A DNA stretch of 64,000 nucleotides from Amphibacillus jilinensis Y1. Its GTDB lineage: Bacteria; Bacillota; Bacilli; Bacillales; Amphibacillaceae. Positions within the stretch are counted from its first letter, which is position 1; each line of letters begins with the position of its first letter. The stretch spans positions 5,188 to 69,187 of the forward strand of contig NZ_JH976441.1 of the NCBI RefSeq assembly GCF_000306965.1. The letters are read 5' to 3'. The position numbers and the translations under genes were made by a program. Shown piece by piece: positions 1 to 64,000 of the stretch. Below the pieces are notes generated by a model that saw only the letters and a program-made list of their open reading frames with translations, was not told the origin of the DNA and ran no database searches.

Positions 1-96
1 AGTGATAAACACCGTCCAACTAAGTAATACAGCCATGATATCAGGGTTTCCCAAAAACGCTTTAAAGGCATCAGCCATTAGACCGCCTATCTCCAT
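1..96 (-). CDS. Small membrane protein, 3' part cut by window edge
   Basis: The first 32 codons of a small minus-strand gene are visible; the rest lies beyond the window. It starts at ATG 96 behind GAGAGGGG. The peptide begins MEIGGLMADAFKAFLGNPD and then turns hydrophobic (IMAVLLSWTVF), like a short single-helix membrane protein. Its start overlaps the end of the 45-codon gene upstream by a few bases, so the two are probably translationally coupled. I do not recognise the family. Membrane components of a phage or conjugative element, such as a minor coat protein or holin, are possible, but nothing decides this. Confidence 0.55.
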   Translation of the reverse strand, partial: MEIGGLMADAFKAFLGNPDIMAVLLSWTVFIT

Positions 97-224
97 CTTT
101 TAGTACCCCTCTCAATAGCTGTAAATATTAATAGTGCAAGTGGAAAGGTTAATAATCCGGCTGAACCAACGACAATATAGACTAGAACTATTTCAAGTAT
201 CGTAAAGTCTACCATTTCAAACAT
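87..224 (-). CDS. 45-aa single-helix membrane protein
   Basis: A short gene starting at ATG 224 behind a near-perfect ribosome site (CTAGGAGGTAAAGTAA). The product has an acidic start (MFEMVDFTILEIV), one long hydrophobic helix at about residues 9-36, and a basic tail (ERGTKRWR), which predicts a cytoplasmic C-terminus. It lies between the 57-aa gene upstream and the partial gene downstream, with overlaps of only a few bases. The function is unknown. Tight packing and strong ribosome sites argue that it is real despite its length. Confidence 0.55.
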   Translation of the reverse strand: MFEMVDFTILEIVLVYIVVGSAGLLTFPLALLIFTAIERGTKRWR

Positions 225-229
225 TTACT

Positions 230-403
230 TTACCTCCTAGCCACTCTGCTAATCAGCATAAAGATTATAATCGTAAACAATACGCTTGTTACTAAAAGAT
301 CTCCTAGTGTAATTTCATGAATGATGTGGATCTCCCCATTATCTGTAACCATTCTCGTCATTTCCCTTGGATCAACTGGTACAACAACCGTTGCCTCATT
401 CAT
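230..403 (-). CDS. 57-aa membrane protein
   Basis: Starts at ATG 403 behind GGGGTGA and ends in TAA at 230-232, overlapping the ribosome site of the next gene. The N-terminal 35 residues are soluble and acidic (NEATVVVPVDPREM, then a DNGEIH stretch). One helix follows at about residues 38-52 (LVTSVLFTIIIFMLI), ending in the basic SRVARR. It is the first gene of a three-gene cluster of tiny membrane proteins at the left of the mobile element. I do not recognise it; a role in virion, secretion or conjugation membrane assembly is only a guess. Confidence 0.55.
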   Translation of the reverse strand: MNEATVVVPVDPREMTRMVTDNGEIHIIHEITLGDLLVTSVLFTIIIFMLISRVARR

Positions 404-610
404 CAAATCACCCCTGCACTTGCTTGATTAACTCTAGTGTAACGAGTCAAAAAACATTTGTGTATCCCAAAACCGAACGTATGTATGCCAAAACTATTCT
501 TTTTAATTTTCGTCTAACAAAGTTAAACTTACTCGTAAATCCATTAAAGGTATACTATTTTAGGTATATCAAGATTCATATGCAGTCAGTCATTTAAAAA
601 GCAAAAAAAA

Positions 611-656
611 GCCGTGCAGAATTAAATATATAAATTATATTTAAAAGCTGCACGGT
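611..656 (-). terminator. Rho-independent terminator
   Basis: GCCGTGCAG (611-619) pairs with CTGCACGGT (648-656). The AT-rich loop can itself pair further. Read on the minus strand, the stem is followed by a run of eight T, so it terminates the 217-aa gene that ends at 665. The tiny-gene cluster at 1-403 should therefore have its own promoter between 404 and 605. Confidence 0.75.
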
Positions 657-664
657 GTACATGT

Positions 665-1318
665 TTAATTTCCTAATTCTTCAATTCTATATTCAGTAAA
701 ATAATATAGTAATTTCTTATTGGTATCAAATTTAAGATTTGTATTCTTAAAAATATAGTCTAAGTATTTTTGGATATTCATCACTATAAAAGCAATTACA
801 AGTGCAAAAGAAATTAACATAATAAGATCAAAAAGTCTAAGTTCAGGTTTTACAAATATAAATTTAACAAATTCATTCCAAACTACAAAAAGTAATCCAC
901 CTAATAAAATTCTTGTCTGAGCATGTTTTTTTCGAATCTTATTTGCTTCTTTCTCAAAAATACTGTAAAGCTCATTAATTTGTTCAATTGTTAATTTTTT
1001 TTGTTTAATTAAACATCTAAATTGGTGATAGATTTCCTTTTTATCTTTGAATGAAAAAAAATAGGAATCATATATTTTTTTGTGCTTTCTTACGTGTAAG
1101 TGTATAATTAAAAGAATTAATAGGAAAAATAAAAAGCCTAAAAGTTCCAAATTAAATATAATAGCAAGAGCAAGTAACACGACAGACAATATAGAACTAC
1201 ACACATAAATTTGGTTATGTTTTCTTTGGAATTTCTTATAATTATCAAAATTCTCATGTTTTTTTACGTACCTCTTTATGAGATCAAGAAAAAGTTCCCT
1301 TACTTCATTTTCTAACAT
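665..1318 (-). CDS. Predicted four-helix membrane protein, unknown function
   Basis: The 217-residue product has a charged N-terminal stretch (residues 1-36), a hydrophobic pair at about 38-75, a charged cytoplasmic segment of about 65 residues rich in Lys, Glu and Gln, and a second hydrophobic pair at about 135-185, ending in a charged tail. This 2+2 helix arrangement with a central soluble loop does not match a family I can name. It has its own terminator and is AT-rich like the rest of the element. As mobile-element cargo it could be an accessory or superinfection-exclusion protein, but that is speculation. Confidence 0.6.
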   Translation of the reverse strand: MLENEVRELFLDLIKRYVKKHENFDNYKKFQRKHNQIYVCSSILSVVLLALAIIFNLELLGFLFFLLILLIIHLHVRKHKKIYDSYFFSFKDKKEIYHQFRCLIKQKKLTIEQINELYSIFEKEANKIRKKHAQTRILLGGLLFVVWNEFVKFIFVKPELRLFDLIMLISFALVIAFIVMNIQKYLDYIFKNTNLKFDTNKKLLYYFTEYRIEELGN

Positions 1319-1387
1319 ATCTTCACTCCAATCTTCTAGTTAACTTTATAATACAAAAAAAAGCGTATCTTTTCAAAAAACATGGTA

Positions 1388-1687
1388 TTAACCATTCAAA
1401 ACATTGTATATATTATATTGTGTAGTGAAAGAACGACCTGTAGGGTGTAAACCTGACTCTAATGTATTTATCCAACTGCTTAAATCTTTTTTTTTACAAC
1501 CCTCCTTCTTTAATTCTTCGGGAAATTCACTAAAATCTTTTTGCCACTTATACATTTGTCTTAATGCGTTATCTATCCTGCCAAATCTATACACCGTCAT
1601 TGAATTATTACAATAATTATCTCTAACTGCATATTTGCGCAAATATAAATATGTCTTCCCTTTTGCTTTTACACGCTCTAAATACAA
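1388..1687 (-). CDS. Hypothetical 99-aa protein of the mobile element
   Basis: A small basic protein that ends the replication-gene cluster, starting at 1687 just six bases after the stop of the TubC-N-like gene upstream, so probably co-transcribed with it. It begins YLERVKAKGKTYLYLRKYAVRDNY, a pattern seen at the start of some DNA-binding or transposase-like proteins, and carries a basic Cys-containing patch (EGCKKKDL) near the middle. No catalytic motif is visible. A role in replication of the element is suggested only by position. Confidence 0.55.
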   Translation of the reverse strand: MYLERVKAKGKTYLYLRKYAVRDNYCNNSMTVYRFGRIDNALRQMYKWQKDFSEFPEELKKEGCKKKDLSSWINTLESGLHPTGRSFTTQYNIYNVLNG

Positions 1688-1692
1688 TTAAA

Positions 1693-2106
1693 TCATCCCT
1701 TTCGTTTATTTAACCAATCGATAAAACCAACGGCATCTTCAAATGCTCGTTCAAAATTGCTGTTTTTACGGATTGTCTTGATCTTATAAGGTTTGTCACC
1801 ACCCTTAGGATAATTGGCTCTCCAGGCGGTGACTAAATCATTTGAATAACGTTCTATGAACAAATAAGATCCAAATCCATAGCGATACTCGTATAAATCA
1901 CCATGACCATATACATTAAACCCTTTTGATCTGGCTTGCTCATTTTGCTTATGTCTTGCTATTATTTTGTTCTTATACTTTGTTATCTGATTTTTTAACT
2001 CTTTTGTTATTTGATTTTTCTGGTATAATAGCTTTATCTTTTGATTGTTTAGCACAACAATCTGGATGTTTTGGTCATTTAAATGGTCTAAGAGTTTACT
2101 GATCAT
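1693..2106 (-). CDS. TubC-N-like domain protein next to primase
   Basis: The product has 137 residues. The first ~52 (LLDHLNDQNIQIVVLNNQKI ... ELKNQITKYKNKIIAR) match the pattern of the TubC N-terminal docking domain: a helix, a short hairpin with a hydrophobic-x-hydrophobic repeat, then a helix of the ITxELKxxIxxxKxxII type. The remaining part is rich in Tyr, Phe, Lys and Arg and ends in a helix (FEDAVGFIDWLNKR). The start is only two bases after the primase stop, so the two are coupled. TubC-like domains mediate protein docking. Here the likely partner is the primase-helicase, which is inference from position. Confidence 0.6.
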   Translation of the reverse strand: MISKLLDHLNDQNIQIVVLNNQKIKLLYQKNQITKELKNQITKYKNKIIARHKQNEQARSKGFNVYGHGDLYEYRYGFGSYLFIERYSNDLVTAWRANYPKGGDKPYKIKTIRKNSNFERAFEDAVGFIDWLNKRKG

Positions 2107-2107
2107 T

Positions 2108-4423
2108 TCAAATCTCCTCCTCGATCATTTCAGAGTTACTTTCAGTTACTTTAGTTACCTTAAGTGACTTATTTTCTTGTTTACTCTGATTTCCACTGTC
2201 TATAGGAAGGTTTGCTGATTTTGTGTAACTTTGGGTAACTGAGTAACTATTAGGTAACTCATTTTCAAATTCAGAAGATAAACCTAAACCAAAAAAGAAC
2301 GTTTTATTTCCAGTAGACTTCCTTTTTTGAAAACCTTTCATAGAAATACGGTTGTTAAATGCCCTTTTCTTTAATGGATATTCTCCGTTTTCCTCTGCCC
2401 AAGCAAGATACTTTTTATGTAGCTCCCCTACTTGAACCTTTGCTTCTGATCTAATGACACAACATTCATCTAAAAAGCTTGACAGTAGATCCATTTCCTC
2501 TTTATATTCATCCGTAGCGTTTTTAACATCCTCAGGCTCTTTTAATCCTTCCTGTTGCCATTTAAGACAACCCTCAATCGCCCAATTTAATATACCTGGT
2601 AATTCCTTTTGAAGTTTTTCTGGCAAGTGCTTATCTACTTCTTCTTTAGGTATTTTAAAATCAAAGGGAATTAACCGTATTCTTCTCCAAATCCCCTCAT
2701 CATCACCTTTTACAATCGGCTTGTGGTTTGTAGTAAAGAAGATTTTAAATTCTGGCATAAACTCAAAAAACTCTTTTCTTAAAAAACGTGCAGTAATTGG
2801 CTCTCCTCCTGTTAATTGTTTAATTAACGCTTCCGATAATTTTTGACCGTCCTCTGATTCCACAGCTGAAACGAATCTTGAACCATGTAATCTAGCAATA
2901 TCATTGTTAATGCCACCCTCGTTTATCTTATTGGTAAATGTATCTGCATTTGTCTGTTTGCTATAATCACCCAATAAGTCTTTAATTGTGTTAATTAGCG
3001 TACTTTTACCATTACGCCCTGTTCCCCACAGAAAGAAAGCCACTTGCTCACTTGTATCACCTGTCAACGCATAACCAACAGCTTTTTGAATAAATTCAAT
3101 GAGTTCTTTGTTAACTTCACCTTTATTATTTTTGAAAATACTATTTAAGAAATGAATCCAATTCGGGCATGTGGCTTCACGGTCATAATTAATATGTGTA
3201 TTTTTAGTCATTAAGTATTCTCTTCTGTGTTCAAGAAAGGAACCTGTCTTTAAGTCAACAACACCATTTAAACAATTTAATTTATAGGGATCTTTGTTCA
3301 GTTCATTTTGCGTCACAGGCAACATGGCTTGTGCGCGACTAATACTATTTAAAAAGACAGAACTTCGCTCACTTGATTGTGCCCATTGGTATATTTTTTT
3401 ACGTTGATCAGTACCTTCTTCTTTGGCTATTTCACTATACATTTCTCGAAATGTTTTAATAGCGATACGCTCTATTTTTCGCTTTCTATCCTCAATCCAA
3501 GTCGCTCCATCCCAAAGCAACCATTCTTCAAATTCAATGCAATAACGTAAATTATAGCCATTTCGGTACACTAGTCTTTCAGCATTTCCCATTTCGGTCA
3601 TATTAAAAGTGGGTTTAGTCTCTTCTTCTTCATCTATCAAACTATAGTTCGTTCCACTTGCTTCATGTTGAAAAGCACTCGTTAACGTAGCTTGAAATTC
3701 TCGATCATCAATTGATGGTATAAAAAAGAATCGATTTAAGAAACGAACAATATATAATACATCCTTCTGTGAATACCCAAATTCAATTAGTCTACAACAG
3801 TGACTGTATAATGTGTTATTTCTTCCGCCTTCATAAACAGGCACTTCAAAAGGTCTTGACTTTCCTTCTATCTTTTTTAGCCTTTCAAAAAAAATTGGCA
3901 TAAGATCAAGTTCTGAATCACATATATGAACCCATTCACGACCTTCTGTGTTCTGACTGGGCATAACAACTTGTCCACGTCCTGCAAGACGATAATCTCC
4001 AACAAAACCACCTGCCATTAAAACTTTGGCATCTTGCCCTGTTATTTTGCCAGTCGATTTAAAGAAAAACTGATAGCCTCTAACTGTTCTGATCGCATGA
4101 AATTTAAATTCAGCAGTTAACAAAGCTTGAAAAATGGCTTCTCCTTCCTGCATCTCGTCAATGTCAATTACATCGTAGCCATCTGGAATGACTAATCCTG
4201 TCCAACCTTTTTGATTAAGCCAAGCTATTTCTTGCTTTTGATCTAAACCAGGTTCATTTAGATCCTGCCACCTCTTCATAAATGGACGTTTGGCAACACT
4301 ATAGTCATGTTCTTTATTAATATTGGAATAACCAATTAATTTGATAATTTTTAAAGGTTTATTTGCTGAGGGAAACAACCTTGTTAGATCGATAGGCTCA
4401 GTTTCTAATAGTGCTAAATTCAT
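2108..4423 (-). CDS. PrimPol/D5-family primase-helicase
   Basis: A large replication protein of about 771 residues. The N-terminal ~170 residues look like a bifunctional primase-polymerase domain, with an acidic DID motif at about 87-89 (YDVIDIDEM). A linker and the D5-type region follow, then an SF3-like ATPase with Walker A GTGRNGKST near residue 465. The C-terminus resembles a winged helix and is followed by a polar tail. A start at GTG 4447 is possible, but AGGAAGGAG lies inside that extension and sits correctly for ATG 4423, which I chose. Such proteins start replication of phages, satellites and plasmids. It is the replication core of the element. Confidence 0.88.
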   Translation of the reverse strand: MNLALLETEPIDLTRLFPSANKPLKIIKLIGYSNINKEHDYSVAKRPFMKRWQDLNEPGLDQKQEIAWLNQKGWTGLVIPDGYDVIDIDEMQEGEAIFQALLTAEFKFHAIRTVRGYQFFFKSTGKITGQDAKVLMAGGFVGDYRLAGRGQVVMPSQNTEGREWVHICDSELDLMPIFFERLKKIEGKSRPFEVPVYEGGRNNTLYSHCCRLIEFGYSQKDVLYIVRFLNRFFFIPSIDDREFQATLTSAFQHEASGTNYSLIDEEEETKPTFNMTEMGNAERLVYRNGYNLRYCIEFEEWLLWDGATWIEDRKRKIERIAIKTFREMYSEIAKEEGTDQRKKIYQWAQSSERSSVFLNSISRAQAMLPVTQNELNKDPYKLNCLNGVVDLKTGSFLEHRREYLMTKNTHINYDREATCPNWIHFLNSIFKNNKGEVNKELIEFIQKAVGYALTGDTSEQVAFFLWGTGRNGKSTLINTIKDLLGDYSKQTNADTFTNKINEGGINNDIARLHGSRFVSAVESEDGQKLSEALIKQLTGGEPITARFLRKEFFEFMPEFKIFFTTNHKPIVKGDDEGIWRRIRLIPFDFKIPKEEVDKHLPEKLQKELPGILNWAIEGCLKWQQEGLKEPEDVKNATDEYKEEMDLLSSFLDECCVIRSEAKVQVGELHKKYLAWAEENGEYPLKKRAFNNRISMKGFQKRKSTGNKTFFFGLGLSSEFENELPNSYSVTQSYTKSANLPIDSGNQSKQENKSLKVTKVTESNSEMIEEEI

Positions 4424-4487
4424 AGAGTTGCTCCTTCCTGATAACACTTGAAAAATAAAATAATCATGATAAAGTAAATTTGTAAGT

Positions 4488-4646
4488 TTATTTATGCAGT
4501 AAGTGTTGGCGCACTTGCTGTTTTTTTATACGGTTAACTTGTCCTGCTTTTGTATAAAAAGAGCTTGCATAATCAATTAGTAATCCTTTTGCTCTTAGCG
4601 ACTTTATAACAGTGGCTAAAACTTTTTGCTTCTCTATCTTTTCCAT
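4488..4646 (-). CDS. Small basic protein (52 aa) upstream of primase
   Basis: This gene starts at ATG 4646 behind GAAAGG. The 52-residue product begins MEKIEKQKVLATVIKSLRAKGLL and ends in a basic stretch (NRIKKQQVRQHLLHK). It looks like a small helical protein and lies directly upstream of the primase. I do not recognise it. The ribosome site, spacing and consistent strand support it as a real gene. Confidence 0.5.
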   Translation of the reverse strand: MEKIEKQKVLATVIKSLRAKGLLIDYASSFYTKAGQVNRIKKQQVRQHLLHK

Positions 4647-4675
4647 CTAACCAACCTTTCAATAAAATGGTACAA

Positions 4676-4816
4676 TTAGGATACAATAAGTTCCTTTTTC
4701 TCTTCTTTAAAATATGGTTCTACAGCCTTATTAAAGGCTTCTTCCTTTGGTATAGTCCCATACGTTTTTGTACCAATGTAAATGACTGATTTCCGTTTTT
4801 TCTTTTTTTCTGGCAT
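4676..4816 (-). CDS. Small lysine-rich protein (46 aa)
   Basis: Starts at ATG 4816 behind an excellent ribosome site (AAAGGAGGGATTAC). The 46-residue product opens with a Lys/Arg run (PEKKKKRKS), then YIGTKTYGTIPKEEAFNKAVE and an acidic-basic tail. Short proteins of this form are common early in phage replication modules. Its function is unknown. Confidence 0.5.
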   Translation of the reverse strand: MPEKKKKRKSVIYIGTKTYGTIPKEEAFNKAVEPYFKEEKKELIVS

Positions 4817-4861
4817 GTAATCCCTCCTTTGTTTCTAACTTATGCAGTACAGTGAGAAGGA

Positions 4862-5212
4862 CTAACCATATTTTTCAGTTGAGTAATAAGCAGCCCTGAA
4901 CATCTTAATATGCTCAGCTAATTGCTCAATGTCATAATTGATTAGGAAATGTTTTTCTTCAAGCCGATAACCTTGCTGTCGATCAGATTGAAAAGCGAAA
5001 TGAAAGGTGCATGCTAATGTAACAATGGACACCCCAATGACATCACTAACAGCTCGTTCTGTTTTGGAAACGATATATCCAGTAAATGGACTTAAGCTGT
5101 ATGAATGATCTTCCTTTACTTGACTAACGATTTCAGCAATTTCACTTGTTGTTAGTTGAGCAATTCTTGTTAAATCAAAGGTTGTACCTTTGTAGATAGT
5201 TTTATTTGACAT
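4862..5212 (-). CDS. Hypothetical 116-aa early protein
   Basis: A soluble protein in the left-going transcript between the Cro-like gene and the small replication genes. It opens MSNKTIYKGTTFDLTRIAQL, has a helix rich in small and charged residues (TTSEIAEIVSQVKED), and ends with a helical region (EQLAEHIKMFRAAYYSTEKYG). No known motif is visible. The gap to the upstream gene is 11 bases, so it is probably co-transcribed from the left-going promoter at 5488-5516. Confidence 0.55.
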   Translation of the reverse strand: MSNKTIYKGTTFDLTRIAQLTTSEIAEIVSQVKEDHSYSLSPFTGYIVSKTERAVSDVIGVSIVTLACTFHFAFQSDRQQGYRLEEKHFLINYDIEQLAEHIKMFRAAYYSTEKYG

Positions 5213-5223
5213 AGTTTCACCCC

Positions 5224-5445
5224 TTATATTGTTTTCGCCAACAGAAACGATTCGTTTCTGTTTTGATTAAAAAAAAGATCTTCAATACTGTGTCCATAAA
5301 GATCAGCAATTTTTTTAGCAAGAAGTAAAGAAGGTGTGCGATCCCCTCGCTCAATTGCCCCTAACATCTGCGGGGTTATTTTTAACTGTTCAGCTATATG
5401 TGGACGCGATTCTTTACCTCTTGCTTCAATTAATAATTGTCTCAA
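5224..5445 (-). CDS. Cro-like XRE-family DNA-binding protein
   Basis: A short helix-turn-helix protein. The recognition motif is at about residues 15-55 (HIAEQLKITPQMLGAIERGDRTPSLLLAKKIADLYGHSIEDLF), the standard XRE layout. A TTG at 5460 is possible, but GGAGGTGA lies inside that extension and fits TTG 5445 with six bases of spacing, giving 73 residues. It is the first gene of the left-going transcript, opposite the repressor at 5596, as Cro is to CI in temperate phages. One operator-like repeat (5243-5259) lies inside its own 3' end. Confidence 0.8.
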   Translation of the reverse strand: MRQLLIEARGKESRPHIAEQLKITPQMLGAIERGDRTPSLLLAKKIADLYGHSIEDLFFNQNRNESFLLAKTI

Positions 5446-5459
5446 ATTCTTCACCTCCA

Positions 5460-5568
5460 ACGAAACAATTTGTGTCTTACAAACTTAAATATACAGAAAC
5501 ATTTCGTTTCTGTCAATGATTTTAAGAAACTTTTCGTGTCTTTTATAGAATAGAAACTATATGTTTCT
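5460..5568. promoter_or_regulatory. Operator array of the lysogeny-type switch
   Basis: Four inverted repeats of the form AGAAAC-N5-GTTTCT lie between the divergent genes: 5461-5477 (imperfect), 5495-5511 (perfect), 5525-5541 (one mismatch) and 5552-5568 (perfect). Their centres are 34, 30 and 27 bases apart. A fifth perfect copy is at 5243-5259, inside the Cro-like gene. Every copy has a five-base spacer. This is the expected layout of binding sites for the two XRE proteins on either side. Confidence 0.8.
5488..5516 (-). promoter_or_regulatory. Left-going early promoter
   Basis: On the minus strand the -35 is TTGACA (5511-5516) and the -10 is TATATT (5488-5493), with a 17-base spacer. The perfect operator at 5495-5511 fills the spacer, so a bound repressor would block RNA polymerase. 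It drives the Cro-like gene and the replication genes. Confidence 0.75.
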
Positions 5569-5595
5569 TATAATAAGTGGAAAGGAGTGTTGTAC

Positions 5596-5922
5596 ATGCT
5601 TAAAGATAGATTGGTTTCCCTTAGAAAGGAAAAAGGTTTAAGTCAGTATGAAGTGGCTGACCGTCTTGGCTTTTCAAGAGGAAAGCTGGCAAATTACGAG
5701 CAAGGAACACGACAACCAGATTACGATACCTTAAATAAAATTGCTGAATTTTATGGTGTATCAGCTGATTATCTTCTTGGCAGAACGGAAAAGAAACAAT
5801 TTGAAGAAGATGAAAATTTATTCTTCTTTGATATGGAAGGACTCAATGAGGATGAGATCGCAGACATAAAAGAACACATTGAGTATGTTAAATGGAAGTC
5901 TAAGCAAGGGAAGGAAGAATAA
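5596..5922 (+). CDS. XRE-family phage repressor (CI/ImmR-like)
   Basis: A transcriptional repressor of about 108 residues. The helix-turn-helix is at about residues 3-58 (LKDRLVSLRKEKGLSQYEVADRLGFSRGKLANYEQGTRQPDYDTLNKIAEFYGVSADYLLG). An acidic C-terminal helix follows (GLNEDEIADIKEHIEYVKWK). There is no LexA-type self-cleavage domain. Together with the metalloprotease at 6669 this matches the ImmR/ImmA type of control, in which the protease removes the repressor. The start is ATG 5596 behind AAAGGAG; the upstream GTG 5587 overlaps that site. A -10 (TATAAT, 5569-5574) abuts the last operator, which suggests autoregulation. Confidence 0.85.
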   Translation: MLKDRLVSLRKEKGLSQYEVADRLGFSRGKLANYEQGTRQPDYDTLNKIAEFYGVSADYLLGRTEKKQFEEDENLFFFDMEGLNEDEIADIKEHIEYVKWKSKQGKEE

Positions 5923-5923
5923 T

Positions 5924-6592
5924 TTGAATAGAACGCAAGCAAAAGGATTTATTGAATTGTTAAGAATTTCGATCATGTTCGCTGGTGTATTTTTTTACTT
6001 TACGCAAGGATTAAGCTTCTACTTCCTTATAGCAGTTTTAATCGCACCAAACATCTTAGCACAAATTCTTATTGCAATATTACCAAAGAATAAGAAAACA
6101 AAACGAAAAACAACATCAAAAAAAGCTATTAAAAAGAAGCCTTCTGCTACTAAAAACAAAGTGCCTACAACAAGACTTCTTCCAGACAAGCAAATATTAA
6201 AGATGCCATTAGAGAAAATGTCTGGTCATGAATTTGAACGCCTGTGCTTTTTATATTACAAAGCTAAGGGTTACAAGCCTAAAGAAACTGGAAAAGGTGC
6301 TGATGGCGGTGTCGATCTACTCATATATCAAAGACAGCATAAAACATATGAAGCTGTACAAATTAAGCATTATCTTAACTCTGGAAACCAAATTACCGTG
6401 AAAGAAATTCGGGAGCTAAACTCTGCTAAACTCAATCATGACTGTGTAATTGCACGGTTTATTACAACAACTACATACACTAAAGATGCTATGTTGCAAG
6501 CCGACAAATATAAAATTGAAACACATGGTATTGAGTGGGTTAGAAGCAAAGTAGACACCTGGAGAAAAGAACAAGCAAAGAAGATTAGCTAA
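5924..6592 (+). CDS. Membrane-anchored Mrr-like restriction endonuclease
   Basis: About 222 residues. There are two hydrophobic segments at about 12-29 and 31-54, a Lys-rich linker at about 55-80, then an Mrr-type nuclease domain at about 93-215. The domain shows KMSGHEFERL, GKGADGGVDLLI (catalytic Asp near 131) and VQIKHY (the Gln-x-Lys of the PD-(D/E)xK core near 146-148). The start is probably TTG 5924 behind AAGGAAG, two bases after the repressor stop, so the pair is co-translated. Mrr family members cut modified DNA. Here the domain could defend the lysogen against other phages, or act on repressor control. The position between repressor and protease is unusual. Confidence 0.8.
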   Translation: MNRTQAKGFIELLRISIMFAGVFFYFTQGLSFYFLIAVLIAPNILAQILIAILPKNKKTKRKTTSKKAIKKKPSATKNKVPTTRLLPDKQILKMPLEKMSGHEFERLCFLYYKAKGYKPKETGKGADGGVDLLIYQRQHKTYEAVQIKHYLNSGNQITVKEIRELNSAKLNHDCVIARFITTTTYTKDAMLQADKYKIETHGIEWVRSKVDTWRKEQAKKIS

Positions 6593-6617
6593 TATCTTTG
6601 AAAGATATTAGCTTTTT
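6587..6617 (+). terminator. Terminator after the Mrr-like gene
   Basis: AGCTAATATCTTT pairs with AAAGATATTAGCT across a very short loop and is followed by TTTTAG. It overlaps the nuclease stop codon and separates the repressor-nuclease transcript from the protease promoter. Confidence 0.75.
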
Positions 6618-6621
6618 AGTA

Positions 6622-6650
6622 TTGAAAATGAGAACGTTTGTTCTTATAAT
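6622..6650 (+). promoter_or_regulatory. Promoter of the ImmA-like gene with LexA-like (SOS) box
   Basis: The -35 is TTGAAA (6622-6627) and the -10 is TATAAT (6645-6650), 17 bases apart. Within the spacer, touching the -10, is AGAACGTTTGTTCT (6631-6644), an inverted repeat whose core GAAC-N4-GTTC equals the core of the Bacillus LexA box (CGAAC-N4-GTTCG). LexA bound here would occlude the promoter, so DNA damage should induce the protease. Function is inferred from the sequence match. Confidence 0.7.
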
Positions 6651-6668
6651 GGTCGTGGGGTGATAATT

Positions 6669-7172
6669 TTGTACCAGAACTATAGACCTTTTGATGCAGA
6701 AATTTATATTATGAATCTATATAAGAGTATTGGAATTAATGAGCCGTACCAAATCAAGGAAACAAGGATCGCATATGAATTAAACGTAAATCTAACGTAT
6801 ACAAAAAGTCGATCATACAGTTATGAGCGTAGAGGTTACAAGGCAATAAATATATTTAATGGAATATCCGCTCCCCAACAAAGGGAACGGTTTTTCCACG
6901 AACTTGGTCATATTCTAAGGCATCGTGGTTCTCAAGTAAAAATGCCAAAAGCATTTTTAGAATGGCAAGAATTTGATAGTACAAGATTTAGCAGATATGC
7001 TTGTCTCCCACATTTTATGCTTATGAAGTATGATCTTAATTCTAAATATATTATCAATCAATTATCACAGGATTTTAAAGTGCCTACTAATTTGTGTTTT
7101 AATCGTCTCAACCAAATCCAAAATAATAGCGTGGAAAACGTTCTATTATCTGGGAGGACTATTAGATTTTAA
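6669..7172 (+). CDS. ImmA/IrrE-family metalloprotease
   Basis: A zinc peptidase of about 167 residues. The zinc motif HELGHILRH (HExxH) lies near residue 77, within FFHELGHILRHRG, with a downstream helical region typical of the family. ImmA-type proteins cleave the cognate repressor of ICEs and phages. The start is probably TTG 6669 behind GGGGTG; GTG 6660 lies inside that ribosome site. The gene has its own promoter with a LexA-like box. Its 3' end overlaps by 27 bases the 3' end of the convergent gene at 7146. The likely target is the repressor at 5596, which is inference. Confidence 0.85.
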   Translation: MYQNYRPFDAEIYIMNLYKSIGINEPYQIKETRIAYELNVNLTYTKSRSYSYERRGYKAINIFNGISAPQQRERFFHELGHILRHRGSQVKMPKAFLEWQEFDSTRFSRYACLPHFMLMKYDLNSKYIINQLSQDFKVPTNLCFNRLNQIQNNSVENVLLSGRTIRF

Positions 7173-8333
7173 TTCTTTTAATCCTTTATCCCATTTAAAA
7201 AAATATAATTTTATTTGAGGATAAAATCCTAGCCATAACAGCAATGAAATTGTTACTATACCTGCTAATGAATTAAATGTATTTGCTAATGCACTAGTTA
7301 TAGTTGGATCAGAAAAGAATAATATTTTCACAGATGAGAACAAACTTACAGCTATAGAAGTTATTACTACAAACATCTGTCTAATGTCACTCATAAAATT
7401 TAATTCTTTTTTTCTCTTAAACTTCATGTATGCTCTTGATTTTCGCAAAAGAAAATTTGAAATATTTTCAATGTGATTTTCTACTTCGGAACAATTATTT
7501 TTAAATCCATTTTTAAAAGTATAAAATGTGATTCTATCTTTTGAATATTGGATAAGTATTTTAAATTCATTATTTGTATAGCCTTCTCTAATATCTTCTA
7601 TAGGGATATAGTAATCAGAGCTTTCTGGTAGAAAATCATCCGAATTAATTATCGATCTATAGCCTATCAATTTTAGATATTCACTTATTACATGCCTATA
7701 CTCATCTATCTCTATATCTTCTAAACCACTAGGAGTATTGATATAATTAAATATATTGCTCGCTTCTTTTCTACTCCCTTCTTTTAGTTTATTTAGAAAT
7801 TGATTCGAAGAAGGTTCATTTGATAATGGAATGTCCCAAAAAATTAAATCATCAAAAAGACTCTCCTTAACATCGTTTATGAATGTAACATGAATTCCTT
7901 TAGAAAATTTCACATCATTATCTACTACAAAATTCACTCTAGATTTAAAATCCAGAAAATCATCTGTGTTAACAAAATAGCAATTCTTATCTTCTCTGAT
8001 TGGAACATCCATTGAAGGGTCTAACCCTGCATTAGCTAGAACCGTTCTAAACCAATACTTTATTAGTTCCTTTTCATTTATACTTAGATAAGATTGCTTT
8101 ATTAATTCCAAAATCTCGAGATCATCCTCAGAAGATATTTTGGGTATTTCCTTTTCATTTAATTCTATAATACCTTTTAACCTTAGGCTCTCGTAACCTT
8201 CTCGATCAAAAAGTTGATGACTCTCAATTTTTTTGAAATTAACTTTTATATCTGCAATTGTATTTGAAATAACTTGACTAATAATAAGATCTAAACAGCT
8301 AATTTCTTCTATTGAAAGACTGTATTCTGACAT
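7146..8333 (-). CDS. Third gene of histone operon: protein with two C-terminal membrane helices
   Basis: About 395 residues, with no family I can name. Residues 1-310 are soluble and charged, with alternating helix and strand character (a long acidic segment near 60-95; predicted strands near 255-285). Two hydrophobic helices follow at about 320-340 and 350-371, with a short cytoplasmic tail (KWDKGLKELKSNSPPR). The protein is thus a large soluble domain anchored at its C-terminus. ATG 8333 fits the AGGA ribosome site better than ATG 8342. It overlaps the end of the upstream gene by about 25 bases. It is probably the membrane partner in a three-protein system with the histone-fold protein. Confidence 0.65.
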   Translation of the reverse strand: MSEYSLSIEEISCLDLIISQVISNTIADIKVNFKKIESHQLFDREGYESLRLKGIIELNEKEIPKISSEDDLEILELIKQSYLSINEKELIKYWFRTVLANAGLDPSMDVPIREDKNCYFVNTDDFLDFKSRVNFVVDNDVKFSKGIHVTFINDVKESLFDDLIFWDIPLSNEPSSNQFLNKLKEGSRKEASNIFNYINTPSGLEDIEIDEYRHVISEYLKLIGYRSIINSDDFLPESSDYYIPIEDIREGYTNNEFKILIQYSKDRITFYTFKNGFKNNCSEVENHIENISNFLLRKSRAYMKFKRKKELNFMSDIRQMFVVITSIAVSLFSSVKILFFSDPTITSALANTFNSLAGIVTISLLLWLGFYPQIKLYFFKWDKGLKELKSNSPPR

Positions 8334-9709
8334 TTTAACCATTCCTCGTATTTTTCTATAATAATCACTCCATCACCATTTGAATCATAAATTAAACTCT
8401 TTAAAAATGATAATATTAAATTACTTAATTCATCACTTTCCGATTTATTTTTATTTTTATTCAAGACCATGTATTTTGATAAAAAATCTTTAATCGTATC
8501 ACATTCACCTACTTTTAGACTATGGTCAGATGTTAACTCAGGACTTAATGAATAAACAGAGTCAGATTCTGCAATCATAGTCGATAAATTATAAATTATG
8601 GTAACAAGCAACTTTAATTCTTTCATTTTAAATTCCTTGTTAGTATTTTCTTTTATCAATCCTTCTAATTGTGATTTAATCTCGCCTACTTTTCTATCTC
8701 TATGAACACCTAAACTTGCTTTATACATCTGTTTTAGATAGAGGTTTAACTGGGCATTATAATCTTTGTAGTATTTCTCAGAAAATATTATCCAAGTTAA
8801 ATGTAAAACAATAACATCTAGTACATCTGATGTAACATATGTCTCAATTTGTACTTTTCCATTATTATTAATTTTCATACTGCAATTATGTCCTTGAATT
8901 ATCGATCTTGTGGAAAGTTCATAAATTTCAAGTTGAGAATCACCCACAAACTTCACAATAGGATTTTCTGTATTACCCGCATGTATACCGTACATATCAA
9001 TTTTTAAATCTTCTCCAGAAGAAAATTTTGGAGATGAGACATCTCCATTTAAGCGAAGATTACACATGATTAACTGAGCTTCATCCAAAATAACAGGATA
9101 ATAATCCGGCGTATGCCCTTTAATAATAAGATAAATCACTTTTATAATATTTTTCACATGACTCTCATTTCCTTTAGGATTATAAACTGCAATAATTCCG
9201 GAATTAAAGTAAAGTCTTGTCTCAATAGAAATTTCATCTATAACTTCAACTGGAATTTCTTCATCTTGATTAATCACAGCTTGTTCTATGGTAATTTTTA
9301 AATCTAATTTGTTTCTATCAAATTTAACTTTAGTAATATACGTATCATCCTTTAATCCGGGAGATATTGAATCTATCAAACGAATATTACGTTTATGAGT
9401 CTGAAGATCCTTAAGTCTTTCTTCTATCTCTTCAGAGTATTTATATTCAAATTTTTTTAAAACATACAATTTAACATTTAATCGATCTCCTTGCCTACCG
9501 TATTTTTCAAAGCAAGATTCTATCTCATTCCTTAAACCATTAGAATTATCTCGAAACCGTTTAAGTAGCCCCCTATAACAACTTTCTTTATTTAATTCTT
9601 TATTTATCGCATAACTTTTAAAATGTTCTATAAATTGTTCAGAATATATCCTACGAACCATTTCTTTAATAGTGTATTTATCCCTAAAAAAAAATGTATC
9701 CTCCTTCAT
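8309..9709 (-). CDS. Second gene of histone operon: large soluble protein, possibly RdgC-like
   Basis: About 466 residues, mainly soluble. The N-terminal ~110 residues are strongly helical and charged. A mixed region follows, with strand-like segments near 125-180 (TYITKVKFDRNKLDLKI; RLYFNSGIIAVYNPKG) and a central segment with many Asn, Asp and Gly. The stretch around residues 165-195 recalls the WIDTxxGLIMV region of RdgC, a DNA-ring protein, but the match is weak and from memory. The start ATG 9709 overlaps the stop of the histone gene (ATGA), behind GGAGG. It is surely co-translated with its neighbour; its activity is unknown. Confidence 0.6.
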   Translation of the reverse strand: MKEDTFFFRDKYTIKEMVRRIYSEQFIEHFKSYAINKELNKESCYRGLLKRFRDNSNGLRNEIESCFEKYGRQGDRLNVKLYVLKKFEYKYSEEIEERLKDLQTHKRNIRLIDSISPGLKDDTYITKVKFDRNKLDLKITIEQAVINQDEEIPVEVIDEISIETRLYFNSGIIAVYNPKGNESHVKNIIKVIYLIIKGHTPDYYPVILDEAQLIMCNLRLNGDVSSPKFSSGEDLKIDMYGIHAGNTENPIVKFVGDSQLEIYELSTRSIIQGHNCSMKINNNGKVQIETYVTSDVLDVIVLHLTWIIFSEKYYKDYNAQLNLYLKQMYKASLGVHRDRKVGEIKSQLEGLIKENTNKEFKMKELKLLVTIIYNLSTMIAESDSVYSLSPELTSDHSLKVGECDTIKDFLSKYMVLNKNKNKSESDELSNLILSFLKSLIYDSNGDGVIIIEKYEEWLKCQNTVFQ

Positions 9710-10056
9710 CAATATACCTCCATGTGCCTCAACATCGAGTTTTCAGCTATCTCTTTTAGTTCACTTTTTTGCTCTTCAAGTTTATTTACTATTTCTTCTA
9801 TAAAAACATGTGGTTGCATCAACTCTTCATATGCTTCCTCGAAGTCTTCAGGAAAAATAGTTTTCCTACTTTTACATCTAGTAATTTCCTCTGCTCTTCT
9901 AAACATTACTATTGCTAACTGTTCCAACTGATCACCGAATAATTCTTTTGCTTCATCTTTGATCCTAGTTCCTTCAATTTTCGAGTGTTCCTTTGAGAAT
10001 TTTGTTAATGTTCCTTTTTTAATCAATTTTACTTCTTCATCAAGATTTTCGATCAT
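9709..10056 (-). CDS. Histone-fold protein (bacterial histone), first gene of operon
   Basis: A 115-residue protein with a histone fold at about residues 17-80. Against archaeal histone HMfB it aligns without gaps from IKDEA (VSDDA in HMfB) to RKTIFPEDFEEA (RKTIKAEDIELA), including 27 residues of the long central helix. The Arg-Lys-Thr-Ile loop and the following Glu-Asp are the most characteristic part of the fold. A C-terminal helix (residues 83-112) with a coiled-coil pattern, absent from archaeal histones, suggests a partner-binding tail. It starts at ATG 10056 behind AAGGGG. The fold binds DNA or forms dimers; its role with the next two genes is unknown. Confidence 0.75.
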   Translation of the reverse strand: MIENLDEEVKLIKKGTLTKFSKEHSKIEGTRIKDEAKELFGDQLEQLAIVMFRRAEEITRCKSRKTIFPEDFEEAYEELMQPHVFIEEIVNKLEEQKSELKEIAENSMLRHMEVY

Positions 10057-10161
10057 ACAGAAACCCCTTTTTCCAAATGTATTTTTACAAAGTATATCAA
10101 AATACCTATATAATTGCTGTCTTTTTTTGTCGAATTAAAATTTTTATCAATTATCTTAAAT

Positions 10162-10193
10162 AATCTTCCTTAAAATTTGATTTAAGGAAGATT
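10162..10193. terminator. Strong hairpin at the end of the mobile element
   Basis: A perfect 13-bp stem (10162-10174 with 10181-10193, arms AATCTTCCTTAAA and TTTAAGGAAGATT) has a six-base loop and overlaps the stop codon of the gerE-like gene. No long T run follows, so it may be a weak terminator or a mark of the junction between element and chromosome. Confidence 0.5.
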
Positions 10194-10469
10194 TGTGTAA
10201 TGAATTAGTAGGATGTTATTCAAAATTAACTCCCTCATAAATTTTGTGATTAATACCCACAGAATAATATTTTCTTTAGAAAGAAAGGCACTTACAGTTT
10301 GTTTGCAATCACCATGAATCACATTTGATATGTGATTTCTTACCGTTTTTTGTGAAATAAATAGTTCATCTGCGATATCTTTCGTTGTTTTATCTTGCAC
10401 CAGTAATTCAAATACTTCTCTTTCACGTTTGGTCAATAATTGCTTCGGTTTGTAGTCGTGATCTTTCAA
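10182..10469 (-). CDS. gerE: GerE-like regulator with an altered C-terminus
   Basis: Residues 1-50 are almost identical in pattern to Bacillus GerE: LLTKREREVFELLVQDKTTKDIADELFISQKTVRNHISN, the LuxR/FixJ-type helix-turn-helix that activates late spore-coat genes. After that the match stops. GerE has about 25 more residues that form the dimer helix. This protein instead runs on for 45 unrelated residues, with only a faint echo of the GerE end (MRELIL). The gene is probably damaged by indels or by the adjacent element. In B. subtilis gerE lies near sdhCAB and yslB, so its position is conserved. Confidence 0.75.
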   Translation of the reverse strand: MKDHDYKPKQLLTKREREVFELLVQDKTTKDIADELFISQKTVRNHISNVIHGDCKQTVSAFLSKENIILWVLITKFMRELILNNILLIHYTNLP

Positions 10470-10820
10470 ATTTAGACCCCTCCTTGCTGTCCTTAAAGCT
10501 GCAATTTGAAGGGTATTAATTCATTTAGTCATGGTATTTTATGATTTATGCCGGTTTCTGTGCTTTTACTTTTGCATATTCTTTTAAAAACCAACGCCTG
10601 TCACCGTCTCATCTACAATTAGCAAATAACTTCTGCGTGATTAAATAAAAGAAAGACTCATCTTTATTGCAGTTAACACTCTTGGAACTTAACGCCATAC
10701 ACCAATTGTAATGAAGAATTGAACATATTTTTTAACGTTTTTTCTGCTTTAAACATTGCAATCGTTGTCCTCAAAAGCGATAATAGAAGATAGGGTCAAT
10801 GTTTGGAGGGAGCATAACTT
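10470..10820. other. Intergenic region with a possible decayed coding remnant
   Basis: No open gene is seen. On the minus strand about 16 codons ending in TAA near 10547 read RWFLKEYAKVKAQKPA, like the C-terminus of a lost protein, but stops interrupt the frame upstream. In B. subtilis this place holds sdhCAB and ysmA, so the stretch may be what remains after their deletion. The yslB ribosome site (GGAGGGAG) is at its right end. Confidence 0.35.
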
Positions 10821-11255
10821 ATGCACAGTAACATGAAACAAATAAAGAGCGTTGTTGAGCAATTAGATACCAGTGGTTCTGGTTATGATTTACTAAGGTA
10901 TGTAGCTTTACCTGACCTCTTGGGAACAGATGCAGCAACGATTTTATACGTATTAGGAAAAAACTTAGCGCGGGCAATGGAATGGAAATCGATTGATGAA
11001 ATTATTGATTTTTTCTATAAAACCGGTTGGGGAACACTGGAAATGATGAAAGAAAAACGTTCAGAACATATTTTCAAATTACAGACGCGGGTGATCTCGA
11101 AACGTTATGAATTGGGAATTGAGACTGATTACCGTTTAGAATCGGGTTTTTTAGCAGCTGCAATGGAGACATTATATCAATATAATTGTGAGTGTGTTGA
11201 AGAAGAAAAACCTAAGAAAAACTATGTGGAGTTGCGGGTGCAGCACTATCGGTAA
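10821..11255 (+). CDS. yslB: YslB family protein (DUF2507)
   Basis: A 144-residue protein of the family with the pattern SGSGYDLLRYVALPDLLGTDAATILYVLGKNLAR and a later GFLAAAMETLYQ. Family members are small, soluble and of unknown function, with a fold related to ligand-binding V4R-type domains. It starts at ATG 10821 behind GGAGGGAG. In B. subtilis it lies beside uvrC and sdhC; here uvrC is convergent to it and sdh is missing. It shares a terminator with uvrC. Confidence 0.85.
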   Translation: MHSNMKQIKSVVEQLDTSGSGYDLLRYVALPDLLGTDAATILYVLGKNLARAMEWKSIDEIIDFFYKTGWGTLEMMKEKRSEHIFKLQTRVISKRYELGIETDYRLESGFLAAAMETLYQYNCECVEEEKPKKNYVELRVQHYR

Positions 11256-11261
11256 ATATGT

Positions 11262-11298
11262 AAAGACCTTAGCTAAATTACTCTTGGCTAAGGTCTTT
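11262..11298. terminator. Bidirectional terminator between yslB and uvrC
   Basis: AAAGACCTTAGC (11262-11273) pairs with GCTAAGGTCTTT (11287-11298). T-rich sequence follows in both directions, so it serves the convergent genes; the uvrC stop lies inside it. Confidence 0.85.
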
Positions 11299-13071
11299 TT
11301 CTTCATTTAAGTGGTTTAAAATAATCTGTGCCGTCGGTTCAGGGATACCTAACCTTTTCAATGTTTCTATCGGTGCTTGTTTAATATCTGTAATCGATTT
11401 AAAATGTGTTAATAATAACTTACGTCGCTTTTCACCAACGCCTGGAATAGCATCGAGTTCTGATTTAAACGCACTTTTCCCTCTAAGTTGACGGTGAAAT
11501 GTAATGGCAAAACGATGGACTTCATCTTGAATTCTTTGAATTAAGTAAAACTCTTGAGACTGGCGACCCAAATCAACAACAACAGGAGGGACACCATATA
11601 GAAGTTCACTTGTCTTATGCTTATCATCTTTAGCCAAACCAGCTAAAGGAATATCAAGCCCCAATTCATCTTCCAACACTTCAGTAGCTGCTGTTATTTG
11701 TCCTTTGCTACCGTCAACTAAAATCAGATCGGGTAAAGGTAGATTTTCTTTTAGCACACGTGAATAGCGACGGCGTATCACTTCGCGCATTGTGTCATAA
11801 TCATCTGGCCCTTTAACATCTCGAACTTTGTATTTTCGATATTCTTTTTTATCTGGTTTACCATCAATGAATACCACCATAGCTGACACAGGGTCTGTCC
11901 CTTGAATATTCGAATTATCAAATGCTTCAATGCGATGAGGGATTTCAATATTCAGCTTTTCACCAAGCCGTTCAACAGCCTTTATCGTACGTTCTTCATT
12001 CCGCTCAATTAGTGAAAACTTTTCAGCTAAAGCAATTTCAGCGTTTTTTCCTGCTAACTCAATCAGCTCTTTTTTGCGACCACGGTACGGGATCATGACA
12101 TCAACATCTAATAATTCAGTAAGCAATTGATAATCAATCGGTGCGGGTACAAGCACCTGTTTCGGCTTAATATGATTATGATGTAAATAAAAACGTCCCA
12201 CAAACGTGGTGAATGTCTCTTCTGCATCGTCAAAGAACGGAAAAATTGAAACATCGCGCTCAATTAATTTTCCTTGGCGGATAAAGAAGACTTGCACACA
12301 CATCCAACCTTTATCATAAGCGTAATGAAATACATCACGATTCACTCGATCATTTAAGGTCATTTTTTGTTGTTCCATTACCGCATCAATATGTTGCATT
12401 TGGTCACGTAATTCCTTTGCGCGTTCGAAATTCAGTGCCTCACTTGCTAGCTCCATTTTAGTTTTCAATTCCTTTTTTATCTCTTGATGCCCACCATTTA
12501 AGAAAGTCACCACATTTTGGACAATCGTTTGATATTCATCTTTAGACGGAGGCACCTCTGCACAGGCTAAGCATTGCCCTAAATGATAATACAAACAGGG
12601 TTTACCCGGAGGATTGTTACATTTCCTTAAAGGATAAATTCGATCTAATAGCTTCTTTGTTTCCCTCGCTGCTAACACATTGGGGTATGGACCAAAGTAC
12701 TTTCCTTTGTCTTTTAAAACTTTTCTCGTAATAATTAGACGTGGATGGCGTTCATTGGTCACTTTTAAGTATGGGTAACTTTTATCATCTTTAAGCAAAA
12801 CATTGTATTTAGGATCATACTTTTTAATAAGATTCATTTCTAAGATTAATGCTTCTATCTCTGAAGATGTCACAATATATTCAAAATCAGTAATTTCTTG
12901 AACAAGCCGTTGTGTTTTTTGATCATTTGCACCGGCAAAATAAGATCGCACACGATTTTTTAATTTCTTAGATTTCCCAACATAAATAACCGTCCCGTGC
13001 TTATCCTTCATCAAGTAGCAACCCGGTTGAGCCGGTAGGACAGCTAATTTTTCTTGGATTGATGTTGACAT
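11278..13071 (-). CDS. uvrC: Excinuclease ABC subunit C
   Basis: 597 residues, the usual length. It makes both incisions in nucleotide excision repair as part of UvrABC. Domains in order: a GIY-YIG nuclease at about residues 12-95 ([21 protein letters not shown]), a Cys-rich linker ([22 protein letters not shown]), a UVR helix pair near 200-235, an RNase H-like nuclease at about 370-530 ([30 protein letters not shown]), and tandem helix-hairpin-helix motifs at the end ([13 protein letters not shown]). It lies downstream of trxA as in B. subtilis, with a DUF4870 gene inserted between. An extended -10 (TGTTATAAT, minus strand) lies in the upstream region. Confidence 0.97.
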
Positions 13072-13191
13072 ACGCGCTACACTCCATCTTAATATCTAGT
13101 TCTTACCCGTTATTATAACACACACTTGCTTTTGCCAATTTAATTTTGATTTTTAATATATAAAATTTAAATAGACTTCTTATCTAAACAC

Positions 13192-13237
13192 CAAAGACTT
13201 ATGTTAGTAGACGGAAGTCTATCAACATAAGTCTTTG
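13192..13237. terminator. Long inverted repeat between DUF4870 gene and uvrC
   Basis: A perfect 14-bp inverted repeat, CAAAGACTTATGTT (13192-13205) with AACATAAGTCTTTG (13224-13237), encloses a second small stem. It lies just after the DUF4870 stop on the minus strand and probably ends that transcript, although the T run is short. Confidence 0.6.
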
Positions 13238-13273
13238 TCGACGGTCTATTGATTTTAAATCAAGCCAAAGTTT

Positions 13274-13600
13274 CTACTTAATTATTTCAAAACTACCGAT
13301 TACCGGCAATGGTTGTTGTAGGCCTTTATTCGCATTAAGCATACCTACAATCATTAAAGCAAGAGCAATAAACATTCCTACAGGTATAATGAAAAAGCCA
13401 CCAATTACAGGGATAAGGCTACCTAAGATGTTAATAGCAGCTGAAAAAATAAACAAGTTTAGGCCTTGATTGGCATGATAACGTGCAAATTTAGATTCTT
13501 TTGCCGCTAGTAACGGAATAAAAAAGATTAAATAAGCAATCATTGCAATGTTTTTATTTTGTTGTACATCATTTTGATCGACAGCTTTTGCTTCTTCCAT
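13274..13600 (-). CDS. DUF4870 membrane protein
   Basis: A 108-residue protein with a polar N-terminus and three hydrophobic segments. It carries the family signature KFARYHANQGLNLFIFSAAINILG and a later GMLNANKGLQQPLPVIG. DUF4870 proteins are small membrane proteins of unknown function, often seen in Firmicutes under stress regulation. It starts behind GAGGAAAGAGA and stands alone between trxA and uvrC, where B. subtilis has no gene. Confidence 0.85.
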   Translation of the reverse strand: MEEAKAVDQNDVQQNKNIAMIAYLIFFIPLLAAKESKFARYHANQGLNLFIFSAAINILGSLIPVIGGFFIIPVGMFIALALMIVGMLNANKGLQQPLPVIGSFEIIK

Positions 13601-14097
13601 TTCTCTTTCCTCCTTATTCTAAGACAAGATTGCAACAATAAAATAAAGTTACAGAAATTATCTGATCTGTAGGAAATATTAGCATAGCAAAAGGTGATTT
13701 ACAATATCTTCTGAATAAAACAATATTTTAGTACTACTTAATAAAACATTCTAGTTAAAAAAGCTTAGTAATTAAGCTTTTTTATCTGTCGATTTATGAT
13801 TATATTTGCTCAAAAACAACTTAAATCCTTACCTCGCACTACTTTTTGACTAGCGGAATATGAGATTTAGTACTGAAAAAATTAAAAAAACTTATCTATT
13901 TTTTAATGTTAGAAGAAAATATATTCCATATCATTTATTAATCAAACACCCATCGTTCTATATATGCGATTTCTTTGTCGTATATTCGCCTTACTAAAAG
14001 CAAAAAATCACCAAGCCATGTATGCAAGGTGATTTTTTTACGCATTTATATAACCAATATCAATGCGTCGTGATGACGCATTGAGGGAAACCATAAA
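13601..14097. other. Gene-free stretch with two terminator-like hairpins
   Basis: No convincing gene is visible in about 500 AT-rich bases. Two hairpins are present: AAAAAAGCTT (13757-13766) with AAGCTTTTTT (13774-13783), and AAAAAATCACC (14002-14012) with GGTGATTTTTT (14028-14038). The second lies directly after trxA on the minus strand and is its likely terminator. In B. subtilis no such gap exists between trxA and uvrC. Confidence 0.6.
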
Positions 14098-14412
14098 CTA
14101 TGCGTGTTGATTAATACGCGCTTCTAACGCTTCTTTAGGTTGGAAGCCGACAACCTGATCAACAACTTCACCGTCTTTGAAAAGCAATAAAGTCGGGATA
14201 CTCATCACACCAAATTTACTAGCGGTTTCTTGATTATCATCAACATTAAGCTTCACAATTTTTACTTTGTCATTCATTTCTTCAGAAAGTTCTTCAAGAA
14301 CCGGTCCAATCATTTTACAAGGACCACACCAAGGTGCCCAGAAGTCTGCTAAAACAAGTCCTGATCCTGTTTCAGTTGCGAAGTTTGCATCGCTTGCATT
14401 TACAATTGCCAT
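14098..14412 (-). CDS. trxA: Thioredoxin
   Basis: 104 residues with the active site [10 protein letters not shown], the later cis-proline segment ([11 protein letters not shown]) and the full thioredoxin fold. It reduces cytoplasmic disulfides and supplies electrons to ribonucleotide reductase and peroxidases. It starts at ATG 14412 behind AGGAGGAATAT. In B. subtilis trxA follows the etfBA block; here it follows mutS2 directly, because the fatty-acid and electron-transfer flavoprotein genes are absent. Confidence 0.97.
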
Positions 14413-14538
14413 TCTATATTCCTCCTAAAAAATAAAGCTTATCATCTTCAAGGGATAGTATACCACCTAGGGGCATTTATTGGCTAGCAGTCTGCTCACC
14501 CGTATTATATCCTGACTTTAACAATTCATACCGCTGTT

Positions 14539-16887
14539 TTATTTAAGCTCGAAGATAGTCACACCGCTTCCGCCTTCGTTCATACCACCAGCAGTTGCTG
14601 AAGCAATATGGCGATGCTTCTTTGCAAAGTCTTGTACCCCTTTTCTCAACGCTCCTGTCCCTTTGCCATGGATAATAGAAACACGTGGGTATCCCGCTAA
14701 CAAGGCATCGTCTATATATTTCTCTAATTGCTGTATTGCATCTTCGTAACGTTCACCTCTTAAGTCCAACTCTGTTTTGACATGGTAATTAGATCCTTTA
14801 ACCGTTGCAAGGGGTTGTTCCACCACTGGGCTATCACGCTTGATTAACTGAAGGTCTTTTTTCTTTGCTTTCATTTTCATCATGCCAACCTGAACTTGAC
14901 ATTCCTTATCACCAATCACTTCAATAACTGTCCCGTTTTGATTTATCGTTAACAGCTTAACTTCATCACCAACCTTAAGCTGTTCAGTTTTAGTCGTCGA
15001 TCGAGCGTACTCAGCTTGGTTATCTTTTTTGGATAATTCAGGTTGGGCATCATCAAATAATTTTCTTGCTTCAATCCATTCATGTTCTTTCAGAGCAGAT
15101 TGATCTTTCATTTGACGAATAGTTGCGACAATATCTTCTGCCTCTTGTCGAGCTTTTTCAACTGCTTTTTCTGCTTTTTGTTCTGCTTTTTTATATAAAT
15201 TTTCACGCTCGTGGTCAAATTGCTTCCATTGCTTTTCAAGATCTTGTTTCAGTTGTTCAGCGTCTTGTAAAACCTTTTCTGCATGATGATAATCTGCTTC
15301 TGCTTTTCGGCGTGCTGTGTCTAATGACTCAATCATATTCTCGACACTTGTTGAATCGGTACCAATCAATTGTTTTGCAGAACTAATGATATCATTAGTT
15401 AGGCCTAAACGCCGTGAAATGTCAAAGGCATTACTGCGACCAGGTACCCCAATTAAAAGGCGATAAGTCGGCTTTAATGTTTCAACATCAAACTCAACTG
15501 AGGCATTAATCACCCCGTCCCGATTATAACCATAAGCCTTGAGCTCTGGGTAATGGGTGGTAGCAATAATCCGAGCGCCTTTCTTAACGACATCGTCTAA
15601 GATCGCCATCGCCAATGCTGCACCTTCTTGTGGATCCGTTCCTGCTCCGAGTTCATCGAAGAGCACAAGGGTTTTGCTTGTTACTTGCTTTAATATCTCA
15701 ACAATATTTGTCATATGTGAAGAGAACGTACTTAAGCTTTGCTCAATGGACTGCTCATCTCCAATATCAGCAAACACATCGTCAAAAATTGATAAGCGAC
15801 AGCCATCTAAGGCTGGAACTTGCAAGCCTGACTGTGCCATTAACGTACATAATCCAACGAGTTTAAGGGTAACCGTTTTCCCACCAGTATTCGGACCGGT
15901 AATCACAATCGCGTGATAATCTTCTCCTAATAAAATATCATTTGCGACCACCTCTTTGTCCGCTAATAAAGGGTGGCGGGCTTGCTTCATGTCAATGATA
16001 CCTTGATCATTAATAGCAGGCATTGCTGCACGCATCGATTGCGCTAACTTCGCACGGGCAAAAATAAAATCAAGCATAGCAAGTAGATCAATATTTTGAC
16101 GTAAATCTGCTTGGTCTGCAGCGATTCGAACCGACAAGTCGCTTAGAATACGTTCAATTTCTGACTTTTCCTTTACTTTTGCTTCTGATAAAGCATTGTT
16201 TAATTCGACCACTGCTTGCGGCTCCATAAAAAGTGTCTGACCCGAGGCTGATTGATCATGGACAATTCCACCAACTGCACCTCGATATTCTTGCTTCACC
16301 GGTAGCACATAACGATCATTTCGAATGGTGACAATCGCGTCAGACAACATTTGACTTTTAGAGCGTGTATAGTTGTCTAAGCGCTCACGTATTCGGCTCT
16401 CACTTGTCCTAATTTTTGTTCGAATCGAGCGTAACTGATCGGATGCCCCATCCATGACATAGCCATGATCATCGATACAGCTTTTAATCTCTTGTTCTAG
16501 TTCACTTAACGGCTCAATTTGGGCAACCATCTCTCGGATCACCGGGATATCTGGATCCTCCATTTGTTCAATAAAGCGCTTGAGCTTTTTTCCACCATAA
16601 AGTGTACTGGCAACCTGCAGGCACTCTTGGGGATTTAACATTCCTCCGATTTCGGCACGTTTCAAACTTGGACGGATGTCAGTAATCCCACCAAATGGCA
16701 CATCGCCATGCAGTCTCACCACTTGAACGGCTTGATCGGTTTCTTCTTGTAATTGTTGTACATGTTCTAAATCATAGGCTGGTTTCAATTGCCTTGCCTG
16801 TTCCTTCCCTAATGAAGAAGCGGCTTGATCAACTAACTGATCGATAATCTTGTTAAATTCTAAAACGCGAAAAATGCGTTTATTCAT
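14539..16887 (-). CDS. mutS2: Endonuclease MutS2
   Basis: About 782 residues. MutS2 lacks the mismatch-recognition domain of MutS and is linked to recombination control and rescue of collided ribosomes. Visible parts: clamp and lever helices, ABC ATPase with Walker [14 protein letters not shown] and the motif [14 protein letters not shown], a long coiled coil near residues 500-640, and a C-terminal Smr domain ([22 protein letters not shown]). I chose ATG 16887 behind AGGTGA rather than an in-frame start at 16953, which would lie deep inside polX. It begins two bases after the polX stop, so the pair is coupled. Confidence 0.95.
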
Positions 16888-16888
16888 T

Positions 16889-18616
16889 TTAATCACCTGT
16901 CTCTTTTCTTTTCCAAAATGCTTGCAACTGCTCAATTGACCATGTATTGACAACCGTATCTGGTTTTAGCCATCCTCGGCGTGCTACTCGTACCCCTTCT
17001 TCCATATAGCTTAACGTCGCTTCACTATGGGCATCGGTATTGATGGCAATCGGAACCCCTTTTTCTTGTGCTTTACCTACCCATTCAGCAGATAAATCAA
17101 AACGTTTTGGATTTGCATTTAATTCTAAAATCGTTCCTGTTTGTTTAGCTTTATCAATCAATTGATCCACATTTACCCGATAACCTTCCCGCTTTCCAAT
17201 CAAACGCCCTGTCGGGTGAGCAATCAGTTTAACATAAGGACTGTCCATCGCTCGAAATAGGCGATTCATGATTTCAGCTTCACTTTGATTAAAACTTGAA
17301 TGAATCGCACCGATAACAAAGTCCATCTCTTTCAAAAAGTTCTCACTAAAATCTAAGTTGCCATCCGGCAAAATGTCCATTTCTACACCGCACAAGATTT
17401 CAATGTTGGGATATGCCCGTCTTAGCCGTTCAATCTCTTGGCGCTGTTCACGAAGTCGCTGTTCATTTAGACCATTGGCGACGCGAAGAAATTTAGAGTG
17501 ATCAGTAATAGCGATATATTGATAACCACGCTTTTCTGCCAATTGAACCATCTCTTCAATCGACTGCGCACCGTCACTCCATGTCGTGTGCATATGAAGA
17601 TCGCCCTTAATATCTGCAATATCAATTAAATCAACAGTATGTTCAAATGCCTCAATTTCTCCGTTAAATGCTCTTACTTCTGGAGGAATGTAATTTAAGC
17701 CAAAGTGATTGAAAAAAGCCTCCTCTGTAGCAAAGGTTGTCACTTCTCCCGTTTCTAAAGATTCAACACCATATTCACTAATTTTCTCACCTTGTTCTTT
17801 TGCCCGTTGGCGCATCGCCACATTATGATCCTTAGATCCGGTAAAATGGTGCAAGGTTGTCGCAAACTGTTGGTCTGTCACTAAACGAAAGTCCACAGAG
17901 ATATCATATTTACCAGCAATGACAACAGATACTTTAGTATCCCCTGCTGCTATTATTTCTTTAATGCCGTCTATATCAAGTAAAGTTGCTTTTACAACAT
18001 CAGGTTGGTCTGTTGCGATAATAAAATCTAAATCTTTTATCGTTTCAGACATACGACGCATACTACCAGCCAATGAAAAGCGTGTAATCGCTGTAATCGT
18101 CTCTAAATAACGTTCGATTGCATTAGCAAATGGTAACATCACATCAAATGGCAAGCGATCCGGACGTTTGCCAACGTCTTCAATTGCTTTTAATATTTTT
18201 TCTGCTGTTTTTTGTCCGAATCCTTTTAAATCAGCAACTTGACCTGATTGACATGCTTGCTTCAAGCTATCTTGATCGTCAACACCAAGCTCTTGGTATA
18301 AACGGGCTAATTTTTTACCACCCAATCCCGGGAGATCAAGTAATGGTATTAAACCACTAGGAACCTCTTGTTTCAATTGTGTTAATGTATCTGAAACCCC
18401 TGTTTGCATATATTCATTAATGACAGCCGCCGTTCCTTTACCGATGCCATTCATCTTGGTAAAATCATCAATTTCATTTAAAGAACGCTGATCTGTTTCG
18501 AGGGCTTGTGCTGCTTTACGATAGGCTGAGATTTTAAATGGATTTTCTCCCTTCAGCTCAAGGTAAACAGCAATTTCCTCTAATAATTTAATAATATCCT
18601 TTTTATTTAATGTCAT
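16889..18616 (-). CDS. polX: DNA polymerase X family protein with PHP domain
   Basis: About 575 residues. Family X polymerases fill short gaps in base-excision repair; Bacillus PolX also has a 3'-5' exonuclease in its PHP domain. Order: N-terminal helix-hairpin-helix region ([28 protein letters not shown]), nucleotidyltransferase core with [17 protein letters not shown] (Gly-Ser plus acidic residues), then the PHP domain from about residue 335 ([12 protein letters not shown], with further His and Asp as in AITDHS, IGAIHSS and INTDAHS). AGGAGG is correctly spaced for ATG 18616 (18619 is also possible). It heads the polX-mutS2 pair. Confidence 0.93.
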
Positions 18617-18685
18617 CATTCTACCTCCTGCTTCGATCATCAATCGGTTGATAATGATTATCTGAAACCTATTAAATGGAAGAAA

Positions 18686-18713
18686 AACCCTTGCATCTTA
18701 TATGACAAGGGTT
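18686..18713 (-). terminator. Terminator of the zapA-cvpA transcript
   Basis: AACCCTTG (18686-18693) pairs with CAAGGGTT (18706-18713). On the minus strand TTTTTC follows. It overlaps the cvpA stop codon. Confidence 0.75.
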
Positions 18714-19254
18714 ATCCATTAACAATATGCTCAAACCATAATGATTGAATTTGTTCTGATAAAATTGGCGTATGATTAATCATCAAGCTAGCTAATCGCG
18801 ACCCTTCCAGTAATGATTGAATCTGCGAGACCGGTAACAAAGAAGCAATATATAGCAGTACAAAAAGTACTAAATATTGTTCAACAAAACCAAACACAGC
18901 ACCTAAAAGATTATTAAATGCACTTAATATAGGTAGCGAAGCAATTGAATCTAGCATTGAGGCGATTATACTTAAAATAATCTTTGTACCGAAAAATAAA
19001 ATCGCAAAGGCAATCATATTATAGTAAGCATTTTCTAACGATAGGACATCTTGAAAGAAGGCCCATTCCTCAGCAGCAATTCGTGGATATGGAATTAACA
19101 TTTCTAGATGGCCGGCTAAACGACCATAAAAGATCACAGCAACTGTGAACGCTACAAAAAAACTAATAAAATGAAATACTTGTAAGATTAAACCCCGTTT
19201 TAATCCCCTGAAAATACCGAAAACGAGTAATGCAAATATGATAATATCTAACAT
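18712..19254 (-). CDS. CvpA family membrane protein
   Basis: 180 residues with four predicted membrane helices (about 2-20, 25-45, 75-95, 110-140) and the family opening LDIIIFALLVFGIFRGLKRGLILQVFHF. CvpA homologues in other bacteria are linked to colicin V production and envelope integrity; the biochemical role in Bacillaceae is unknown. It begins four bases after the zapA stop, and the order zapA-cvpA-polX-mutS2 is conserved in Bacillus. Confidence 0.88.
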   Translation of the reverse strand: MLDIIIFALLVFGIFRGLKRGLILQVFHFISFFVAFTVAVIFYGRLAGHLEMLIPYPRIAAEEWAFFQDVLSLENAYYNMIAFAILFFGTKIILSIIASMLDSIASLPILSAFNNLLGAVFGFVEQYLVLFVLLYIASLLPVSQIQSLLEGSRLASLMINHTPILSEQIQSLWFEHIVNG

Positions 19255-19258
19255 GTGT

Positions 19259-19522
19259 CTACAAATCCTCTTTCTCTTCTATTTTTTTTAACAAATCTTC
19301 ATGTTCTTGTTTTAATTTCAAATAATCATTAACGGTGTTAACAGCCGTTAACACTGCCAATCGCGTAGTATCTAAGCTTTTGTTTGCTTGATAAATATCT
19401 CGCATTTTATCATCAACCATGCTGGCAACGACGCGCATATGATGGACATTTTCTTCACCTAATATCGTATACGTTCTACCATATATATCAACGGTCGTCC
19501 GTGTTTTTTTTGCTTGGGACAC
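19259..19522 (-). CDS. zapA: Cell division protein ZapA
   Basis: About 87 residues. ZapA promotes bundling of FtsZ at midcell. The sequence shows the family opening SQAKKTRTTVDIYGRTYTILG, then a segment with VHHMRVVASMVDDKM and a C-terminal coiled-coil helix (NDYLKLKQEHEDLLKKIEEKEDL). The start GTG 19522 fits AAGGGGGA upstream; TTG 19543 lies before that ribosome site and is unlikely. It heads a short transcript with cvpA and is divergent from rnhC. Confidence 0.93.
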   Translation of the reverse strand: MSQAKKTRTTVDIYGRTYTILGEENVHHMRVVASMVDDKMRDIYQANKSLDTTRLAVLTAVNTVNDYLKLKQEHEDLLKKIEEKEDL

Positions 19523-19645
19523 ACAAATTCCCCCTTCTATCAAATCCTAATATTTATCTTAACATGAACATGTTGATTTAGGAAACTATTCTCTTAATAG
19601 TTTCTTTGCTATAATAAAAGATATTATATTTTCAAAGGAGTTCTT

Positions 19646-20572
19646 ATGGGGCAAATTGTACTTAATGTGTCGGAACAGACCTTATTAGAAATGAAGCAAG
19701 CATACCAATCTGTTGAAAAAGCAACACCTCCGGGAGCCGTTTTTTCTGCAAAAACCGCTTCTACAACGATAACAGCCTATAAATCAGGGAAGGTCCTCTT
19801 TCAAGGAAGTCAACCAGAGATCGAAGCTGAAAAATGGGCAGGAACGGAAACACCCTCCACGTCAAAAGCAACGAAGAAAAAAAACACCCATGCCTATCAC
19901 CCTGATCCATCCTTATTTCATCAATCATTAATTGGATCAGATGAAGCCGGTACCGGTGATTATTTCGGACCTATAACAGTGGCTGCTGCCTATGTAAGAG
20001 CAGATCAAATTGAGCTATTAAAAGAATTAGGTGTACGGGATTCAAAGCACTTAACCGATCAATCGATTCAACACATCGCTCAACAGCTTTTATTAATCGA
20101 TACACCCTATTCACTGGTCATCTTGGATAATCCTAAATACAACCAACTTCAAAACAAAGGCTGGACACAAGGGAAGATGAAAACAATGCTTCACCATACA
20201 GCCATCGAAAATGTCTTAAGCAAGATCGCACCAACAAAACCGGACGGTATCTTAATTGATCAATTTTCACAACCAGATGTATATATTAAACATCTACAAA
20301 AAGAACAGAAAACATTGCCGAGATCCACTTACTTTGTCACTAAAGCAGAAAGTCACTCCATTGCTGTTGCAGCGGCATCGATTATTGCACGTGCAAGCTT
20401 TGTTAAAAAAATTGATTTACTGAGTAAACAGGCAGGCTTAACATTGCCAAAAGGCGCCTCTGCCAAAGTTGATCAAGTGGCTAGCCACATTATTAGTAAA
20501 AAAGGCAAAGCATACTTGGATCAGGTCGCCAAGGTTCACTTTGCGAACACTAAAAAAGCACAAAATTATTAA
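19646..20572 (+). CDS. rnhC: Ribonuclease HIII
   Basis: 308 residues. It removes RNA from RNA-DNA hybrids and is the type III enzyme of many Firmicutes. The N-terminal ~80 residues are the TBP-like substrate-binding domain; a polar linker follows; the catalytic domain begins LIGSDEAGTGDYFGPITVAAAYV (Asp-Glu pair) with further acidic residues in VRDSKHLTD and PDGILIDQF. It starts at ATG 19646 behind AAAGGAG. Its 3' end runs into repeat copy A, whose second hairpin plus T run is a good terminator for it. Confidence 0.95.
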   Translation: MGQIVLNVSEQTLLEMKQAYQSVEKATPPGAVFSAKTASTTITAYKSGKVLFQGSQPEIEAEKWAGTETPSTSKATKKKNTHAYHPDPSLFHQSLIGSDEAGTGDYFGPITVAAAYVRADQIELLKELGVRDSKHLTDQSIQHIAQQLLLIDTPYSLVILDNPKYNQLQNKGWTQGKMKTMLHHTAIENVLSKIAPTKPDGILIDQFSQPDVYIKHLQKEQKTLPRSTYFVTKAESHSIAVAAASIIARASFVKKIDLLSKQAGLTLPKGASAKVDQVASHIISKKGKAYLDQVAKVHFANTKKAQNY

Positions 20573-20576
20573 TAAA

Positions 20577-20850
20577 ACGACCCTTCAATCAGTGGGCGTA
20601 AGGCTATAGGACGTAAAAGCATGCAGACGTGGGCCTACAGGATGTAGGTCATGCAGACGTTGCCACAGGACGTGGCGGTCTTAGTCTGTAATCCTTTGGC
20701 GGTTTTTAGTCTGCGATCTCACTCGCTCACTGATGGGGCGTTGAGTGAATCAGAACATGAGTGTCATCCGTTAGACCCGCCTTCAAATAAAGAGCTGAGC
20801 TCATTTATTTGGAGGCGGGCCTTTTTTCGAACGATTATCTGTGATAAAAA
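20577..20850 (+). repeat. Interspersed repeat copy A (longest, with insert)
   Basis: Opens with a CCTTCAATCAGTGGGCG-type left arm, paired with CGCTCACTGAT after an insert of about 120 bases. Then come the linker (GTGAATCAG, CATCCGTTAG), a second hairpin with arms CCCGCCT (20776-20782) and AGGCGGG (20813-20819) followed by CTTTTTTCG, and the tail GATTATCTGTGATAAAAA. It lies between convergent rnhC and pheT and seems to serve as the terminator for rnhC. Confidence 0.75.
20595..20680 (+). repeat. Tandem 30-base hairpin units with covarying stems
   Basis: Two full 30-base units (20621-20650 and 20651-20680) both begin ATGCAGACGT, with a partial unit before them. Each has a small hairpin with an AGGA(C/T) loop. 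The stems differ, CCTACA/TGTAGG in one and GCCAC/GTGGC in the other, and in both the changes are compensated. This suggests selection for structure. It is inserted inside repeat copy A. Confidence 0.65.
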
Positions 20851-20892
20851 ATGTCGTTCATTTCAAGGTAATTCCCTCAAAATGAACGACAT
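20851..20892 (-). terminator. Terminator of pheT
   Basis: ATGTCGTTCATTT (20851-20863) pairs with AAATGAACGACAT (20880-20892). On the minus strand the stem runs straight into TTTTTTATCACAG, the tail of repeat copy A, which provides the T run. Confidence 0.8.
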
Positions 20893-20907
20893 ATAACAAA
20901 TAGCTTT

Positions 20908-23334
20908 TTATGCTCTTAACTGCGCATTATGACTTTCTTTAACCGCAGCTAATATCGTTTGATAGGAGGCTTCAACCTCATCATCTGTTAACGTGCGTTC
21001 TGGATCAAGATAAAGCAAGTTAAATGCAAGTGATTTCATTCCAGCTTCTAAGTGCTCGCCTTGATAAACATCGAAGACATTGACCTGCTTTAGCAAATCA
21101 CCAGCTGCCCCTGCAATCGTTGCTTCCACTTCCCCAGCAGAGATGCGTTCATCCACCACAAGCGCAATATCGCGTGAAATCGATGGATAACGTGGAATCT
21201 TCTCAAAATTAGGCTCTTGGTCATGAATCGCAAATATATGATCTAAATCGAGATCAAAAACATAGGTTTCCTTAATATCAAATGTTTTTTGCACACGTGG
21301 ATGTATTTGACCAATAAATCCGACAGGTGCATCATCAATAAAGATTTGTGCGGTACGTCCTGGATGCATATCTGTTAGCTCTACTTGTCGAAAAGTTGGG
21401 CGAATCGCTAACCGTGCAAATAATCCTTCCACTATCCCTTTTACAACATAGAAGTCAACGTTCTTCGCTTCTTGTTGCCATGGATGGTGTAACCATTTCC
21501 CAGTAACCGCACCACTAACTCGCCATTTTTCCTTAGGTTGAACAGAGATTTGCTCTTCTTGTGAAGCAAAGATACTTCCTACTTCATAGTAACCGATATC
21601 GTCCTGTTTTCTAGCATTGTTATAAGCGATTGCAGCTAGCATTTCCGGTAATAAGCTTAAACGTAACGTACTGTGTTCTTCACTCATTGGCATCGATAAC
21701 CTCACCGGTGAAACCGCAAATTGTGCAACTTCAGGACTCACTAACATTTGTGAACGTTCCGTCGTTGTTAAAGAATACGTGATCGCTTCATTAAGTCCGG
21801 TGCTTTCAAGATATTGCTTAACAGCGCGTTTGAGTCGTTGTTGGTTTGTTAAACGACCAGCTTGCTGACTACCTTGTGGTAAGGTATAAGCGAGGTTATC
21901 ATAGCCATAAATACGAGCGATTTCTTCTAACATATCTTCAAAGATGGTAATGTCTTGGCGACGCGTAGGAATCGTTACAGTAAACGTAGCTCCTGACTGC
22001 TCATAGTCAAAGGCTAGCTTTTCTAAAATAATCGCTATTTCATCATCATTAATTTCCGTACCTAACCGTGCATTAATCCGATCGGTAGTAATAACTACTT
22101 GTTTCTCTGTGCAATCAAGCTGATCGTAAGCCGCTACACCAGATAAAACTTGACCACCCGCATATTTAGCCAATAACTGGGCGGCTCTTACACCCGCTCG
22201 TCTGACACGATTCGGATCTACACCTTTTTCAAAGCGGATGCTTGACTCACTACGTAATTGATGATCTTTGGCTGCGATCCGAACACGTTTTCCATCAAAA
22301 TAGGCTGCTTCTAATAAAACGGTTGTCGTTTGCTCTGTCACTTCAGAGTCAGCGCCTCCCATCACACCCGCAAGAGCGGTTGGCTGAGAACCATTCGTAA
22401 TTACTAAGTGTTCAGTCGTTAATTCACGGCTTTGATCATCTAAGGTCTTGATTTCTTCTTGATCTTTGGCGCGACGAACTACCACTTGATTTGATCCAAA
22501 TTGATCAAAATCAAAAGCATGAAGTGGCTGGCCATACTCCAGCAACACATAATTGGTAATATCAACGACGTTATTAATTGGACGAATTCCAGCAGCGATT
22601 AAAAAATTGCGCATCCATAATGGCGAAGGACCGACTTTAATATCTTTAATTAAAAAAGCACCGTAATAAGGATTGTCATCCGTTGCCTCAACTTTAATTG
22701 ATACATGATCCGATGCTTTTTCCTCAATCGTTTGTAGTGTTTCATCTGGCAACGTTACTTTCTCATTTAAAATCGCCGCGACCTCATAAGCTACGCCTAG
22801 CATACTTAATGCGTCAGAGCGGTTTGGTGTTAAACCAAGTTCCAAAATGACATCATCTAAATTCAAATAGTCAGTTACGTCACGCCCTACTTCAGTATCA
22901 TTAGGAAATACGAAAATACCTTCTGCAAACTCTTTCGGTACATATTGTTCGGCTATTCCTAATTCCTGTAGCGAACAAATCATACCGTTTGATTCGATGC
23001 CACGAAGCTTAGCTTTTTTTATTTTAAAATTGCCTGGCAAGACAGCTCCTGGCTTAGCAACTGCAACCTTTTGTCCAGCTGCTATATTAGCTGCTCCACA
23101 AATAATTTGTAACGTCTCGTTACCAATATTAACTTGACATAAATTGAGCTTATCTGCATTTGGATGTTGCTCACACGTTTCCACATAGCCAACCACGACA
23201 TGATTGCTCTTTTCAGCAATATAAGTTATATCTTCTACTTCAATACCTGTTTTTGTTATTTTATCTGCTAATGCTTCTGGTGTGTGACCACCTAAATCAA
23301 CATATTGTTTTAACCAATTTAACGATACAAGCAC
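20908..23334 (-). CDS. pheT: Phenylalanyl-tRNA synthetase beta subunit
   Basis: 808 residues, the usual length. With PheS it forms the tetramer that charges tRNA-Phe. Domains: N-terminal EMAP-like tRNA-binding domain at about residues 40-155 (VVVGYVETCEQHPNADKLNLCQVNIG), B3/B4 editing region near 210-400, B5 domain, core fold near 480-680, and a C-terminal anticodon-binding FDX domain (YPSISRDIALVVDERI ... VFDVYQGEHLEAGMKSLAFNL). The start is GTG 23334 behind GGAGGAAG. It is downstream of pheS in one T-box-controlled transcript. Confidence 0.97.
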   Translation of the reverse strand: MLVSLNWLKQYVDLGGHTPEALADKITKTGIEVEDITYIAEKSNHVVVGYVETCEQHPNADKLNLCQVNIGNETLQIICGAANIAAGQKVAVAKPGAVLPGNFKIKKAKLRGIESNGMICSLQELGIAEQYVPKEFAEGIFVFPNDTEVGRDVTDYLNLDDVILELGLTPNRSDALSMLGVAYEVAAILNEKVTLPDETLQTIEEKASDHVSIKVEATDDNPYYGAFLIKDIKVGPSPLWMRNFLIAAGIRPINNVVDITNYVLLEYGQPLHAFDFDQFGSNQVVVRRAKDQEEIKTLDDQSRELTTEHLVITNGSQPTALAGVMGGADSEVTEQTTTVLLEAAYFDGKRVRIAAKDHQLRSESSIRFEKGVDPNRVRRAGVRAAQLLAKYAGGQVLSGVAAYDQLDCTEKQVVITTDRINARLGTEINDDEIAIILEKLAFDYEQSGATFTVTIPTRRQDITIFEDMLEEIARIYGYDNLAYTLPQGSQQAGRLTNQQRLKRAVKQYLESTGLNEAITYSLTTTERSQMLVSPEVAQFAVSPVRLSMPMSEEHSTLRLSLLPEMLAAIAYNNARKQDDIGYYEVGSIFASQEEQISVQPKEKWRVSGAVTGKWLHHPWQQEAKNVDFYVVKGIVEGLFARLAIRPTFRQVELTDMHPGRTAQIFIDDAPVGFIGQIHPRVQKTFDIKETYVFDLDLDHIFAIHDQEPNFEKIPRYPSISRDIALVVDERISAGEVEATIAGAAGDLLKQVNVFDVYQGEHLEAGMKSLAFNLLYLDPERTLTDDEVEASYQTILAAVKESHNAQLRA

Positions 23335-23350
23335 GTTTCTTCCTCCTTAA

Positions 23351-24385
23351 TTAAACTTGATGATATTGTTTTAAGAATCGGACATCGTTTGTATAAAAAT
23401 GGCGAATATCATCAACACCGTATTTTAGCATCGCAATCCGTTCAGGGCCCATCCCAAAAGCAAAACCACTATATACTTCAGGATCATACCCCGCCATTTC
23501 TAAAACATCAGGGTGAACCATACCCCCACCCAAGATTTCAATCCATCCTGTTTTTTTACAAACGGAACAACCTTCTCCATGACAAACTTTACATGAAATA
23601 TCCATTTCCACAGAAGGTTCTGTAAATGGGAAAAAGCTTGGGCGTAGCCGAATTTCTCGCTCTTCTCCAAAAAATTGTTTAGCAAATTGATTAAGGACAC
23701 CTTTCAAATCACTCATGCGCACATCCTTATCAACATATAAACCTTCTACCTGAGTAAATTGATGTGAGTGTGTTGCATCATCAGTATCACGGCGGTATAC
23801 TTTACCCGGACAAATCATTTTTACTGGTTTATTGCCCTTGTATTCACCCATTGTTCGTGCTTGTACGGGTGAGGTGTGTGTTCGTAATAACAGCTCTTCA
23901 GTAATATAAAATGAATCCTGCATATCACGAGCGGGATGATCTTTTGGTAGATTTAAGGCTTCAAAATTGTAATAATCCGTTTCTACCTCTGGACCTTCTC
24001 TAACTTCAAAGCCCATGCCGATAAATAAATCTTCGATCTCGGTAACAATGTCTGTCAGGAGATGGGATCCTCCAACTTGAACAGGGCGTCCAGGCAATGT
24101 TACATCAATGGTTTCAGATTTTAGTTGCTCATTTAACGCTGCCTCTTCTAAGTTTTGTTTTTTTGTATCAAGTGCTTCAGTGATCGCTTCACGAACTTTA
24201 TTAGCCAACTCACCAATAACTGGACGTTCTTCAGGTGATAGTTTCCCCATCCCTCTTAGCACCTCTGTAATCGGGCCTTTTTTTCCAAGGTAAGAGACAC
24301 GAACGTTTTGTAAATCAGCTAACGTCTTTGCCTGTTCCACGTGTTCTAGCGCTTCTGTTTGTAATGCTTGTAATTTCTCTTGCAT
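23351..24385 (-). CDS. pheS: Phenylalanyl-tRNA synthetase alpha subunit
   Basis: 344 residues. It is the catalytic subunit for phenylalanylation of tRNA. The N-terminal ~85 residues form a coiled-coil tRNA-binding arm; the class II core follows with motif 2 ([22 protein letters not shown]) and motif 3 ([17 protein letters not shown]). A Cys-rich stretch ([17 protein letters not shown]) is the zinc-like insertion typical of Gram-positive PheS. The start is ATG 24385. It heads the pheS-pheT operon, directly below the T-box leader. Confidence 0.97.
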
Positions 24386-24414
24386 TGAACTGCCTCCTTA
24401 ATAATCAATTTTTT

Positions 24415-24690
24415 TCATTATAAAAAGCCTCTATCCCTATAAAAAGGGACGAGGCTTTGATATCGCGGTACCACCCTTGTTGACAAAGTTGACTTTGCCC
24501 ACTTGATTGTTATAACGGATGATTAATCCGGTACGCTCTTACTTGATGAGATCAAGGTCCCGAACGTCTGCTCCAGAGTGAAGGTTCAGCCTTTTACAAT
24601 GCGCCTGCTCTCAGTCGTGACAGGACGTCCCTAAACATTGCTGATAAAAAGCCTACTGACTCTTTCGTTGCTTTTTCTTATTCATCTTTG
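24415..24690 (-). promoter_or_regulatory. T-box riboswitch of pheST, specifier UUC (Phe)
   Basis: The conserved T-box AGGGTGGTACCGCG is on the minus strand at 24464-24477. It is followed by a terminator with arms AAAGCCTC and GAGGCTTT (24425-24458) and a T run. Upstream is Stem I; the probable specifier codon UUC is at 24580-24582, in the context GAACC-UUC-ACUCU. Uncharged tRNA-Phe should favour the antiterminator and turn the operon on. Confidence 0.92.
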
Positions 24691-24694
24691 TCTT

Positions 24695-24723
24695 ATTATA
24701 GAAAACTAACCGTTAAGATGCAA
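24695..24723 (-). promoter_or_regulatory. Promoter of the pheST T-box leader
   Basis: On the minus strand the -35 is TTGCAT (24718-24723) and the -10 is TATAAT (24695-24700), with a 17-base spacer. The transcript would begin a few bases before the T-box Stem I. Confidence 0.75.
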
Positions 24724-24748
24724 CTCTTTGTTTGATTTTTTTAGATTT

Positions 24749-25495
24749 TTATTTACCTAAGACGAATTGGTACATCATAATAGCAGCAGCAATACTGACA
24801 TTAAGTGATTCAGCTTGACCATAGATTGGGATATGAACACGTTTATCCGCTAATTCTAACAACGATGATGCTATCCCACTTCCTTCATTCCCAACAATCA
24901 GTGCCATTTTCTCAGCTAAATCAAGGGATTGAATCGGCTCAGCTTGTTGTAAAGTAGAAGCACAGACCACAACGCCTTGTTGCTGAAGGCCTTCAATTTC
25001 TTCTGTTAAGTTTCTCTTAACAATGGGCAAATGGAAAAGCGAACCTTGTGAAGCCCGTACCACTTTATCATTATATAAATCAACCGTCCCTTCTCCTAAG
25101 ATCACTTGATCAAAACCGGCTGCATCTGCGGTTCGAATCATCGTACCCAAATTACCTGGATCTTGTACCGCATCAAGCATTAAAATACGATCAATGACTT
25201 TCGGATTGAATGGATTCATTTTTACAATTGCTAAAATACCTTGAGGTGACTTTGTTTGTGCCAAATAACTCAATACGTTATTTGCAACAACGGTCACAGG
25301 TATTTCTTCCGTTTCAAATGGAAAAGTAACGCCTTCTTGCACAATAAGCCGTTCTACTATCCAATCACTTTTAATTGCCTCCTCAACAAGGTGCATTCCT
25401 TCTACTATAAAAGATTGCTCTTGTTCACGATATTTCTTTTGATGTAATTTTGCCCAATTTTTTATCGTTTCATTTTTAACCGATGTAATCATCAT
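24749..25495 (-). CDS. TrmH/SpoU family RNA 2'-O-methyltransferase
   Basis: About 248 residues. The N-terminal ~95 residues are the SpoU substrate-binding domain (HQKKYREQEQSFIVEGMHLVEEAIKS). The SPOUT methyltransferase fold carries the three family motifs: DAVQDPGNLGTMIRTADAAG, ALIVGNEGSGI, and VHIPIYGQAESLNVSIAAAIMMYQ, the trefoil knot that binds S-adenosylmethionine. It probably methylates rRNA, since relatives act on 23S rRNA. Several ATGs occur at the start; AAAGG best fits 25495. It lies next to pheST, as ysgA does in B. subtilis, and is divergent from sspI. Confidence 0.9.
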   Translation of the reverse strand: MMITSVKNETIKNWAKLHQKKYREQEQSFIVEGMHLVEEAIKSDWIVERLIVQEGVTFPFETEEIPVTVVANNVLSYLAQTKSPQGILAIVKMNPFNPKVIDRILMLDAVQDPGNLGTMIRTADAAGFDQVILGEGTVDLYNDKVVRASQGSLFHLPIVKRNLTEEIEGLQQQGVVVCASTLQQAEPIQSLDLAEKMALIVGNEGSGIASSLLELADKRVHIPIYGQAESLNVSIAAAIMMYQFVLGK

Positions 25496-25594
25496 CTTCA
25501 TCCTTTAGCTAGATATTCTTGTTCAATCATACATATTTATAGATAACTGGGTCAAACTATTTTTCAGAGTATGTAAGTGAAAAGAGGTGATTGC

Positions 25595-25813
25595 ATGGAT
25601 CTTAATCTTAGAAAAGCGATTTTAGCTAATGTTTCCGATAACAGTCAAGAAGAGTTAGAAGCGACCATTGTTGATGCGATACAAAGCGGTGAAGAAAAGA
25701 TGTTACCCGGTCTAGGCGTACTGTTTGAAATGATTTGGCAACAATCTGATGAAAGTGAGAAAAGTGAGATGTTAGAACTGCTTGAACGTGGTGTACAACA
25801 CGTCGGTGCCTAA
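25595..25813 (+). CDS. sspI: Small acid-soluble spore protein SspI
   Basis: 72 residues, matching SspI length and pattern ([49 protein letters not shown]). SspI is a minor spore protein made in the forespore. The start is ATG 25595 behind AGAGGTGATTGC. This gene, ytxC and ytaF show that the organism is a spore former. Repeat copy B follows directly. Confidence 0.93.
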
Positions 25814-25845
25814 TACTCTATACCAAAGACACTTTAACTAATCAT

Positions 25846-26000
25846 ACGAACCTTCAATCAGTGGGTGTTTTTTGCTCTTCTCCCACTGATTGTTCGTTAA
25901 GTGAATAAGGACATGAACGACCGTTATCGCCCCCCCTAACGAGATGGACACGACGCTCTTTTTTGAGACAGGCATTTTCCAGATGCTTATCTGTGAGAAA
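25846..26000 (+). repeat. Interspersed repeat copy B
   Basis: The first hairpin is perfect: CAATCAGTGGG (25855-25865) with CCCACTGATTG (25882-25892), with outer ACGAA/TTCGT pairs. The linker is GTGAATAAGGACATGAACG and ACCGTTATCG, and the tail is GCTTATCTGTGAGAAAAG. It lies between sspI and the lytic transglycosylase gene, both on the plus strand. An 87-codon minus-strand frame covering it is not a gene. Confidence 0.75.
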
Positions 26001-26080
26001 AGTGTCTTTTTTCATGTTGCTATTTGTAGAAGTTTGCATTAAACTTAAACTAATAAAGACGTTGGGTAAGGGGCAGAAAA

Positions 26081-26695
26081 ATGGACATTCGACTTTTGCA
26101 AACGATGATGCAGACACAAGCCATCAGTAACTTTAGAACGACTGATCAAAATCAGTCATCCGATCTTTTCCAAAATATGTTTCAATATGCATTACAGGAC
26201 ACTGGCAATATCGGTGTAAATCAAACGAATACGATGTCAATACGTGAAATCTTAGATGGTAAACCTTCATTATTGGAACAAACGAGCGCTGTAAGCTCAC
26301 CCGTTCAAGCTAATATTTCCAAAGATATTGATGCAATTATAAAAGAAGCCGCTTCAACTTATCAAGTTGACGAAAGCTTAATTCGATCAGTGATTAAAAC
26401 CGAATCTAATTTCAATCAGCATGCGGTTAGTCACGCTGGTGCCCAAGGTTATATGCAATTGATGCCACAGACGGCAAGAGGCCTCGGGGTAACAGATGCA
26501 TTTGATGCAAAACAGAACATTTTCGGCGGAACGAAATATTTACGCCAAATGCTTAACCGTTATAATGGCAATACAACGCTAGCTTTAGCTGCATACAATG
26601 CAGGACCAGGTAATGTCGATAAATATAATGGTATCCCACCATTTACTGAAACCCAAAATTACGTAAAAAAAGTTCTCAATCAACAAATCGTATAA
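26081..26695 (+). CDS. Lytic transglycosylase (SLT domain)
   Basis: 204 residues. The N-terminal ~85 are polar and low-complexity. The SLT fold starts near 87 ([54 protein letters not shown]), with the catalytic Glu in TESNF, then [18 protein letters not shown]. It cuts peptidoglycan with anhydro-sugar formation and resembles B. subtilis YjbJ/CwlQ. No signal peptide is evident, so export would be unconventional. The start is ATG 26081 behind AAGGGG. A strong terminator follows. Confidence 0.9.
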
Positions 26696-26711
26696 TTGAA
26701 ATAGCGTGTTG

Positions 26712-26752
26712 GCCTGCCTAAACCAAAGACTCCATCTTCGGTTTAGGCAGGC
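26712..26752 (+). terminator. Terminator of the lytic transglycosylase gene
   Basis: GCCTGCCTAAACC (26712-26724) pairs perfectly with GGTTTAGGCAGGC (26740-26752), followed by TTTATC. Confidence 0.85.
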
Positions 26753-26777
26753 TTTATCTTGGCACTAACATATAAAA

Positions 26778-26917
26778 CAAACTTTCAATTCGTGAAGGGA
26801 CGTTCTCCTCCCACTGATTGAAAGTTGAATAAATGAGGACATTAGCATCCGTTAGCTAAATAATCACTAAAATATAACTTTTCAACGGACATTTTACGAA
26901 CGGTTATCTATAAAAAA
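26778..26917 (+). repeat. Interspersed repeat copy C
   Basis: The arm ACTTTCAATTCGTG is a diverged form; its partner CCCACTGATTGAAAGT is well kept, so outer ACTTTCAAT/ATTGAAAGT pairing is perfect. The linker is GAATAAATGAGGACATTAGC plus ATCCGTTAGCT. The second hairpin is replaced by AT-rich sequence. The tail is CGGTTATCTATAAAAAAC. It lies between two convergent genes. Confidence 0.7.
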
Positions 26918-26945
26918 CAGGTGAAGTCCTTATGTTTGAACATTA

Positions 26946-27593
26946 TTATTTTATCTCAGCTATAATCGCATCGATGTCAAATAAATCGTCGATTCTAACG
27001 CCATTCACAAACACCGTTGGAACGGAATCAATTTCAAGTTCACGTGTGTATTTTCTAGTCACTGAGATCGCATCAATCTCAGGTTCTTGCAAGAGTAATT
27101 CTCGATCTAATTGATAGTCATCAATTAATGCTTCAATATATGATGTGGTCCCCCAATCGCTTGGTACCTCTTGTTCAAAATCAGCATCAGCCACCACTTG
27201 CTTAAACACGGACTCATATTGGTCAGGCAAATAACTTTTTAAATTTTGATCAATATTTGATAGTAACAGTGACGCCTCATTTAAGTAAACCATTGATTGC
27301 GCGCGAAATTTAAGTGTTCCTTCTTGAATGTAATCTGTTTCTAATGCTGGATAGACTTCTTCTAACCATACTTTACACCAAGGACAAGAATAATCAAATA
27401 CAAATAAAAGTTCATTATCCGCATCTTCCTCCCCAATATAAACAAGGGTTTGTTCTTCAATCGGCGCTGTCTGATAAGTGACATCTTCATCTTGATTAAC
27501 CGTTTCCGTTTTACTTGTCTCTAAGTAACGAATCATTAATAATATAGACAATCCAGCAATGACCATGCAAGAGATAATCAAGTATTTCTTCAC
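26946..27593 (-). CDS. Membrane-anchored DsbA-like thiol-disulfide oxidoreductase
   Basis: About 215 residues. An N-terminal signal-anchor helix (KKYLIISCMVIAGLSILLMIRYL) is followed by a DsbA/thioredoxin-fold domain. The active site is FDYSCPWCKVWLEEVYP (CPWC), and IDSVPTVFVNGVRIDD holds the cis-proline. It acts outside the membrane on protein disulfides, like BdbD. The start is GTG 27593 behind AGGGAGGACAATAAG; ATG 27629 lies before this site. No BdbC partner is visible nearby. Confidence 0.87.
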   Translation of the reverse strand: MKKYLIISCMVIAGLSILLMIRYLETSKTETVNQDEDVTYQTAPIEEQTLVYIGEEDADNELLFVFDYSCPWCKVWLEEVYPALETDYIQEGTLKFRAQSMVYLNEASLLLSNIDQNLKSYLPDQYESVFKQVVADADFEQEVPSDWGTTSYIEALIDDYQLDRELLLQEPEIDAISVTRKYTRELEIDSVPTVFVNGVRIDDLFDIDAIIAEIK

Positions 27594-27629
27594 CTTATTG
27601 TCCTCCCTGTTCAATACATATATTTCCAC

Positions 27630-27844
27630 TATTATATCTAGTATAAATGTATTTTTAAAAATATCAACAGGATTCGTTAGACAAACATCTACATAAAATT
27701 ACATTACTTATACATTCTTTTAACTATACTTATAATCAAATAATATTATAGTAGTAATTGAAATGATTAAGAAAAAGCTGTGGATATTAAAAATTACCTG
27801 TAGTGAAATCACTTTTTCCAAGTGTCCTAACCACAGGTATCATT
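27630..27844. other. Intergenic region after topB
   Basis: AT-rich, no gene seen. A loose hairpin with arms TACCTGT (minus strand) and ACAGGTA near 27805-27840 follows topB and may end its transcript. The promoter of the oxidoreductase gene should lie in the left half. Confidence 0.45.
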
Positions 27845-30025
27845 CTAAAATCTATCATCTTTATCAAACCGCATGTCCCAACTGAAATATTTACTATCGG
27901 GCTTTTTAAGGTAAGCTAAGTAAGCATTGAACTTTTTCCCTTGCTTATTTGTTAAATCTTTGACGTAGACACTACCATTAGCAAGCAGCGTTTTCGCCAT
28001 TGTCTTGGTCACACGTTTTTTCATTGTTGCGAGAAATTTATCATACTTCCATAATACAAATGAGCAACCATTCTTCCAATTGCTACAGCCAAAGCCCTTG
28101 TCCCCTTCTACCACAGGATGACCACAGACTGGGCATTTACCAATAACTTCTTTAGTCACACTTGACTTGGCTGAACCAGACATTTCTCTAATTGTTAATC
28201 CCTTCGTCTGTTTAAGTGTTTCGACTGCTTGCTTGGTAAATGCATACACTTCAGCTAAATACGTTTGTTTTGAAATACTGCTCCTCTCAATATCAAATAA
28301 TGATTTTTCCAAACGACCTGTGAAGTTGAGATCAAATAATTGTTTGATCGGGAAAGATTCTACCAACTTCCTTCCTAATGAAGTACATGTTAGTGTTTTT
28401 TGCTCTCTTTTAATATAGTCAACATCAATTAATTTTTTTATTGTTTCAGCACGGGTTGCAGGTGTGCCGATGCTATATCCTTGTAAAACCTCTCCAGAAT
28501 AAGGGGCGTCAATTTGATTTTCAATCTCTTTAACACGCTTGCCACAGCTTTCCATTACCCGTAGCAATGTTCGCTCTGTATGCTTCTTCGGTGGTTTTGT
28601 CATATGAGAAGATAACACGGTTTCAACAACATGTACCGTATCATTTAATTCAATCTGTGGAAGACGGATTTCCTTTGATTGCATATGTTCAACTTTCTTC
28701 CAACCTTCATTGATTTGCACCTTGCCTTTCGAATAAAAAATGCCTTTTAATGGCTCGCCAACAAGCTTTGTCTTCACTTCGGTTTCCTCGTACTCAGCAA
28801 TCGGCATAAATTGCATGATTAAACGATTTTTTATCGCCGTATAGACAAGTCGTTCATCAGCTGATAAGCGACTTGGCACAAGATAAGTAGGAATAATTGC
28901 GCTATGACTATCAACTTTAGCATTATTAAACACACGCTTACTTTTACGATAATGAATCTCTTCCTTATAGGGGAGGTCTTTACTATGAACTTCTACGACT
29001 TTAGCAGTCTTAGCTACAAGACTTTCTTCAAGTGCTGTGCTTGACGTTCTCGGATATGTAATATATTTTTTTTCGTATAAAGATTGTGCTATTTTTAATA
29101 CCTTATCAGAGGTCCAGCCTTTGAATTTATTGGTGATATACCCTTGTAAATGGGAAAGGTTAAATAAAAATGGCGGTAATTCTTTTTTTCGTTCTACTTG
29201 TTTATCAATGACAAGAGCTTGTCCATTTTTCACTTTGTTTTCAATCGCTTCAAGCACCGACTGTTCCGGAAATTTATCACTCTCCTCGGTATATACGCCT
29301 TGATACGTTTGTTTATCTTGCGTTTCAAATGTGGCAACTAGTTTAAAATAAGCCTCAGGTTTAAATTGTTCAATGTCAAGATCACGATCGTAAATGATCT
29401 TTAACGTTGGCAATAGAACTCTACCGATATTGAGTACTTTGCCCCTTCCCTTTTGGAATTTTAAAGTTGACACTGAGGTTAAGTTGATACCAATCACCCA
29501 ATCGGTCCATTGTCGACTCAGACCAGCATCAAGCAATGGCTTCAATTCTGTATTTGGTCTAAGATTTTCCATACCTCGCTCAATTTCCTTTGGTGTCCAT
29601 TCATTTAATAACAAGCGATAGACAGGTTTCTTGGTTTTACTATTGTAGATAATGCTATCGCCAATCAGCTGACCCTCCCGATCATAATCACAAGCTGATA
29701 TGATCGATTCGACATCACGTCTCCGAATAAGTGAATGGATCGTTTTCAACTGCTTAGCTGCACCAGAATCACGGCGTTGGCGATTGCGAGGATTGGTTTT
29801 CACTTTATATTGAAATGCCGGTGGAATAAATGGGAAGTTATCAATCTTCCAACGCGCCATCGTTTCATCATAGTCTTTAGCATCATATAACTCTAGCAGA
29901 TGACCAAATGCCCATGTAACAAGATAGTTATCCCCTTCATAATAGCCGTCTCTTTTATGTCTTACATCTAATGCGTCAGCAATATTTTTAGCAACAGATG
30001 GTTTCTCTGCAACAAATAATTTCAT
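27845..30025 (-). CDS. topB: DNA topoisomerase III
   Basis: 726 residues, close to the B. subtilis length. A type IA enzyme that unlinks DNA strands, acting with RecQ-type helicases. Order: TOPRIM domain (KLFVAEKPSVAKNIADAL; SACDYDREGQLIGDSI), core with the active-site Tyr in ITYPRTSST, and a C-terminal zinc ribbon near 630-660 (CPVCGHPVVEGDKGFGCSNWKNGCSFVLW). It starts at ATG 30025. It stands alone; the repeat copy D region separates it from the downstream peptidase gene. Confidence 0.96.
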   Translation of the reverse strand: MKLFVAEKPSVAKNIADALDVRHKRDGYYEGDNYLVTWAFGHLLELYDAKDYDETMARWKIDNFPFIPPAFQYKVKTNPRNRQRRDSGAAKQLKTIHSLIRRRDVESIISACDYDREGQLIGDSIIYNSKTKKPVYRLLLNEWTPKEIERGMENLRPNTELKPLLDAGLSRQWTDWVIGINLTSVSTLKFQKGRGKVLNIGRVLLPTLKIIYDRDLDIEQFKPEAYFKLVATFETQDKQTYQGVYTEESDKFPEQSVLEAIENKVKNGQALVIDKQVERKKELPPFLFNLSHLQGYITNKFKGWTSDKVLKIAQSLYEKKYITYPRTSSTALEESLVAKTAKVVEVHSKDLPYKEEIHYRKSKRVFNNAKVDSHSAIIPTYLVPSRLSADERLVYTAIKNRLIMQFMPIAEYEETEVKTKLVGEPLKGIFYSKGKVQINEGWKKVEHMQSKEIRLPQIELNDTVHVVETVLSSHMTKPPKKHTERTLLRVMESCGKRVKEIENQIDAPYSGEVLQGYSIGTPATRAETIKKLIDVDYIKREQKTLTCTSLGRKLVESFPIKQLFDLNFTGRLEKSLFDIERSSISKQTYLAEVYAFTKQAVETLKQTKGLTIREMSGSAKSSVTKEVIGKCPVCGHPVVEGDKGFGCSNWKNGCSFVLWKYDKFLATMKKRVTKTMAKTLLANGSVYVKDLTNKQGKKFNAYLAYLKKPDSKYFSWDMRFDKDDRF

Positions 30026-30129
30026 TATTACTCTCCAATCTTGAACATCCTTTTAAAACACTTACGAACACACGGTCGCTTCTATATTATATCATGAGAA
30101 CTTTGTCTTTACTTAGTGAAAACAAAATG

Positions 30130-30265
30130 CATCTCCAATCAATCGGGGGGCGTTTTTCTCCCGCTGATTACTAGCTGAGTGAATCAGGACATTACCGTCC
30201 GTTTAGCTCCCACCTAAATAGATCAGCTTTATTTTTATGGTGGGCGGTTATCTGTGATAAAAAAC
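30130..30265 (+). repeat. Interspersed repeat copy D
   Basis: First arm CCAATCAATCGGGGG, partner CTCCCGCTGATTA. The linker is GAGTGAATCAGGACATTACC and GTCCGTTTAGCTCCC. The second hairpin has arms CCACC/GGTGG around an AT-rich stem, and the tail is GCGGTTATCTGTGATAAAAA. It merges with the terminator of the peptidase gene. It separates topB from the M42 gene. Confidence 0.78.
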
Positions 30266-30301
30266 ACCTATTAAAAAGATCAGAAATCTCTAATAGGTGT
30301 T
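30263..30301 (-). terminator. Terminator of the M42 peptidase gene
   Basis: AACACCTATTA (30263-30273) pairs with TAATAGGTGTT (30291-30301). On the minus strand the T run TTTTTTATCAC is provided by the tail of repeat copy D. Confidence 0.8.
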
Positions 30302-30321
30302 ATCGATATTTAAGGCTTAAT

Positions 30322-31398
30322 TTAATTGAACGTAATTTGTTTGACCGTGTCTGCATCCAATCCTTTGATAACTTCAACAATCAATTTAACCGCATGATCA
30401 AAGTCGTCTTGATGTAAAATACCTGCATGTGAATGGATATAACGCGTCGCAATACCAATTGATAACGCAGGGACGCCATTTGCGGTTAAGTGAATTGAAC
30501 CACTATCGGTTCCACCTGCTGCAATCGTTGCATATTGATAAGGAATCTCTGCACGATCTGCCGTTTCTATTACAAAATCACGTAAGCCTTTATGAGAAAT
30601 CATTGATGCATCATAAATAATAACTTGCGGACCATAACCTAGTTTACTATCGGCATCTTTAGCCGAAATACCAGGTGTGTCCCCTGCTATCCCCGTATCT
30701 ATAGCAAAAGCAATATCAGGTTGAATCGCATAAGCTGAGGTCTTTGCCCCACGCAAACCCACTTCTTCTTGAACGGTTCCAACACCATACACCACATTGG
30801 GATGCTCGACTTCCTTTAATTGCTTTAATACTTCAATCGCAACCGCACATCCTATTCGATTATCCCAAGCTTTAGCGAGTAATAGTTTTTCATTTTTCAT
30901 CGGTTGAAATTCAAAATAAGGAACGACCGCATCACCTGGTCGAACGCCAAATGATTCCGCTTCTTCTTTGCTTGTTGCACCAATATCAATAAACATGTCT
31001 TTTATATCATAGGGTTTCTTCCGTGCTTCAGCTGGCATAATATGAGGAGGCTTAGAACCGATCACCCCGACAATATTCCCAGACGTTGTTGTAACCGTGA
31101 CACGCTGAGCCAACATGACTTGATTCCACCAGCCACCAATCGTTTGAAAATATAAAAAGCCATTATCATCAATCCGTGTCACCATTAAACCAATTTCATC
31201 CAAATGGCCTGCAACCATTACTTTAGGACCCGTTCTTTGACCTATCTTTTTAGCAATTAAACTGCCTAAATGATCAGTATAAACCTCTGTTGCATAAGGC
31301 TCAATATGCTTTTTCATCACTTCTCGCGCTTCACGCTCATTGCCTGAAATTCCATTTGCTTCTGTTAATTCCTTAAACATGGTTAATTTATCATTCAT
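30322..31398 (-). CDS. ysdC: M42 family metallopeptidase (glutamyl aminopeptidase type)
   Basis: 358 residues. A dinuclear metal aminopeptidase assembled into large tetrahedral particles in known relatives. Key residues are visible: VAGHLDEIG (His-x-Asp), [16 protein letters not shown] (bridging Asp), [10 protein letters not shown] (Glu-Glu pair), AIDTGIAGD (Asp) and [11 protein letters not shown]-like [10 protein letters not shown] (His). The length and residues fit YsdC of B. subtilis, which lies downstream of ysdA there as here, although several genes are now inserted between. It probably trims peptides in the cytoplasm. Confidence 0.92.
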
Positions 31399-31610
31399 CT
31401 ATGGACGGCCTCCTTTAATATCCATTTCATTATAGCGTAATTAAATCAAGAACTAAAGTCTCACACATTATGTAAATACGGGCACTGTTAAAGTTTAATG
31501 TTGATATTAGTAAAAAAATAGGAATCTAATAAATTCGGGCGTTTCATTTCTGTAATATTGACTTATTAAACTAACACAGCTGTCACTTTAAGGGAGTAAA
31601 TTCACAAACG

Positions 31611-32519
31611 CTAATCTTTTAACAAAACTTGAAAATCTTTAACAAAGACAGCATTTCCAGTAATCTGAACATCAAATGATTCACTTTTTTTAGAAACCTG
31701 TACTACAACCCGACCATCTTTTCCCATTTCATGGCCTTGCTCAACTGTAAGGGTGAGAGGTTCAGGAGGTTCTGTAAAATTGTTTTTAATGTATTTCGCA
31801 TAGAAAGCTCCCATCACCCCTGAAGCAGTACCAGTGACCGCATCTTCAATTGTTCCTGAATATGGTGAGGAGAAGTGTCGAGCGTGCATATCAGCTTTAG
31901 CATCATACGTTTCCAGACAAAAAGGATGGACGGATGATTTAGGGATTTCCTTTAAAATATCAGGAAACTGCTTATTATTGGGTTGCATGTTTTGAAAAGC
32001 ATCAAGTTGTTTTATCGGTAATAGCAGCGTCCAAGTACCTGTAGTTCCATAAAGTATTGGTAAATTAGCATGAAGGTCTGACTCATTTAATCCTACTGCG
32101 TTTGCTAAATCTTCTTTTGACCCCGTAAATTCCTTGAATTGAGGAGAAGCCTGTTTCATTGTTATATCAATTTCACTATTATCAGATGACGCAATTTTAA
32201 TCGGTAGAATGCCAGCGTTAGTTTCAATGGTTAGCTCTGCTTTATCTTCCAATAGCCCTTTGCTTTTTAAAGCATAAACAGTTGCCATTGTTGCATGACC
32301 ACATAAGTTCATTTCATGCCCTGGTGTGAAAAACCGTATTCTAAAGTCAGCTACACCTGATTTCATTGAAAAAGCAGTCTCATTAAATCCGACTTTGAAA
32401 GCAATTTTCTGCATCTCTCTATCTGTTAATCCATCACCATTTAAAACAACTCCCGCAGGATTCCCCTTATTCGGTTCTTTACAAAACGCATCATAATGAT
32501 AAACAGTAATTGACTTCAT
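31611..32519 (-). CDS. PhzF family isomerase/epimerase-like protein
   Basis: 302 residues with the family opening [22 protein letters not shown], the catalytic-type segment GFNETAFSM (Glu), and [22 protein letters not shown] plus [18 protein letters not shown]. PhzF folds resemble diaminopimelate epimerase; substrates vary and cannot be told here. It stands alone between the M42 peptidase and dUTPase genes and looks like an accessory metabolic gene. Confidence 0.87.
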
Positions 32520-32840
32520 ACGCCATTCCCCCCCCCTAAGTTCAAATTAGATATTTTTATAACTTTACCATTACTTTCTTACTTTTCATTAAACAAACAG
32601 AGCGTTAGTTGAACAAGAAGAAATGTTTATATCGCGAACCGAGTTAACCTAAGTGTATCATATGTTTCTATATTTTGTATTAAATTCCCTTTAACCATCA
32701 AGTCATTCATAATGAACGCATTTTTTTATGTTGAATTGATTCAATAACTTGAAACCAAGCAAGGTAATTGTTCTTATTTAGTTGCAACTTATCAACAACA
32801 AACTTTAACAGAACCAAAATAAAAAGACGAGCTTAGTAAA
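32520..32840. other. Intergenic region, no gene seen
   Basis: An AT-rich stretch upstream of the PhzF gene and downstream of the dUTPase gene. At its right edge, arms AAGACGAGC (32824-32832) and GCTCGTCTT (32849-32857) form a terminator for the dUTPase gene on the minus strand, with TTTTTATTTT following. I see nothing else. Confidence 0.5.
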
Positions 32841-33326
32841 TTAATACTGCTCGTCTTGACGCTTGAAATTAACTTCATTTTTACTTAAATACGCTGCTTT
32901 TATGTCTTCAGGCGTAAAGGTTAGTTGCTCGCCTAATGTTAAGAATAAACCGAATACAGTTAAATAACTGGCTTGTGTCTGATCATCTCTGAAATAATCA
33001 ATGGCACGATAGAGTTGATTAAATAGGTCAGTAAGCTCTCCACTAAATGGTAAAGCATCAACATGCTTTATCTGAAAGCCTTTATCTAACCCCAAAGACA
33101 AAATAAAATGAATACCATCAACGTATTCTTCCAATATAACGTCACGTGGACTAGGTTCCTTTAGACTCCAAAACTTAAAACATCTGGTTTCATTTGCTAG
33201 TTCGCCTAATTCAACAAATAAAGCCAATATTTTGCGATCAAATAATTGTTGATCAGTGACGTTGTGATTTGATTCAATGTATTGATCTAGCTGTTGTTGC
33301 ATCTCAAATAATTCATTCCAATTCAC
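32841..33326 (-). CDS. Dimeric dUTPase (all-alpha, MazG-like)
   Basis: 161 residues. The motif LFVELGELANETRCFKFWS (ExxE) and the downstream EEYVDGIHFILSLG (ExxD) are the metal ligands of all-alpha NTP pyrophosphatases of the dUTPase_2 group. It would hydrolyse dUTP to dUMP, keeping uracil out of DNA and feeding dTMP synthesis. Relatives are common in phages and Bacillaceae. It follows the VTT-domain gene with a short gap. Confidence 0.85.
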   Translation of the reverse strand: MNWNELFEMQQQLDQYIESNHNVTDQQLFDRKILALFVELGELANETRCFKFWSLKEPSPRDVILEEYVDGIHFILSLGLDKGFQIKHVDALPFSGELTDLFNQLYRAIDYFRDDQTQASYLTVFGLFLTLGEQLTFTPEDIKAAYLSKNEVNFKRQDEQY

Positions 33327-33351
33327 AAATAAACATCCCTTCTACTCACTG

Positions 33352-33915
33352 TTATCTTAGAAATTGTCTAACACTCACACCATTCTCCTTCTTTCTAAAC
33401 AAGAAAAATAGTGGAAGTAAGGCAATGATCATTCCGGTCATAATCATCGGTGAAAAATTAGTAATTGACTGACCAATTGCTGTATAAATAATCGCCATTG
33501 GAATGACAGTATAAAATGATGCTTCCATATAAGAACGAAAATTCTTGGTTGATTCATATAATAAAAAGGATAACAGATGATAATGAATAAATGGAATTAA
33601 CCTTAAAATAGCGATTTGCCCAGTCGTCATATGTGTATCCTGACCAATCAATTTAGTTTTCATACGGATTAAGCGTTTCGTAATCGATGGCATAATTTGT
33701 GCCAATTTATAAAATAATGCACTTGAAAGGACAACTCCGATGATTGATAAGATAATCCCAGGTATAATACCAAAGATTAAACCACCCGCAATAAAAATTA
33801 GTACGACAGGTATAAATAATATAGGGCGAATAACATGTAATAGAATAAATAGCAATGGAGCGATAAGGAGATGTGTATCTCTCAGTATAGCAATATAGTG
33901 TTCTATTTCATCCAT
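33352..33915 (-). CDS. TVP38/TMEM64 (VTT domain) membrane protein
   Basis: 187 residues with about five hydrophobic segments. The pattern FIAGGLIFGIIPGIILSIIGVVLSSALFYKLAQ is the glycine-rich re-entrant region of the VTT/DedA-like group. Members in other organisms act in lipid scrambling and membrane trafficking; the role in Bacilli is uncertain. The ribosome site is AAGGGAGGC. It lies between ysdA and the dUTPase gene. Confidence 0.82.
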   Translation of the reverse strand: MDEIEHYIAILRDTHLLIAPLLFILLHVIRPILFIPVVLIFIAGGLIFGIIPGIILSIIGVVLSSALFYKLAQIMPSITKRLIRMKTKLIGQDTHMTTGQIAILRLIPFIHYHLLSFLLYESTKNFRSYMEASFYTVIPMAIIYTAIGQSITNFSPMIMTGMIIALLPLFFLFRKKENGVSVRQFLR

Positions 33916-33982
33916 TACAATTTAGCCTCCCTTCAGTGTCTCTTCAATTTATGATAAGAGACAGTTCATTATGTCAAGCTTC

Positions 33983-34243
33983 TTAGCGATATATCCACAT
34001 TAATCCAATCATTTGCACAACAAAAATTAAAGGAAGACCAATCCTGAACTGAATATGGTTCGTTTTGTGTCGATAATAATTCATGCCGAAAATCGTCCCT
34101 AACGAGCCACCTAGTAAACTGATCAACCATATGCGTTGTTCAGGGATACGCCACTTATTTTGTTTAGCTCGTTTTTTGTCTATCTTCATTATGATTAGAC
34201 CTATTATGTTTATGCCAATTAAATAGCCAATGATCACTTTCAT
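33983..34243 (-). CDS. ysdA: DUF1294 membrane protein YsdA
   Basis: 86 residues. It has the family layout: an N-terminal helix (VIIGYLIGINIIGLIIMKIDK), the motif KRAKQNKWRIPEQRIWLISLLGGSLGTIFGMNYYRHKT, and a final helix. Its biochemical function is unknown. In B. subtilis ysdA follows rplT, exactly as here. Confidence 0.9.
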   Translation of the reverse strand: MKVIIGYLIGINIIGLIIMKIDKKRAKQNKWRIPEQRIWLISLLGGSLGTIFGMNYYRHKTNHIQFRIGLPLIFVVQMIGLMWIYR

Positions 34244-34353
34244 TGCCTAACCTCTCTTTTTTTAAACTGCTTGTTCATTATAACAGACGCCAGTCACGAG
34301 ATAAAGCGTCCCGAACGTCGTGTAAACATGTAATTAACCATTTAAATACGGAA

Positions 34354-34386
34354 AAGAGCTGTTTCTTATAGGAAGAAACAACTCTT
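34354..34386 (-). terminator. Terminator of infC-rpmI-rplT
   Basis: AAGAGCTGTTTCTT (34354-34367) pairs with AAGAAACAACTCTT (34373-34386) with one mismatch; TTTTCC follows on the minus strand. Confidence 0.85.
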
Positions 34387-34400
34387 GAATGTTATAAATA

Positions 34401-34760
34401 TTATTTATTTAATGCGGTTTTAGCTTGATCAGCTAGTTGTGAAAATGCTTGTTGATCAGAAATTGCTAGTTCTGAAAGCATTTTACGGTTCACTTCAATA
34501 CCAGCTAATTTTAAGCCATGCATTAAACGACTATATGAGAGATCATTCATACGTGCCGCAGCATTAATACGAGAAATCCATAACTTACGGAAGTCACGCT
34601 TTTTCTGTTTGCGGTCACGGTATGCATATTGACCTGATTTCCATACTTGTTGTTTTGCCACTTTAAATAGGGCGTGTTTTGAACCATAATAACCTTTAGC
34701 TAATTTTAATATGCGTTTACGACGCTTACGTGTAACTGTTCCACCTTTAACACGTGCCAT
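34401..34760 (-). CDS. rplT: 50S ribosomal protein L20
   Basis: 119 residues, a highly basic N-terminus ([38 protein letters not shown]) and the C-terminal helical domain. It binds 23S rRNA early in assembly. In Bacillus it also represses its own operon by binding the infC leader, for which the leader is present at 35575-35950. It is the last gene of the operon. Confidence 0.98.
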
Positions 34761-34805
34761 AATAATTCCCTCCTATATATCTAACCGAATATCTGGTGCA
34801 TTTTA

Positions 34806-35000
34806 TTATCTTGGTAACATTTGATCAATACGTTTTTGATCGCCTGCAGAAACAAGAGCACTTTTACGTAACTTACGTTTTTGTTTTTGTGATTTGTTGG
34901 CAAACATGTGGCTTGTGTATGCATGAGAGCGTTTAAGCTTCCCAGAACCTGTTCTTTTAAAACGTTTTTGTGTGCCTTTATGTGTTTTCATTTTTGGCAT
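34806..35000 (-). CDS. rpmI: 50S ribosomal protein L35
   Basis: 64 residues with the family pattern [31 protein letters not shown]. It is the middle gene of infC-rpmI-rplT and lies 34 bases after infC, behind AAGGAGGAACTA. Confidence 0.98.
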
Positions 35001-35034
35001 GAGTAGTTCCTCCTTAAAACAAATAAATTAAAGC

Positions 35035-35550
35035 TTATTTTTCATTGACTGGCGCTAGCATCAAGAACATACTACGACCTTCCATCTTTGGCTTTTGTTC
35101 AATCGTAGAAAGATCTTTACATTCTTCTGCCATGCGTTCTAGCACTTTACGACCAAGGTCTTTGTGTGTAATAGCACGCCCTCTAAAACGGATCGATACT
35201 TTCACCTTATCGCCCTTATCTAAGAACTTGCGTGCATTACGAAGTTTGGTATTAAAGTCATGTTCTTCAATACCTGGGCTTAAGCGCACCTCTTTGACAT
35301 TGATAATCTTTTGCTTTTTACGCGCTTCTTTATCTTTCTTTTGTTGTTCAAAGCGAAACTTACCGTAGTCCATAATACGACATACGGGCGGCTTTGCATT
35401 TGGAGCAACAAGCACTAAATCAAGATTGCGATTTCCTGCAATATCCAACGCTTCTTGACGAGACTTGACACCAAGTTGATCTCCATTAGAATCAATAAGA
35501 CGCACCTCGCGTGCGCGAATACTCTCATTGACATTCATATCTTTGCTAAT
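35035..35550 (-). CDS. infC: Translation initiation factor IF-3, probable AUU start
   Basis: About 171 residues. The N-domain has [23 protein letters not shown] and the C-domain [15 protein letters not shown], with the linker rich in Lys and Arg. It binds the 30S subunit and checks start codons. An ATG at 35556 is only three bases from the GGAGG site; ATT at 35550 has about nine bases of spacing and gives the known Bacillus N-terminus (ISKD). AUU starts are a hallmark of infC, because IF-3 then limits its own translation. The alternative ATG would add two residues. Confidence 0.9.
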
Positions 35551-35574
35551 AATCATCCACCTCCGTGATTTTTT

Positions 35575-35950
35575 AAAAGCGGCATGAACTATGACCGGCT
35601 ACTTCATTTAAGAAGCAACGTGACCTCTTCCAATGGCCAATTGACAAGCTTGTTGTATTCTCCTTAGGGTATACCAATTTTTAAGCTCATGGTATCAACC
35701 CTGGTTGCACATGTGCAACTTAGAAAAACTTAGCTTAGCACCAAAGTGTTAATGATGAAAGCCGTAGCTTTTCTTATACTATCGCTGTTAATTAATGCCT
35801 AGTTGATAGCATAAAAAAAGTGTCGGCACTATTGCACCCACACGTATCCTGTCATTTAATCAGAATCATTAAAACCTGGCAACTACAACATGTGTGTCGG
35901 ACAGGCGAGAAGCGGGTGCCTCTACTTGTCGAAAGATCATATTCAATTTC
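35575..35950 (-). promoter_or_regulatory. L20 leader (ribosomal protein autoregulation)
   Basis: About 375 structured non-coding bases precede infC, as in Bacillus infC-rpmI-rplT. An attenuator-type hairpin on the minus strand (GTGTGGGTGC ... GTGCCGACAC, about 35815-35840) is followed by seven T. L20 is known to bind this leader in B. subtilis and favour termination. The assignment here rests on position, size and the terminator. Confidence 0.75.
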
Positions 35951-35959
35951 ACTCAAATA

Positions 35960-35988
35960 ATCATAGCATGTGCGATCAGTTGTGTCAA
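35960..35988 (-). promoter_or_regulatory. Promoter of infC-rpmI-rplT
   Basis: On the minus strand the -35 is TTGACA (35983-35988) and the -10 is TATGAT (35960-35965), with a 17-base spacer. Confidence 0.75.
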
Positions 35989-36115
35989 CCATTTTCAAAG
36001 TAATTTAGCCCGCCATTCATATAACAAACCATGCTTCGTTAACGAGTGATTCGATTTAAACCCTTAATCAATGTATATTGAAATCCAAAATAAAAGTTTA
36101 TTTTGAAATAAAACA

Positions 36116-36146
36116 CGCTCCACATTAGCTCATTTGCTGTGGAGCG
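36116..36146 (-). terminator. Probable terminator of thrS
   Basis: CGCTCCACA (36116-36124) pairs with TGTGGAGCG (36138-36146); on the minus strand TGTTTTATTTC follows. It lies beyond repeat copy E, which itself directly follows thrS. Confidence 0.7.
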
Positions 36147-36196
36147 CCATTATGATCATGCTACATCACGTTAGTTGACAAAAAACAATAAAATAT

Positions 36197-36296
36197 GCCT
36201 TTAATCAGTAGACGTTTGTGTTCCTAACCATTAAGTGAGCCAGGACATTAACATCCGTTAGCTCCCGTCTCCTCTCTATTTTAAGGCGGGAGCTAA
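36197..36296 (+). repeat. Interspersed repeat copy E (tail missing)
   Basis: The first hairpin is degraded (TTTAATCAGTAGACGTT). The linker is AAGTGAGCCAGGACATTAAC and ATCCGTTAGCT. The second hairpin is strong: TTAGCTCCCGTCT (36258-36270) with AGGCGGGAGCTAA (36284-36296), ending six bases before the thrS stop. The GTTATCTGTGATAAAA tail is absent. Confidence 0.7.
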
Positions 36297-36302
36297 TATG
36301 GA

Positions 36303-38255
36303 TCACGATTGTCTTAGTTGTTTTTCAGCAATTTCTTTCTTAATGGCAGTAATATAATCATCAAGTCGGACGGTTTCTGAGTTCTGTTCACCATAGCGAC
36401 GAACATTAACAGCCTGATCTTCAACTTCTTTATCACCAACCACTAAAGCAAATGGGATTTTTTCTGTTTGCGCTTCACGAATTTTATATCCGATCTTCTC
36501 ATCACGTTGATCGAGTTCGACACGAATCCCTTCAAGGCGTAGTGCATCCTCGACTTTTTTAGCGTAATCAGCATGTGCCTCTAATGATACTGGAATAATT
36601 CTTGCTTGAATAGGTGCTAACCACGTTGGAAATGCTCCTTTATACTCTTCAATTAAGAAAGCAACAAAGCGTTCCATCGTTGAAACAACACCACGGTGTA
36701 TCACGACTGGTCGATGATCTTTACCATCTTCTCCAACGTAGGTTAGATCAAATTTTTCAGCAGAATTAAAATCTAGTTGAACCGTGGATAGCGTTTCATC
36801 TTTTCCTAAAGCGGTCTTAACTTGAACATCTAACTTTGGACCATAGAAGGCAGCTTCACCCTCTGCTTCAATGTACTCAAGATTCATCTCTTCCATTGTT
36901 TCTTTTAATAAAGCTTGTGCTGTTTCCCACATTTGATCATTGTCAATATACTTCGTTTTATTTTCTGGATCACGATAAGACAAGCGGAAGTAATAATCCT
37001 TAATGCCAAAATCGCTATATACATTTTCTACCAATTCAACAACCCGAATAAATTCTTCTTTTAGTTGATCGGGGCGAGCAAAAATATGAGCATCATTTAA
37101 TGTCATCGCACGAACCCGTTGCAGTCCAGCTAGTGCCCCTGACATTTCATGACGATGCATCATGCCTAACTCTGCAATACGTACAGGCAAGTGACGATAA
37201 CTATATAGATCATTTTTATAAACCATCATATGATGTGGGCAATTCATCGGGCGTAACACTAAATCTTCATTATCCATTTCAAGGGTTGGGAACATATCAT
37301 CTTTATAATGGTCCCAGTGTCCACTTGTTTTATAAAGTTCGACACTCCCTAATATAGGGGTATAAACATGATCGTAGCCGAGACGCTCTTCAAGATCGAC
37401 GATGTAACGTTCAATTGTACGACGAATGGTTGCCCCTTTTGGTAACCAGAGTGGTAAACCTTGCCCAACTTTCTGAGACACGGTAAACAAACTTAGTTCC
37501 TTGCCTAATTTACGATGATCTCGTTCTTTAGCCTCTTCGCGCAAACGCAAATATTCTTCTAAATCTTCTTTTTTTGCAAAAGTCGTACCGTAAATACGTT
37601 GAAGCATTTTATTATTACTATCACCTCGCCAATAGGCACCTGAGATACTTAGTAATTTAAATACTTTAATCTTGCTTGTTGTTGGAACATGAACACCACG
37701 GCAAAGATCAAAAAATTCACCTTGTTGATATAGTGTTACCTTTTCATCTTCAGGAATGGCATCAAGTAATTCGAGCTTCAAATGATCACCGATTTCTTGA
37801 TAACGTGCCTTTGCTTCCTCTCGTGTCACTTCAAGTCGAACAATTTCTAAGTTTTCATCAATAATACGTTTCATCTCTTTTTCAATTTTAGGTAAGTCTT
37901 CTGGTGTTAAAGCATGCTCCATATCGATATCATAGTAGAAGCCATCTTCAATGGTTGGTCCTACCCCTAACTTAACATCTGAACCATATAGACGTTTAAT
38001 AGCCTGTGCCATCACGTGTGCTGTTGAATGGCGCATGATTTCGATACCTTCTGGCTGCTTATTGGTGATAATCGCAATTGCACCATCCCTAGGTAATGGC
38101 GTTTTCAAATCAAAATAAACATCATCAAGCTTAATCGCTAGCGCTTGTTTACGTAAACCGGGAGATATCGATTGTGCAATATCCTCTCCTGTCGTTCCAC
38201 TAGGGAAGGTTTTCTTTGCACCATCTGGAAAAGTCACTACTAATTGTTCTGCCAT
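36303..38255 (-). CDS. thrS: Threonyl-tRNA synthetase
   Basis: 650 residues. Charges tRNA-Thr and edits mischarged serine. Order: TGS domain (about 1-62), editing domain with [16 protein letters not shown] and [11 protein letters not shown] (zinc-like His/Cys residues), class II core from about 240 with motif 2 ([14 protein letters not shown]; motif with [17 protein letters not shown]) and motif 3 ([17 protein letters not shown]), and the anticodon domain at the end. The start is ATG 38255. A T-box leader precedes it. Confidence 0.98.
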
Positions 38256-38354
38256 ATTGAATCGCTCCTTTTAGATAAATTTTGCAGTAGGAAAGTGGTT
38301 TAGATGTATGAACATCGATTCATTTTAAGTTAAAATGATAATATGTGTACATAA

Positions 38355-38625
38355 AAAACGCCCATCCCTCTGCATGTATAGCAAAGGGACAAGCGTTAGC
38401 TCGTGGTTCCACCCTAGATTCCCAAATATCAAGTCAATATTTGGCTTCATTAGCTCTGTAACGTAGAGAGACGCCACAGCCTAGCCAGAAGGTTCAGCAA
38501 TGGAGTTCAGAGGTGGTAATTACTGGGTAATTGAACAGGAAGATTTCAGCTAGCCTTCCCTCTCTTATGATCATCACATCCGTAATCTTGTCCTCATCAA
38601 TACTTTTATTTTTTAATATGCCTTG
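38355..38625 (-). promoter_or_regulatory. T-box riboswitch of thrS, specifier ACC (Thr)
   Basis: The T-box AGGGTGGAACCACG is on the minus strand at 38402-38415. The terminator has arms AACGC (38357-38361) and GCGTT (38393-38397) plus internal pairs and a T run. The probable specifier ACC lies near 38510-38515, in the context TTACC-ACC-TCTGAAC. Uncharged tRNA-Thr should turn thrS on. Confidence 0.9.
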
Positions 38626-38626
38626 T

Positions 38627-38655
38627 ATTATATATCCTGTTTAACCAAAAATCAA
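38627..38655 (-). promoter_or_regulatory. Promoter of the thrS T-box leader
   Basis: On the minus strand the -35 is TTGATT (38650-38655) and the -10 is TATAAT (38627-38632), with a 17-base spacer. Confidence 0.7.
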
Positions 38656-38659
38656 GAGG

Positions 38660-39460
38660 CTATTGTTGAAATGAAAACGGAAATGTATTTTTTTCAAAAA
38701 TTTTGACACGCTCATCAAAAATATTTTGTAACGTTTCTAAAATCGGATCGTCCACTTTGTTCGTGTAGATATAAATCTTCCGCGGATTTAACGCTAACAG
38801 TGGACTAATTTGATACTCATTTTTAGCAAATTGGTAAATATGTATCGGCGTGTCCTTGATTAGGTTATTCAATGTTTCATTCGAGTAGCAGTTTCCTGAT
38901 TTTTCAAAAAAACGAATACGATCGTCATCCCACTTAACAAAACAACTGTCACCTAATGGCTGTTTTTGGACATATTCACGCAATGACTGTAAAAAAATTT
39001 GATATTGCTCATCTTGTTTCTTTTCATCAATAGCCCGACCAAGCACTTCATCAATAAGCCAATCCGCTTGCTTAAAAAACAACTGGCTTTGATCAAAGTA
39101 ATGATAACACTGCTGCTCAGGTGTTAAAGTAAAATAATGTAGCATCGTCTCTCTTAAATCTTTTAAGAAACTAACATTTTGGTAGTGATCGGTCAACAAT
39201 AATTGTGCTGCAATCGTTAATATAGCATCTATTTCGTTAAAATCATAGTAGTGATAATCTTGAATTAAACGCTCTTTTAAAATCGGCTTCAAATCGAAGT
39301 AAAAAAATAATTCCGCTAACCAAGTGCTAACGCGCTCACAATCATGCTCAAATATTTCAACCTCATCATCACTAATCGATCTCCATAAAACTTGTTGATG
39401 ATAAAGACGATTTCTGAGCACATGTTGATCGATCTTATCGTTGAACTTAACTTTTACCAT
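38660..39460 (-). CDS. ytxC: YtxC-like sporulation protein
   Basis: 266 residues, slightly shorter than YtxC of B. subtilis. The C-terminal half has the pattern DEVLGRAIDEKKQDEQYQIFLQSLREYVQ and then VDDPILETLQNIFDERVKIF. YtxC is conserved in spore formers, but its function is poorly defined. It lies between thrS and dnaI, as in B. subtilis. It starts at ATG 39460 behind GGGTGAT. Its end is next to the thrS promoter. Confidence 0.78.
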   Translation of the reverse strand: MVKVKFNDKIDQHVLRNRLYHQQVLWRSISDDEVEIFEHDCERVSTWLAELFFYFDLKPILKERLIQDYHYYDFNEIDAILTIAAQLLLTDHYQNVSFLKDLRETMLHYFTLTPEQQCYHYFDQSQLFFKQADWLIDEVLGRAIDEKKQDEQYQIFLQSLREYVQKQPLGDSCFVKWDDDRIRFFEKSGNCYSNETLNNLIKDTPIHIYQFAKNEYQISPLLALNPRKIYIYTNKVDDPILETLQNIFDERVKIFEKNTFPFSFQQ

Positions 39461-39642
39461 TATCTATCACCCATCTCTTCTAACACTGTTATATTGTATG
39501 GGAGAAAGATCAAAAAAATGACTCAACTTTCTCAGCTAAATTTTCAAGTTCAGCCAAGAAAGCATACGGGTAAACCGTATATTAAATATAAGGTGAATTT
39601 TCGGTTTATGATGAACCTTTCGTTTTAGACGTTAACCGAACA

Positions 39643-40575
39643 TTAATCCCTTCGGTTTTCAGCATTGATTTCGATTGGCTTGCTTACTTGTCTGATTCGT
39701 TCAACAATCCGACCCGCTTTAAGTTCTTCGATGTCCCCTTTAGAGGTGAGTGAGAGATGTTTTTCTAACTGATCAAGCGCGTAATTTGAGCTAAAGAAAA
39801 CAGGCAAGCCTTCCATCATGCGATATTGTAAGATCGAACCCAATACTTCATCACGAAACCAGCTGGATAATGATTCAGCTCCAATATCATCAATCATGAG
39901 TACTGGAACTTTCTTGAATTGATCAACTTTCTCACCTACCGAATCATCCTTAAATGAAGATTTGATTTCTCTTACAAATTCCGGCATATAAATAAGCATT
40001 GAAGCAATTTTCTTATCGGCCAATTCATTAGCAATTGCCCCGAGAAAATATGTTTTTCCAACCCCAAATGGACCATACAAGTAGAGGCCCTTTTTAGGTG
40101 GCTGATCTTCGATATTTGCTAAGTAATTAACCACTTCGCGGATCGCAGGGTGACGATCAGGGTTCTGACTATCAATCTTGGCAACAGAAGCTTCAAGAAT
40201 ATCTTTAGGCATATAAAGGCTTTTAATCAATGCGGCTCGCTTAGCTTGCTCTTCTTGTATAATCGTGTATTTGCATTTTTTGTAAGTCAAATGAATATTA
40301 GCGCCTTCGATCTCAAGCTTCGGTTTATAACCTGGTAAAATATTATTCTTACAACCATGATCAGGACAATTTGCACAATCCTTGTTCTGTGAGTAGTATT
40401 CATATAATTTTATTAATTGGCGGTCAACTGCCTCTTGATCAAGGTCAGGGTGGTTTTTAATAATTTGTTGAATCTCCGGATCCTGTAATATTTCTGAACG
40501 CATTTCCCGATACACATCTTGAAAAGATTGCTTATCCTTCATCCACTTCTTTAATGATGCCTGAATCGATTCCAT
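39643..40575 (-). CDS. dnaI: Primosomal protein DnaI (helicase loader)
   Basis: About 310 residues. It loads the replicative helicase at the origin and during restart. The N-terminal domain has a zinc-type Cys cluster (NKDCANCPDHGCKNNILPGY); the AAA+ part has Walker A LYGPFGVGKTYFLG and Walker B VLMIDDIGAES, and the sensor FFSSNYALDQLEKH. The start is ATG 40575 behind AGAGGTGATGATA; upstream GTG 40584 overlaps that site. It lies two to three bases after dnaB, so both are coupled. Confidence 0.95.
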   Translation of the reverse strand: MESIQASLKKWMKDKQSFQDVYREMRSEILQDPEIQQIIKNHPDLDQEAVDRQLIKLYEYYSQNKDCANCPDHGCKNNILPGYKPKLEIEGANIHLTYKKCKYTIIQEEQAKRAALIKSLYMPKDILEASVAKIDSQNPDRHPAIREVVNYLANIEDQPPKKGLYLYGPFGVGKTYFLGAIANELADKKIASMLIYMPEFVREIKSSFKDDSVGEKVDQFKKVPVLMIDDIGAESLSSWFRDEVLGSILQYRMMEGLPVFFSSNYALDQLEKHLSLTSKGDIEELKAGRIVERIRQVSKPIEINAENRRD

Positions 40576-40586
40576 TATCATCACCT

Positions 40587-41924
40587 CTATTGATTCGTTT
40601 TCTTATCTTGGAATGCCTTTAATAGTTCACTAACATCTTCTGTTGCTTCAGAAGATCGATCGGTTACTTTTTTAGCTCTTGCTTGCTTTTGCTGTTTGAA
40701 CCAATCTGGAACCACTTCTTTTCGATTAGATGGTTTAGTATATTTACGCTGATAATTTTGTCCCCATTGCTGGTATTTATTATGTTCTGACTTCGCTAAC
40801 GTCATGGCTTGTTGAGCCGTTTTTACATTTTTTCTTGACCAATGACTCGCTATTTTTTCTAAGTAAGATTTGGTTAACTTCATATCTGTTTTCAGCATAA
40901 CATAATGGATTAATACATTCATCACACCTGGATTTAACCCTTGGGCATCCATAACCCCAGCGATCATTTTCAAGTCTTGACTCGATGCTCGAGAGCCGTT
41001 GGATAAGTCTTCTAGCAATTCTTTGGGGCTAATCGTTTCCATCCGTTCAATAAACAACACTTGCTTCGATTTTTGTGATTGGTCTGAGTTAGTCGTTGTT
41101 AGTTTTTCACGTTGCTCAACCCCATCAGTTGTATCTGAAATCGTTTCAACCAAATCTAGACACGCGGTTTTAAATTCTTCACGATTTAACTCATGATCAG
41201 TTGAAATAGACCATTGAAGTGCTTTTTCTAATTGTGTTGTTGTTAAGTGATAAAGTGCTGTCATCTGTCTAATTAATTGGCAATTATTTTCATTTAATAT
41301 TTTTTTTGCAGGAAGCATACGGTCATCAAGCATTTTCTTTAGCCATGACCAATCAATTTCCAAGTTATCTAGTCCCGGTTTCCCTGGTTCAATAATAGCA
41401 TCATTTTCAGTGATGTCACTCTCATACCTTTTACTGTGAAAAACATCAGTGAAATGTGCAGTAATATCTTCGCCCTTAATGTCTTGTTGTTGATCAGATG
41501 TTATTAACTGTTGTACTAATAACTCGTATTTATCTTTACCAATCTGATGGTACAGCAATTGACTTAACAGATCATCATTAAAAAAGCGACGCACATTACA
41601 AGGTAAATTTAACTGGTAACGATAAATCGTATGCTGTCCATTATCAAGTTGATATGTTGTCAACAGTCCAATTGCCTCACATCTTAAACGTGCTTGATAA
41701 ATTTTATCTAGCGGTTGGTCTAATGTTTGCATTAAATGATGATGTGATAATAACTGCTCATCTTGAAACTGGGTAGACAAAGTGACATATAGTGATGTCG
41801 CCGTCACGCCAATTATCGGTTGATACAATTGAAAAAGCGCTTGGTAATGATCGCTTAATAATTGCGCATGTTTATTTGTTGTAAACCCATCTGAAGGTAA
41901 TATTTTACCAATTGATTGATGCAC
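40587..41924 (-). CDS. dnaB: Replication initiation and membrane attachment protein DnaB
   Basis: 445 residues, somewhat shorter than the 472 of B. subtilis. In Firmicutes this DnaB is the helicase-loading cofactor, not the helicase. Two DnaB/DnaD-type helical domains are visible (LYQPIIGVTATSLYVTL near the start; MDAQGLNPGVMNVLIHYVMLKTDMKLTKSYLEKIASHW near 330-370). The C-terminus is basic and probably flexible. It is upstream of dnaI and downstream of nrdR, as in B. subtilis. Confidence 0.93.
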   Translation of the reverse strand: MHQSIGKILPSDGFTTNKHAQLLSDHYQALFQLYQPIIGVTATSLYVTLSTQFQDEQLLSHHHLMQTLDQPLDKIYQARLRCEAIGLLTTYQLDNGQHTIYRYQLNLPCNVRRFFNDDLLSQLLYHQIGKDKYELLVQQLITSDQQQDIKGEDITAHFTDVFHSKRYESDITENDAIIEPGKPGLDNLEIDWSWLKKMLDDRMLPAKKILNENNCQLIRQMTALYHLTTTQLEKALQWSISTDHELNREEFKTACLDLVETISDTTDGVEQREKLTTTNSDQSQKSKQVLFIERMETISPKELLEDLSNGSRASSQDLKMIAGVMDAQGLNPGVMNVLIHYVMLKTDMKLTKSYLEKIASHWSRKNVKTAQQAMTLAKSEHNKYQQWGQNYQRKYTKPSNRKEVVPDWFKQQKQARAKKVTDRSSEATEDVSELLKAFQDKKTNQ

Positions 41925-42104
41925 ATTTATCCCCCCATTGGTTGCTCAGCTGAAAGGTATAACACAAACTATCACAACAATGTAATATCGGCTATTTCCT
42001 TTCACTCATACGATTTTATAACCGAACACATAAGAATTTTATTTTAACAACTTTAAATCAATCGTTGTAGCTTCATGCCTTTCATTAACATGAAAAGAAA
42101 AAAA

Positions 42105-42120
42105 GAGCCGCAGTTGGCTC
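42105..42120 (-). terminator. Terminator of nrdR
   Basis: GAGCC (42105-42109) pairs with GGCTC (42116-42120), and on the minus strand a run of seven T follows. It separates nrdR from the dnaB promoter region. Confidence 0.75.
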
Positions 42121-42122
42121 AC

Positions 42123-42593
42123 TTATCTGTCTTCTTTATCGGAATGATTTATTAAATCTTTTAATTCATCAAGGAAGACATTAATATCTTTGAATTGCCG
42201 ATAAACAGAGGCAAAACGAACATAAGCGACATCATCAATATGTGCTAATCGGTCCATTACAAGTTCGCCTACATCTTTGCTTTCGACCTCTGGAATCCCT
42301 TGACTTCTTAGCTCACGTTCCACGTCTAAAGCTAATTGCTCTAATTGTTCAAGTGGTACAGGTCTTTTTTCACATGCTTTAATAAGCCCGCGGATAAGCT
42401 TTTCTCGACTAAATGCTTCTCGAATGCCCTCTTTCTTAACAACAATAAGTGGCATTTCTTCTAAACGTTCAAATGTTGTAAATCGATAATGGCAAGCCTC
42501 ACATTCACGACGCCTTCTTATCGCGTCACCTTCTTCTATTGGACGCGAATCTAATACGCGGGTATGCTTGTCTTGACAGTTTGGACAGCGCAT
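42123..42593 (-). CDS. nrdR: Transcriptional repressor NrdR
   Basis: About 156 residues. A zinc ribbon ([45 protein letters not shown]) is followed by the ATP-cone ([31 protein letters not shown]). NrdR senses ATP/dATP and represses ribonucleotide reductase genes at paired NrdR boxes. I chose ATG 42593 because AAAGG is too near ATG 42602, and family members begin MRCP. It is upstream of dnaB-dnaI. Confidence 0.96.
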
Positions 42594-42621
42594 TTCTTTC
42601 ATTCCTTTTTAATCATTTTGT

Positions 42622-43014
42622 TTAGGCATTGTTTTTCATATCGAGTAAGGTCATTTCTTTTTTTAAATCATCATAAAGTTTTGGGATAAGATTATGACTA
42701 AATCCTAAATCGAATAAACTTCCTTCAGTCGTTACAGAGAAATCAATTGCCGTCTTATAAGGTCTAACCATAATAACCGTTGCAATAACAAAGGCTCTTC
42801 TCTTCCCTTTATAGTTAATCGTTACTTCTCCATGTTCAGACGATGTGGCAACCACTTCACAGCCTGACTTTCCTTTAAAGTACTGGGCAACCGTGTCCAT
42901 TCCTTTATCTTTTGTCGTTTTAAAATAATGTGTTCGTAGCTTTGGATCCCAATGTTTTTCTGTTGATTCAGAGTGATTATTAAAGTACTTATTCCAAGTT
43001 TCTTTAAACCCCAT
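42622..43014 (-). CDS. Conserved cytosolic protein of Bacillaceae, unknown function
   Basis: About 130 residues beginning MGFKETWNKYFNNHSESTEKHWDPKLRTHYFKTTKDKG. The middle has alternating strands (CEVVATSSEHGEVTINYKGKRRAFVIATVIMVRPYKTAIDFSV), and a final helix follows (LIPKLYDDLKKEMTLLD). I recognise it as a recurring Bacillaceae protein but know no function. The start is ATG 43014 behind GAGGTGTAACG. The decayed insertion sequence lies just upstream, between it and speD. Confidence 0.7.
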   Translation of the reverse strand: MGFKETWNKYFNNHSESTEKHWDPKLRTHYFKTTKDKGMDTVAQYFKGKSGCEVVATSSEHGEVTINYKGKRRAFVIATVIMVRPYKTAIDFSVTTEGSLFDLGFSHNLIPKLYDDLKKEMTLLDMKNNA

Positions 43015-43254
43015 CGTTACACCTCGTTCATCAAAATGTTTTCTTGTCTTAAACATAAACAAGTCATATACTCTATTTTATAGTTTAACATGTTTTGTCC
43101 AAGAAAACGATAACAACATGCTAGATCATTCCTCTTTGCAACCAAATTAAATCCATTTTTAAGGGTTCTCTGTCAAATGTGGTGGTGTAATGTTCACTCC
43201 ACCATTCATCTTTGTTAAAAGCTCTTTTTCCATAAAGTAGTGCTATTGCTAAGC

Positions 43255-43374
43255 CGCAGAGGGAAATATACTCGCTTTCCGCGGACGAACGCCCAAGCCT
43301 CCTCGCAAAGACCGCTGTGGGGTCTCGGTCGCCCGTTTTTCCGCAGGAGTCTCGCATATTTCCTCTGCTATGTA
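43255..43374. repeat. Palindromic repeat unit inside the insertion sequence
   Basis: Near-inverted ends GCAGAGGGAAATATACTCGC and TCTCGCATATTTCCTCTGC enclose GC-rich sequence with GCGGACGAACGCCC and GGGTCTCGGTCGCCCG. Such sequences are seen near genes in many alkaliphilic or halophilic Bacillaceae. A 16-base piece (CGTTTTTCCGCAGGAG, 43334-43349) recurs at 43506-43521 in the transposase remnant. Confidence 0.55.
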
Positions 43375-43833
43375 CTATTTCAACCGAGAGCCTTTTTGAC
43401 TTCTGATGGTCAAATAATCGAAAGACTGTTCCTTGTCATCCCTACCAAGCGAGCTGCAGTAAGAAAAGAATGGAAGGCCGTGTATGCTAATGCTGTTGTT
43501 TTCACCGTTTTTCCGCAGGAGAGCATTTGTACAACGTTGATAATAATCCGCCATTTGTAATCGTTCATAAAAAGGACGACTACAATTAGGACACAAATAT
43601 CTTCGCTTTTTTAATGATATCTTCACATCTTTATTAGAAAGGACTGGACCTTGAATCTCCTGTCTTCTATAACTATGCACTCGGTTTGTTTTCTCCTTAC
43701 AGAAAGGACATTTTTCTTGTTTTTGCTTTGTATAGAGTTCCACAATCAAGCTACTAGATTCTTCGGTTACATCCCATACGTCTACATGCTTGTCTTTAAT
43801 CCCCAATAATTCTATGGTAAAATGACGTTGCAC
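43375..43833 (-). pseudogene. Truncated ISL3 transposase
   Basis: The readable 152 codons start with QRHFTIELLGIKDKHVDVWDV, the ISL3 opening, and keep the N-terminal zinc finger (KCPFCKEKTNRVHSY ... RRYLCPNCSRPFYERLQMADYYQRCT). After about residue 107 the sequence turns to unrelated text and the DDE nuclease domain is missing. The GTG start has AGAGGGGATATGA before it. It cannot code for an active transposase. Confidence 0.85.
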
Positions 43834-44038
43834 TCATATCCCCTCTCTTTTTCTATTGTCTCGACAACTTTAGGGTAACAAAGAGAGGGCGAAGGAGTGT
43901 ATTTTTTTGCACGCTATCACGATAGAGGACACCACCACATTCAGTATAGAGCCTTTTTAAGCAAAAGCGATTTGCGTTACGATTAAAAGCACCCTTTCCC
44001 TTTTAAAATAAAAGAAAAAGAGTGCCAAACGTGCCCTT

Positions 44039-44416
44039 TTATAGTATTTGTGAGGTTGGTATTTGAACAGGCCCAATTCCTCTTGGAACCTCTACTTTTT
44101 CACACTTTTTTGATTCTAGGCTTTCTGAAATAAAATGACATGCGACGTTTGGATCAATAATATCACCACATGTATAAACATCTATACTTGCATATCCATG
44201 TTCAGGAAAACTATGGATGGTCAAATGTGATTCTGATATGATTACGACACCACTAACACCCTGTGGCGCAAATTTATGAAAAGCAACTTCCCTAATTTCA
44301 GCACCAGCCTTTAATGCCGCATCAACAAAAATCTGCTCAATCTTTCCCATATCATTCAATATCTCAATATTACAATCCCACATTTCTGCAATAACGTGTC
44401 TACCCATTGTATCCAT
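44039..44416 (-). CDS. speD: S-adenosylmethionine decarboxylase proenzyme
   Basis: 125 residues. The enzyme makes decarboxylated AdoMet for spermidine synthesis and cleaves itself at the Ser in [25 protein letters not shown] to form the pyruvoyl cofactor. The Cys in YTCGD and the His are conserved. It starts at ATG 44416 behind GGGGGAG. In B. subtilis gapB lies next to speD; here it does not. The decayed ISL3 element is downstream. Confidence 0.96.
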
Positions 44417-44840
44417 TTTGGCACTCCCCCAATTCGACTAAATTTAAAAATAGTTGCCTGATTTGCTACGGGGGAAGTTAGTCCTAAGAGGTCCTAACCC
44501 TTTAAGCAATCATAAGCACATTTTTGATATTTATCTTTAAGTTGCGCATCGTTTATCTCTATTATGCACATGCAGAAAAAGTATATATCGAAATGAGGGA
44601 GATGGCAAGATATTTTATAGCTTTTATAGAAAAAAATTATCTGTTCAAAAAGTAATTAAAAAGTGTAAATTTTACAATATAAACCGTAAAGCTAAGAACA
44701 AGCAGTTGAATATTTATTTTTAAACAAAAATATCGATCGCTTCCCTTTCTATGGAGACCGCTTTAGCTATCTTCCAAATTAAAATAACTGATTCCACCAA
44801 ATAGCTATTACTAGCAACTTATAGGCTGTCGCGCCATATG
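44417..44840. other. Intergenic region between coaE and speD
   Basis: No gene is visible. On the minus strand near 44478-44500 the speD leader holds GTTAGGACC ... GGACTAAC, a short imperfect hairpin, and GGGGGA sequences. In B. subtilis gapB and ytcD lie in this place. The right half is AT-rich without clear signals. Confidence 0.4.
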
Positions 44841-45437
44841 CTAATGCTTAAATTGTTGAAGCAGTTGTTTAAACGATGCCTCCGTGTGCGCCAGTGTCTT
44901 ACTATTGTCAATAACATAATCGGCCCATTGTACTTTTTGCTCAATTGATATTTGTGACTGAATTCTTTTACTTGCTTCTTGCTCTGATAATTGGTCACGA
45001 GCCATTAACCGTTGCAATTGCTGCTCAGGGGTTGTGAAGACAACCACTACTACATCAATTAAGTGCGTCAAATCATTCTCATATAACAACGGTATATCTA
45101 ACACGATATACTGATGTTTAGCTGCGATTAACTGATCACGTTCATATAATAAACGATCTGTTATAGCAGGATGAACAATTTGATTCAACGTTTGCCTTTT
45201 TACCGCGTCATTAAAAATCAGTTGGGCAAGTTTTTTTCGATCAAGCGTCTGATCTGGCAATAAAATATCACGCCCAAACACTTCCACAATTTGTCGGTAT
45301 GCAGGTTGTTCGGGTTCCACGATAGTACGCGATAACTGATCCGCATCAACAATTGGAATCCCCTCTTGTTTAAACATCTTAGCGACTGTGCTTTTCCCTG
45401 TAGCAATACAGCCAGTTAAACCAATAACAATAGTCAA
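44841..45437 (-). CDS. coaE: Dephospho-CoA kinase
   Basis: About 198 residues. It is the last step of coenzyme A synthesis. The P-loop reads GLTGCIATGKSTV, where the family usually has GGIASGKS; the lysine and serine remain. Further motifs: VDADQLSRTIVEPEQPAY and VLDIPLLYENDLTHLIDVVVVVFT, and the lid with RLMARDQLSEQEASKRI. The likely start is TTG 45437 behind GGTGGGA, because family members begin TxVIGLTG. It is the last gene of the run from polA, as in B. subtilis. Confidence 0.93.
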   Translation of the reverse strand: MTIVIGLTGCIATGKSTVAKMFKQEGIPIVDADQLSRTIVEPEQPAYRQIVEVFGRDILLPDQTLDRKKLAQLIFNDAVKRQTLNQIVHPAITDRLLYERDQLIAAKHQYIVLDIPLLYENDLTHLIDVVVVVFTTPEQQLQRLMARDQLSEQEASKRIQSQISIEQKVQWADYVIDNSKTLAHTEASFKQLLQQFKH

Positions 45438-45457
45438 ATGTCCCACCACATTTCTTT

Positions 45458-46081
45458 TCAAATAACCAAGCGACTTATCCCTAGTAGTACAAGGAGCAGA
45501 CCAGGAAGATACCGAATTTTATCAGGTAATCCTTTATTGGAAAATACTACACCTAAATGGAGCCCCATGGCAAGAAACACCATAGTCATGACGGCAATTA
45601 GACCAACCGCCATATACGAAACACCTGTCAATGCAGCACCCATCCCAGCAGCGCTAGCATCAATTGATAACGCCAATGCTAACCATACAGTTTCCATACC
45701 AGAGATATGGCCAGAGTGATCAAAGTCAGCGATCGCAGGTTTTTTTAGAATATCAATCACCAAACCAACCTTCTTTAATTCAAAACGAAAATGCTTTGGC
45801 GTCGTTTGAGATTGCGACTGATCAAAGTTAATTAAACTGTAACATCCTAAACCAATGAGTAAGGCAGCACCTAAGTAACTGGTAAACCGTTCCGTTAGCA
45901 ACAGAGCAACAAGTTGGCCCGCGCCCATCGCCATTCCAAATACTAGCCCAGAGCACAAACCAATTAATATAATAACATGTGGTGCCAACTTCACTTGTCT
46001 TAAGCCATACCCAAAAGCAACCATAAAACTATCGACACTTACTGCAATTGCCAACACAAATAAGGAGAGTATATTGACCAT
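45458..46081 (-). CDS. ytaF: YtaF-like sporulation membrane protein (MntP-like)
   Basis: About 207 residues with six predicted helices in two repeats. Signature stretches: LAIAVSVDSFMVAFGYGLRQVK and ALSIDASAAGMGAALTGVSYMAVGLIAVMTMVFLAMGLHLG. The Asp residues in VDSF and IDAS resemble MntP manganese exporters. In B. subtilis YtaF is spore-related. The start is uncertain: GAGAGG could serve GTG 46087 or ATG 46081. It lies between mutM and coaE. Confidence 0.85.
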   Translation of the reverse strand: MVNILSLFVLAIAVSVDSFMVAFGYGLRQVKLAPHVIILIGLCSGLVFGMAMGAGQLVALLLTERFTSYLGAALLIGLGCYSLINFDQSQSQTTPKHFRFELKKVGLVIDILKKPAIADFDHSGHISGMETVWLALALSIDASAAGMGAALTGVSYMAVGLIAVMTMVFLAMGLHLGVVFSNKGLPDKIRYLPGLLLVLLGISRLVI

Positions 46082-46165
46082 CTCCACATCCACCCTCTCC
46101 AAGTTCAAATAGATTAACTTGGAATAGTATATGGATGGCTGTAAAAAATGTGAGTAAAACGCCCA

Positions 46166-46996
46166 TTAACTAATTTGTTGACAGGATGGGCATAGATGCG
46201 TTCCTCGATTGGAGACCTTAATCTTCAATACTTCAGTTCCACATCTTACACAAGGTTGCCCTTCTTGTCCGTAAGCATAGAGTTGTTGTTGAAACATCCC
46301 GATTTCACCTTGACTGTTAACATAGCTACGAATCGTTGTCCCCCCTTGCTTAACAGCTTCCTCAATTGTTGCTTTCGCTTCAACTATTATTGCTTGCACT
46401 TCTTTACGATCCAGTGAATCACCTGACCGAAGCGGATGAATGCGTGCCCGAAATAACGTCTCATCCACATAGATGTTTCCAAGGCCAGCAATAACCGTTT
46501 GATCAAGCAAAATATTCTTGATTGCACGCGTACTTTTATTTATTTTAGGTAAAAGGTGATCTACTGTATAATCTTGATCGAATGGATCAGGTCCTAATTG
46601 CTTAAGCGGTAAGTCATGATAAGCTTCTCCCTTAGCAAATAAGTGCATCGTTCCAAATTTACGCACGTCATGATACCGTAACGTTTTTCCGCTTTCCAAA
46701 TAAAAAATAACGTGCGTATGCTTATCGATCGGTTCATCTTTAGCATAAACACCGTATTTACCTTCCATTCGCAAATGAGAAACTAAACTATAACTATCTA
46801 ATTCAAATATTAGGAACTTGCCCTTCCGCTTAATATTTAGTATTGATTGCCCTTCAAGTAAGTGTTGAAAGTCACTTGGCTCAGCCGGCATTTTTATCAT
46901 GTTTGGCCACTGAACGTCAACATGTTTAATCCGCTCATTGAGCACGAGGGCTAATAAGGTCTTTCTCACCGTTTCTACTTCTGGTAATTCAGGCAT
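46166..46996 (-). CDS. mutM: Formamidopyrimidine-DNA glycosylase
   Basis: 276 residues. It removes 8-oxoguanine and other oxidised purines and nicks the strand. The catalytic Pro is at the start (MPELPEVETVRKTL). The helix-two-turn-helix is in VIAGLGNIYVDETLFRARIHPL, and a C-terminal zinc finger (CVRCGTEVLKIKVSNRGTHLCPSCQ) ends the protein. It follows polA after 14 bases and is probably co-transcribed. Confidence 0.97.
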   Translation of the reverse strand: MPELPEVETVRKTLLALVLNERIKHVDVQWPNMIKMPAEPSDFQHLLEGQSILNIKRKGKFLIFELDSYSLVSHLRMEGKYGVYAKDEPIDKHTHVIFYLESGKTLRYHDVRKFGTMHLFAKGEAYHDLPLKQLGPDPFDQDYTVDHLLPKINKSTRAIKNILLDQTVIAGLGNIYVDETLFRARIHPLRSGDSLDRKEVQAIIVEAKATIEEAVKQGGTTIRSYVNSQGEIGMFQQQLYAYGQEGQPCVRCGTEVLKIKVSNRGTHLCPSCQQIS

Positions 46997-47010
46997 CCCC
47001 TCGCTCCCTT

Positions 47011-49656
47011 CTATTTCGCATCATACCATGTAGAACCATAAGCATAGTCAACTTTAAGCGGTACCGCTAATTCAACAGTCTCTTCCATCACTTTTGGAAC
47101 CATTTCCTTTAATATTTCGATTTCCGCTTTTGGTGCTTCTAAGATTAATTCATCATGAACTTGCAACAACATACGAGCTTCCAACCCTTTTGATTTTAAT
47201 GTATGATCAAGATCAATCATTGCCTTCTTGATAATGTCAGCTGCACTTCCTTGGATCGGTGTATTCATAGCTGTTCGTTCAGCAAAACTTCTTTGATTAA
47301 AATTTCGACTTGTAATTTCCGGTAAATAGCGACGTCTACGCATTAATGTCGTGACAAACCCATCTTGTTTTGCCTGAAGAACAACATCATTCATATACGC
47401 CTTCACCCCTGGGTAACTTTCAAGGTAACGATCTATAAATGCCTTGGCTTCTTTACGCGTAATACCTAAGTTTTGAGACAGACCATAATCGCTAATTCCA
47501 TAGACGATACCAAAGTTTACTGCTTTAGCTTGTCGGCGCATGAGATCATTAACTTCTTCTGCACTAACATGAAAAACGTCCATCGCTGTCTGTGTATGGA
47601 TATCACGTCCGGCTTTAAAAGCTTCAATGAGTTTCTCATCATTTGCAATATGCGCTAACACACGCAATTCAATTTGTGAATAATCAGCAGCAAACATCAC
47701 CCACTCGGTTTCACTTGGAATAAAAGCTTGTCTAATCTTACGTCCCTCTTCCAACCTTATCGGTATATTTTGTAAATTAGGCTCTATTGAACTTAACCGA
47801 CCTGTTTGTGTTAATGCTTGATTAAATCGGGTGTGAATCTTCTGATCGTCATGGATCACTTTTAATAAACCTTCAATGTAAGTCGATTGTAGTTTACCCA
47901 ATTGTCGATACAGTAAAAGCTTACCAATAATCGGATGCTTGTTTTCAAGTTGCTCTAACACATCTGCTGAAGTTGAATAACCGGTTTTTGTCTTTTTAAT
48001 GACAGGTAACCCTAGTTTTTCAAATAGAATCGGACCCAGTTGTTTTGGTGAATTCAAATTAAAGGTTTCTCCAGCTAACTCGTGTACCTCTTGTTCAATC
48101 TTATCCAAACGTTCTTTCAGTGCTACTTGCATGTTTTCCAACTGCTTGCGATCTACGGCTACACCTGTTGCTTCCATTTCGCCTAAAATAAGTGCTAGCG
48201 GTAGTTCTAACTCTTTTAATAAAGCTTGCTGTTGATTTTTCTCCAACGATTGCTCTGCCGTATTTGTCAATTGATATAGGGCGGTTGCCTTGCGACCAAT
48301 ATGATCAGCCAAGTGAGCTTGTTCAGGTATTTTTAACTTTGCCCCTTTTCCGTAGACTTCCTCATCATACAAAATCTCATCATAGCCCAAGCGATGACTA
48401 ATCGCCGGTATATCATGATTATTTTCTGAAGGATTGATCAAATATGAAGCTAATAAAAGGTCAAATCTTATTCCTTTTACTTTAATACCATGTTGAAGTA
48501 AAGCTACTGTCACCTGTTTTGAATCAAAGGCAAATTTAATTTGCTCAGGATCTTCTAACCAAGCCTTAAAAGATGTCGAATTTAATGCAATATCAGTAGG
48601 AATAAAATAAGTACTTTCTTTATTAGCAATACCGAAACCAATAATCTCAGCATGATGATAATTGTCTTCAACCATTTCGACCACTAACGCTTCTTTGTTG
48701 TACCAATTTATTTGGTCTACATCCTCAACAATTTTAACATCGATCGGAGCCAAAGCTTCAGACATACTCGCTTCGGTTTGATCATCATCTCCACTGATTG
48801 TATTTAATAATGATTGAAAACCTAAATCTTTAAACAACGCACGTAACTGCATCACATCGTAACCCTGATAATCGATGTCATCTAAGCCAACTTCAATAGG
48901 TGAGGATACATTAATCGTGACAAGGTCTTTACTCATAAAAGCTGAGGCTTTATGCTCGTCTAATTTCTCTTTCAATTTCTTACCACTCACTTCATCAAGG
49001 TGATCATATAAGTGCTCAAGTGTTTGGAATTGCTTGAGTAATTTAATCGCTGTTTTCTCACCTACACCAGGTACACCGGGAATATTATCAGAGCTGTCCC
49101 CCATTAATGCTTTCATATCAATGATCTGGTCAGGATTAAGCTCGATCTTTTCTTTCATAAAGTCTGGTGTATAGACATCAACTTCACTTAACCCTTTTCT
49201 TGTAATTTGGACATGAACGTGATCAGATACTAATTGAAGCATATCTTTATCACCCGTAATGACTCGGACATCATAACCATCAACAGCGGCTTTCTGTGCT
49301 AATGTCCCAATAATATCATCAGCTTCATACTGATCCAGTTGATAATGTTTAATCGAACTTGCATTAAGTAGTTCCTTCACTAAGTTAAATTGTTCGGATA
49401 ACTCAGGTGGGGTTTTTTGTCTTCCACCTTTATAATCCTTATAGGTTTGATGACGGAAAGTTGTTTTCCCCGCATCAAATGCAACTAAAATATGGGTAGG
49501 TGCTTCATCTTCTAATACTTTTAATAACATTTTAGTAAAGCCAAAAACCGCATTTGTGTAAACACCTTTATCATTACTTAGCAAGGGTAAAGCGAAAAAA
49601 GCACGATATAAAATGCTATTTCCATCAATAAGAACTAGCTTTTGTTTAGACGTCAT
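47011..49656 (-). CDS. polA: DNA polymerase I
   Basis: About 881 residues. 5'-3' exonuclease at about 1-290 (KLVLIDGNSILYRAFFALP; GDKDMLQLVSDHV), the 3'-5' exonuclease-like domain at about 310-465, and the polymerase from about 470 (DYSQIELRVLAHIA; RRQAKAVNFGIVYGIS; LQVHDELILEAP). The Asp-x-Glu of a proofreading site is missing: VVEMVED stands where it should be. Loss of proofreading is usual in Bacillus Pol I. ATG 49656 fits AAAAGGAG; ATG 49677 lies before it. Confidence 0.97.
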   Translation of the reverse strand: MTSKQKLVLIDGNSILYRAFFALPLLSNDKGVYTNAVFGFTKMLLKVLEDEAPTHILVAFDAGKTTFRHQTYKDYKGGRQKTPPELSEQFNLVKELLNASSIKHYQLDQYEADDIIGTLAQKAAVDGYDVRVITGDKDMLQLVSDHVHVQITRKGLSEVDVYTPDFMKEKIELNPDQIIDMKALMGDSSDNIPGVPGVGEKTAIKLLKQFQTLEHLYDHLDEVSGKKLKEKLDEHKASAFMSKDLVTINVSSPIEVGLDDIDYQGYDVMQLRALFKDLGFQSLLNTISGDDDQTEASMSEALAPIDVKIVEDVDQINWYNKEALVVEMVEDNYHHAEIIGFGIANKESTYFIPTDIALNSTSFKAWLEDPEQIKFAFDSKQVTVALLQHGIKVKGIRFDLLLASYLINPSENNHDIPAISHRLGYDEILYDEEVYGKGAKLKIPEQAHLADHIGRKATALYQLTNTAEQSLEKNQQQALLKELELPLALILGEMEATGVAVDRKQLENMQVALKERLDKIEQEVHELAGETFNLNSPKQLGPILFEKLGLPVIKKTKTGYSTSADVLEQLENKHPIIGKLLLYRQLGKLQSTYIEGLLKVIHDDQKIHTRFNQALTQTGRLSSIEPNLQNIPIRLEEGRKIRQAFIPSETEWVMFAADYSQIELRVLAHIANDEKLIEAFKAGRDIHTQTAMDVFHVSAEEVNDLMRRQAKAVNFGIVYGISDYGLSQNLGITRKEAKAFIDRYLESYPGVKAYMNDVVLQAKQDGFVTTLMRRRRYLPEITSRNFNQRSFAERTAMNTPIQGSAADIIKKAMIDLDHTLKSKGLEARMLLQVHDELILEAPKAEIEILKEMVPKVMEETVELAVPLKVDYAYGSTWYDAK

Positions 49657-49714
49657 GTTAAATCTCCTTTTATTCAAATACTTACTATATATATTACCAC
49701 GTTTCCTTTTATAA

Positions 49715-49816
49715 AACGAACCTTCAGTCAGTGGGCGTTCGTTATCTCCTGCCTATAGCTGAGCTCTATTCTCTATTTTGAAACGACGGTTTACGGCGGT
49801 TATCTGTGATAAGAAA
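49715..49816 (+). repeat. Interspersed repeat copy F (short)
   Basis: Opens AACGAACCTTCAGTCAGTGG and GCGTTCGTT, so the outer arms ACGAAC/GTTCGT pair. The linker is mostly lost. The tail TACGGCGGTTATCTGTGATA is intact. It lies upstream of polA and upstream of the divergent isochorismatase leader. Confidence 0.7.
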
Positions 49817-49956
49817 AGCTTTCTTTATGCAATAGCTATTCAATACGTAAATTTTATTTTCATTTTTTGAAAATAACTGAAGTAAGTGTGTTATCATTTA
49901 ATGGTCTAATCATTTTCAGTGTTTTTAGATAATTTTTAATTTTGGAGGTAGATATT

Positions 49957-50013
49957 ATGATAAATAAATGCAATGTTAACTTAAAAAACGACAAGGGGAT
50001 TGCGACTAATTAA
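49957..50013 (+). CDS. Leader peptide (18 aa) of the isochorismatase-family gene
   Basis: ATG 49957 follows a very good ribosome site (TTGGAGGTAGATATT). The peptide MINKCNVNLKNDKGIATN ends at TAA 50011-50013, 45 bases before the next gene. The last codons overlap the first arm of a hairpin. This is the layout of a translational attenuator, and the frame is too short to be a structural gene. Confidence 0.6.
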   Translation: MINKCNVNLKNDKGIATN

Positions 50014-50051
50014 TTAAACCCTTTAGCGTGTCCCCAATCTTTGGAAGGGGA
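49995..50051 (+). promoter_or_regulatory. Putative translational attenuator with competing hairpins
   Basis: Arm 1 is GGGGA (49995-49999) inside the leader-peptide codons. Arm 2 is TCCCC (50031-50035). Arm 3 is GGGGA (50047-50051), which is the ribosome site of the hydrolase gene. Arm 1 with 2 extends by CG and CTAA/TTAG pairs; arm 2 with 3 would hide the ribosome site. No T run follows, so control should act on translation. Confidence 0.55.
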
Positions 50052-50058
50052 TAATGAT

Positions 50059-50622
50059 TTGAAACAAATTTTATTAATTATTGATGCACAACAAGCATTA
50101 CTTGATGGAAATCAGCAAGTAAGTCCAATTTACAAAAAAGAACAACTTATTAAGAACGCAAACAAAGTGATTAAAAAATCAAAACAATCAGATGTTGCAG
50201 TTGTATTTGTAAGAGATCTCGATGTCGCTGAAGGAAAAGGTAATGGATTTCACATTCATAGTGACATTCATGTACCCACTGAAGCAAGATTTTTTGATAA
50301 AGCCGCCACAAATTGTTTTTATGGAACAGGGCTGTTAGAACATTTAAAATCACAGGACATTGAGCATATTGTCATAATGGGGTGCGAGACACAGCATTGT
50401 ATAGATAGTGCTGTCAGAACAGCAACTATTAATGGGTTTGATGTCACATTAGTTGGAGATGGACATTCAACGCTAGGTAATGATGTTTTGAGTGCGGAAC
50501 AAATGATAGCACATCATAATGCTACACTTCATGGTCATTACAATGTTGATCACTTTTCGATTGTCAGAGATTCAGAAGAAGCTTTATTTTGTCCAACTCA
50601 CGATTCATATAGGTTAAGCTGA
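50059..50622 (+). CDS. Isochorismatase-family cysteine hydrolase
   Basis: About 187 residues. The Asp-Lys-Cys triad is visible: LLIIDAQQALLDGN (Asp), ARFFDKAATNCFYGTGLLEHL (Lys) and IMGCETQHCIDSAVRTATINGFDVTLVGDGHST (Cys). The family splits amides and similar bonds, for example in nicotinamidases. The substrate is unknown. The likely start is TTG 50059 behind AAGGGG; TTG 50041 is less suited. It is convergent with phoR and lies upstream of polA's start on the opposite strand. Confidence 0.87.
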   Translation: MKQILLIIDAQQALLDGNQQVSPIYKKEQLIKNANKVIKKSKQSDVAVVFVRDLDVAEGKGNGFHIHSDIHVPTEARFFDKAATNCFYGTGLLEHLKSQDIEHIVIMGCETQHCIDSAVRTATINGFDVTLVGDGHSTLGNDVLSAEQMIAHHNATLHGHYNVDHFSIVRDSEEALFCPTHDSYRLS

Positions 50623-50705
50623 AGTATCAGCCTTTTATAGCGTGTGGCTTAGAGCAAAATGTGAAGTTGACCGTTAATCCAACAACTATTTTAGAGCCAA
50701 AATTA

Positions 50706-50748
50706 AAAGTGAATGCTCCATTTAATTTTAAAATGGAGCATTCACTTT
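50706..50748. terminator. Bidirectional terminator between hydrolase gene and phoR
   Basis: A perfect 18-bp stem (50706-50723 with 50731-50748) with arms containing GTGAATGCTCCATTT and its complement, and a seven-base AT loop. It lies between convergent genes. Confidence 0.88.
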
Positions 50749-50814
50749 ATTATGTTTATGATGCAAGTTTATAGAAGATAGTTTTGTATTGTCACTACCT
50801 GTTTACTATAACCT

Positions 50815-52194
50815 TTAGTTAATGGGTAAGCGGACGCTAAATCTTGAACCCTTATTTAACTCACTTTTCACATGAATGGAACCGTGATGTGCCTCGACAA
50901 TGTGCTTAACAATCGCTAATCCCAAACCTGTTCCACCAGTGTTTCGACTTCGCGCTTTATCAACGCGATAAAAACGCTCAAAAATACGACTAAGCATGCT
51001 GCGCGGAATACCAATACCATTATCTTTTATCGCTATTTCAAAAGCGTGATTAATTTTCTTTGCTTCAATGTAGATCGCTCCATCATTGGGTGTATAATTA
51101 ATGGCATTATATAAGAGATTTAAAATCACTTGTTTTAATCGGGCTGCATCTCCTGTCAAGACTAAATCCTCATCAAACTTAAAATTTAACGTAATTGCCT
51201 TTTTCTCGGCTTGACCGCGAACGATATCGATACTGTCTTCAATCAAATTGGCTATATTAACTTTCGATAGCTTCAACTTCATTTCTTCTTTTTCTAGCTT
51301 AGATAATTCCAATAAATCATGAATCAATGCTTGAAGGCGATCGCTCTCGTTGTATATAATCGTTAAAAACTTACGTTGTACAGCTGCATCCGTTGCATCA
51401 TCATCCAAAATTGTTTCTGCAAATCCCTTAATTGAGGTAATAGGTGTTTTAAGTTCGTGAGAGACATTAGCAACAAAATCTTTGCGCATTTGCTCAACTC
51501 TTTTTAAATCGGTAATATCATGAAAGACAAGGACAACACCTCTTAAGTCATGTTTCTCATTAAAGAAAGGCGCTCCAACAATTTCAATATAGCTTTTTTT
51601 CGAATCATGTTCTAAAGTAATCGATTCCTTTACCGTCTGTTCATATAAAAAAGCTTCTTGAACCGTTTGATGAATCTTGCGTCTATCTATCACTTCATAA
51701 TAAAGTTTGTCATGATAATCAGCAACGCTTTTACCGAATTGTTCAGTAAATTTTCGATTAACGAGATGGACATAACCTTGTTCATCGATCAGCATAATAC
51801 CACTTTCCATATTATCAATCACTGTTCGCAATTGCCTATCATGCATCTTCTCTTGGCGATTTAAATCTTGCAAATTACGAGCAAGCCGGTTGACTGAATA
51901 AGCAAGGCGCCCCGTATCATGATGAAAACTCTCTTGCGCTCTTACTTTATAATTCCCTTTTATTAATTCATTTAGAATAGCTGTTATACCTTTAACTGGT
52001 TTCACATAATTAAGGTAAATTTGATAAAACAAAACAATGATAACAGCATAGGATCCTATTAAAATCATTGCGGCAATCGCCCGATCCCCTCCACTCGTTA
52101 ATGGCACAATTAAAGCTAATAAAGCTAAAAAGAGTAAACTTGCGATCACAGCATAGCTGAAAAACAAACGAATAGGGGTTTGTTTCTGCTTCAT
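50815..52194 (-). CDS. phoR: Phosphate sensor histidine kinase PhoR, short form
   Basis: 459 residues against about 579 in B. subtilis. Two helices at about 10-30 and 38-62 are joined by about ten residues (TSGGDRAIAA), so the extracytoplasmic sensor domain is absent. Then HAMP (KPVKGITAILNELIKGNYKVRAQ), PAS (TVIDNMESGIMLIDEQGYVHLVN), HisKA with SHELKTPITSIKG, and HATPase (LYNAINYTPNDG; KDNGIGIPRSML; TGGTGLGLAIVK). It phosphorylates PhoP. Sensing must be by the PAS domain or membrane. It overlaps phoP by four bases. Confidence 0.92.
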   Translation of the reverse strand: MKQKQTPIRLFFSYAVIASLLFLALLALIVPLTSGGDRAIAAMILIGSYAVIIVLFYQIYLNYVKPVKGITAILNELIKGNYKVRAQESFHHDTGRLAYSVNRLARNLQDLNRQEKMHDRQLRTVIDNMESGIMLIDEQGYVHLVNRKFTEQFGKSVADYHDKLYYEVIDRRKIHQTVQEAFLYEQTVKESITLEHDSKKSYIEIVGAPFFNEKHDLRGVVLVFHDITDLKRVEQMRKDFVANVSHELKTPITSIKGFAETILDDDATDAAVQRKFLTIIYNESDRLQALIHDLLELSKLEKEEMKLKLSKVNIANLIEDSIDIVRGQAEKKAITLNFKFDEDLVLTGDAARLKQVILNLLYNAINYTPNDGAIYIEAKKINHAFEIAIKDNGIGIPRSMLSRIFERFYRVDKARSRNTGGTGLGLAIVKHIVEAHHGSIHVKSELNKGSRFSVRLPIN

Positions 52195-52886
52195 TTATAT
52201 GGATCCTCCATTTTATAACCAAGTCCACGAATGGTTTTAATATAAATAGGTTGTTTCGTGTCAGGTTCAATTTTTTCACGAAGGTGACTAACGTGAACAT
52301 CTACGATTCTTGTATCTCCGGAAAAATCGTAGTTCCAGACCGCACTTAACAATTGATCACGAGATAACACTTTACCTTTATGTCGCGCTAAATATAATAA
52401 TAATTCAAATTCTTTTCGCGTGAAAGTAAGGATGTCATCGTTCATCATTGCCTCATACTGCTCTGGATATATTGATAATTCTCCAATCGTAAGGTGAGGT
52501 GGGGCTGTCTCCACTTCTTTATTCGTTCGACGTAAGATGGCTTTAATTCGGGCAATAACTTCTTTAGGACTGAAAGGTTTAGTCAAGTAATCGTCAGCAC
52601 CTAATTCTAAACCTAATATCTTATCAAATTCATCATCCTTAGCAGTTAACATAAGGATAGGCGTATCGACCTTTTGCTGACGCAATTGTTTACACACTTC
52701 TGTTCCTTCCATTCCCGGCAACATTAAATCAAGTACAATGAGGTCAAAACTATCGCTTGTAGCTAACGATAAACCGTCTGCACCTGTATAAGCCACTGTT
52801 GTTTTAAAACCCGCTTTTTCAATATTATATTGTAGTAACGTGACAATCGATTCTTCATCATCGACAATTAATATTTTTTGATTCAT
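52191..52886 (-). CDS. phoP: Response regulator PhoP
   Basis: 231 residues. Receiver domain with DDEES, phospho-acceptor Asp in LIVLDLMLPGMEG and Lys in DYLTKPF, then an OmpR-type winged helix (FTRKEFELLLYLARHKGKVLSRDQLLSAVWNYDF ... VDVHVSHLREKIE). It controls phosphate-starvation genes. In B. subtilis mdh lies just upstream; here it is missing and icd follows after about 240 bases. A candidate PhoP box lies in that gap. Confidence 0.95.
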   Translation of the reverse strand: MNQKILIVDDEESIVTLLQYNIEKAGFKTTVAYTGADGLSLATSDSFDLIVLDLMLPGMEGTEVCKQLRQQKVDTPILMLTAKDDEFDKILGLELGADDYLTKPFSPKEVIARIKAILRRTNKEVETAPPHLTIGELSIYPEQYEAMMNDDILTFTRKEFELLLYLARHKGKVLSRDQLLSAVWNYDFSGDTRIVDVHVSHLREKIEPDTKQPIYIKTIRGLGYKMEDPYK

Positions 52887-52963
52887 CTCTGATCCCCCTC
52901 ATCCTTCTACTCTCAATGATACATTGCTATAAATGGATTGTGAACAGAAATTACAAATTAACG

Positions 52964-52999
52964 TGTTAATTTTTATTTACAATGTTAATTTTATGTAAA
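52964..52999 (-). promoter_or_regulatory. Candidate PhoP box upstream of phoP
   Basis: On the minus strand TTTACA (52994-52999) and TTAACA (52983-52988) are direct repeats with an 11-base period, as in PhoP boxes. A third TTAACA (52964-52969) is 19 bases further. This would allow autoregulation. The match is short, so it is tentative. Confidence 0.45.
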
Positions 53000-53079
53000 G
53001 TCATTTAAAAATAATCTTCAAATAACTAAAAATATTCAATCTAGATAAGATTAGCTTGAACTAAGGTTCTAATAATGAG

Positions 53080-53114
53080 AAGCGCCGACTCACTACAAAG
53101 TTTAGTCGGCGCTT
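53080..53114 (-). terminator. Terminator of icd
   Basis: AAGCGCCGACT (53080-53090) pairs perfectly with AGTCGGCGCTT (53104-53114), just after the icd stop. The T run is weak. Confidence 0.75.
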
Positions 53115-53122
53115 CATTTGAA

Positions 53123-54394
53123 TTAATTCATATTTTTAATCAACGCATCAGCAAATTCTGATGCTTTAACCTCTGTCGCACCGTCCATCAGACGAGCAAA
53201 ATCATAAGTGACTACTTTTGATCCAATCGTCTTGTCCATTGCCTTGGTAATTAGATCGGCCGCTTCTTTCCAACCTAAATGCTCAAGCATAAGCACACCT
53301 GATAAAATAACAGATGATGGGTTTACTTTATCTAAACCAGCATACTTAGGGGCTGTACCATGCGTTGCTTCAAAAATGGCATGTCCAGTCACATAATTAA
53401 TATTAGCACCAGGGGCAATACCAATTCCACCAACTTGAGCAGCAAGGGCATCAGAAATATAATCCCCGTTTAAGTTCATTGTTGCTACAACATCAAACTC
53501 TTTAGGACGTGTTAAAATTTGTTGCAGGAAGATATCAGCTATCGCATCTTTAATAATAATCTTACCGGCTTCTTCAGCCGCTTGTTGAGCTTGATCAGCT
53601 GCTTGACGACCATCTCGTTCAACAATTTTGTCATACTCAGCCCATGTAAATACTTGCTCACCATACTCTTGCTCTGCAAGTTCATAACCCCAGTTTTTAA
53701 AAGCTCCTTCAGTAAACTTCATAATATTACCTTTATGAACTAATGTAACGCTTTTACGCCCTTCTTTGATGGCGTAATCAATCGCAGCACGTACGATTCG
53801 TTTGGTTCCTTCTTCTGACACTGGTTTGACCCCAATACCTGAAGTTTCTGGGAAACGAATATTCGTTACGCCCATTTCTTTTTCAAAGAAATCAATGACT
53901 TTTTTTACATCTTCAGAGCCATTTTCCCACTCAATACCTGCATAAATATCTTCAGTATTCTCTCGGAAAATCACCATATCAGTATCCTGTGGGCGTTTAA
54001 CCGGAGAGGGAACACCATCAAAGTAACGAACGGGACGCAGACATGTAAATAAATCAAGCTTTTGACGTAAAGCAACATTTAAAGAACGAATCCCACCACC
54101 AATAGGTGTAGTAAGCGGCCCTTTTATCGCTATTTTATATTCACGAATTGCGTCAAGTGTAGCTTCCGGTAGCCATTCTCCCGTTTGATTAAATGCTTTT
54201 TCACCAGCTAACACTTCTTTCCAAACGATCCCTTTAGCGCCATTATAAGCTTTTTCTACAGCACCTTCTAGAACGCGACTTGCAGCTGCCCATATGTCCG
54301 GTCCAGTCCCATCACCTTCAATAAATGGAATAATTGCGTGATCTGGTGTTTTAACGACTCCATTTTCTACTGTAATTTTCTCACCATTTGACAT
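53123..54394 (-). CDS. icd: NADP-type isocitrate dehydrogenase
   Basis: 423 residues. It converts isocitrate to 2-oxoglutarate. The phosphate and substrate sites are visible ([41 protein letters not shown]), with the metal Asp in [34 protein letters not shown]. It follows citZ after 48 bases. With no mdh or sdh nearby, the pair probably serves glutamate synthesis rather than a full cycle, which is inference. The ribosome site is AGGAGGAATGAACA. Confidence 0.96.
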
Positions 54395-54442
54395 TGTTCA
54401 TTCCTCCTGTAATTAAACTAAATAATCTTAATCGCTATGTAT

Positions 54443-55558
54443 TTAGCGTTTAGAAATAGGTTGATAAACGTGTTTAACTGGTCCTACATACTCTGCTCTT
54501 GGTCGGATTAATCTGTTATTCTGATATTGCTCTAACATATGAGCGATCCAACCTGATGTTCGACTCATCGCAAAAATCGGTGTGAATAAATCATGATCAA
54601 TCCCCATACTATGATAAGCAGATGCTGAATAAAAATCAACATTTGCAGGCAAACCTTTTTCTTCTTTGATATAATTTTCAATTTTTTCAGACATGAGGTA
54701 CCATTTTTCTTGACCTATTTTAGCCGTTAGTTTACGTGACATTTCTTTGAGGTGTTTAGCTCTTGGATCACCTGTTTTATATACGCGATGCCCCATACCC
54801 ATTATCTTCTCTTTATTAGCTATCTTTTCTTCAATATATGGAATCGCACGGTCGACTTCTCCAATTTCTGTTAGCATACGAATGACTTGTTCATTAGCAC
54901 CACCATGGAGTGGACCTTTTAAAGCGCCAATTGCTGCAGTTATCCCTGAGTAAAGATCGGATAATGTTGCCACACATACACGGGCAGTAAAAGTAGAAGC
55001 ATTGAGCTCATGATCAGCATGGAGCACCAGTGCTTTATTAAAAGCCTCTACCTCTAAAGGGTCAATAGCTTCACCTTTTAACATATGCAGGAAATTTTCC
55101 GCGTAACTATAGTTAGGATTTGGCATAATCGGGGCTTTACCTTGACGTAGCCGTGAAAATACTGCAATCGCAGTAGCTATTCGAGCCTGTATACGAATCG
55201 CTTTTCGTCTATTGGCTTCTTCACTCATGATATCAACTTCCGGATCATAGACACCCAATAGTGAGACGGCTGTCCGTAAGATTGACATGGGGTGTGTCTT
55301 TTCCAAATTCATGGTTTGAAAATGGTTTAACAATTCTTCTGGTAAAGTCATTTCTTTAGTTAATTGGTGGGTGAATTCTTTCAACTCTGTTTGGTTTGGT
55401 AATTTTTTATTCCATAATAAATAAATAACTTCTTCAAAAAGAGCATGATTTGCTAGATCATCTATTGAATATCCCACATATGCGAGCTGATCATCAACAA
55501 TTGAAGTAATGTCTGTTTCTGCAACAATAACACCCTCTAAACCTTTTGATGTTGACAT
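54443..55558 (-). CDS. citZ: Citrate synthase
   Basis: 371 residues. Condenses acetyl-CoA and oxaloacetate. Conserved residues: LVLHADHELNASTFTARV (catalytic His), GPLHGGANEQVIRML (His), and FYSASAYHSMGIDHDLFTPIFAMSRTSGWIAHMLEQ (Asp and Arg). It has the short type II bacterial form. It heads citZ-icd; in B. subtilis mdh would be the third gene. Confidence 0.96.
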   Translation of the reverse strand: MSTSKGLEGVIVAETDITSIVDDQLAYVGYSIDDLANHALFEEVIYLLWNKKLPNQTELKEFTHQLTKEMTLPEELLNHFQTMNLEKTHPMSILRTAVSLLGVYDPEVDIMSEEANRRKAIRIQARIATAIAVFSRLRQGKAPIMPNPNYSYAENFLHMLKGEAIDPLEVEAFNKALVLHADHELNASTFTARVCVATLSDLYSGITAAIGALKGPLHGGANEQVIRMLTEIGEVDRAIPYIEEKIANKEKIMGMGHRVYKTGDPRAKHLKEMSRKLTAKIGQEKWYLMSEKIENYIKEEKGLPANVDFYSASAYHSMGIDHDLFTPIFAMSRTSGWIAHMLEQYQNNRLIRPRAEYVGPVKHVYQPISKR

Positions 55559-55680
55559 ATCGCCTTCTCCCCCTTTACTTGTTAATTTAAGAAGTATTCA
55601 TACTTTTTAAATTAAAATCCACATTCACTCGCCATCAGCAACTGTATTAGCTTTTCTCATTCTTATATTTGGAACGTTTA

Positions 55681-56145
55681 TTAATGTATAAAAAAATCAA
55701 CCATCCGCATCATCATATAAGCAATTCCTGCACCAATCAATGGACCAACCGCCACACCTTGTAGAAAAACGACCGCAATAATTGTCCCCATAACTAATGC
55801 AGTTGTAAGGTGAGGATCGTTTGCTAGTAAGTCAAGCCCACCCCTTGCGACTACAGCAACAAAAATACCAGATCCTAAAGCAATCCAACCATAATAGGTT
55901 TTAACACTTTCTGCTAGTTCTTTAAAACCAATCTCTCCTGTTGCAATCGGTATAAGAACAGTAATCGTAATAATGGTCACACCGATCGTCATCCCTCTTT
56001 CTTGGATGAAAGGAAAAAGTTTATGATCTAATCTCAATAATTGTATACCTAATAAAACATAGACAGCTATCATGATCGGTTGGTTCTTTCCAATATAGCC
56101 CAAAATAAAAAGTAAAAACAAAAAAATTGTCGACAGGTTAAGCAT
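55681..56145 (-). CDS. ytwI: DUF441 membrane protein YtwI
   Basis: 154 residues with about five hydrophobic segments. Family stretches: LSTIFLFLLFILGYIGKNQPIMIAVYVLLGIQLLRLDHKLFPFIQERGMTIGVTIITITVLIPIATGEIG and GVAVGPLIGAGIAYMMMRM. The function is unknown. Its place between citZ and ytvI matches B. subtilis. Confidence 0.9.
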   Translation of the reverse strand: MLNLSTIFLFLLFILGYIGKNQPIMIAVYVLLGIQLLRLDHKLFPFIQERGMTIGVTIITITVLIPIATGEIGFKELAESVKTYYGWIALGSGIFVAVVARGGLDLLANDPHLTTALVMGTIIAVVFLQGVAVGPLIGAGIAYMMMRMVDFFIH

Positions 56146-56265
56146 AGTGAGTCTCCTACTTGATAATATATTAATTGGTTAATGAACATCTTATCATAAA
56201 ATGTAACATATAGAAAAGATGGTGACATGAATAGGTCAGCTGCATCATAATCTTAATATTATAAA

Positions 56266-56425
56266 AGAACATTCAACCAGTGTGCGTTTCATTCATTGTC
56301 CACTGATTGTTAGTTGAATAAGACAGGACATTAGTGGCCGTTATCATTTAACCCACCTTTATGGATTTTAACCCTGTTAATTTTGCGGTCGGTGTTTTAC
56401 GGGCCGGTTATCTGCAATAAAATAA
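56266..56425 (+). repeat. Interspersed repeat copy G
   Basis: Arm ATTCAACCAGTGTGCGTTT, partner GTCCACTGATTG. The linker is GAATAAGACAGGACATTAG and GGCCGTTATCA. The second hairpin is loose, around CCCACC and GGTCGGTG. The tail is GCCGGTTATCTGCAATAAAA. It lies in the divergent gap between ytwI and ytvI, just before the ytvI start. Confidence 0.7.
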
Positions 56426-56449
56426 CGTTTAATAAGACAAGCTAGTGAG

Positions 56450-57580
56450 GTGATTGAACTGTCTCCACAATCAAAACAGAAGCTATTGCGATTAATTAAT
56501 GCAGTCTTAATAAGTGCTATTATTATTGCCCTCATTTATTTCATCTTTAAATATATGTTCCCATTTATCATTATCATTTTACTTAGCTGGTTATTACAAA
56601 AACCCATTCGTCAATTGCAAAAAACATTAAAAATAAACAGATTATTAGCAACGTCACTAACATTTCTCATTACCTTTTTATTGATTGGGTTAAACCTAGC
56701 CATGATCTTTATCTATTTTTTTAATAGTGTCAACCATTTATTTAACCAATTACCCCTATACCTCGAGAATACCATTGATATATTTAAACAAAGCTTTAAT
56801 TATATGATTAGCCATACGTTGGTACATCTTGATCATTTCTTTAGCTCATTTCATTTTAGTATAGTCGACTATTTGAATGAGACGATAGACACACTTTATC
56901 AAACGATTATTGAGTTCAGCCAACAGTTAACCAATCAATTAATCCCCATTATTGGACAGACTATTGTCCAAACTGCTCAGCTCACTTCAACAACGATTAT
57001 TATTTTAATTGGTACTTTTTTGTTAAGCAAAGATTGGTGTTACTATCAAGAAAACGCGCGTAATATTATACCAAAAAGGGGTCGCAGTTTACTTTTAGAG
57101 ATAAAAATGCAATTCATTAAAACGGCTTGGGGGTATTTACGCGCGCAGGTTGCTCTATCCTGTATTACAACCGCTATATTGATTGTAGGGTTCCACATTT
57201 TAAGATTAAACAATCCCATTGTTTTAGCATTTATTTTTGGAATCATTGATCTCTTTCCTTTTGTCGGGGTTGGTTTATTGATGTGGCCTTGGTTAATCTA
57301 TAGCTTATTTAGTGGGACTTTTTCTTTAACCATCCAACTTGCCGTTATTTATAGTTTTCTTCTTCTCATCAGGCAAGTGACTGAACCGCGTTTAGTCTCT
57401 AAGCAATTAGGTACAAATCCACTATTAGTCATTTGTTTAGCTTATCTAGCCTACACGTTACTAGGCTTGTGGGGAATTTTAATGACACCAGTTATTCTTA
57501 TCTCTCTTCAGGCACTTAGAGCGAGTAATCTTATTGCAATGGTGATTAACTACGTAAAATGTGGCGAATTCCACAATTGA
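56450..57580 (+). CDS. ytvI: YtvI-like AI-2E-type transporter family protein
   Basis: 376 residues, with about seven to eight hydrophobic segments and the family stretch LIGTFLLSKDWCYYQENARNIIPKRGRSLLLEIKMQFIKTAWGYLRAQVALSCITTAILIVGF, followed by GIIDLFPFVGVGLLMWPWLIYSLFSG. Family members are linked to export of small molecules or to sodium-proton exchange. The substrate here is unknown. The start is uncertain: GTG 56450 is weak, and CTG 56459 behind GAGGTGA could be used. It is convergent with fxsA. Confidence 0.87.
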   Translation: MIELSPQSKQKLLRLINAVLISAIIIALIYFIFKYMFPFIIIILLSWLLQKPIRQLQKTLKINRLLATSLTFLITFLLIGLNLAMIFIYFFNSVNHLFNQLPLYLENTIDIFKQSFNYMISHTLVHLDHFFSSFHFSIVDYLNETIDTLYQTIIEFSQQLTNQLIPIIGQTIVQTAQLTSTTIIILIGTFLLSKDWCYYQENARNIIPKRGRSLLLEIKMQFIKTAWGYLRAQVALSCITTAILIVGFHILRLNNPIVLAFIFGIIDLFPFVGVGLLMWPWLIYSLFSGTFSLTIQLAVIYSFLLLIRQVTEPRLVSKQLGTNPLLVICLAYLAYTLLGLWGILMTPVILISLQALRASNLIAMVINYVKCGEFHN

Positions 57581-57976
57581 CTAAAAACGTTTATGAATAA
57601 TGACATTGCCATTATTCATCATTTTTTGAACAACTGCTTTGAGCCAGCCTTTAAGCGGAGAACGCGTCAATGGCATTAACAATATAAATCCAAAAAAATC
57701 GGTAATAAAACCGGGTGTTAGTAGCACGACACCACCGATTAGAATACATATACCATCAAATATAGCATCAGCCGGGACTTGTCCGGCTTGCATACTTTCT
57801 TGCGCACGTCTTAACGCATCCATTCCTTGTTGTCGAGCAAGCGTCGCCCCGACTAAACCTGTAAACACAATAAGGCCAATGACAGACCATATACCTACTT
57901 GCGCTCCAGCCCAAATAAAGACACCAATTTCTAAAGCAGGCATAATCAGTAGTAGTAAAAATAGCCATTTAAACAT
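57581..57976 (-). CDS. fxsA: FxsA family membrane protein
   Basis: 131 residues with the family opening FKWLFLLLLIMPALEIGVFIWAGAQVGIWSVIGLIVFTGLVGATLARQQGMDALRRAQ and a third helix (ILIGGVVLLTPGFITDFFGFILLMP). FxsA in E. coli modulates F-plasmid exclusion of phage T7; its native role is unknown. It stops one base after ytvI, in convergent orientation. It precedes pyk as in B. subtilis (ytzA). Confidence 0.9.
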   Translation of the reverse strand: MFKWLFLLLLIMPALEIGVFIWAGAQVGIWSVIGLIVFTGLVGATLARQQGMDALRRAQESMQAGQVPADAIFDGICILIGGVVLLTPGFITDFFGFILLMPLTRSPLKGWLKAVVQKMMNNGNVIIHKRF

Positions 57977-58163
57977 ATAAACACATCCTTGATATGCATT
58001 TTATCTTTCTATCATATCATGAAAAGCCTCATGGCACTATTTAAAAGGTAGTTAAATATACACCATATGGTTTTACGTTTATTAAGAAAGCTATGTGGAT
58101 CATATCTTTCTTATCAGTTTTAGCTAATCGTTTCTGAAAGTCACATCCATTTATTGAGTTAAA

Positions 58164-58192
58164 AAAGAAGGAGGATCGCTCCCCCCTTCTTT
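58164..58192 (-). terminator. Terminator of pfkA-pyk
   Basis: AAAGAAGG (58164-58171) pairs with CCTTCTTT (58185-58192), with further GG/CC pairs inside. TTTTTTAAC follows on the minus strand. Confidence 0.8.
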
Positions 58193-58267
58193 ACTATAAC
58201 AGAACATTAAAATGTGGTTATTTATTTTACACGATCAAGTTAGTTACACTTTAAAAGGGTGATTAAA

Positions 58268-60031
58268 CTACAAAATGCTCGCTCGACCTTCGTAAATATC
58301 ACCTTTCTTGGCATCCATTGTTACTTCTTTTCCTTCTTCAATGACAGACATGGCATCATTCACACCTACAATAACAGGGATAGCAAGGTCTAATCCAACA
58401 ACAGCAGCATGTGAAGTTAATCCACCTTCCACTGTAATAATACCACTTACTTTTTCTAATGCAGTCATCATCTCTTTATCTGTGCCTTGAGTAACTAAAA
58501 TATCTCCAGCTTTCACTTTTTCATTAGCTTCAGCTGCATTTTTGGCAAAGACGACATGACCGATGGTACTTCCTTTGCCAACGCCTTGTCCGTTAGTTAG
58601 CACATCACCAATAATGTGTACTTTCATCATATTCGTTGTACCACGCTCTCCAACAGGTACACCAGCTGTAATGATCACACGATCACCACGTTTAAAGTAA
58701 TTTGTTTCAAGTCCACGATCAATAGCTAAATCAAGAACTTCGTCAGTCGTATAAGCAAATTCTCCAACAATAGCATGTACACCCCAGCTTAACGCCAAAC
58801 GTCGACTTATTTTTTCTTCAAACGTTACAGCCACAATCGGTGCTTTAGGGCGATATTTAGAAATCATTCGAGCTGTATGTCCACTTACGGTAGGCGTTAA
58901 GATCGCATCAACTTCTAAATTCATCGCTGTATGGTTAACGGATTGACTAATCGCATCTGTCATCGTCATTTCACTTGTTTTAGAGCGTAAGTCTAGAATA
59001 GACTTATGATCAAGTACAGTCTCTGTTTTTAATGCAATATTATGCATCGTTTGAACAGATTCAACAGGATAATCACCTGCCGCCGTTTCACCTGATAGCA
59101 TAATTGCATCTGTTCCATCAAAAATCGCATTCGCAACGTCTGATGCTTCTGCTCGAGTAGGACGCGGATTGCGTTGCATTGAATCTAACATCTGTGTCGC
59201 TGTAATAACAGGTTTTCCAGCTGTATTACATTTATGAATCATTTCTTTTTGTACGACTGGAACATCTTCAGGTGGAATTTCTACACCCAAATCCCCACGC
59301 GCTACCATTAATCCATCTGAAACTTGCAAAATAGCGTCAAGATTGTCAACCCCTTCTTGGTTCTCAATCTTAGGAATAATATTAATTTCTTTACCACCGT
59401 TGTTATCTAAATGCTCACGAATCGTTAGCACATCAGCTGCACGACGAATAAATGAAGCCGCTACAAAATCAACACCTTGCTCAATTCCAAATAAGATATC
59501 CGCAGCATCTTTATCTGTCATACCAGGTAAATTCACACTAACATTTGGTACGTTAACACCCTTCTTATTTTTAAGCAAACCTGAATTAAGGGCTTTTGTT
59601 TTTAATTCTTTTTGGTCATTTAAGATGTCAACAACTTCTAATTCGATTAAACCATCGTCTAAAAGAATTTTAGAGCCTACATGTACGTCTTCAATCAATT
59701 GAGGGTATGTTACTGCAAACTTCTCAGTTGTTCCTAATACGGTCTCGTCCATGGTAATATTAATGTATTGACCTTTAACAATATCTACTTGCCCATCCTT
59801 CATTGTACCTGTACGAATCTCAGGTCCTTTTGTATCTAAAAGAATGGCGACTGTTTTACCTAACTTCGCTGCAGCCTCACGAATATTTTTAATACGCTCA
59901 CCATGCTCCTCATAATCACCATGTGAGAAATTAAGTCGCGCTACATTCATTCCAGCCTCAACTAATTGCGTTAACTTCTCAACCGATTCTGATGCCGGAC
60001 CAATTGTACAAACAATTTTCGTTCTTCTCAT
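58268..60031 (-). CDS. pyk: Pyruvate kinase with C-terminal PEP-utilising domain
   Basis: 587 residues, about 110 more than the core enzyme, as is usual in Bacillus. The core has [26 protein letters not shown], the Lys motif [15 protein letters not shown] and [12 protein letters not shown]. The extension (about 480-587) is PEP-utiliser-like ([38 protein letters not shown]). It makes ATP and pyruvate from PEP. It follows pfkA after 53 bases and is probably in one operon. Confidence 0.97.
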
Positions 60032-60084
60032 TTAATATCTTCCTCCTTCTTAAATTCACATCTAAGTATATCTATGTTAATAAA

Positions 60085-61068
<984 letters not shown>

Positions 61069-61151
61069 TCATTATCTAACTTTGCCATTATAACATAAAT
61101 ATATCCTAAATGAATTCCACTTAAGATTATACATGAAAGCGCAAAAAATCA

Positions 61152-61179
61152 CACCCCTAAATATGTCATTTTAGGGGTG
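61152..61179 (-). terminator. Terminator of accD-accA
   Basis: CACCCCTAAA (61152-61161) pairs with TTTAGGGGTG (61170-61179). On the minus strand TGATTTTTTGC follows. Confidence 0.85.
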
Positions 61180-61247
61180 AAAATAAAGATAATTCACTAT
61201 TTTTATTCTTTACCGTAATAATCTGTATATTTTCCGAAAAATAATAC

Positions 61248-62195
61248 TTAAAAACTTCCAATGTTTTTATATTTTTTCCATCTATTATTAAGTAATTGAT
61301 CCGATGATAATTTCATTAAGTAGTTAAGTGATTTCTCAATATAAACATCTAAATAAGCAGCTTGCATTGGCAGATCTCGATGTGCCCCACCTCGTGGTTC
61401 AGGAATAATCTCATCAATAATATTTAATCTTCTCAAATCGTGTGAGGTAATTTTTAATGACAAAGCCGCTTCTTTAGCTTTGGTAGCATCTTTCCACAAT
61501 ATACTGGCTGCACCTTCAGGGGAAATGACGGAGTAGGTTGAATTTTCAAGCATATGGATGTGATCAGATAAACCAATACCTAATGCACCTCCACTTCCCC
61601 CTTCTCCAATAACGATAGAAATACTTGGAACTGATAAATGGGACATCTCCATTAAGTTTCGAGCAATTGCCTCGCCTTGGCCACGCTCTTCTGCTCCTTT
61701 ACCTGGATGAGCACCTTTTGTATCAATAAAAGAAATAATTGGACGATTAAATTTCTCAGCTAATTTCATTTGACGTAAAGCTTTGCGATAACCTTCAGGA
61801 TGAGGGCTAGCAAAGTTACGATATAAATTTTCTTTCGTGTTTTTACCACGTTGTTGTCCAATTATAGTTACCGGTTCATCCTTGTACTTAGCTATTCCTG
61901 TAATGATGGCAGGATCATCCCGATACAAACGATCGCCGTGCAATTCAATAAAATCAGTAAATAAATGCTCAATATAATCTAAAGCAGTCGGTCGCTCAGG
62001 ATGTCTTGCAATTTGTACACGGTCCCATGGGTTTAGATGTCCATAAATATCTTTTTCCAATTTTTCTAGTCTTGCTTCTAATGTCTTAATCTCAGATGAC
62101 AAATCCATTTCACTTGCTGCTGTCATTGTTTTTAGTTCATTTATTTTTTCTCTAAGTTCGAAGATTGGTTTTTCAAAATCAAGGACATACTTCAT
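61248..62195 (-). CDS. accA: Acetyl-CoA carboxylase carboxyltransferase alpha subunit
   Basis: 315 residues. With AccD it transfers CO2 from biotin to acetyl-CoA, the first step of fatty-acid synthesis. N-terminal helical arm, then the crotonase-like core ([70 protein letters not shown]). It overlaps accD by four bases (ATGA). Confidence 0.97.
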
Positions 62196-63055
62196 TGTTT
62201 GTCCCCCTTTTGCTGATGTAAGTCAAGGATAGTTGTTAAAAGTTTTTTTAAATCTGAACGTTTAACCACACGATCAATCTGACCATGCTCTAATTGGAAT
62301 TCAGCCGTCTGAAATGTATCTGGTAACTTCTCACGAATTGTTTGTTCAATAATACGTCTACCAGCAAACCCAATAAGTGCTCCCGGCTCAGCAAAATGAT
62401 AGTCCCCAATTGAGGCGAAGCTTGCAGTCACGCCCCCAGTAGTAGGATTTGTCATCACAACAATCATACAGCCCCCTGCTCGATTAAAACGTTCAACTGC
62501 CATTGAAGTTTTACCCATTTGCATGAGACTAATCATGCCTTCTTGCATACGTGCGCCACCTGACGCTGTAAAAAAAATGATGGGCAACTCCTGTTCACGT
62601 GCTGTCTCTAAAGCTCTCGCTATCTTTTCACCAACAACCGCTCCCATACTCGCCATACGAAAGTGTGGGTCCATCACAACAAGTGCTGTTGGTAAACCAT
62701 TTACTTTTGCTTTTCCCGTGACAACAGCATCTTTAAGGCCCGTCTTCTCTTGATCTTTTTTTAACTTTTGTTCATATTCTGGGAAATCAAGGGGATTATT
62801 TGTTTCTATATCAGCATCCCATTCTTCAAAGGTATGCTCATCTGCCATACTATTAATTCTTTGTTGTGCTGTCATTTTATGATGTGTACCACAAGCAGGA
62901 CAGACATGAAGGTTATTTTTCCATTCCTTCTCATAGAAAATCTTTGAGCAATTATGACACTTTTCAACTAAGCCCTCAGGAATTTCTTGTTTTGCTTTTT
63001 CTGTTGGTATCGCTGCGTATTTCTTTTTTTTTGCAAAAATACTTTTAATTTGCAT
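62192..63055 (-). CDS. accD: Acetyl-CoA carboxylase carboxyltransferase beta subunit
   Basis: About 287 residues. The N-terminal zinc ribbon is [24 protein letters not shown]. The core has [28 protein letters not shown] and [25 protein letters not shown]. The start is ATG 63055 behind GGGGGAAGATCG; the site is inside the longer frame from 63076. It is the first gene of accD-accA and lies below the GntR regulator gene. Confidence 0.97.
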
Positions 63056-63084
63056 CGATCTTCCCCCTTGCATCATTTAAACCA

Positions 63085-63675
63085 TTATTCATTTGAAAAA
63101 AACTGCTCAAGTTTTTTTAACTTAAAAGCTTCCATCAGTCTTACCATATCTGGAGGTTGATAGTCATTGTCAAATGAGCAATTAAAGCCATATAGAAGTG
63201 CCCATATCTTGGTAAATAACTCATTTCTTATCTGCTTTAATATCACTCGAAAAAATTTTTCATGACCTAACTCAATCCATTTGCTCATACTATGATGCGA
63301 CCATTCATCTAAAACGGCCTCACGATGGTAAGTATAACCATTTCTAATAATCGCTTCTTCAAGTGAAACAAGTACATCTGTTATTTCACCTTTTACACGT
63401 GCATCCTGAAAAATAAAAGTAGAGAGTAACGATAGTGTTTGATAAGATTGATAAGCTTTTAAATACGTCCCTTCGCCTTGACGTGTTTCAATCAAACCTA
63501 ATAACTCTATTGCTCGTAATCCTTCACGAATGGTCGAACGGCTCACTTGTAATTGTTCAGCTAATTCCCGTTCTGAGGGTAGACGATCTCCTGCTTTTAA
63601 TTGTTCCAATTTAATATATGATTTGATTTTTTCTAAAACATTTTCGTATGCTTTGGTCTCATTACGGTTTGTCAT
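63085..63675 (-). CDS. GntR/FadR family regulator
   Basis: 196 residues. The winged helix-turn-helix is at about 9-75 (YENVLEKIKSYIKLEQLKAGDRLPSERELAEQLQVSRSTIREGLRAIELLGLIETRQGEGTYLK). The helical C-terminal part is of the FCD type but somewhat short. Its place between ytsJ and accD is also seen in other Bacilli and suggests control of lipid or malate metabolism. The effector is unknown. The start is behind AAGGGGTTGTAAA. Confidence 0.85.
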   Translation of the reverse strand: MTNRNETKAYENVLEKIKSYIKLEQLKAGDRLPSERELAEQLQVSRSTIREGLRAIELLGLIETRQGEGTYLKAYQSYQTLSLLSTFIFQDARVKGEITDVLVSLEEAIIRNGYTYHREAVLDEWSHHSMSKWIELGHEKFFRVILKQIRNELFTKIWALLYGFNCSFDNDYQPPDMVRLMEAFKLKKLEQFFSNE

Positions 63676-63780
63676 TTTACAACCCCTTAATTTTACTATA
63701 GAAAAGGATAAAATGATAATGAAGCGACAAACATGTTTGATATTAAAATAACCGATTTTCTAAAAATACCCTATACGTTA

Positions 63781-63835
63781 TAAAGCGAACCTGCAATCAG
63801 CAGATGTTTTATATCTACGCTTGCTAGCAAACGCC
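63781..63835 (+). repeat. Interspersed repeat copy H (left end only)
   Basis: AGCGAACCTGCAATCAGCAGATGTTTT resembles the left arm of the family, and the rest is missing. It ends a few bases after the malic enzyme stop codon. Confidence 0.5.
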
Positions 63836-63839
63836 AAAA

Positions 63840-64000
63840 TCACAGTCGTGCAACACCTGATTCTTGTGCCGCTTTAGCGACAGCTTTGGAAACCGAATCA
63901 GCAACTCTTTGATCAAAAGGATTAGGAATGACATAGCGATCAGTTAGATCTGCGTTACTAACAAGGTTGGCAATCGCATGAACAGCTGCAACTTTCATTT
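63840..64000 (-). CDS. NAD-type malic enzyme, C-terminal end
   Basis: The last 53 codons are visible, read on the minus strand: MKVAAVHAIANLVSNADLTDRYVIPNPFDQRVADSVSKAVAKAAQESGVARL, then TGA at 63840-63842. This is the C-terminus of a malic enzyme (oxidative decarboxylation of malate to pyruvate). Place and sequence fit ytsJ of B. subtilis, upstream of accD. The rest lies beyond the window. Confidence 0.85.
   Translation of the reverse strand, partial: MKVAAVHAIANLVSNADLTDRYVIPNPFDQRVADSVSKAVAKAAQESGVARL

Follow-up and report, generated by a model that had tools for sequence, protein, structure and literature searches.

A conserved leader frame with three pairing arms, similar to tet(L)/tet(K)-type leaders, precedes an isochorismatase-family hydrolase gene in Bacilli

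A gene for an isochorismatase-family hydrolase in Amphibacillus jilinensis Y1 is preceded by a short frame with its own ribosome-binding site (RBS), which raises the question of whether ribosomes on this frame decide if the hydrolase is translated. Based on the window, i.e., the whole 64,000-nucleotide stretch of DNA that was analysed, and on comparison with other Bacilli, we consider it fairly probable that the hydrolase is under translational attenuation by a ribosome-sensing leader of the tet(L)/tet(K)-type kind. The locus has a leader frame and pairing arms, both are conserved, the same leader stands before a second gene family, and it is similar to tet(L)-type leaders. The conserved upstream frame and its three arms probably turn the hydrolase on when protein synthesis is disturbed.

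The hydrolase locus and its leader

All parts of the leader lie on the forward strand. Its RBS, GGAGG (49944–49948), is kept in both alignments described below (A1 and A2) and serves a frame of 18 codons, from the ATG at 49957 to the TAA at 50011–50013, that is translated as MINKCNVNLKNDKGIATN and a stop; the frame and its good ribosome site, which the first-pass annotation had pointed out, were confirmed. Arm 1, GGGGATTGCGACTA (49995–50008), lies within the final codons of the leader and pairs with arm 2, TAGCGTGTCCCC (50024–50035), which in the alignments is the partner of either arm 1 or arm 3. Arm 3, GGAAGGGGAT (50043–50052), is the RBS of the hydrolase gene by sequence and alignments. The first-pass annotation had described short segments, GGGGA (49995–49999), TCCCC (50031–50035) and GGGGA (50047–50051), the second able to pair on either side and the third being the hydrolase RBS. 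This arrangement holds, and the arm 1/arm 2 helix is longer than had been noted, joining GGGGAnnACGnCUA with UAGCGUUUCCCC over 49995–50008 and 50024–50035. In the window, CCCTTT at 50019–50024 could also pair with arm 1.

The hydrolase gene (50059–50622, forward strand) encodes 187 aa from a TTG start, 45 nt past the leader stop; this distance is 31–47 nt in most of the relatives compared. The protein matches PF00857 with 96.8 bits against a gathering cut-off of 27. The earlier proposal that a translated leader with competing pairings stands before a member of this enzyme family is supported. The hydrolase gene is flanked by a polA-like gene in divergent and a phoR-like gene in convergent orientation (names given by eye). 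Between the hydrolase and the phoR-like gene lies an 18-pair palindrome (50706–50748) that is terminator-like on both strands, a probable two-way terminator; Rfam matches near it score under the cut-off. The Rfam search of 49650–50900 gave ten matches up to E 1, all at 50666–50857 and below gathering, and assigned no family to the leader.

The ordered triple GGGGA, TCCCC (after 5–60 bases) and GGGGA (after 3–30 bases), a pattern set after the segments had been seen, occurs once in the 64 kb, both strands together, and in none of 20,000 dinucleotide shuffles of 49900–50100. Single-sequence folding of 49930–50090 in isolation was unremarkable (z -0.11); the evidence for the element is conservation, not fold stability.

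The transcript is predicted to start at about 49904, from a conserved extended -10 element, TGTTATCAT (49889–49897, forward strand), with which TATGnTAnAATT upstream of many leaders of the hydrolase and of a second gene family, GNAT, lines up by eye. A simple -35/-10 promoter scan did not list this site, and the promoter claim thus rests on by-eye conservation. Transcription from a point after 49957, which the first-pass annotation had raised, is not indicated, as the predicted start lies upstream. At the predicted mRNA 5' end, an inverted repeat GTCTAA...TTAGAT (49904–49930, forward strand) was recognised by eye; such a repeat, GTCTAA..TTAGACAAT, precedes many hydrolase and GNAT leaders and is a candidate 5' hairpin or operator.

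Conservation of the leader among Bacilli

At E 1e-20, 68 of the 159 family genomes contained a relative of the hydrolase, and 30 loci were kept from them; a further 80 loci, out of 117, came from named genomes. From these 110 loci, 43 were chosen by eye and the 34 distinct ones (nine were identical copies) were aligned from the promoter region to the start codon. Alignment A1 (MAFFT) holds 26 leaders from the leader RBS onward; the eight rows excluded were near copies (L003, L047) or had absent or broken arms (L048, L071, L080, L082, L084, L090). Alignment A2, fitted to the structure, holds 65 leaders, i.e., 58 loci kept from the covariance search described below and seven added by hand.

The nearest hydrolase among named records, that of A. 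cookii, is 98% identical to the window hydrolase, and a within-genus search of two genomes found nothing beyond the near copy. The RBS, frame, arms and gene start are kept in the nearer orthologs, and frame and arms recur before orthologous hydrolases in many Bacilli, the outcome of a conservation check that the first-pass annotation had proposed. The leader start and end hold constant positions in Oceanobacillus, Evansella, Sutcliffiella, Lysinibacillus, Salinibacillus, Cytobacillus and others; length differences are mostly whole codons (by eye), and in L064 the start codon is lost. Forty-six of the 63 ATG-bearing leaders have 18 codons, two further leaders of the 65 having no ATG. For codons 2–12 of 43 leaders of exactly 18 codons, dN/dS was 0.60 in frame vs 0.99 and 0.98 in the other frames; these two frames contain stops in 31 and 39 of the 43, in a set that was selected for an open 18-codon frame. 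This modest coding constraint suggests that leader length and translation probably outweigh the peptide sequence, whose most conserved part is a C-terminal K-G-x-T-[STP]-[NK].

The arm consensus is GGGGAnnACGnCTA for arm 1, TAGCGTTTCCCC for arm 2 and AAAGGGGAAA for arm 3. Within the ACGnCTA of arm 1, the base that varies most freely is the first of codon 17, at which the helix bulges, and this speaks for arm 1:arm 2 pairing. In A2, 86.6% of 761 arm 1:arm 2 cells were paired and 14 cells carried two-sided changes, a number reached by none of 500 shuffles. All six slid controls gave fewer paired cells (33.8–62.8%) and a lower covariation score; one of them (-2) had 11 two-sided cells vs 14. In A1, the paired cells amounted to 86.4% for arms 1:2 and 89.3% of 178 for arms 2:3, percentages not above those of shuffles (92 and 152 of 500 as high), and covariation was weak; three-way pairing restricts covariation. 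Both duplexes were below -6 kcal/mol in 62 of the 65 leaders vs 107 of 650 arm shuffles, with median energies of -14.5 (1:2) and -11.4 (2:3) kcal/mol.

Most of the 80 hydrolase loci in named genomes lack the element. Model R2, into which several of the matching loci had themselves gone, matched 19 of the 80 at E < 1e-6 and a twentieth at 0.076, each match ending at or beside the gene start; no match was found at the Terribacillus, Fictibacillus or Solibacillus loci among them. Distant orthologs (L094, L102, L105, L110, L120, L131, L134, L137; L054, L058, L084, L139) have other small upstream frames with a strong RBS, e.g., after GGGGGCGATATTATG, and by eye no arms of the window type.

A second gene family behind the leader

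R1, a covariance model of the 26 hydrolase leaders in A1, which include no GNAT leader, had matches in 33 of the 159 genomes of the family (E 0.1) and in 36 of 397 genomes of the order (E 0.01). Of the 34 and 40 matches listed, 4 and 10 were not kept, leaving 58 distinct loci, and all 58 precede one of two genes: the hydrolase in 36 (34 assigned by BLASTP, one apparently frame-shifted, and a remnant recognised by eye) and a GNAT acetyltransferase in 22 (one apparently frame-shifted). One of the fourteen matches left out, in G023, is the locus L211 of an APH-family kinase. The GNAT loci, which include L194 and L195 although these are marked H in the codon-conservation table, were identified by shared sequence. 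P0002, the one GNAT run on Pfam, matches PF00583, and its nearest PDB structures are spermine/spermidine acetyltransferases. GNAT and hydrolase belong to different protein families, and the module from promoter to start codon looks common to both on alignment.

The genome of the window has one leader only, remaining R2 matches having E above 6, and its nearest GNAT relative stands at 30%. Nine genomic stretches were fetched, in three of which (L225, L226 and L227, chosen for known proximity and giving no estimate of linkage frequency) hydrolase and GNAT, named by eye, lie within about 15 kb. The leader stands before both genes in L225; the hydrolase of L227 has no leader match, and L226 has a match at one of its two hydrolases. 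Hydrolase and GNAT leaders are about 193 kb apart in G894 and on different contigs in G682 and G744. Plasmid searches with both proteins gave few close matches.

Relation to tet(L)/tet(K)-type leaders

To place the leader among wider kin, R2 was compared with 398 genomes of the class, 22 of which had a match at E 0.05, with 26 matches listed. Sixteen were strong, nine of them at GNATs (one a partial gene at a contig end), six at other hydrolases and one at the window leader. The other ten were weak (E 1.6e-4 to 0.045, with up to about 20 chance matches expected at the limit), and each is followed by a frame of at least 80 codons beginning within 26 bases of the match end. Three of them precede genes for efflux pumps, namely Tet(L) at L216, a pump resembling it by eye at L218 and, again by eye, a Tet-like MFS pump at L217. 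Three others precede ABC exporters, one assigned by Pfam (L215) and two by eye. The rest stand before the APH-family kinase of L211 (PF01636), a kinase-like protein that scores below gathering for PF00069, and two GNATs of a different kind. The leaders of the ABC exporters L215, L219 and L220 form a third subtype, MKNMTNQTVQTYKGVTSSYL-like in L215 and L219, with long competing arms.

R3, a covariance model of six weak-match leaders from which those of the ABC exporters were left out, matched 42 of the 398 class genomes at E 0.01, about 4 being expected by chance. Among the 21 R3 loci read were Tet-type pumps including Tet(K), GNATs, kinase-like genes and the APH locus; L241, close to the end of its contig, showed no long frame. 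Tet(L), queried without its first codon, and Tet(K) passed NCBIfam cut-offs of 925 with 981 and 1029.6 bits. R3 recovered 12 of the 16 strong hydrolase and GNAT leaders, including the window leader, which is not in the model. Within the window, the leader was the best place with 35.0 bits (E 8.3e-5), the next having 17.6 bits (E 0.14), and in the whole genome it was the sole match at E ≤ 0.01 (E 0.005). Leaders of the tet(L) type also stand before genes for two different GNATs (about 307 aa and 192 aa) and for a kinase-like protein (294 and 290 aa) at L248, L250, L255, L249, L214, L242 and L245 (frame shortened in L245); from this position, these proteins may be unrecognised resistance-type gene products.

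The scores favour common descent of the window leader with tet(L)-type leaders; because the six leaders of R3 were picked as weak R2 matches, the likeness could also be convergence on the same parts. Both kinds have a strong leader RBS and a short leader (20 codons in L216, 16 in L253, about 16–21 in most seen), with which the 18 codons and GGAGG of the window agree. Both place arm 1 in the final codons, arm 2 past the stop and arm 3 at the gene's RBS, and covariance models of the two recover each other's members. They differ in that the window gene encodes a hydrolase and not a pump, that its 18-codon leader ends in KGxTxN, and that it lacks a further helix. Most tet(L)-type leaders (L211–L218, L235–L255) have GGGY in the frame and RCCC just past the stop, with matching changes (GGGC/GCCC, GGGT/ACCC, GGGG/CCCC; both partly by eye). 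In a parse of 22 leaders (two had no RBS of the pattern used), six preferred another pairing and two had only 3 pairs. Combined with the arm 1:arm 2 helix, GGGY/RCCC pairing would give an H-type pseudoknot and free the gene's RBS. The window leader has no GGG before arm 1 and so has no GGGY/RCCC helix, which makes it a sister branch instead of the tet(L) type proper. By its sequence, the window leader is best placed with the tet(L)/tet(K)-type leaders, as a branch of its own.

Models of ribosome position

The effect of ribosome position was modelled by equilibrium folding with the ribosome footprint (P site -12 to +15) masked at set codons, and the unpairedness of the gene's RBS was computed. 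Sixty-one of the 65 leaders were modelled (39 hydrolase, 22 GNAT), L064, L167, L169 and L171 being dropped for having no ATG or no frame of 8–23 codons; an earlier run covered 22 leaders. For hydrolase leaders, the median exposure was 0.31 with no ribosome, 0.31 with a ribosome at the start codon, 0.35 at codon 4, 0.02 two codons ahead of the last (late) and 0.04 at the last codon (mean 0.15); the corresponding medians for GNAT leaders were 0.11, 0.23, 0.06, 0.01 and 0.02. Exposure was higher with the ribosome at the start than late in 33 of 39 hydrolase and 20 of 22 GNAT leaders (not so in 6 and 2), and the difference exceeded twofold in 25 and 16, respectively.

In the window, exposure was 0.09 without a ribosome, 0.10 at codon 1, 0.03 at codon 4, 0.23 at codon 7 and 0.00–0.01 from codon 10 on; with other flanks it was 0.06 (none), 0.07 (codon 1), 0.02 (codon 4), 0.00 (late) and 0.00 (last). 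The predicted polarity is clear in many relatives and weak in the window, where the site is mostly closed throughout, partly because CCCTTT competes for arm 1. Given this low modelled exposure, a switch in the window would have to be kinetic: arms 1 and 2 are transcribed before arm 3, which would favour opening while arm 1 is free. The models thus predict that a ribosome near the leader end closes the hydrolase RBS, and that the site opens through a free arm 1 when the ribosome stalls early or is absent.

Discussion

In the mechanism that we propose, ribosomes running to the end of the 18-codon leader would cover arm 1, arm 2 would then pair with arm 3, and the hydrolase RBS would be hidden. 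A translation inhibitor, which is the likely inducer, would hold ribosomes at or near the leader start and leave arm 1 free to form the longer 1:2 helix while the RNA emerges, so that the hydrolase RBS would stay open. Tetracycline is the inducer of tet(L)/tet(K)-type leaders. At toiL, the uORF of E. coli topAI, stalls at the start codon by tetracycline and retapamulin are reported to suffice, and uORFs are said there to take part in the regulation of tetracycline resistance (PMC12121999). That report also describes, as proposed here, stalled uORF ribosomes that alter pairing at a downstream RBS; in toiL, however, the uORF pairs with the RBS directly and any stall opens it, whereas arm 1 of the window would be anti-sequestering (PMC12121999).

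The same parts could serve translational reinitiation, in which the leader recruits ribosomes, RNA folding passes a ribosome from the leader end to the hydrolase RBS, and slowing raises the transfer. Such a model has reportedly been proposed for tetA(L), whose kind of leader the window leader resembles, and the 45 nt from leader stop to hydrolase start would suit it; reinitiation at leader peptides has also been put forward in general (PMC4833913). We regard it as unlikely, though worth keeping in view: the hydrolase has a strong RBS of its own, which makes a transfer needless, and folding predicts closure when a ribosome is at the leader end. The polarity suggested by the first-pass annotation was that of erm and cat leaders, where a stalled ribosome masks an arm that otherwise shuts the gene's RBS. 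The window leader would share with these leaders the translational attenuation of a resistance gene, or here a candidate one, by a leader ribosome. In detail the likeness did not hold, since masking arm 1 of the window type lowers exposure in most models, a prediction of closure and not of opening. A nascent-peptide stall near KGxTxN that frees the RBS would explain why this is the best-conserved part of the peptide, and in a few leaders (L042, L075) arm 2 is near enough to the leader stop to be reached by a ribosome there. The motif is also arm 1, however, so that pairing accounts for its conservation, the first base of codon 17 varies, and late ribosomes shut the RBS in most models; we find this opposite polarity improbable.

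A shortage of an amino acid, which the first-pass annotation had offered as an alternative inducer, would be read by the same trp-like logic, in which a late ribosome turns the gene off and an early stall turns it on. Across the 65 leaders, though, no single-amino-acid or single-codon run recurs before arm 1, save the Asn/Lys codons of the A-rich start, and the downstream genes examined belong to hydrolase, GNAT and resistance-type families instead of biosynthesis, making this reading very doubtful. That frame and pairing arose by chance, with no regulation, agrees with the unremarkable isolated fold; conservation over genera and two gene families and the frame-specific constraint leave it scarcely credible, and it was rejected on the R1 matches before GNATs and the R3 recovery of hydrolase and GNAT leaders.

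The ribosome-sensing attenuator would fit an enzyme acting on the inhibitor or on a related toxic compound, in line with the pumps and acetyltransferases whose genes have such leaders. Isochorismatase-like hydrolases are defined by an Asp-Lys-Cys triad. The corresponding D9, K81 and C114 of the window hydrolase are each kept in 97% or more of 111 sequences, a set that includes near duplicates, and C114 aligns with the 5ha8 residue whose Cys is replaced by Ala in 5hwg. As tetracycline-pump and acetyltransferase genes in other Bacilli have a switch of this kind before them, the hydrolase may be an unrecognised drug-defence enzyme. SttH, likewise an isochorismatase-like hydrolase, is described as inactivating a ribosome-targeting drug, streptothricin, by opening its streptolidine lactam, and acetyltransferases for this drug are also known (PMC11702664). 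Together, these suggest by analogy that hydrolase and GNAT could act on one drug. SttH differs in coming from Streptomyces and in a high KM that suggests a side activity (PMC11702664), and the two enzymes are likened here by description. Among the literature matches listed, no leader was described for this hydrolase or GNAT.

More tentatively, the tetracycline-pump kind of leader might be a general ribosome-inhibitor switch of a hidden defence regulon in Bacilli, with hydrolase and GNAT as two so far unrecognised inactivating enzymes for one ribosome-targeting natural product, e.g., one of the streptothricin kind; we think this clearly less probable than the attenuator itself and more likely wrong than right. 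If the switch works as proposed, a searchable motif would mark genes that are switched on by ribosome poisoning, and the leader would give a ready reporter with which to find the drug. Two enzyme families found in many soil and salt-loving Bacilli would then be likely drug-modifying enzymes, tied to the leaders of common tetracycline pumps.
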